Positions 1 through 25,404 of a DNA stretch of 25,404 nucleotides are shown piece by piece. Made by a program: the position numbers and the translations under genes. Position 1 is the stretch's first letter. Every line of letters starts with the position of its first letter. The notes under the pieces are model-generated. The model made no database searches. It worked only from the letters and a program-made list of their open reading frames with translations, and was not told the DNA's origin. The DNA is from Tidjanibacter sp. (GTDB taxonomy: Bacteria; Bacteroidota; Bacteroidia; Bacteroidales; Rikenellaceae): assembly GCA_017379955.1 (NCBI GenBank), contig JAFNVE010000160.1:1-25404 (forward strand), written 5' to 3'.

Positions 1-14
1 GAGCATAGGGACAA

Positions 15-77
15 TCCTTAAACTCCTTAAACTCCCATTATTCCCACAACTCCCATAATTCCTATAATTCCTATTCG
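15..77. repeat. 9-bp-period imperfect tandem array (copy 1)
   Basis: Seven consecutive 9-bp units run from 15 to 77 with no break in phase: TCCTTAAAC twice, then TCCCATTAT, TCCCACAAC, TCCCATAAT, TCCTATAAT and TCCTATTCG. The unit and period match the second array at 20092-20172. The minus strand is G-rich, with GGG runs opposite 34-36, 43-45 and 52-54. The array begins 10 bp beyond the hairpin at 87-123, on the far side from the minus-strand HAD gene. No coding function is seen. Confidence 0.85.
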
Positions 78-86
78 CCTTATCAA

Positions 87-123
87 AAAACCCGAGCGCA
101 ATTCGATATTGCGCTCGGGTTTT
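87..123 (-). terminator. Rho-independent terminator-like hairpin
   Basis: Arms 87-102 and 108-123 are perfectly complementary (core CCCGAGCGCAAT) around a 5-nt loop. Read on the minus strand the stem is followed by a run of six T, as expected for an intrinsic terminator of transcription coming from the HAD gene. The hairpin lies about 70 bp beyond that gene's stop codon and behind a first terminator, so it is a second, back-up element or part of a dispersed repeat. Confidence 0.75.
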
Positions 124-138
124 ATCCAATTTTGAATC
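105..138 (-). repeat. 33-bp dispersed repeat, left copy
   Basis: Read on the minus strand, 138 down to 105 matches the plus strand at 25369-25401 with one substitution and one single-base gap. The match includes the hairpin 5' arm (CCCGAGCGCAAT) and the non-stem flank CAAAATTGGATAAA, so it is more than two similar terminators. In both places it lies downstream of a gene and points in that gene's direction. Confidence 0.8.
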
Positions 139-157
139 TTGAATTTTGAATTTTGCA
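130..157. repeat. Heptamer tandem repeat (TTTTGAA)x4
   Basis: Four 7-bp units are visible: TTTTGAA (130), TCTTGAA (137), TTTTGAA (144) and TTTTGCA (151). The minus strand reads as TTCAAAA-type heptamers. Heptamer repeats of this kind are known from cyanobacterial intergenic DNA (STRR sequences). The tract bridges the two hairpins of the left-end module. Confidence 0.7.
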
Positions 158-160
158 TTA

Positions 161-192
161 AAAAAATAGAGGTCTTTCAACCTCTATTTTTT
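161..192. terminator. Bidirectional intrinsic terminator after the HAD gene
   Basis: A perfect 13-bp stem (161-173 with 180-192, AAAAAATAGAGGT) closes a 6-nt loop. The A/T-rich ends supply U-tracts in both directions. It abuts the stop codon of the minus-strand HAD gene (193-195), so it is the primary terminator of the porX-tsaE-HAD transcript. Confidence 0.85.
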
Positions 193-780
193 CTACTCCG
201 TCGCCAGGCGGTAGATCTCCTCGGGGGTGGTGTCGGGGTTGGCGAAGTGGATGGTGTTGATACCCAGCTCCTCGGCGGCGAGTAGGTTTGTCTTCTTATC
301 GTCGGTGAAGAGGGTCTCGGCGGGGTTGAGGTCGTATTTCTCCAAGAGGCGTTCATAGATTGCGCGCTCGGGTTTGAGCAGGTGTTCGTGGCTCGAAATC
401 ACTGCGCCGTCGAAATATTTGGCTACGGGGAACTTCTCAATCTCCGCCCAATACTCCTTCGGCATATTCGAGAGAATATAGCAACGGCAACCAGCCTCCT
501 TCAATCTGCGCACCAGGTCGCAGGTCTCGGGTACTTCGCTCAGCAACTCCAATACCTTGTCGATAAGTCCGTTAGCCTCCTCGATGCTTACATTGGCATC
601 TGCCGCGAGTGCCTCAGCAACCTCCTGTTTGGTGCGGGTGCCACGGTCGAAGTCGTGCCAATAGTCGGGGAATTTATCCTGACGGAAGAAGGAGAAGTGG
701 TCGCCCACAATCTCGTCAAATCTATTAAAGTCGCGGCCCAAAACGACACCGCCCAAATCAAATACTATATTTTTATACAT
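193..780 (-). CDS. HAD family phosphatase (YihX-like)
   Basis: This is a 195-residue cytosolic hydrolase of the haloacid dehalogenase superfamily, subfamily IA. All four motifs are visible: the nucleophile D8 in FDLGG, S104 in YILSN, K136 in LLKPE, and the metal-binding D160-D161 in LFTDD. A helical cap of roughly 75 residues follows motif I. The usual second Asp of motif I (DxD) is Gly here, as in YihX-type sugar-phosphate phosphatases; the actual substrate cannot be read from the sequence. The frame extends to a TTG at 828, but the ATG at 780 puts motif I at residue 8, the normal place, so it is preferred. It is the last gene of a tight operon, its start 41 bp after the tsaE stop, and is followed directly by a terminator. 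Confidence 0.85.
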   Translation of the reverse strand: MYKNIVFDLGGVVLGRDFNRFDEIVGDHFSFFRQDKFPDYWHDFDRGTRTKQEVAEALAADANVSIEEANGLIDKVLELLSEVPETCDLVRRLKEAGCRCYILSNMPKEYWAEIEKFPVAKYFDGAVISSHEHLLKPERAIYERLLEKYDLNPAETLFTDDKKTNLLAAEELGINTIHFANPDTTPEEIYRLATE

Positions 781-820
781 TTTCGGTTGTAATGCTAATG
801 GGGTTGGTAAGGTATTAAGA

Positions 821-1234
821 TTACTCAATCGTTATCGCTCTATGGGTTGGCGAGAGTACCTCCAGGCGTACGGTCATCGCATCGTCGGGAATCAACTCCT
901 CCACCTTTTCGGGCCACTCCACAAGGCACAACCCCGAGCCGTAGAAATACTCCTCGTAGCCCATATCATAGGCCTCCTCGATGCGGTCAATACGGTAGAA
1001 ATCAAAGTGATAGAGGTCGTCGCCCGCGGCTGTAAGGTAGTTGTTGACAAGTGCAAATGTAGGGCTGGTTACATCGTCCTCCACGCCCAATACCTCGCAC
1101 AGTGCGCTGATAAGGGTTGTCTTGCCGGCCCCCATCTCGCCACGGAATACTATTACATTGCGGCCATCAAGGCTCTCCAAAATCATCTCGGCTATCTCTG
1201 TCAGGTCGCCGAGGGAATACTCTTTTCTCTTCAT
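821..1234 (-). CDS. tsaE: tRNA threonylcarbamoyladenosine biosynthesis ATPase TsaE
   Basis: TsaE is the ATPase that works with TsaB and TsaD to make t6A37 on ANN-decoding tRNAs. The 137-residue protein has the family length. It shows a Walker A loop GEMGAGKT at 32-39, a TSPTF switch-like motif near residue 58, and the FDFYRI motif typical of TsaE. It starts at ATG 1234, 11 bp after the porX stop, which implies co-transcription with porX and the HAD gene. The link with porX is positional; nothing in the protein suggests a secretion role. Confidence 0.95.
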   Translation of the reverse strand: MKRKEYSLGDLTEIAEMILESLDGRNVIVFRGEMGAGKTTLISALCEVLGVEDDVTSPTFALVNNYLTAAGDDLYHFDFYRIDRIEEAYDMGYEEYFYGSGLCLVEWPEKVEELIPDDAMTVRLEVLSPTHRAITIE

Positions 1235-1245
1235 CTGTATAGGGG

Positions 1246-2802
1246 TTACTGCTTGGGTGTCAATACAATATAGGGTACAATCATCTCCTCCATTGAGATA
1301 CCGCCGTGCTGGAAGGTATCCTTATAATAGCGGATATATTGATTAGCGTTGTTCGGATAGGTAAAGAAGTCGCGACCGAGTGCAAATATATAACTCGACG
1401 TCAGATTGCTCTGGGGGAGTTGAGCCTCGGCGGGGCGGTTAATCTCGAATACCTCCTTGGGGTTGTAGTTGAGGTTGCGGCCCGTCTTATAACGCAGGTT
1501 GGGTGAGGTCTCGCGGTCGCCCTGCACCTTGATAGGGTTCTCTACTCTCACTGTGCCGTGGTCGGAGGTGATAATCACCGTGTGACCTCTCTCGGCGAGC
1601 ATACGCAGCAGGGTGAAGAGGTCGGAGTGCTCAAACCACGAGCGGGTGAGGGAGCGGAAGGCAGCCTCGTCGCCGGTGAGCTCGCGCATAATCTCGTTCT
1701 CCGTACGGGCGTGCGAGAGGATGTCGAGGAAATTGTATACAATAACCGAGAAATCAGCGTCATAGACGCGGGCGATATTGTCGATAAGTTTTCGGCCGGC
1801 CTCGGGGCGCACCAACTTGTCGAAGGTGGTCTGCCAGCCATAGCCCGCACTCTTAATCTGTCGGCGGAGGAACTCCTCCTCGTACATATTCTTGCCACCC
1901 TCCTCGTTGTCGTTGAGCCAGCGGTCGGGCGTAAGTTTGTCAATGGCAAGTGGCATAAGTCCCGCGAAAATGGCGTTACGCGCATACTGCGTAGCGGTGG
2001 GCAGGATACTGCAATAGAAATCCTCCTGGGCTACATCGTAGTGGCCCGCAACAAGCGAGGCGATAGCCCTCCATTGGTCGTAACGGAAGTTGTCGATAAG
2101 CAACAGTGTCGTCTTGCGGTTACGCTCCACGGTGGGGAAGATGCGGCTGCGCATCAGTGTATGCGACATTGTGGGAGTATCCTCGCCACGCGAGTTAATC
2201 CAGGTGAGGTAGTTGCGCTTGACGAACTTGCCGAAAGCCTCGCCCGCCTCCTTTTTCTGGTAGGTGAGCACCTCGCGGATACTCTCGTCGTTCGACTCGG
2301 TGAGTTCAATCTCCCAGCCTGTCAGACGACGATAGATAGCGCACCAATCAGCAAAGGTCTGTGCTCCCGAGAGCGAATTGCTGATGGAGGCAAACTGCGA
2401 GCGATAGTCGGCAGTGGTCTGCTCGGTGATAAGTTGCTGCTGGTGAACGTTTTTCTTGATGGAGAGAAGCACCTGATTGGGGTTTACGGGCTTGATGAGG
2501 TAGTCGGCAATCTTCGAACCTACCGCCTTATCCATAATATTCTCCTCCTCGCTCTTAGTCACCATAATCACGGGCGTAAGGGGACGCACCTCCTTGATAA
2601 GCGGAAGTGTTTCAAGGCCCGTCATACCCGGCATCATCTCGTCGAGGATGATGAGGTCGTAGTGGGTGCTGCGTGCCATCTCAACAGCGTCGAAGCCGTT
2701 GTTGCAACTCTCTACCTCGTAGCCTTTACCTTTTAAAAATAGTATATGGGGTTTGAGGAGTTCAATCTCATCGTCTACCCACAATATCTTAGCCTCTGCC
2801 AT
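1246..2802 (-). CDS. porX: PorX-type response regulator with PglZ/alkaline-phosphatase-fold effector
   Basis: This 518-residue cytosolic regulator has a receiver domain (about 1-120) with acidic pocket D10-D11, phosphoacceptor D54 (LIILDEMMPG), T82 and K104. A helical linker follows, then a PglZ domain of the alkaline phosphatase superfamily (about 225-518). The candidate metal and catalytic set is complete: D237 or D242 (LLIDNFRYD), T271, D360 and H364 (LDILSH), D414-H415 (SDHGT) and H499 (QHGGIS). In Porphyromonas gingivalis PorX acts with the kinase PorY and sigma factor SigP to control type IX secretion, and the effector domain is reported to cleave oligonucleotides. No porY or T9SS gene is in this window. 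It is first in its operon, with a well-matched promoter at 2872-2903. Confidence 0.93.
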   Translation of the reverse strand: MAEAKILWVDDEIELLKPHILFLKGKGYEVESCNNGFDAVEMARSTHYDLIILDEMMPGMTGLETLPLIKEVRPLTPVIMVTKSEEENIMDKAVGSKIADYLIKPVNPNQVLLSIKKNVHQQQLITEQTTADYRSQFASISNSLSGAQTFADWCAIYRRLTGWEIELTESNDESIREVLTYQKKEAGEAFGKFVKRNYLTWINSRGEDTPTMSHTLMRSRIFPTVERNRKTTLLLIDNFRYDQWRAIASLVAGHYDVAQEDFYCSILPTATQYARNAIFAGLMPLAIDKLTPDRWLNDNEEGGKNMYEEEFLRRQIKSAGYGWQTTFDKLVRPEAGRKLIDNIARVYDADFSVIVYNFLDILSHARTENEIMRELTGDEAAFRSLTRSWFEHSDLFTLLRMLAERGHTVIITSDHGTVRVENPIKVQGDRETSPNLRYKTGRNLNYNPKEVFEINRPAEAQLPQSNLTSSYIFALGRDFFTYPNNANQYIRYYKDTFQHGGISMEEMIVPYIVLTPKQ

Positions 2803-2823
2803 TTTTTACATGTTTTGTTTTGC

Positions 2824-2867
2824 CTCTGTCGCTGATTACCTGTCGAAAAGTAAATAGCCCGACAGAG
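2824..2867 (-). promoter_or_regulatory. porX 5' leader inverted repeats (competing hairpins)
   Basis: On the predicted leader RNA (minus strand) the 5' arm CUCUGUCG (2867-2860) can pair with CGACAG at 2845-2840 or with CGACAGAG at 2831-2824. The two pairings exclude each other. The second copy lies about 20 nt before the start codon. Regulatory function is inferred from structure only. Confidence 0.45.
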
Positions 2868-2871
2868 ACAA

Positions 2872-2903
2872 CAAAGTTACTCTATTCTCAATAATAATGC
2901 AAA
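2872..2903 (-). promoter_or_regulatory. Promoter of the porX operon
   Basis: On the minus strand there is a -33-like TTTG (2903-2900), a 20-bp spacer, and a -7 box TAACTTTG (2879-2872). Together these match the Bacteroidota sigma-ABfr consensus TTTG-N19-21-TAnnTTTG. The predicted transcript starts near 2865, giving a leader of about 60 nt before the porX ATG at 2802. Confidence 0.75.
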
Positions 2904-2975
2904 AAGGAGCGTTATTATTGTGTGGTGTGTGGTGCTAAACCCCTGGCACACCGCTCGATGTTACGATTTTTTTAC

Positions 2976-2983
2976 TATATTTG
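2976..2983 (+). promoter_or_regulatory. Probable -7 box for the 3013 outer-membrane gene
   Basis: TATATTTG matches TAnnTTTG and lies 29 bp before the ATG at 3013. No convincing -33 TTTG is seen at the right distance, so only the -7 box is called. Confidence 0.55.
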
Positions 2984-3012
2984 TCTGAACTATTAGCAAA
3001 CAAACGAATATT

Positions 3013-3708
3013 ATGAAGAATTTTGTTGTGCTCTTGTTGGGTGTGCTCGTTGCGTCTGGTGTGTCGGCGCAGAGTAAAGTTAAATTTAACCCTGCCCTCA
3101 GTCAAGACCAAATCGCCATTTCGGCAGGACTCTACCAAGCAATCTCGGGCGACGAGTTAAGCGAAGGTATCAACTATGGCGTCGATTGGCTCCACAACTT
3201 CACTCCGGCCTTTGGTGTGCGTGGCGGTGTGGCATTTGTCGAGAACCTGGCCGACGATATCCACCTTGCCCGTCTGCCGTTGGGGGTGACGTTCCGTGTT
3301 GGCCATTCCGGCTCGCTGGCAGACAGAGTGGCCTACTCGGTGGCCAATTATGTCTTCTCGCGCGACCATAGCCTCAGTTCGGCACTAATCACCCTCCTCC
3401 CAATCGCTGTAGAGTTTACGGCAGGTATCACCCCGGGAGTGTTGATGGGTAGTCGTGAGAGTTCGTCGCTTACGATAACCGGTGGCGACAGTTGGGTGCA
3501 CGGAGTGAGGGTGCGTAACCGCCTATCGCTCACGGCCGATGTGGGTGCTTCGCTCTCGCTGCGCATCAGCAGAGTGGTGCTCCGACTGACACCAATGTAC
3601 CACTACTCGCTGACTGATAATTTCGACCTCTTCTCAGAACACAGCACCGACACTAAGACCGCCCGCAGTTTTTTCTCGGCATCGGGCAGTCTGAGCTGGA
3701 TGTTTTAG
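3013..3708 (+). CDS. Small outer-membrane beta-barrel protein
   Basis: This 231-residue exported protein has an N-terminal signal peptide (MKNFVVLLLGVLVASGVSAQ, cut probably after SAQ). The rest shows alternating hydrophobic and polar residues, as in beta strands, and ends in SLSWMF, a C-terminal aromatic typical of BamA-assembled barrels. The pattern and length suggest an 8-10 stranded outer-membrane barrel, possibly an OmpW/Opa-like fold, but no specific family is recognised. It is transcribed alone, divergent from porX. There is no visible type IX secretion C-terminal domain. Confidence 0.7.
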   Translation: MKNFVVLLLGVLVASGVSAQSKVKFNPALSQDQIAISAGLYQAISGDELSEGINYGVDWLHNFTPAFGVRGGVAFVENLADDIHLARLPLGVTFRVGHSGSLADRVAYSVANYVFSRDHSLSSALITLLPIAVEFTAGITPGVLMGSRESSSLTITGGDSWVHGVRVRNRLSLTADVGASLSLRISRVVLRLTPMYHYSLTDNFDLFSEHSTDTKTARSFFSASGSLSWMF

Positions 3709-3836
3709 AGTAGATATCTAATTGTTTAAAAATGTAGGAGTTTGGGATGGTTTTTGTTAAGAAATCATTTGAGAGAGAGGAAATAGGGTTAAAAGAGTGG
3801 TAAAAACCAAAAAAAATAAAAAAAAATCGTTAACAA

Positions 3837-3869
3837 CTTGTAAATTATTCGGATAAAGATGTATCTTTG
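3837..3869 (+). promoter_or_regulatory. Promoter of the HU gene
   Basis: CTTG at 3837-3840 (-33 like), a 21-bp spacer and TATCTTTG at 3862-3869 (-7) match the Bacteroidota consensus. It is preceded by a long A/T-rich tract (from about 3806), which may act as an UP-like element. The HU start codon follows 46 bp after the -7 box. Confidence 0.7.
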
Positions 3870-3915
3870 CAATCCGCAATTAAGAACATATCAAACACTT
3901 AAAAATTTATAAATT

Positions 3916-4188
3916 ATGACTAAAGCTGATATCGTAAACGAAATCGCCAAGAAGACTGGCGCTGAGAAGGTTCTCGTACAGCAGATTGTTGAGTCTTTTA
4001 TGGATAGCGTAAAGGGCTCGCTCATCAAGGAGGAGAACGTATATTTGAGAGGTTTCGGTAGCTTCATCATCAAGAAGCGTGCTACCAAGGTTGCTCGTAA
4101 CATCTCGAAGAATACCACCATCACCATCCCCGAGCACAACATCCCCGCTTTCAAGCCTGCTAAGAGCTTCGCTGAGAAGGTAAAATAG
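3916..4188 (+). CDS. HU-family nucleoid DNA-binding protein
   Basis: A 90-residue histone-like protein of the HU/IHF family, the standard length. Helices fill residues 3-40, the LRGFGSF turn is at about 45-51, and a basic beta-ribbon arm follows. The tip reads TITIPEHNIPAFKPAK, where the proline that intercalates into DNA lies in NIPAFKP. It binds and bends DNA without strong sequence preference. Codon use is strongly biased to AAG, GCT and ATC, as in highly expressed genes. No ribosome-binding site is seen; an A-rich tract precedes the ATG. A weak hairpin (4211-4218 with 4237-4244) lies in the 98-bp gap before the next small gene, so the two may share a transcript. Confidence 0.92.
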   Translation: MTKADIVNEIAKKTGAEKVLVQQIVESFMDSVKGSLIKEENVYLRGFGSFIIKKRATKVARNISKNTTITIPEHNIPAFKPAKSFAEKVK

Positions 4189-4286
4189 TTGACCTTAGGG
4201 TTTTGTAAAAGGCTGTCGGGCAGAATCTAACCCAAACGACAGTCGATGAAACGAGAAATTGTCTAAAAATTTAAAACTAAGAAACT

Positions 4287-4376
4287 ATGCCAAGTGGTAA
4301 GAAAAGAAAAGGGCATAAGATGGCTACTCACAAACGTAAAAAACGTCTGCGCAAAAACAGACATAAAAAGAAATAA
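4287..4376 (+). CDS. 29-residue highly basic protein, AURKAIP1/COX24 (bS22/mS38-like) family
   Basis: The product begins MPSGKKRKGHKMATHKRKKR and ends RLRKNRHKKK; nearly two thirds of its residues are Lys, Arg or His. This matches the short Bacteroidota proteins annotated as AURKAIP1/COX24-domain, related to mitochondrial mS38 and actinobacterial bS22, which bind 16S rRNA close to the decoding region. Association with the small ribosomal subunit is inferred from family, not shown here. It has an A-rich upstream region (AAACTAAGAAACT) and no Shine-Dalgarno sequence. It sits between HU and rng and ends just before a terminator. Confidence 0.85.
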   Translation: MPSGKKRKGHKMATHKRKKRLRKNRHKKK

Positions 4377-4403
4377 GTAGTCGGTTTTATGTTTCCGCTG
4401 AAT

Positions 4404-4445
4404 AAATAAAGCTAAAGAGTCTTATCCGGCTCTTTGGCTTTATTT
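4404..4445 (+). terminator. Terminator-like hairpin after the small basic protein gene
   Basis: Arms 4404-4419 and 4430-4445 (AAATAAAGCTAAAGAG) pair over 16 bp with one G-T wobble around a 10-nt loop. The A/T-rich outer stem gives a modest U-tract (TTTATTTG). It separates the HU/small-protein unit from rng, perhaps incompletely. Confidence 0.65.
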
Positions 4446-4522
4446 GTTGTCAGAAAGTGGGCAAACACCCGATGGAAGTAGCCCCTTCTGAATAGTTTCC
4501 CAAGCAGAACAAAACCAGAGAG

Positions 4523-6067
4523 ATGAACAGGGAACTTATTATTAACGTATCTTCGAGCGAGACCACTATTGCTCTTGTGGAGGACAAGCAACTTGTCGAA
4601 CTCAACAAGGAGGGCAATAAGGGAGGTTTCGCTGTTGGCGACATCTATCTGGGCAGGGTACGCAAGATTATGCCCGGCCTGAATGCCGCCTTTGTGAATA
4701 TTGGTCACGAGAAGGATGCGTTTGTCCACTATCTAGATTTGGGGCCCCACTTTACGACGCTCCACAGATTGGTGGCACACCTCTCGACCAAGAAGAAATA
4801 CCCGCGTTTCTCCTCCATCAAACTCGACCAGCCCATCGGAAAGGGTGGCAAGATTAACGAGATGATCTCCGCAGGTCAGCCTATACTTGTACAGGTGGCC
4901 AAGGAGGCGATATCGACCAAAGGTCCGCGTTTGACCTCCGATATCTCGCTGGCAGGACGAAATGTGGTTCTCATCCCCTTTACCAACAAGATATCCATTT
5001 CTCAGAAGATTCGCTCCAACGAGGAGCGCAAACGATTGAAGGCAATCGTAGATAAGGTGTTGCCCAAGAACTACGGTGTGATTATCCGCACAGCCGCTAT
5101 GGGTAACAACGATGCCGACATCGAGCAGGACATCCGCTCCCTCATCAAGCGTTGGGAGCAGACCTTGGACGGAATCAAGACCAAGCCCGCGCCTGCATTG
5201 TTGACCAGCGAGATGAGTCGCACCAATACCATCATCCGCGACTCGCTCAATGGCTCGTTCAGCACTATCTGCGTAGACAACAAGGCACTCTACGACGAGA
5301 TTGTAGATTATGTGAGAGTGATTGCTCCCGAGAAGGAGCGCATTGTGAAACTCTATAAGGGCGAGCGACCCATCTTCGACAACTTCGACATCTCGCGACA
5401 GATTAAGTCGTTGTTTGCCAAGTATGTATCGCTCAAACGAGGCTCCTACCTCATCATCGAGCACACGGAGGCTATGCACGTTATCGATGTGAATAGCGGC
5501 AACCGTGCCAAGGTGGCAGACGACCAAGAGTCGACCGCTCTCGATGTTAACCTCTCGGCAGCGGCAGAGATTGCACGCCAACTCAGGTTGAGGGATATGG
5601 GAGGTATTGTGATTGTCGACTTTATCGATATGCACAAGGCTGAGAACAGGCAGAAACTCTATGAGAAGATGCAGCAGCTGATGGCGACTGACAAGGCGAA
5701 GCACACTATCCTGCCCCTGACCAAGTTTGGCCTGATGCAGATTACTCGCCAGCGTGTACGCCCCGAGGCTATCTCCGAGGCGAAGGAGGTTTGCCCAACT
5801 TGTGGAGGCTCGGGCAAGATATCGCCCTCGATACTCTACGACAAGCAGATAGAGAATCAGATTGCCTACTACACCGAGGAGAAGGGTATTCGTTGGGTCA
5901 AGATTGTTGCAAGCCCGATGATTGCCGCATATTTGCGACGAGGATTCTGGAGCATCCGTACGAAGTGGCAGTTTAAGTATGGCTGTCGCATTAAGATTCG
6001 AGAGGATCAGTCGCTCGGAATGCTCGAAACGAAGATTTTGGATAAAAAGGGTAGAACTCTGATGTAA
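4523..6067 (+). CDS. rng: Rne/Rng family ribonuclease (RNase G)
   Basis: This 514-residue single-strand-specific endoribonuclease acts in rRNA 5'-end maturation and mRNA decay. It has an N-terminal S1 domain (about 36-105, starting at GDIYLGRVRK), an RNase H-like and 5'-sensor region, and the catalytic Mg-binding aspartates D322 (HVIDVNSG) and D366 (IVDFIDM). The zinc-link motif CPTCGGSG begins at C424 and includes C427; it joins the dimer in RNase E/G. The length fits RNase G without the degradosome scaffold tail of E. coli RNase E. The ATG at 4523 opens MNRELIINVSS, the typical Bacteroidota start. A clear terminator follows. Confidence 0.94.
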   Translation: MNRELIINVSSSETTIALVEDKQLVELNKEGNKGGFAVGDIYLGRVRKIMPGLNAAFVNIGHEKDAFVHYLDLGPHFTTLHRLVAHLSTKKKYPRFSSIKLDQPIGKGGKINEMISAGQPILVQVAKEAISTKGPRLTSDISLAGRNVVLIPFTNKISISQKIRSNEERKRLKAIVDKVLPKNYGVIIRTAAMGNNDADIEQDIRSLIKRWEQTLDGIKTKPAPALLTSEMSRTNTIIRDSLNGSFSTICVDNKALYDEIVDYVRVIAPEKERIVKLYKGERPIFDNFDISRQIKSLFAKYVSLKRGSYLIIEHTEAMHVIDVNSGNRAKVADDQESTALDVNLSAAAEIARQLRLRDMGGIVIVDFIDMHKAENRQKLYEKMQQLMATDKAKHTILPLTKFGLMQITRQRVRPEAISEAKEVCPTCGGSGKISPSILYDKQIENQIAYYTEEKGIRWVKIVASPMIAAYLRRGFWSIRTKWQFKYGCRIKIREDQSLGMLETKILDKKGRTLM

Positions 6068-6076
6068 AGAAAAATG

Positions 6077-6110
6077 GGCTGATTAAAGTTAGTTTTAGTC
6101 AGCCTTTTTT
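6077..6110 (+). terminator. Intrinsic terminator of rng
   Basis: GGCTGATTAAA (6077-6087) pairs with TTTAGTCAGCC (6094-6104) with one wobble. Six T (6105-6110) follow. It lies 9 bp after the rng stop codon and 20 bp before mfd. Confidence 0.85.
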
Positions 6111-6129
6111 GTAATAAAGCGAGAAAAGT

Positions 6130-9100
6130 ATGGACAAGAAACTTGAAATGTTGCGTGGCCGTGTGGCTGGGTCGCAGAGTGCGAAACAGTTGTGCGAGGC
6201 ATTGCGGAGTGGGGGAGTGACCGAGCTGAGGGCACTTGCCGGCTCGGCATACGCGCTCTATGGATCGGCCGCTGTGGAGAGCCTTGGTGGTGTCCATATC
6301 TTTGTCTCGGCTGACAGGGACTCGGCGGCCTATCTTGCGGGCGACTTGGAGGCGTTGCTCCCCTCGGAGCGTGTTCTCTTCTTCCCGACCGGCTACAAAC
6401 GCTCGATACGTTTCGGGCGTGCCGACTCGTCGGGCAAGGTGCAACGCACATCGGCTTTGGAGGCACTGCGTGCTGAGCCTGAGGGTATGTGGGTGATATC
6501 CACCTATCCCGAGGCGTTGGCGGAGTCGGTACCTGCCCCCGTAGAGATTGGCTCGCGCTCGCTCTCGGTCACTTGCGGTGAGCAGGTGGCGATGGATGAG
6601 ATGGTGGAGCGCATCGAGGCACTCGGATTTCAGAGGGTGGATTTTGTCTACGAGCCGGGGCAGTACTCGCGTCGAGGCGGTATTATCGATGTATTCTCCT
6701 TTGCAGATAACCGCCCTATCCGTCTGGACTTTTTTGGCGACGAGATTGATGCAATCCGCCGTTTCGAGATATCGTCGCAGCGCTCTACCGAGCGTTGCGA
6801 GAAGGTGACCATTGTCCCCGACCTGAGAGGCAAGTCGGGCGAGGAGGAGCGTATCTCGCTGGCCGAGTATGCGCGTGGTGCTACCTGGTGGATTGACGAT
6901 GTGGAGAGTATGTGCAGCACGGTGGATGAGTTGCGCAAAAAGATGTTGGCTGACAGCGATGAGCCGAGCGAGGTGCAGGCACTGCTCACCTCCTCGCGCA
7001 GACTGCTCGATGTGTTGGAGAGGTCGGCGGTGACGGTGCGCCGCCCATCGCGCAGATTGCCGGCAGGGCAGAACGTTACCTTCCGCACAGCACCTCAGCC
7101 ACTATTCAATAAACAATACGGTATGTTGGCTGACGAACTCTCGGCACGCCAGAGCGAGGGATTTTTTACATATATCCTCTCGGAGAGTCGTCTGCAACAC
7201 GAGCGATTGCAAAACGTCTTTGCCTCCGAGGGTCGTGTGCACGCCACTTTTGAGCCGATGATGGTTACACTCCACGAGGGCTTTATCGATGGAGAGTTGA
7301 AGGTGTGTATGTATACCGACCACCAGATTTTCGACCGCTACCATCGCTACCACCTGCGCGGTGAGATTGACCGTAGCCAGAGCCTCTCTATTCAGGAGTT
7401 GGGCGAACTCAAAATGGGCGACTTCGTGGTTCATATCGACCACGGTGTTGGTCGTTTTGGCGGCCTGGTGCGCACCAACGATGGCGGCAAGGAGAGCGAG
7501 TCGGTGAAGATTCTCTACCGCGATGGCGATGTGCTGCTTGTAAATGTTCACTCTCTCCACCGTATCTCGCGCTACAAGGCGGGCGATACGGAGGCACCTC
7601 CCCGAGTATATAAACTCGGTACGGGTGCTTGGCAGAAGATGAAGGAGGCGACAAAGAAGGCGGTGAAGAATATCGCCCGCGAACTGATACGCCTCTATGC
7701 CGAGCGCAAGGCCTCGGGTGGTTTCCGATTCTCGCCCGATGGGTATCTGCAAAACGAGATGGAGGCCTCCTTCCCCTATGAGGAGACTCCCGACCAGCAG
7801 AAGGCTATGGAACTCGTCAAGAGCGATATGGAGTCGTCGCGCCCGATGGACAGACTCGTCTGTGGCGATGTGGGCTTCGGCAAGACCGAAGTGGCTATCC
7901 GTGCGGCCTTCAAGGCGGCCTGCGACTCGAAGCAGGTGGCGGTGCTTGTGCCCACCACCATCCTCGCACTCCAACACTACCGCACCTTTGCCGAGCGACT
8001 GCGTGGTATGCCCGTCAGGGTGGAGATGCTCTCGCGTGTGAAGAGCGCAAAGGAGGTGAGAGAGATTCGCGAGGGTCTGGCTGATGGTACAATAGATATT
8101 ATAATAGGTACTCACAAGTTGCTTGGCAAGGATATCTCCTTCCGCTCGCTGGGTCTGCTCATCATCGACGAGGAGCAGAAGTTTGGTGTGGCAAGCAAGG
8201 AGCGATTGCGTCAGCTGAGTGTGAGTGTCGATACCCTAACCCTTACGGCAACACCCATCCCCCGCACACTCCAATTCTCGCTTATGGGTGCGCGCGATTT
8301 GTCGGTGATTGCCACCCCGCCACCCAACCGCCAGCCTATCATCACCGAGTCGCACCTCTTTGATGAGGAGATTATCCGCGAGGCGGTGGAGTTTGAGTTG
8401 GGTCGTGGCGGTCAGGTCTTTTTTGTGCACAACAGAGTTGAGGATATCGACAGGGTGGCAGGTGTTATTCAGCGCGTAGTCCCCGAGGCAAGGATTGTGA
8501 TTGGCCACGGCCAAATGCCTGCTGCTCAGCTCGAAAAGATAGTTATGGACTTTATATATGGCGAGTACGATATCCTTGTGGCGACCACAATTATCGAAAA
8601 TGGTATCGATATTCCCAATGCAAACACCATAATCATCAACGACGCTCACCGCTTTGGTCTGAGTGCGTTGCACCAGTTGCGTGGTCGTGTGGGACGCTCG
8701 TTCCGCAAGAGTTTCTGCTATCTGCTCTCGCCACCCGATGAGTTGCTCTCGAGCGATGCGCGACGCAGACTCCGAGCTATCGAGGAGTTCTCCGATCTGG
8801 GGTCGGGATTTAATATCGCTATGCAGGACCTGGATATCCGAGGTGCGGGTAATCTGCTCGGTGCAGAGCAGAGTGGATTCATTGCCGATATGGGTTTTGA
8901 GACCTACCAGAAGATTCTCTCCGAGGCGATTGCCGAGTTGCGTGCCGAGGGTACGGAGGGTCTTGACGAGGTTGTTGGTATTGAGGCTGTTGAGGCTCAG
9001 GGTACGGTCGAAGATGTTCTCTATGTGACTGACTGTCAGGTGGAGAGTGTTGAGGAGGCTTTGTTGCCCGATGGCTATGTGGGCAATACTGCCGAGAAAC

Positions 9101-9516
9101 TCCGACTCTACCGCCAGCTCGATAATATGACCGATGACGAGGAACTCAAACGCTTTGCAGCAGAGGTGACCGACCGATTCGGTCAGATGCCACGTCAGGT
9201 ACTCTCGTTGCTCGATGTGGTGCGTCTGCGTCGCAGATGTATCCTTCTGGGCGTGGAGAAGGTGAAGGTGAAAAATGGCCTGATGTTGCTCTCGTTCCCC
9301 GCAGACCAGAAGTCGGCATACTACAAAAGCCCGATGTTTATGGGTGTGTTGCGTTACGCCACTACCCATCCCGACCGCTTTGTTCTGCGTCAGTCGACAG
9401 GGCGTTTGGGTATGACAATCCGCAATATTGACAATGTGGAGGCGGGCTGGAAACTGCTCGATAAGGTCTTGGAGGCGGCACGCTCGGAGGGGACGGATGC
9501 AACAAAACGGGGGTGA
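6130..9516 (+). CDS. mfd: Transcription-repair coupling factor
   Basis: Mfd is a DNA translocase that removes stalled RNA polymerase and recruits UvrA. The 1128-residue protein has the family length and order: a UvrB-like N-terminal module, a CarD-like RNA-polymerase-interaction domain near 425-500 (starting about MGDFVVHIDHGVGRF), then a superfamily 2 helicase core. Walker A GDVGFGKT begins at G579 and Walker B DEEQ at D680. The TLTATPIPRTL motif, the translocation-in-repair region with DLDIRGAGNLLG, and the C-terminal TRCF domain follow. The rng terminator sits just upstream, so mfd probably has its own promoter in the short gap, although no good TAnnTTTG box is seen there. Third-position G/C is high. 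Confidence 0.97.
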   Translation: MDKKLEMLRGRVAGSQSAKQLCEALRSGGVTELRALAGSAYALYGSAAVESLGGVHIFVSADRDSAAYLAGDLEALLPSERVLFFPTGYKRSIRFGRADSSGKVQRTSALEALRAEPEGMWVISTYPEALAESVPAPVEIGSRSLSVTCGEQVAMDEMVERIEALGFQRVDFVYEPGQYSRRGGIIDVFSFADNRPIRLDFFGDEIDAIRRFEISSQRSTERCEKVTIVPDLRGKSGEEERISLAEYARGATWWIDDVESMCSTVDELRKKMLADSDEPSEVQALLTSSRRLLDVLERSAVTVRRPSRRLPAGQNVTFRTAPQPLFNKQYGMLADELSARQSEGFFTYILSESRLQHERLQNVFASEGRVHATFEPMMVTLHEGFIDGELKVCMYTDHQIFDRYHRYHLRGEIDRSQSLSIQELGELKMGDFVVHIDHGVGRFGGLVRTNDGGKESESVKILYRDGDVLLVNVHSLHRISRYKAGDTEAPPRVYKLGTGAWQKMKEATKKAVKNIARELIRLYAERKASGGFRFSPDGYLQNEMEASFPYEETPDQQKAMELVKSDMESSRPMDRLVCGDVGFGKTEVAIRAAFKAACDSKQVAVLVPTTILALQHYRTFAERLRGMPVRVEMLSRVKSAKEVREIREGLADGTIDIIIGTHKLLGKDISFRSLGLLIIDEEQKFGVASKERLRQLSVSVDTLTLTATPIPRTLQFSLMGARDLSVIATPPPNRQPIITESHLFDEEIIREAVEFELGRGGQVFFVHNRVEDIDRVAGVIQRVVPEARIVIGHGQMPAAQLEKIVMDFIYGEYDILVATTIIENGIDIPNANTIIINDAHRFGLSALHQLRGRVGRSFRKSFCYLLSPPDELLSSDARRRLRAIEEFSDLGSGFNIAMQDLDIRGAGNLLGAEQSGFIADMGFETYQKILSEAIAELRAEGTEGLDEVVGIEAVEAQGTVEDVLYVTDCQVESVEEALLPDGYVGNTAEKLRLYRQLDNMTDDEELKRFAAEVTDRFGQMPRQVLSLLDVVRLRRRCILLGVEKVKVKNGLMLLSFPADQKSAYYKSPMFMGVLRYATTHPDRFVLRQSTGRLGMTIRNIDNVEAGWKLLDKVLEAARSEGTDATKRG

Positions 9517-9595
9517 AAAACATCATAATTGTAAAGAGGCACTCCGCTACCTTTAAATATATATAGGGCGGCGAGTGAAAATAGTAGAAAAAAAG

Positions 9596-10348
9596 ATGAA
9601 ATTAACGGTTGATATAGGCAATACGGCGGTAAAGATTGCCGTTTTTGATGGAGGAGAGATTCTCTATCGTCGTCGCGAGGAGCAGTGGAGTGACGAGGTG
9701 GCTGCCGAGTTGGTTGCCAAGTATCGCCCAACCGGTGCAATCGTTTCATCTACACGCTCTTTGGGCAACGAGGTGGCGGCCTCGATAAGCATTGCAATAG
9801 CCGAGGCAGGCTACGAGGCACCCGTTATGGTCTTCCGAGGTGATACTCCTACACCACTGCGCAACGGCTACGCCACTCCCGAGACTCTCGGCCCCGACCG
9901 TTTGGCGGCGGCTGTTGGAGGTGCGGCACTCTTTCCGGGCGAAAATCTGCTGATTATCGACTTCGGAACAGCCATCACTTACGACCTCGTGAGTGCCGAT
10001 GGGGTCTATCTGGGAGGCAATATCGCTCCGGGTATGGATATGCGATATCAATCGCTCCATCGCTCGGCCGCTTTTCTTCCTTTGGAAGAGGGCGATACGG
10101 CGGGCAGATGTGGCGAAAAAATTGGCAAAAAGACTGCCGATGCAATTAAATTGGGTGTAATCGATGGAATTTGTTATGAAACAGAGGGTTACATCCGAAA
10201 TTGGACAGAGCGTTACAAAAAAATTGTTACAATTTTTACAGGTGGTGACGCTAAATGTTTTGAAAAGAAAATAAAAACCCCGATATTTGCGGAATTGGAC
10301 TTGGTTTGTATCGGTCTGAATAAAATTTTAGAATATAATGCGTTTTAA
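9596..10348 (+). CDS. coaX: Type III pantothenate kinase
   Basis: CoaX phosphorylates pantothenate in the first step of coenzyme A synthesis; the type III enzyme needs a monovalent cation and is not feedback-inhibited by CoA. The 250-residue product has the ASKHA-fold signature VDIGNT (D6), a GPDRLAA motif, the DFGTAITYD motif with the probable catalytic base D122, and GGNIAPG. A GTG at 9575 would add seven residues; the ATG at 9596 is chosen because it puts the phosphate-binding DIGNT loop at the usual distance from the N-terminus. The 3' end overlaps the next gene's start by 11 bp, which shows translational coupling and an operon. Confidence 0.94.
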   Translation: MKLTVDIGNTAVKIAVFDGGEILYRRREEQWSDEVAAELVAKYRPTGAIVSSTRSLGNEVAASISIAIAEAGYEAPVMVFRGDTPTPLRNGYATPETLGPDRLAAAVGGAALFPGENLLIIDFGTAITYDLVSADGVYLGGNIAPGMDMRYQSLHRSAAFLPLEEGDTAGRCGEKIGKKTADAIKLGVIDGICYETEGYIRNWTERYKKIVTIFTGGDAKCFEKKIKTPIFAELDLVCIGLNKILEYNAF

Positions 10349-11642
10349 GAGAGCGATTTATACGATTGTTGCGGTAGCGGCAGTGTTGATGGGGCAGCAG
10401 GCGTTCGGCCAGAACAGCAGCATCAACGCATTCTCGCCTTATACCTTCTACGGTATCGGTGATATCACCACCCCCGGTAATGCGATTTTGCGCAGTATGG
10501 GTGGTGCCGGTATCGGTTTCCGTAGTGCATACTCAATCAACTCGATGAACCCTGCATCGTATAGTATGATTGGTCAGAATAGTTTCCTCTTCAACTTCGG
10601 TATGGAGGGTATCAATGTCTATTCGAAAAATGCTGCCACCAACACAAGTTTTAACACCTTCAACGTGCGTGACGTGTCGATTGAGTTCCCTGTGACTCGC
10701 GGACTCGGTATCGCATTTAGCGTTACCCCCTATTCGCAGGTGGGCTATCGCGTGAGCAAGGTGGATACCCGCCCCGATGTTGTGAGCGACCTTGGCTATG
10801 TTGCCTACAACTACGACGGTTCGGGTGGCGTTTCGCAGTTTAAGTTGGGTGCCGGCTGGGAGATTATCCCCCGTCTGTCGATTGGTGCAGATATGATTTA
10901 CTACCACGGCAAGATTAACCGAGCATTCTCGGCCTCGATTACAAGCTTCACAGGCTCAGATGTTTACTATTCGGTGATGGGTCAGGATGACGAGCGTGTT
11001 GGCAGTATTAAGGCTGACTTTGGTTTGCAGGCAGACCTTATCAATAACGATAAGAACCGATTGACACTCGGTGCAACCTACGAGTTGGGTGGTCCGCTCA
11101 ATACCAAGGTAACCCGCATAGTACCCTCGGGCAATGTGATTACAGGTGACACCAGCTCCTACGAGAACTTCACTTCGGCATTTGCTCTTCCCTCGACTGT
11201 TAGCGTGGGTGTCTACTACCACAACAACAAAATGAGTCTGGGTGCTGACTACGCATTTAGCGATTGGGCAAATAAGAATGCTCCCGATGTGGATAATGGT
11301 GTTGCGTTCCGCAATACAAATACTATCCGCCTGGGTGGTGAGTATATCCCCTCGCCTGGTGATGTTCGTAGCTTCTTCCGCCGAATCTCCTATCGTGCAG
11401 GTTTGCGCTATGGCGATTACTATATGACAATTCGCGACCAGGCAATCTCCGAGAAGGCTATCACATTTGGTGTGGGTGTGCCACTCGGTATGACAGGTCT
11501 GTCGATGATGAACCTTGGCGTGGAACTCGGTCAGCGCGGTACGTTGAAGGCCGGACTGGTGAAGGAGAATTATGTTAAGTTCTCGGTAGAGTTCAATATG
11601 TTCGGTGAGGACTATTGGTTCGTGAAGTACAAGTACGACTAA
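10338..11642 (+). CDS. Outer-membrane beta-barrel protein, FadL/OMPP1-like
   Basis: This 434-residue exported protein has a signal peptide ending near QQAFGQ (residue 25). The mature N-terminus (INAFSPYTFYGIGDI, then RSMGGAGIGFRS, then SMNPASYS) resembles the hatch region of FadL/OMPP1 long-chain fatty acid transporters, and many amphipathic strands follow. The C-terminal segment is rich in Tyr/Trp/Phe (DYWFVKYKYD). It overlaps coaX by 11 bp and is followed by the TPR protein gene. A role in import or export of hydrophobic molecules is possible but unproven; its place beside TPR, LptC and PpiD genes suggests envelope maintenance. Confidence 0.75.
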   Translation: MRFKRAIYTIVAVAAVLMGQQAFGQNSSINAFSPYTFYGIGDITTPGNAILRSMGGAGIGFRSAYSINSMNPASYSMIGQNSFLFNFGMEGINVYSKNAATNTSFNTFNVRDVSIEFPVTRGLGIAFSVTPYSQVGYRVSKVDTRPDVVSDLGYVAYNYDGSGGVSQFKLGAGWEIIPRLSIGADMIYYHGKINRAFSASITSFTGSDVYYSVMGQDDERVGSIKADFGLQADLINNDKNRLTLGATYELGGPLNTKVTRIVPSGNVITGDTSSYENFTSAFALPSTVSVGVYYHNNKMSLGADYAFSDWANKNAPDVDNGVAFRNTNTIRLGGEYIPSPGDVRSFFRRISYRAGLRYGDYYMTIRDQAISEKAITFGVGVPLGMTGLSMMNLGVELGQRGTLKAGLVKENYVKFSVEFNMFGEDYWFVKYKYD

Positions 11643-11706
11643 TCAGACTTAGATAAATAACAAACTATAATAAACAATAACACAAACCGGTTTTTACTAA
11701 AAAATT

Positions 11707-13035
11707 ATGAAAGCATTTAAGAGTCTTTTGGTTGCATTGGCTATGCTTATTGGCGCTCAGAGCGTGATGGCACAGCAGCAGACATTTGGCGAGGAGTGGG
11801 GCGAGAACGCCACTCAGGAGGAGCGCTATCAGAACGCTCTGAAATTCAACTTCTACAAAGACGCATACGACAACAAGAAGTATGACGTTGCTCTTGGTTA
11901 TTTGAAGGATCTTCTTCGTGACTGCCCTAAGGCTAAGATGAATATCTATGTATGGGGTACTAACATCTACCGTCGTATGATTGCTGGTGCTACCTCGGTT
12001 AACGAGCGTAACCTCTACACCGACTCGCTTATGATGCTTTACGATATGCGTGCTGAGCACTTTGCTGATGACGCTCGCTACGGTCTGTCGTACATATTGA
12101 AGGGTAAGGCAAAGGACTACTACAACTACCGCGCAAGCGACAAGCCCGGCGTATTGAAGGTATTCCAGGACGCTATCGCTGCTTCGGAGAGCGTTGACGC
12201 TGAGTTTACTGCACAGTACTTCCAGGTACTTACCGAGCAGTATCAGGATTTGGAGATTGAGACCGAGTTCTATATGGACGAGTATGACCGTGTTGCTAAG
12301 TTGATGGCTACCACCGGTGACCAGAAGTATATCGACACCTTCGAGAACCTCTTCATCAACTCGGGTGCTGCTAACTGCGAGAACTTGGAGAAGATCTACA
12401 AGCCCCGTTTCGAGGGTGGTAATGCTGATGTAGCTCAGGTTAAGAAGGCTTTTGCTCTGTTGAGCCGCAGCGAGTGCCTCACTCCCTTCTTCTTCGAGGT
12501 AGGTGATATGTTGCTCGCACAGGAGGCTACCGCTGAGACCGCTATGGCTCTGGCTAAGGGTTATGAGAAGAACGGTGACCTCACCAAGAGTATCGAGTAC
12601 CTGACCAAGGCTATCGAGGCTGAGCAGGATCCTATCACCAAGTCGCAGCTCGCAATCCAGATTGCAGGTAACGAGATTTTGAACGACAACCCCCGCAACG
12701 CAGCTAACTTTGCTAAGCAGGCTATCGAGATCAACCCCGAGAGCGCAATGGCTTACATCGTGTTGGCTCAGGCTTACGCAGCAGGTTCGGGTGCTTGCTC
12801 TGACTTCGAGCGTCTGACCGTTTACTGGTTGGCTTACGACACCGTAATGAACGCACGTCGTCTGTTGGAGGAGGGTGATCCTCAGTTGCAGACTGTTGAG
12901 CAGCTCGCACAGAGCTTCCGCAACTCGTTCCCCAACAAGGAGGAGTGCTTCTTCCGTGGTCTTAGCGCAGGTAACGCTTATACCGTAAACTGCGGTTGGA
13001 TCAGTGGCCGTACTACCGTTAAGGAGGGCCGATAG
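11707..13035 (+). CDS. Periplasmic tetratricopeptide-repeat protein
   Basis: A 442-residue exported protein with a signal peptide (MKAFKSLLVALAMLIGAQ, cut near SVMAQ). Helix-turn-helix TPR-like pairs are clearest at about 270-365, for example GYEKNGDLTKSIEYLTKAIE and AIEINPESAMAYIVLAQAYA, and weaker helical repeats fill residues 40-260. Codon use (AAG, GCT, AAC, GTA) is strongly biased, closer to HU than to mfd, which suggests high expression. The 64-bp gap from the barrel gene has no terminator, so it probably shares its transcript. Likely a scaffold for periplasmic or outer-membrane assembly; no enzyme motif is seen. Confidence 0.8.
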   Translation: MKAFKSLLVALAMLIGAQSVMAQQQTFGEEWGENATQEERYQNALKFNFYKDAYDNKKYDVALGYLKDLLRDCPKAKMNIYVWGTNIYRRMIAGATSVNERNLYTDSLMMLYDMRAEHFADDARYGLSYILKGKAKDYYNYRASDKPGVLKVFQDAIAASESVDAEFTAQYFQVLTEQYQDLEIETEFYMDEYDRVAKLMATTGDQKYIDTFENLFINSGAANCENLEKIYKPRFEGGNADVAQVKKAFALLSRSECLTPFFFEVGDMLLAQEATAETAMALAKGYEKNGDLTKSIEYLTKAIEAEQDPITKSQLAIQIAGNEILNDNPRNAANFAKQAIEINPESAMAYIVLAQAYAAGSGACSDFERLTVYWLAYDTVMNARRLLEEGDPQLQTVEQLAQSFRNSFPNKEECFFRGLSAGNAYTVNCGWISGRTTVKEGR

Positions 13036-13075
13036 TTTTCTCGTGAGGTAGTGGCATAGAGGACTTTATAGGAGA

Positions 13076-13099
13076 TCGACTCGGTTGGGTCGGCTTTTG
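13076..13099 (+). terminator. Weak terminator-like hairpin after the TPR gene
   Basis: TCGACTC (13076-13082) pairs with GGGTCGG (13087-13093) using two G-T wobbles around a GGTT loop. CTTTTG follows. It could lower, rather than stop, transcription into lptC. Confidence 0.4.
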
Positions 13100-13129
13100 T
13101 TAAGAGATTAGTGTCCGCTGCCGACAAAT

Positions 13130-13762
13130 ATGAAAAGCGTTAGAAAACATATAATAGCGTGGGTAGCACCTCTTCTCGGAGGTGCTATCTTGCTATTTTC
13201 GTGCTCATCGGAGAGTGCCGTTGGTAGTTACAATCCCGAGACTATGCTCACCCAGCAGAGCGATACGCTCACTGTGCTTGTGAGTCAGAACGGGGTGAAG
13301 AGTTACCGATTCTACGCTCCGCTGATGGAGCGTTATGAACTCGCCGCAGAACCCTATATGGAGTTCCGCAGGGGTGTGGATATCATCACCTACGACTCGC
13401 TTGGCAATGTGGAGTCGACCTTGAAGGCCGACTATGGCATCAGTTACGAGAAGCGTGAGTTGTGGGAGGCGCGTGGCAATGTGGTTGCCGAAGGCGAGGG
13501 TGGTCGTACGCTCTTCACTCAGCAACTCTTCTGGGACCAGAAGACCGATATGGTCTATTCCAATGTCGATTGTATGGTGCGCGAGGGCGATGACTACTTT
13601 GTGGGCGAGGGCTTTGAGTCCGACTCCGACTTCAAGGATTGGCGTTTCCGCAACCAGACAGGTCGTATCCATGTGGATATGAGCCAGATGGAGGGTAAAG
13701 AGGAGGATGCCGTTGTGGCTGGTGATGAGGCGAAAGAGAGTAAAGGTGTGGGTGCAAAATAG
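13130..13762 (+). CDS. lptC: LPS export ABC transporter periplasmic protein LptC
   Basis: LptC links the inner-membrane LptBFG transporter to the LptA bridge that carries lipopolysaccharide to the outer membrane. The 210-residue protein has one N-terminal hydrophobic segment (about 8-25) ending in FSCSS, which could be a membrane anchor or a lipoprotein cysteine at C25. A beta-jellyroll region follows, with the YDSLGNVESTLKADYG and WEARGNVV strands characteristic of LptC/OstA folds. A charged tail (about 190-210) is low in complexity. The gene is 10 bp upstream of the CNNM-type gene, so the two are co-transcribed. No lptB, lptF, lptG or lptA is in the window. Confidence 0.85.
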   Translation: MKSVRKHIIAWVAPLLGGAILLFSCSSESAVGSYNPETMLTQQSDTLTVLVSQNGVKSYRFYAPLMERYELAAEPYMEFRRGVDIITYDSLGNVESTLKADYGISYEKRELWEARGNVVAEGEGGRTLFTQQLFWDQKTDMVYSNVDCMVREGDDYFVGEGFESDSDFKDWRFRNQTGRIHVDMSQMEGKEEDAVVAGDEAKESKGVGAK

Positions 13763-13772
13763 GTGTGAGTAG

Positions 13773-15020
13773 ATGTATTCGGCATTGATAATAGTGATTG
13801 TGGCTCTGCTCTTCTCCGCGTTCTTCTCGGGGATGGAGATTGCCTTTACGAGTGCCAATAAGTTGAAGTTGGAGATTGACCGAAAGCAGAATCCGATTTT
13901 CGGCCGCATAATCCGTATCTTCACCAGCGATGCAGGGCAGTATCTCACCACAATTTTGGTGGGCAATAACATTGCTCTGGTTATCTACTCGACCTATATG
14001 ACTCTGCTAATTCACTTTGTGGCAGAGAGTTGGGGTATGCCCCTTTCGGAGGATTCGGTGATTCTGGAGACTCTGATTTCGACAATCGTCATCATCTTCA
14101 CTGCCGAGTTTACCCCCAAGGCGATTGTGAAACTCAACCCCAATCGCTATCTTAAAATCTTTGCAGTTCCTCTCCTGCTTTGCTATCTGTTGCTGTGGCC
14201 TATCGCCAAGGTAACAACCTGGATATCATTTTGTTTGCTCAAACTCTTCGGACTCCCTGTGCGTAAGGAGCACGGGTTGCAGAGTTTTGGCAGAATTGAC
14301 CTCGAAAACCTTGTCGAGGAGAGTGCAGAGGCTGAGGAGGCAGAGCCTGAGATTAAGATTTTTCAAAATGCCCTCGACTTCTCCGATTTGAGGGTGAGGG
14401 ATTGTATGGTGCCGCGTATCGATATCGAGGCGGTATCGATTGACAGTTCGGTGGAGCAACTCACCGAGCGATTTGTTGAGACAAAATATTCGCGACTGTT
14501 TGTCTGGGACGGCTCGATTGACAACATTGTGGGCTATGTCACCACCAAGAGCCTCTTCAACCAGCCTAAGTCGCTGAGAGATATATTGATGCAGACCGAC
14601 TATGTTCCCGAGACGATGAGTGCCGACCATCTGCTGAGTCGATTTACCAAGCGCCGTTCGAGTGTCGCTGTGGTGATTGATGAGTTTGGAGGTGTGGCAG
14701 GTATCATCTCGTTGGAGGATATCTTGGAGGAGATTTTCGGTGAGATTGAGGATGAGCACGATGTGCCCGAACTCGTGGAGCGTCAGACAGGCGACCAGGA
14801 GTGGGTGTTGGCGTGCCGCCTGGAGGTCGATTATCTCAACGAGAAGTACGGTCTGGATTTGGAGGAGAGCGAAGAGTATGACACTCTGGCTGGCTTTATC
14901 CTCTCGCGTGTGGAGGGTATTCCCAAGGCGGGCGAGGTGATAAAGGAGAACAATGTTGAGATTAGAGTGCTTCGTTCCACCTCGTCGAGGGTCGATTTGG
15001 CAAAGGTGCGAATTGTCTGA
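13773..15020 (+). CDS. CNNM/CBS-domain membrane protein (HlyC/CorC family)
   Basis: This 415-residue inner-membrane protein is related to CNNM/CorC magnesium transporters and to flavobacterial GldE. An N-terminal DUF21/CNNM domain has about four hydrophobic segments (roughly 3-25, 52-78, 91-110, 128-155). A CBS pair follows (about 205-335, starting near RDCMVPRIDIEAV and including GVAGIISLEDILEEIFGEI), then a C-terminal CorC_HlyC transporter-associated domain (about 345-415). The old name hemolysin is misleading; Mg2+ or other cation efflux regulated by nucleotide binding at the CBS domains is the likely role. It lies tight behind lptC. Confidence 0.88.
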   Translation: MYSALIIVIVALLFSAFFSGMEIAFTSANKLKLEIDRKQNPIFGRIIRIFTSDAGQYLTTILVGNNIALVIYSTYMTLLIHFVAESWGMPLSEDSVILETLISTIVIIFTAEFTPKAIVKLNPNRYLKIFAVPLLLCYLLLWPIAKVTTWISFCLLKLFGLPVRKEHGLQSFGRIDLENLVEESAEAEEAEPEIKIFQNALDFSDLRVRDCMVPRIDIEAVSIDSSVEQLTERFVETKYSRLFVWDGSIDNIVGYVTTKSLFNQPKSLRDILMQTDYVPETMSADHLLSRFTKRRSSVAVVIDEFGGVAGIISLEDILEEIFGEIEDEHDVPELVERQTGDQEWVLACRLEVDYLNEKYGLDLEESEEYDTLAGFILSRVEGIPKAGEVIKENNVEIRVLRSTSSRVDLAKVRIV

Positions 15021-15122
15021 CACTGACCGAGTTGGCTCTATATTGTGGGAGCCGATTCGAGGGGAGGATGAAATTTGCGGGGCAGAGTGTTCAATTAGAG
15101 CAAAAAAAAATGAAAAATCGGC

Positions 15123-15151
15123 TTGAATTAAGTGGAAAATAACTATCTTTG
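15123..15151 (+). promoter_or_regulatory. Promoter of the PpiD/SurA-type gene
   Basis: TTG at 15123-15125, an 18-bp spacer and TATCTTTG at 15144-15151 fit the Bacteroidota consensus. The predicted leader is about 95 nt and A-rich near the start codon at 15254. Confidence 0.65.
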
Positions 15152-15253
15152 AGGCCTATTTGGAGTAGGGTAGGGTGCGTATGCATTTTATCGTGCTTCG
15201 AAGAGATAAAAGAGAAACAATAAAAACAAAAATTAAAATAGTATAAAACACTT

Positions 15254-17317
15254 ATGGCAACACTTAATGATTTGAGAACCAAAGGTGGTATCATCGTTAC
15301 CGTAGTAATTGCATTGGCACTTGTTGCCTTCTTGCTCGGTGACTTGTTCAATGGTGGTACCAACATGGCAAATTCGCGTAAAATGAGAGTAGGCGAAATC
15401 GAGGGCCACAATGTAGGCTACATGGAGTTCCTCGATGAGTCGGACAGAATGAACAACATCTACAAGATTATGTGGGGTGTTAACTCCTTCACCGCCGACC
15501 AGATGGATATGCTTAACGATATGGCGTGGAACGAGTTGGTAATGCGCTACTCCTACCTCCCCTCGTTTGAGAATCTTGGTTACAAGGTAAGCGAGGCTGA
15601 GCAGGTAGATATGATTAACGGCGTTTACACCTCGCCCGTTATCGCATCGACCTTTATGGATCCCGAGACCGGCGTATACAGCACCGAGTATCTCGCAAAC
15701 TTCCTCACCAATGTAAGCCTTGTTCCCGAGGCAGCACTTATGTGGGAGTATATGAAGGAGCAGATGGTTCAGGAGCGTATCAGCTCGAACTTCACTTCGC
15801 TCGTAGAGGCTGGTTTCTACACCACCACTTTTGAGGCACAGCAGGGTGTTGCTGATGCTAACAACGTCTTCAAGGCTGATGTTGTTGCTTACAACTACTC
15901 GCAGACTCCCGATTCGCTCGTAACTGTTTCGGACAACGATATCCGCACTTACTACAACGAGCACAAGGAGCTCTTCCGTCAGAACCCCTCGCGTGATGTT
16001 GAGTATGTAGTATTCGACCTTCTCCCCTCGGACGCTGACTATGCTGACGCTAAGGAGGCAGTAGAGGAGTTGGCAGAGGAGTTTGCTGCTGCTGAGAACG
16101 CAATGCAGTTTGCTGCACTCAACACTATGGGTCAGGTTGACCGCTACTACTATAAGGAGTCGGAGTTGCCCACCGCTATTGCAGCTGTTGCTTTTGGCGC
16201 TCGCAAGGGTGAACTCGTAGGTCCCGAACTCAATGGTGACGTATATACCATGTCGCGTCTGGCTGAGTTGAAGATGATGCCCGATAGCCTCGGCGCAAGC
16301 CACATCCTCCTCCCCGCAGGTGAGCAGGAGCGTGCTGACAGCCTTGTACAGGTTATCCGCAAGGGTGGCGACTTCGCAGCTCTCTCGGCAGAGTTCTCGA
16401 TTGACAGTGGCGCAAATGCTACCGGTGGCGACCTTGGTCGTTTTGCTCCCGAGCAGATGATTGAGGAGTTCAGCAATGCATGTGTTGAGCACAAGCAGGG
16501 TGATGTATTCACCGTTGAGAGCACCTATGGTATCCACGTTGTGAAACTTACCTACAAGTCGACCCCCGTTCAGAAGGCTCAGATTGCTACCATCACCTAC
16601 GATGTTGATCCCGGCGACGCTACCGAGCAGGAGGTTTACAACAATGTAAATAACTTCATCACCGCTGCGGCTGGCTCGACCGAGGGCTTCCGTCAGGCAG
16701 TGAGCGACAATGGCATGAGCCAGCGCAGTGTTCGCATCCTCAATACCGACCGCACTATCAACGGTTTGACCGAGCCTAAGGCACTCATCCGTTGGGCATT
16801 CACCGGCAAGGTTGGCGAGGTTTCGGAGCCTATGCAGATTGACGGTAACTATGTAGTTGCTACTATCGTTGATTCGCGTGAGGACGAGTACGCTACCGTA
16901 CAGCAGGTTGCTGCTGATATCCACGAGCAGTTGCTCTATGGTGCTAAGACCGCTTACGTTGCTGAGCAGGTTAAGGGTCTGTCGAGCCTCGAGCAGGTGG
17001 CTGAGAAGCTTGGCGCAGAGGTTGTTGCTGTTGACGAGGTTAACTTCAATAGCTACTACATCAACGGTCTGGGTGTTGAGCCTAAGTTGGTTGGTGCTAT
17101 CACCAAGGCTGAGGTTGGTGCTCTCTCGCCCGCAATCGAGGGTGTGAACGGTGTTTACTTCTTCACCGTTACCGACAAGAGCGACAGCGAGGCTGTGACC
17201 GAGGAGAGCGAGAAGGTTCGCATCGACGCTAACAACATCTCCTATATGTCGGAGCGTCTGAACCAGGCTATCTTCGAGCAGAGCGATGTTAAGGATAACC
17301 GCGTTAAGTTCTTCTAA
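15254..17317 (+). CDS. PpiD/SurA-type peptidylprolyl isomerase, membrane-anchored
   Basis: A 687-residue periplasmic chaperone and prolyl isomerase. An uncleaved N-terminal membrane anchor (about 13-35, IIVTVVIALALVAFLLGDLF) is followed by a SurA_N-like helical chaperone region and a parvulin PPIC domain (about 346-435: LGASHILL, then GGDFAALSAEFS, GGDLGRF and YGIHVVKL). A further long C-terminal helical region contains a second, degenerate isomerase-like segment. It probably folds or guards exported and outer-membrane proteins at the inner-membrane surface. Codon bias suggests high expression. It has its own promoter and ends in a strong terminator, so it can be expressed apart from the coaX-lptC genes. 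Confidence 0.9.
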   Translation: MATLNDLRTKGGIIVTVVIALALVAFLLGDLFNGGTNMANSRKMRVGEIEGHNVGYMEFLDESDRMNNIYKIMWGVNSFTADQMDMLNDMAWNELVMRYSYLPSFENLGYKVSEAEQVDMINGVYTSPVIASTFMDPETGVYSTEYLANFLTNVSLVPEAALMWEYMKEQMVQERISSNFTSLVEAGFYTTTFEAQQGVADANNVFKADVVAYNYSQTPDSLVTVSDNDIRTYYNEHKELFRQNPSRDVEYVVFDLLPSDADYADAKEAVEELAEEFAAAENAMQFAALNTMGQVDRYYYKESELPTAIAAVAFGARKGELVGPELNGDVYTMSRLAELKMMPDSLGASHILLPAGEQERADSLVQVIRKGGDFAALSAEFSIDSGANATGGDLGRFAPEQMIEEFSNACVEHKQGDVFTVESTYGIHVVKLTYKSTPVQKAQIATITYDVDPGDATEQEVYNNVNNFITAAAGSTEGFRQAVSDNGMSQRSVRILNTDRTINGLTEPKALIRWAFTGKVGEVSEPMQIDGNYVVATIVDSREDEYATVQQVAADIHEQLLYGAKTAYVAEQVKGLSSLEQVAEKLGAEVVAVDEVNFNSYYINGLGVEPKLVGAITKAEVGALSPAIEGVNGVYFFTVTDKSDSEAVTEESEKVRIDANNISYMSERLNQAIFEQSDVKDNRVKFF

Positions 17318-17341
17318 TCGAAGAGTTTAATTAACGATACG

Positions 17342-17377
17342 AGTGGGCTTCACCAAGAGTGAGGCCCACTTTTTTTG
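17342..17377 (+). terminator. Intrinsic terminator of the PpiD/SurA-type gene
   Basis: AGTGGGCTTCAC (17342-17353) pairs with GTGAGGCCCACT (17359-17370) with one wobble around a CAAGA loop. A T-run (17370-17376) follows. It lies 24 bp after the stop codon. Confidence 0.9.
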
Positions 17378-17407
17378 TGTTGTGCTTCATAAATCGTCAG
17401 AATAGAC

Positions 17408-17415
17408 TATCTTTG
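17408..17415 (+). promoter_or_regulatory. Probable -7 box for the CotH-msrBA unit
   Basis: TATCTTTG matches TAnnTTTG 33 bp before the ATG at 17449. The nearest TTG (17380-17382) is 25 bp upstream, longer than ideal. Confidence 0.6.
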
Positions 17416-17448
17416 TAGAAATTGTGATACCTTATATATTATTAGGAT

Positions 17449-18957
17449 ATGAAACGACTGCTACTCTGTATGATGATGTCACTGCTGCTTGCTGGTTGTG
17501 GTGACGATAAAGGCAATGGTAATGGTGGTGGCGAGGGGCAGACTTTTAAATATTTTCGTCTAACGACAGCGCTAAACCCTCAGTTGCCAAAGAACGTCAC
17601 TCTAACTATGGATTCGGCTGCCGGTACTATTGAGGGGGTGATACCCGAACCAATCAGTAATATGACCCTTGTGCCCGAGTTCTGGCTTGGCGGTGAGGTG
17701 ACTATGGATGGCGAGGCAGTGGAGAGCGGTGTGACGGCAATTGACTTCTCGGAGCCTGTGGTTTTTAATGTGGAGTTAGAGGGTGATAAGAAGGTCTATA
17801 CCGTTGATATCTGGAACTATACAGAGTTGCCGATAGTCCATATCACTACCGATAGCAATGCCCCGATTGTGGACAAGGAGAATTGGATTAAGGGTACGAT
17901 GCGTATCGAGGGAAAAGGGCGGTTTGCCGATTTATCGTCCACAGCCATCGAGATTCGTGGGCGTGGCAATAGTACCTGGGACTACCCGAAAAAGCCCTAT
18001 GCGATTAAACTTGGCTCTAAGGCTGAGGTGGCTGGTATGCCTGCGCATAAGCGCTGGGTGCTGCTTGCCCATTGGAACGATAAAGTGACACTGCGCACCG
18101 AACTCGCCTTTTGGCTTGGCAGGGAGTATGCCGATTTCGATTGGAAGCAGGGCGGTGAGCAGGTTGAGTTGTTCCTCAACGGTCAGCATATGGGCGGTTA
18201 TTTCCTATGCGAACATATCAAAGTTGACAAGAACAGGATTCCCGATGGCTACTCGATAGAGATTGATGCAAAGGCGGCTGCTGACGAGCCGGTATTCTTT
18301 ACCGATATTACCAATCTGCCCTTCAATGTGAAAGACCCCGAAGTGTCGGTCGGCTCGTTGGAGTTTGGGACTATCGTGAACAGTATCAACAACTTTGAGG
18401 CTCTTCTCTTTGGCGATAAGTGGCTCGATGCGGAGAGCGGATATAAGACTATCGCCGATATTGGCTCGTTTGTTGATTGGTGGCTGAGTAACGAGTTCTC
18501 CAAGAACAAGGATGCGGCCTTTGAAACGAGTTGTTATCTCAACCTCACTGCCGACGGCCATATCAAGATGGGGCCTCTGTGGGATTATGACTTGGGTTGG
18601 GGCAACTATGTCTTCAACTTTGACATCACACCCTACATCAATAACCCCGAGGGTTTTTGGATTAAGGAGGAGGCCGCTTGGATATATAGGATGTTTGATG
18701 ACCCCGAGTTCGTGGCTCTTGTTAAAGAGAAATGGAGTCGTATGTATGCCGATAAAGAGTTGATTATCGCCAAGATACACGAGTTGGCAGCACGACAGCG
18801 CGCCTCAGCATATATGAACGATATCCGCTGGCGACGCCTCACAACTGCGGGTGACTACTCGTTGATTGTGCGTTACTACGACCGCGAGGTAAAAGATTTT
18901 GTGGAGTGGGTGACTCGAAGATTGGATTGGATGGAAGAGGCGATTAAGGAATTATAG
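17449..18957 (+). CDS. CotH-kinase family lipoprotein
   Basis: This 502-residue protein has a lipoprotein signal with lipobox LLAGC (lipidated C17) and a Gly/Asn-rich linker. An N-terminal beta-sandwich-like domain (about 28-125) precedes the CotH catalytic domain (about 130-500). CotH hallmarks are visible: RGRGNSTW from R170, then KPYAIKL, then HKRWVLLAHWNDK, then GGYFLCEHIKVDKNRI, and DYDLGWGN with D379 and D381, the candidate metal-binding residues. CotH proteins are atypical protein kinases first known from Bacillus spores; the roles of Bacteroidota lipoprotein forms are unknown, with surface polysaccharide or protein phosphorylation as options. The msrBA start codon lies 12 bp after its stop, so the two are probably co-transcribed. 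Confidence 0.88.
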   Translation: MKRLLLCMMMSLLLAGCGDDKGNGNGGGEGQTFKYFRLTTALNPQLPKNVTLTMDSAAGTIEGVIPEPISNMTLVPEFWLGGEVTMDGEAVESGVTAIDFSEPVVFNVELEGDKKVYTVDIWNYTELPIVHITTDSNAPIVDKENWIKGTMRIEGKGRFADLSSTAIEIRGRGNSTWDYPKKPYAIKLGSKAEVAGMPAHKRWVLLAHWNDKVTLRTELAFWLGREYADFDWKQGGEQVELFLNGQHMGGYFLCEHIKVDKNRIPDGYSIEIDAKAAADEPVFFTDITNLPFNVKDPEVSVGSLEFGTIVNSINNFEALLFGDKWLDAESGYKTIADIGSFVDWWLSNEFSKNKDAAFETSCYLNLTADGHIKMGPLWDYDLGWGNYVFNFDITPYINNPEGFWIKEEAAWIYRMFDDPEFVALVKEKWSRMYADKELIIAKIHELAARQRASAYMNDIRWRRLTTAGDYSLIVRYYDREVKDFVEWVTRRLDWMEEAIKEL

Positions 18958-18969
18958 TGTAACAGATAT

Positions 18970-19842
18970 ATGAAAAAGGAACTGACTGATTTTGAGCGCG
19001 GTATTATTGAAGAGCGCAAGACAGAGGCCCCCTTTACGGGCGAGTATGTGAACAACCACCGCGACGGCACCTACTACTGTCGTAAGTGTGGCGCGCCGCT
19101 CTATCGTTCGGCTGACAAGTTCGACTCTGCGTGTGGCTGGCCCTCGTTCGACGACGAGATTGAGGGTGCTGTGGCACGCAAACCCGATGCCGACGGGGTG
19201 CGTGTAGAGATTGTCTGTACGGCGTGTGGTGCGCACCTCGGCCACGTATTCAATGGCGAGGGTTACACCCTGAAAAACATCCGCCACTGCGTAAACTCGG
19301 CCTCTATCGACTTCGAGCGCGAGAAGAGTGGCGAGGGCGTGCCCGAGAGTGGCGTGCTCGCAAATGCTATATTCGCGGGTGGCTGCTTCTGGGGCGTGGA
19401 GCATCTGATGCGCAAGGTCAAGGGAGTGGTGAGTGTCACCTCAGGATATACGGGCGGCCAGCTGCGTAATCCCTCGTATCAGCAGGTGAAGAGTGGCCAG
19501 ACAGGTCACGTCGAGGCGGTGTGGATTGTCTACGACCCCTCGGAGGTTGAGTATCGCACACTATTGCGCCACTTCTTTGAGATTCACGACTTTACGCAGA
19601 CAGACGGCCAGGGGCCCGATATCGGCTCGCAATATCTCTCGAAGGTATTCTGGGCGGGCGAGGAGCAACGAGTAGTGGCCGAGCAGACAATAGCCGAACT
19701 GGAGGCTATGGGCTATAAGGTAGCCACCGAACTGCGCCCCGCAGTCCGCTTCTGGCGCGCCGAGGAGTATCATCAGAAGTATTTCATAAAGAAAGGACAA
19801 GACGAAACCGAATGCCATTTCCATAAACCAATAAATTGGTAA
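18970..19842 (+). CDS. msrBA: Bifunctional methionine sulfoxide reductase MsrB-MsrA fusion
   Basis: This 290-residue fusion repairs both epimers of methionine sulfoxide. MsrB (about 1-120) has its zinc site at C37/C40 (CRKCG) and C83/C86 (CTACG) and the catalytic C107 in RHCVNSAS. MsrA (about 132-290) has the catalytic C139 in GGCFWGVEH. The order is B then A, opposite to the A-B order of many fusions. There is no signal peptide, so it is cytosolic. It follows the CotH gene by 12 bp; the link between the two is unknown. The ATG at 18970 is the only start that keeps the full MsrB N-terminus. Confidence 0.95.
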   Translation: MKKELTDFERGIIEERKTEAPFTGEYVNNHRDGTYYCRKCGAPLYRSADKFDSACGWPSFDDEIEGAVARKPDADGVRVEIVCTACGAHLGHVFNGEGYTLKNIRHCVNSASIDFEREKSGEGVPESGVLANAIFAGGCFWGVEHLMRKVKGVVSVTSGYTGGQLRNPSYQQVKSGQTGHVEAVWIVYDPSEVEYRTLLRHFFEIHDFTQTDGQGPDIGSQYLSKVFWAGEEQRVVAEQTIAELEAMGYKVATELRPAVRFWRAEEYHQKYFIKKGQDETECHFHKPINW

Positions 19843-19857
19843 ATTCTGTTTTTGCCC

Positions 19858-19902
19858 CTTTTTTGTAAAAAAGCGTCCCCCGCTTTTTGTAAAAAGCGGG
19901 AC
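19858..19902. repeat. Overlapping mutually exclusive hairpins
   Basis: Three stems share arms: CTTTTTT/AAAAAAG (19858-19864 with 19867-19873), AAAAAGCG/CGCTTTTT (19868-19875 with 19881-19888) and CCCGCTTTTT/AAAAAGCGGG (19879-19888 with 19891-19900). Two have only a GT dinucleotide between the arms, a tight loop. The middle form has a C-rich loop (TCCCC) and is most like a terminator. It starts 16 bp after the msrBA stop codon. Confidence 0.6.
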
Positions 19903-19939
19903 CAAAAACTTCTGGGCTATTAGTTTGCGAGTTTAGGAA

Positions 19940-19947
19940 TAACTTTG
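19940..19947 (+). promoter_or_regulatory. Orphan promoter-like -7 box
   Basis: TAACTTTG is identical to the porX -7 box. No good -33 is seen at 19-21 bp (a TTTG at 19924 is only 12 bp away). No gene follows; a strong terminator begins 14 bp later, so any transcript would be about 60 nt. Confidence 0.35.
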
Positions 19948-19961
19948 CAGTTATTACGACA

Positions 19962-20015
19962 AAAAAGAGATATGGAGTTTGTTCAAGTAAATTTGACAAC
20001 TCCATATCTCTTTTT
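19962..20015. terminator. Strong bidirectional hairpin terminator
   Basis: Arms 19962-19979 and 19998-20015 (AAAAAGAGATATGGAGTT) are perfectly complementary over 18 bp. A further inner stem with a bulge (TTGTTCAA/TTGACAA) narrows the loop to GTAAAT. Terminal T-tracts occur on both strands. It can terminate msrBA readthrough from the left and mgsA readthrough from the right. Confidence 0.85.
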
Positions 20016-20091
20016 CATCGTACCCTCTACGAGGGTATCCCCTAAACCCGAAAAACCCAATTGCTACACAAAGAGTTTAATTTAAAACTTG

Positions 20092-20172
20092 TCCCTAAAC
20101 TCCCTAAATTCTTTAATCTCCCTAATCTCCCTAAACTCCCATAATTCCCATCACTCCCTAAACTCTCTTTAT
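20092..20172. repeat. 9-bp-period imperfect tandem array (copy 2), G4-capable on minus strand
   Basis: Nine units are in exact 9-bp phase: TCCCTAAAC, TCCCTAAAT, TCTTTAATC, TCCCTAATC, TCCCTAAAC, TCCCATAAT, TCCCATCAC, TCCCTAAAC and TCTCTTTAT. The minus strand has five successive GGG runs (opposite 20120, 20129, 20138, 20147 and 20156) with 6-nt spacers, which satisfies the usual G-quadruplex pattern. The array starts 6 bp beyond the hairpin at 20178-20212, as the left array starts 10 bp beyond its hairpin. Confidence 0.88.
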
Positions 20173-20177
20173 ATGAA

Positions 20178-20212
20178 AGCAGTCGAGTTGGTATCGAACC
20201 AACTCGACTGCT
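20178..20212 (-). terminator. Perfect 15-bp hairpin downstream of mgsA
   Basis: AGCAGTCGAGTTGGT (20178-20192) and its complement (20198-20212) flank a 5-nt loop ATCGA. On the minus strand the stem is followed by TTTCATAT, a short U-rich tail. It lies 18 bp beyond the mgsA stop codon and is the likely mgsA terminator. A small second hairpin, TTGCATT/AATGCAA (20222-20238), straddles that stop codon. Confidence 0.75.
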
Positions 20213-20229
20213 AAACTAATCTTGCATTT

Positions 20230-20712
20230 CTAATGCAACACTCTCTCTATGTAGGCTTTATAATCCTTTGCGGTGGGTTTGTACTCCTCATCTGCGAAGA
20301 GGGGCGAGGAGATGAGCATATCGGCCGAGGAGCGGTTAATTGCGGTCGGCACGTTGTAGAGAGTTGCCAGGCGAAGCAGTGCCTTGACATCCACATCGTG
20401 GGGCTGTGCCTGCATGGGGTCCCAGAAGAAGATGAGAGCCGAAATCTTGCCCTCGGCAATCATCGAGCCGAGCTGCTGGTCGCCACCAAGAGGGCCCGAT
20501 TTAAGGAGAGTAATATCGAAACTATCGCTACTCTGGTGGTGGCGTTCCATCAGTGTAGTGGCGACCATCTTACCTGTTGTGCCGGTGCATACGAGGTGGT
20601 GGCTGAGCAACAACTCCCAATTCCAGTCCACCCACTCAACCAAATCACGCTTCATATTGTCGTGTGCCACAAGGGCTACACTCTTCTTAATTGTTCCCAT
20701 ACCTTTTCTCAT
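20230..20712 (-). CDS. mgsA: Methylglyoxal synthase
   Basis: MgsA converts dihydroxyacetone phosphate to methylglyoxal and phosphate, a glycolysis bypass that relieves sugar-phosphate stress. With the ATG at 20712 the protein is 160 residues, near the E. coli length of 152. Key residues are present: the catalytic base D78 in GPLGGDQQ, D98 in FFWDP, H105 in QPHD, and the substrate-phosphate region TGTTGK (43-48). The frame stays open to 20763, but that start would lie upstream of the TATATTTG promoter box at 20741-20748. ATG 20700 (156 residues) is also possible; 20712 is preferred for its A/T-rich upstream sequence. Confidence 0.93.
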   Translation of the reverse strand: MRKGMGTIKKSVALVAHDNMKRDLVEWVDWNWELLLSHHLVCTGTTGKMVATTLMERHHQSSDSFDITLLKSGPLGGDQQLGSMIAEGKISALIFFWDPMQAQPHDVDVKALLRLATLYNVPTAINRSSADMLISSPLFADEEYKPTAKDYKAYIERVLH

Positions 20713-20740
20713 TTTATACATTAGATAGTTACAATCCATA

Positions 20741-20748
20741 CAAATATA
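20741..20748 (-). promoter_or_regulatory. Probable -7 box of mgsA
   Basis: On the minus strand TATATTTG matches TAnnTTTG 28 bp upstream of the ATG at 20712. A TTTG at 20764-20761 is only 12 bp away, too near for a standard -33 element. Confidence 0.5.
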
Positions 20749-20833
20749 GGGGTTAATGGCCAAAAAACCTAATTTTTTTTGGTGGTTGGTGGGCGGTAGT
20801 TGTTAGAGTGTGTGATAATTCATAAAAAATGGT

Positions 20834-20841
20834 TATTTTTG
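20834..20841 (+). promoter_or_regulatory. Probable -7 box of ileS
   Basis: TATTTTTG matches TAnnTTTG and lies 66 bp before the ileS ATG. No clear -33 element is seen at the right distance. Confidence 0.55.
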
Positions 20842-20851
20842 CAAGTTATGT

Positions 20852-20869
20852 TGTCCGAGCGGTCGGACA
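20852..20869 (+). promoter_or_regulatory. Hairpin at the predicted 5' end of the ileS mRNA
   Basis: TGTCCGA (20852-20858) pairs perfectly with TCGGACA (20863-20869) around a GCGG tetraloop. It starts about 10 bp after the -7 box, so it would form the extreme 5' end of the transcript. It has none of the T-box features used for aminoacyl-tRNA synthetase control in Firmicutes. Possible roles are mRNA stabilisation or protein binding. Confidence 0.5.
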
Positions 20870-20907
20870 CTATGAATAGGAAATAGAACAAACAATATAT
20901 AATTGCT

Positions 20908-23900
20908 ATGAGCGCAGATAAGAGATTTAAGGAGTACAAGGGGCTCTCGCTCTCCGATACGGCTGACGAGGTGCTCAAAAAGTGGGACAAGGAGGATACC
21001 TTCCACAAGAGTATAACTATGCGCGAGGGCGCACCTGCCTTCGTATTCTACGAGGGCCCCCCCTCGGCAAATGGTAAGCCCGGCATCCACCACGTGATGG
21101 CGCGTACGCTCAAAGATATCATCTGTCGCTACAAGACCCAGCAGGGCTATCTCGTTCACCGTAAGGCGGGTTGGGATACCCACGGTCTGCCCGTAGAGTT
21201 GGGTGTTGAGAAGAAGCTCGGCATCACCAAGGAGGATATCGGCAAGACAATCTCCATTGAGAAATACAACAAGGAGTGCCGCGAGGCTGTTATGGAGTTC
21301 ACCGAGCAGTGGGAGGATCTCACTCGCAAGATGGGCTATTGGGTGAATATGGACGACCCCTACATCACCTACGACAACAAGTATATCGAGACTCTCTGGT
21401 GGCTCCTGAAGCAGCTCTTCGAGAAGGGTCTTTTGTATAAGGGTTACACTATCCAGCCATACTCGCCTGCTGCGGGTACCGGTCTGAGTAACCATGAGCT
21501 TAACCAGCCTGGTTGCTACCGCGATGTGAAGGATACCACCTGCACCGCTCAGTTCAAGGTAGTGCGTGACGAGAAGAGCGAGAAACTCTTTGGCGAGGTT
21601 GAGGGCAACCTCTTCATCCTTGCCTGGACCACCACACCCTGGACCCTTCCCTCGAACACCGCCCTTGCAGTGGGTGAGGCTATCGACTATGTGAAGGTAA
21701 AGTGTGCTAATCCCTATACAGGTGAGCGTCAGACCGTTATTATGGCTAAGGCACTGCTTGGCTCCTACTTTACCCCCAAGATGGAGGGTACCTATACCGT
21801 ATGTGACGAGGAGTGGAAGGGTGCTGACCTGGTTGGTGTGCGCTATGAGCAGCTCTTCGATTGGGTACGCCCCATGGGTGATGCCTTCCGTGTGATTGGT
21901 GGCGACTATGTGAGCACCGCAGATGGTACAGGTATCGTACATATCGCACCTACCTTTGGTGCTGATGACGACCGCGTAGCAAAGCAGGCAGGCATCGCGC
22001 CTCTGACTATGCTCGACGTGGCAGGCAAGCCCCAGCCTATGGTTGACCGTACAGGTAAGTTCTTCCGTGTGGAGGATCTCGACCCTGCATATGTTGCTGA
22101 GTATGTTAATGTTGAGAAGTATGGTGAGTGGGCAGGTCGCTATGTGAAAAATGCATATGACGATACTCTCACTGAGAACGATGCAACCCTCGATATCGAC
22201 CTTTCGGTTATGCTGAAAGCGGCTGGCAAGGCCTTTAAGATTGAGAAACACACCCACTCATATCCTCACTGCTGGCGTACCGATAAGCCCGTGTTGTACT
22301 ATCCGCTCGACTCGTGGTTTATCCGCACTACCGCGTTGAGAGATAAGATGATAGAACTCAACAAGACCATCAATTGGAAGCCTGAGTCGACAGGTTCGGG
22401 TCGCTTCGGTCGTTGGTTGGAGGGTCTGGTGGATTGGAACCTCTCGCGCTCGCGTTTCTGGGGTACTCCTCTTCCCGTATGGGCTACCGAGGATTACAGC
22501 GAGATGAAGTGTATCGGCTCGGTCGAGGAGTTGAAAAATGAGATTGACCGTGCAGTAGAGGCTGGTGTGATGAAGAAGAACCCCTTCGACAAGTTTGTTG
22601 TTGGTGACTTCTCGAAGAAGAACTACTCGGAGATTGACCTCCACCGCCCCTATGTTGACGATATAGTGCTTGTGTCGAGTAAGGGTGAGCCTATGCGCCG
22701 CGAGAGCGACCTGATTGATGTGTGGTTTGATAGTGGTGCTATGCCCTACGCTCAGTCGCACTTCCCATTTGAGATTTCGGCAGAGGAGTTTGCCAAGATT
22801 TATCCCGCAGACTTTATCGCTGAGGGTGTAGATCAGACTCGTGGTTGGTTCTTCACGCTCCACGCAATCGCTACTATGCTCTTCGACTCGGTTGCCTTTA
22901 AGAACATCATCTCCAATGGTCTGGTGCTCGACAAAAATGGCAATAAGATGAGTAAGCGTCTGGGTAATGCTGTCGACCCCTTTGAGGTGTTGGCTAAGTA
23001 TGGCGCAGATGCTGTGCGTTGGTATATGATTAGCAACTCGCAGCCTTGGGATAACCTCAAATTTGACACCGACGGTGTGGACGAGGTGCGTCGTAAATTC
23101 TTCGGAACACTCTATAACACATACAGTTTCTTCGCCCTCTATGCCAATGTGGATGGCTTCACAGGCAAGGAGGAGCAGGTACCCGTGGAGAAACGTCCTG
23201 AGATTGACCGCTGGATTATCTCGTTGCTCAATACTCTCGTGTTGCGCGTGACCGAGTCGTTGGAGGGCTACGACACTACTCCCGCTGCCCGTATGATTCA
23301 GGAGTTTGTGACTGAGAATCTCTCGAACTGGTATGTTCGTCTGAACCGTAAGCGTTTCTGGGGTGGTGGTATGAGTGAGGATAAACTCGCTGCATATCAG
23401 ACACTCTACACCTGCCTTGAGACTGTTGTTACCCTTTCGGCTCCCTTTGCTCCCTTCATCTCGGAGCAGATTTTCGCCGACCTCAATGCAGTGAGCGGTA
23501 ACCACAGCGACTCCGTTCACCTCAATCCCTTCCCCAAGGCAAACACTGAGTTGATTGACACCGAGTTGGAGGAGATGATGGATATCGCACAGCGTCTTTC
23601 GTCAATGGTGCTTGCACTGCGCCGCAAGGTGAATATCAAGGTGCGTCAGCCCCTGACAAAGATTATCGTTCCCGTGCTCGACGAGAAGATGGCAGCCCAT
23701 ATCGAGGCTGTTAAGCAGCTTGTTATGAGTGAGGTAAATGTTAAGGATATCGAACTGATTACCGATACTACCGGTCTGATTACCAAGCGAATCAAGCCCA
23801 ACTTCAAGACTCTCGGTCCTAAGTATGGCAAGCAGATGAAGCGCATCGCCGCTATCGTGGCTGCCTTTACTCAGGAGCAGATTGCCGAGATTGAGGCTTC

Positions 23901-24312
23901 GGAGAGCTATGTGCTCGATGTTGACGGTGAGCAGTTGCCCGTAGTGCGCGAGGACTTCGATATCACCTCGGAGGATATGCCCGGTTGGTTGGTGTCGACC
24001 GAGGGTCGCCTGACTGTGGCTCTTGATGTTACCATCACCGATGAGTTGCGCAGAGAGGGTGTTGCCCGCGAACTTATCAACCGAATCCAGAATATCCGCA
24101 AGGATAGCGGTTTTGAGGTTACCGATAAGATTGTTGTTGAGATTGAGGACTCGCCGATGGTACACGAGGGCGTTGAGGCATTTGCCGACTACATCGCTCA
24201 GCAGACCCTGGCTGTGAGCCTGAAACTCGCCGCTGAGCCTGATGGCAAGTTTGTCAATAAGGTGGAGTTTGACGAGAGCGAGCTTACAATCGCAGTCAGC
24301 AAAGCAGAGTAA
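20908..24312 (+). CDS. ileS: Isoleucyl-tRNA synthetase, type 2 (GxHH signature)
   Basis: IleRS charges tRNA-Ile with isoleucine and edits valine. At 1134 residues it is about 200 longer than the E. coli type 1 enzyme. The class I HIGH motif is replaced by G59-I60-H61-H62 (PGIHHVMAR), and the second signature is K680-M681-S682-K683-R684 (KMSKR). The CP1 editing domain contains WTTTPWTLPSNT and GTGIVHIAPTFGADD. The anticodon-binding helices follow, and an extended C-terminal region lacks the cysteine zinc cluster of type 1 enzymes. These are traits of the eukaryote-like type 2 IleRS, which is little affected by mupirocin; the GxHH swap has been reported to give hyper-resistance. Codon bias suggests high expression. 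Confidence 0.96.
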   Translation: MSADKRFKEYKGLSLSDTADEVLKKWDKEDTFHKSITMREGAPAFVFYEGPPSANGKPGIHHVMARTLKDIICRYKTQQGYLVHRKAGWDTHGLPVELGVEKKLGITKEDIGKTISIEKYNKECREAVMEFTEQWEDLTRKMGYWVNMDDPYITYDNKYIETLWWLLKQLFEKGLLYKGYTIQPYSPAAGTGLSNHELNQPGCYRDVKDTTCTAQFKVVRDEKSEKLFGEVEGNLFILAWTTTPWTLPSNTALAVGEAIDYVKVKCANPYTGERQTVIMAKALLGSYFTPKMEGTYTVCDEEWKGADLVGVRYEQLFDWVRPMGDAFRVIGGDYVSTADGTGIVHIAPTFGADDDRVAKQAGIAPLTMLDVAGKPQPMVDRTGKFFRVEDLDPAYVAEYVNVEKYGEWAGRYVKNAYDDTLTENDATLDIDLSVMLKAAGKAFKIEKHTHSYPHCWRTDKPVLYYPLDSWFIRTTALRDKMIELNKTINWKPESTGSGRFGRWLEGLVDWNLSRSRFWGTPLPVWATEDYSEMKCIGSVEELKNEIDRAVEAGVMKKNPFDKFVVGDFSKKNYSEIDLHRPYVDDIVLVSSKGEPMRRESDLIDVWFDSGAMPYAQSHFPFEISAEEFAKIYPADFIAEGVDQTRGWFFTLHAIATMLFDSVAFKNIISNGLVLDKNGNKMSKRLGNAVDPFEVLAKYGADAVRWYMISNSQPWDNLKFDTDGVDEVRRKFFGTLYNTYSFFALYANVDGFTGKEEQVPVEKRPEIDRWIISLLNTLVLRVTESLEGYDTTPAARMIQEFVTENLSNWYVRLNRKRFWGGGMSEDKLAAYQTLYTCLETVVTLSAPFAPFISEQIFADLNAVSGNHSDSVHLNPFPKANTELIDTELEEMMDIAQRLSSMVLALRRKVNIKVRQPLTKIIVPVLDEKMAAHIEAVKQLVMSEVNVKDIELITDTTGLITKRIKPNFKTLGPKYGKQMKRIAAIVAAFTQEQIAEIEASESYVLDVDGEQLPVVREDFDITSEDMPGWLVSTEGRLTVALDVTITDELRREGVARELINRIQNIRKDSGFEVTDKIVVEIEDSPMVHEGVEAFADYIAQQTLAVSLKLAAEPDGKFVNKVEFDESELTIAVSKAE

Positions 24313-24336
24313 TTTTTTTTACAAAAATCGATAGAG

Positions 24337-24375
24337 GATGCAGAGTGCTGTAAAAGTGCTCTGCATCTCTGTTTT
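24337..24375 (+). terminator. Terminator-like hairpin after ileS
   Basis: GATGCAGAG (24337-24345) pairs with CTCTGCATC (24359-24367) around a 13-nt loop. TCTGTTTT follows. An eight-T run (24313-24320) also lies directly after the stop codon. Confidence 0.7.
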
Positions 24376-24508
24376 ATGTGGTTTTTGCCGCTTGTTTGGT
24401 ATGAGTCGTGCGGAGAGAAAATGAATAAAAATATAATAAGTGGCGGAGGAAATTTGTTTATTTCTAAAATTGTGTTTAATTTTAACAAACGAATAAACTA
24501 AAACTACT

Positions 24509-24889
24509 ATGGCAGAGGTTGAAAAAACAAGATACTCGGATGAGGAATTGGCCGAATTCAAGGCCATAATCCTGGACATGCTGTCGAAAGCACGTACCGA
24601 CTATGAGCTGCTGCGTGCATCGATTACCCACTCAGCGAGCAACGATACTGAGGATACTTCGCCCACCTTTAAGGTGCTCGAAGAGGGTGCGGCTACACTC
24701 TCTAAGGAGGAGTCGGGCCGTCTGGCACAACGACAGTTGAAATTTATCCGCCACCTCGAAGCAGCCCTCGTGCGCATCGAGAATAAGACATACGGTATTT
24801 GCCGCGAGACAGGCAAGCTGATACCCAAAGAGCGTCTGCGCATCGTGCCTCACGCTACACTCAGCATCGAGGCTAAGGAACGCAAGTAG
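24509..24889 (+). CDS. DksA/TraR-family protein lacking the zinc-finger cysteines
   Basis: A 126-residue relative of DksA, which enters the RNA polymerase secondary channel and acts with ppGpp. Two predicted helices (about 10-40 and 66-92) form a short coiled coil. The tip reads D46-T-E-D49-T-S51, close to the DxxDxA tip motif of DksA. In the C-terminal knuckle (YGICRETGKL to ATLSIEAKE) only C98 remains; the other three cysteine positions are T101, S119 and A122, so zinc binding is lost. This form is common in Bacteroidota. It is 14 bp upstream of rnhA, so the two probably form an operon. Confidence 0.88.
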   Translation: MAEVEKTRYSDEELAEFKAIILDMLSKARTDYELLRASITHSASNDTEDTSPTFKVLEEGAATLSKEESGRLAQRQLKFIRHLEAALVRIENKTYGICRETGKLIPKERLRIVPHATLSIEAKERK

Positions 24890-24903
24890 ACCTCACAGAG
24901 CGC

Positions 24904-25359
24904 GTGGCAGATATTACGATATATACCGATGGCTCGGCACTTGGCAACCCGGGTAAGGGTGGCTTTGGGGCTGTGCTAATCTCTGGGCCCTACCGCCGCG
25001 AGGTGAGCCAGGGCTACCGACTGACGACCAACAACCGTATGGAGTTGCTGGCCGTCATTGTCGCTTTGGAGATGCTCAAATTCGAGGGTAGCAATGTGAC
25101 TCTCTACTCCGATTCGCAGTATGTGGTCAACGCCGTGGAGAAGGGCTGGGTCTTCGGCTGGGAACGCAAGGGGTTTGCTGGGAGAAAAAATGCCGACCTG
25201 TGGATTCGTTTCCTGTGCATCTACCGCAAACATAATGTGCGCTTTGTCTGGGTCAAGGGCCACGCCGATACAGTGGAGAATAACCGCTGTGACCAATTGG
25301 CGGTGGCTGCTGCCGGGGGTGCTAATCTGCTGGAAGATACGGGCTATAAGGAGGAGTAG
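24904..25359 (+). CDS. rnhA: Ribonuclease HI
   Basis: RNase HI degrades the RNA strand of RNA-DNA hybrids. The 151-residue product has the full catalytic set of the E. coli enzyme: D9 (YTDGSALGNPG), E47 (NNRMELLA), D70 (YSDSQYV), H120 (VKGHAD) and D130 (NNRCDQLA). A basic handle-like stretch (WERKGFAGRKNADLW) is at about 86-100. It starts with GTG at 24904, 14 bp after the dksA-like gene; the TDGS loop is at its standard distance from this start and no ATG is available. A terminator-like repeat begins just after the stop codon but is cut by the window end. Confidence 0.94.
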   Translation: MADITIYTDGSALGNPGKGGFGAVLISGPYRREVSQGYRLTTNNRMELLAVIVALEMLKFEGSNVTLYSDSQYVVNAVEKGWVFGWERKGFAGRKNADLWIRFLCIYRKHNVRFVWVKGHADTVENNRCDQLAVAAAGGANLLEDTGYKEE

Positions 25360-25368
25360 CCGAGAGTG

Positions 25369-25404
25369 GATACAAAATTGGATAAACCCGAGCGCAATAT
25401 CAGC
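25369..25404 (+). repeat. 33-bp dispersed repeat, right copy (truncated by window end)
   Basis: Positions 25369-25401 match the minus strand at 138-105 with one substitution and one single-base gap. It includes the flank CAAAATTGGATAAA and the hairpin arm CCCGAGCGCAAT. It starts 9 bp after the rnhA stop codon and points in the direction of rnhA transcription. The second arm and anything beyond lie outside the window. Confidence 0.8.

Follow-up and report, generated by a model that had tools for sequence, protein, structure and literature searches.

Hairpins and polar 9-bp repeat arrays in a fixed arrangement between genes of Tidjanibacter sp. and a sister species

Hairpins and arrays of 9-bp units were found to follow each other in a fixed order between genes of Tidjanibacter sp., with the G-rich strand of the array reading away from the hairpin. 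Statistical support for this arrangement is solid in the draft genome from which the analysed DNA came (hereafter the own genome) and in one sister species (G236); the arrangement belongs to a larger whole and does not occur universally. On balance, we regard it as a composite mosaic of dispersed intergenic repeats built on terminator hairpins rather than as a dedicated 3'-end device. The window, i.e., the whole stretch of DNA analysed (25,404 nucleotides), is one contig of a draft of 1,485,520 bases in 202 contigs that is 77% complete. The nearest named mgsA loci belong to Tidjanibacter MAGs from yak and sheep gut (96–97% identity), and identity with G236 over the window region was 81% on the msrAB side and 88% on the mgsA side.

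The two array junctions of the window

Rechecking the letters of the window confirmed the coordinates given in the preliminary description for hairpin and array at both loci (Table 1). A minus-strand gene followed by a perfect hairpin and then by the array was likewise present at both, with the correction that a further hairpin at the HAD locus had been overlooked; as it abuts the HAD stop codon, the hairpin at 87–123 is not the first one after this gene. Fold energies of the H hairpins at 87–123 and 20178–20212 were −26.0 and −26.6 kcal/mol, with z-scores of −8.1 and −8.6, respectively, relative to 200 shuffles. A 14-nt array pattern with up to three mismatches allowed matched the window 14 times vs. 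1.84 expected.

Table 1. Positions of hairpins, arrays, the R element and neighbouring genes in the window.
Feature	Position	Strand	Remarks
Inner end of opposite arm (G-rich on +) and 3-bp centre CAA, GAGCATAGGGACAA	1..14		Contig start cuts the arm
9-bp array, C-rich arm	15..77	+	6 clean units as far as 68; G-rich strand directed away from the HAD gene
H hairpin, 16-bp perfect stem, 5-nt loop ATCGA (gene sense), A and T tracts	87..123	-
7-bp AATTTTG repeat	128..159		Recurrent on the gene side of H hairpins
Second HAD-side hairpin	161..192	-	Abuts the HAD stop codon
HAD-like hydrolase gene	193..780	-	PF00702, PF13419; coding score
Methionine sulfoxide reductase gene msrAB (PMSR + SelR)	18970..19842	+	Convergent with mgsA
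S hairpin CCCGCTTTTTGTAAAAAGCGGG	19879..19900		Between msrAB and R
R element: closing stem, three hairpins, four-way junction	19928..20051	-
9-bp array, C-rich arm, 9 units	20092..20172	+	R on the centre side
H hairpin, 15-bp perfect stem, 5-nt loop TTCGA (gene sense)	20178..20212	-
mgsA, methylglyoxal synthase-like gene	20230..20763	-	MGS domain; Pfam run on 20230–20697

The letters at positions 1–14 also precede C-rich arms at other loci, such as L151 and L173, and at the syntenic G236 locus (L234) both array arms are present beside the same HAD gene. The first array of the window is therefore one arm of an inverted pair. On its other flank, L234 matched contig C117 of the own draft, the end of which is itself an array (L149); this synteny suggests that contigs C117 and C6 are neighbours that were split inside an array pair. 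Several other contigs of the draft likewise start or end within arrays, and such breaks explain part of its fragmentation.

Comparison with related genomes indicated turnover of the modules at orthologous sites. At the HAD junction, G236 carries arrays together with a hairpin whose loop is again ATCGA and whose stem differs and contains one mismatch, in agreement with the earlier proposal that the arrangement and not the hairpin sequence is conserved. At mgsA, the array and R are kept in G236 and another module occupies the place of H. At two orthologous junctions, another genome of the genus (G241) has H with compensated stem changes, and the own genome adds an array (L114) or an array plus R (L166) beyond it. 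The boundaries of the sequence absent from G241 were imprecise, and loss is as likely as gain.

Further observations concerned the mgsA region. In G241 (contig C72; L190, L211, L257), mgsA and msrAB are not neighbours and no array was seen; the sequence 3' of mgsA resembles a tRNA, and msrAB adjoins an rnhA-like gene (gene names assigned by eye). Positions 19880–19911 of the window, overlapping the S hairpin, had many matches in other genomes of the genus, with 87–100% identity over approximately 30–40 nt.

Order and strand of hairpins and arrays

Hairpin adjacency was scored with two strict finders, one calling arrays of at least three units and the other perfect stems of at least 8 bp; a hairpin was counted as adjacent if it was perfect, had a stem of at least 8 with at least three GC pairs and a loop of 3–8, and lay within 45 bp. 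The own set consisted of 63 stretches taken among the matches listed, which yielded 110 merged arrays including the two of the window, and the G236 stretches came from the first 100 of 242 matches. Five other species (G245, G244, G240, G234, and G232, the last with one stretch) were represented by stretches from BLAST matches that mostly covered the window's own array region. Owing to this sampling among listed matches and BLAST matches to the window array, weak arrays were under-sampled.

A hairpin was located on the 5' side of the G-rich strand in 37 of 101 assessable own arrays and on the 3' side in 2 of 94 (p = 2.7e-10, arrays treated as independent). The corresponding values in G236 were 23/64 and 3/67 (p = 5e-6, on the same assumption). 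Because the paired arm occupies the inner side of an array, the unpaired arrays constitute the fair comparison, and among these the 5' and 3' values were 17/42 vs. 2/33 in the own genome (p = 0.00097) and 7/17 vs. 1/19 in G236 (p = 0.016). Arrays are mutually related and yet were counted as independent, so that all these p values are too small and overstate the case. No perfect hairpin was present on the 5' side of 64 of the 101 own arrays. The adjacency exceeded the ordinary presence of hairpins at gene ends: among gene 3' ends that had an array no more than 400 bp away, 40 of 90 had a perfect hairpin within 150 bp, compared to 13 of 65 array-free ends, and for hairpins with a TCGA loop the respective counts were 17/90 and 0/65.

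Scoring across related genomes gave a divided result. The fixed order and strand claimed for the two window loci were borne out throughout the own genome and G236, whereas the arrays sampled in the five other species displayed no hairpin bias (5' side 2/60, 3' side 4/60). A lack of adjacency bias, which the preliminary description would have taken as a sign of chance, was hence found in these five species and not in the own genome or G236. This contradicts a universal hairpin–array module and indicates that hairpin and array are separable.

The H hairpins themselves were searched in nine genomes of the genus with the pattern GAGAGNNNTATCGAANNNCTCTC, in which N positions are free and pairing is not required. 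It matched 37 times in the own genome, 58 times in G236, and 32 times in G241 (127 in total; reversed control, 0), and was absent from the six other species of the genus among the nine genomes searched, including G245, G244, G240, and G234. Many hairpins thus located share a TATCGAA loop, which is fixed by the search pattern, and have covarying stems. At the three free pairs, 119 of the 127 copies were fully Watson–Crick, seven had G-U pairs and one was mismatched (five main triplet types), i.e., pairing was kept at all three positions in 126. The two window hairpins have other stems and fall outside the pattern. Among 53 distinct H copies with flanks, 43 had TTTT within 14 nt 3' of the 23-nt core, and H thereby combines the strong stem and T tract of an intrinsic terminator. 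Judged by its placement and build, H looks like a bidirectional intrinsic terminator. The gene side of H hairpins repeatedly bears a 7-bp AATTTTG/CAAAATT repeat, at 128–159 in the window and at L260, L276, and L279–L283.

A search that started from the hairpins gave the same orientation. Of 30 H loci chosen regardless of arrays, 26 were uncut, and 16 of these had an array of at least three units within 130 bp, with the G-rich strand reading away from the hairpin in 15. Such an array was missing from the other 10 uncut loci, indicating that H also stands alone.

The relation to transcription was less strict. Arrays occupied 23 convergent, 18 co-directional, and no divergent junctions, vs. 3, 51, and 10 array-free junctions, respectively, in the same stretches; as the stretches had been chosen for arrays, these counts describe the arrays and are not a genome survey. 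Gene calls were made with an in-house hexamer model, and the junction count kept genes scoring above 25 and those junctions for which both neighbours were available. No array lay more than 30 bp inside a gene call from both ends, and the few short, low-scoring calls that overlap arrays (such as L132 and L143) are probably not genes. In 69 of 85 cases the array was approached by the gene located 5' of its G-rich strand, and the G-rich strand led away from the nearest gene in 41 of 63. However, the gene on the 3' side pointed toward the array as well (61/76), and the link to transcription sense is thus much weaker than the link to the hairpin.

Array pairs, unit turnover and the R element

Arrays on opposite strands and at most 60 bp apart had the order G-rich then C-rich in 70 out of 70 cases (32/32 in the own genome, 24/24 in G236, and 14/14 in other species); one further adjacent couple in the own genome was on the same strand. 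The spacer was exactly 3 bp, the modal length in both genomes, in 18/32 own and 16/24 G236 pairs, and 14 of the 18 own spacers of this length were TAA, TTA, or CAA. The strand rule follows from the palindromic nature of the unit: approached from either side, a hairpin is succeeded by an array with its G-rich strand directed away from the hairpin. No flank was called for 14 of the 32 own pairs; of the remaining 18, seven lay between convergent and 11 between co-directional genes, the latter indicating that the order belongs to the element and not to gene direction. The 46 unpaired own arrays ended at a contig end (13), at R (12), or at a weak opposite arm (11), or were single (10).

Similarity between the arms of the same pair and arms from different loci was 0.672 vs. 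0.712 in one comparison and 0.584 vs. 0.671 in the other. Since arms belonging to one pair resemble each other no more closely than arms taken from different loci do, simple duplication of one arm does not fit, and co-evolution of both arms as a single RNA hairpin was rejected on the same grounds. The one pair that was folded (L120) was slightly more stable than its shuffles (z −1.45). Plain slippage would predict less regularity than is seen in the fixed 3-bp centre and the 70/70 order. The origin of the invariable G-then-C order with its short centre is odd, and an ancestral palindromic unit is at most what can be suggested for it.

A stricter array pattern (TCCYWWHAYTCCYWWHAYTCC) gave 220 exact matches in the own draft and none when reversed. 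Within the Rikenellaceae, at least one match occurred in 89 of 268 genomes from 5 of 22 genera, including other-genus genomes with few matches, in some of which the reversed control also matched a few times; among species of the window's genus, the number ranged from 0 to 242. The own arrays comprised 115 distinct units among 715. Units of type A (TCCYTA..) were nearer the centre than those of type B (TCCYA...) by 38:6 in the own genome, with the reversed order in G236 (8:31), as would be expected if ordered arrays spread within a genome. Homogenisation within each genome fits the turnover better than independent local slippage.

At mgsA, a 124-nt cloverleaf, the R element, caps the array in place of an opposite arm. 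Its core motif (TCGGGTTTAGG) matched 27 times in the own draft, each time inside a copy of R or a fragment of R truncated at a contig end. In the alignment set from the own genome, G236, and G241, 28 of 33 uncut copies were preceded by at least two G-rich units no more than 110 bp to the 5' side. Of 20 copies from other genera, three had at least two such units and six more had one; array-like G-rich stretches are visible before some of them (such as L332, L335, and L340), and array and R may therefore be linked there as well.

The R consensus fold consists of a closing stem and three hairpins, with double changes at 24 of 50 pairs in a MAFFT alignment of 35 copies; this set included the window copy and left out six copies with a non-fitting 3' end (L128, L141, L185, L234, L239, and L272). 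When the 20 copies from other genera were added, in an alignment fitted to the structure so that the counts lean toward it, double changes were present at 35 of 50 pairs, 98.3% of cells paired, and 388 cells were changed on both sides; shuffles gave 96.7 (sd 11.8) such cells and slid structures no more than 55. Loops in many copies were GNA and GNRA-like as judged by eye.

In a family scan, R was detected in 46 of 268 Rikenellaceae genomes belonging to 4 of 22 genera, and copy numbers are lower bounds because 13 candidates were scored per genome. Five genomes (G044, G052, G066, G070, and G081) had at least 12–13 scored R matches and zero exact array matches. Among the 20 other-genera loci (L332–L351), 13 of the 18 with both neighbours called were convergent. 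In an Alistipes sp. MAG, a named copy was located 3' of mgsA (L093 6516–6634).

The identity of R was also sought among known elements. No Rfam match over gathering was obtained in the window (19 matches, all under gathering) or at R in 13 R-bearing loci, where two matches fell elsewhere, and R was accordingly rejected as a known RNA. A plasmid or phage origin was rejected as the window copy had no blastn match in plasmids or phages; two short exact R patterns had no match in viral contigs. Among the papers listed by full-text searches of open-licence literature, no title or beginning of an abstract described these arrays, hairpins, or R. We tentatively propose that R could be an undescribed multi-copy structured element of the Rikenellaceae, either RNA or single-stranded DNA in transit, maintained by compensatory change and placed between convergent genes. 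On this reading, some lineages would carry the array as an extension at the 5' edge of R, with H, array, and R exchangeable for one another as parts of a single spreading system.

Other dispersed modules were observed near arrays and hairpins. A piece of approximately 85 bp (TAATCCTGCTTCGCAGTC...CTCGCTTAATCGCAACGT), whole or partial, occurs beside arrays at L111, L119, L124, L126, L138, L150, L154, L158, and L161. Further modules (CTCGACACCTGCCTGC..GCAGGCAATT; GGTCGTGCC; and, in G236, GGGCCTATTGGGCTTATTA) replace H or separate it from the array (L032 just after 5417; L274; L275; L262 and L271).

Competing explanations and known systems

In the mosaic of intergenic repeats favoured here, H is a hairpin of a bidirectional, intrinsic-terminator-like type whose loop is fixed and whose stem covaries freely, and probably ends transcription. 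Beyond it lies a slippage-prone 9-bp minisatellite, normally as an inverted pair in which each G-rich strand runs toward the short centre, or alternatively as a single arm capped by R. The mosaic is situated 3' of at least one gene and was not encountered between divergent genes, where added DNA would separate promoters. The array itself probably has no sequence-specific job and may be tolerated where genes end, expanding and being homogenised within each species by recombination or by a presumed copying mechanism.

A less probable explanation, though one to be taken seriously, is a non-autonomous mobile element, in which the palindromic pair, or the array with R, is copied by a transposase acting in trans and lands beside hairpins. 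It would account for the 0 to 242 pattern matches among species of the genus, for the arrays (with R at one of two sites) in the own genome that are absent from the same gene 3' ends in G241, and for the species-specific order of array units. However, the array-absent loci could equally be losses, and neither terminal repeats nor target duplications were delimited. The RAYT transposase (Y1_Tnp), the one family searched, was found in 0 of 7 genomes, against 5 of 14 control genomes, with the own draft 77% and G236 95% complete. Arrays without hairpins, H without arrays, and R in genomes without exact array matches also speak against one mobile unit.

Alternatively, a nucleoid, repair, or segregation factor could bind at sites clustered in the array and read its polarity. 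A period of 9, one polarity per arm, a fixed order, and a short centre would suit such a protein, but the great diversity of units does not, and this explanation appears improbable.

Still less probable is that the G-rich RNA folds into a quadruplex downstream of the hairpin, where it would block exonucleases or reinforce termination. This reading agrees with the G-rich strand leaving the hairpin in nearly all H loci with a nearby array and with the many GGG-bearing units (340/715 in the own genome and 233/392 in G236). Yet many of the other units carry AGG, GAG, or GTG, and four consecutive GGG units were present in just 24 of 120 own and 19 of 71 G236 arrays, and the proposed RNA quadruplex was rejected on these counts as a general role of the arrays; moreover, a paired C-rich arm would compete through base pairing.

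Chance neighbourhood of two unrelated features, consistent with the unbiased arrays of the five other species, is very improbable given the p values in both genomes, also for unpaired arrays alone, the orientation in the hairpin-first search, and the replication in a sister species.

With a repeat mosaic on terminator hairpins as the favoured reading, the own genome presents a case of many gene-end gaps filled by interchangeable structured modules, in which the arrangement persists while sequences turn over between sister species. It offers an opportunity to study how coupling arises between terminators, minisatellites, and structured elements, and R adds a covarying multi-copy element without Rfam match in a family of gut bacteria.

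Rho-independent bidirectional terminators have a strong stem and A and T tracts and lie 3' of genes. H resembles them in all of these features and, unlike ordinary ones, occurs many times with the same fixed loop and is coupled to a repeat. In head-to-head telomere-fusion arrays, (TTAGGG)n(CCCTAA)n, both arms have their G-rich strands running to the centre, and the junction is very short. The likeness of the array pairs to these is formal only, as the pairs consist of 9-bp units at many internal sites of a bacterial chromosome.

Among palindromic structured-RNA candidates, 230 of 250 were predicted to be terminators (PMC8040213). REP/BIME elements are described as GTAG- and CGTC-tagged palindromes dispersed in intergenic regions downstream of coding regions, with stems that vary by complementary changes including G-T pairs (PMC3733652). 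H is similar in being a dispersed intergenic hairpin 3' of genes with complementary stem variation. It differs in its 15–16 bp stems (window copies), its TATCGAA-type loop, and the attached 9-bp inverted minisatellite. Membership was rejected as none of the 7 genomes searched had a Y1_Tnp match and no consistent tag was present: CGTC was near 0 of 53 H copies, and 14 of 53 had GTAG no farther than 16 nt from the core, seen as TTTGTAGGG at the array junction. The STAR elements of staphylococci are interspersed intergenic short direct repeats of variable copy number (PMC3532100). The arrays share these properties with STAR and are set apart from it by 9-bp head-to-tail units without spacers, strict polarity, inverted pairing, and hairpin or cloverleaf partners.
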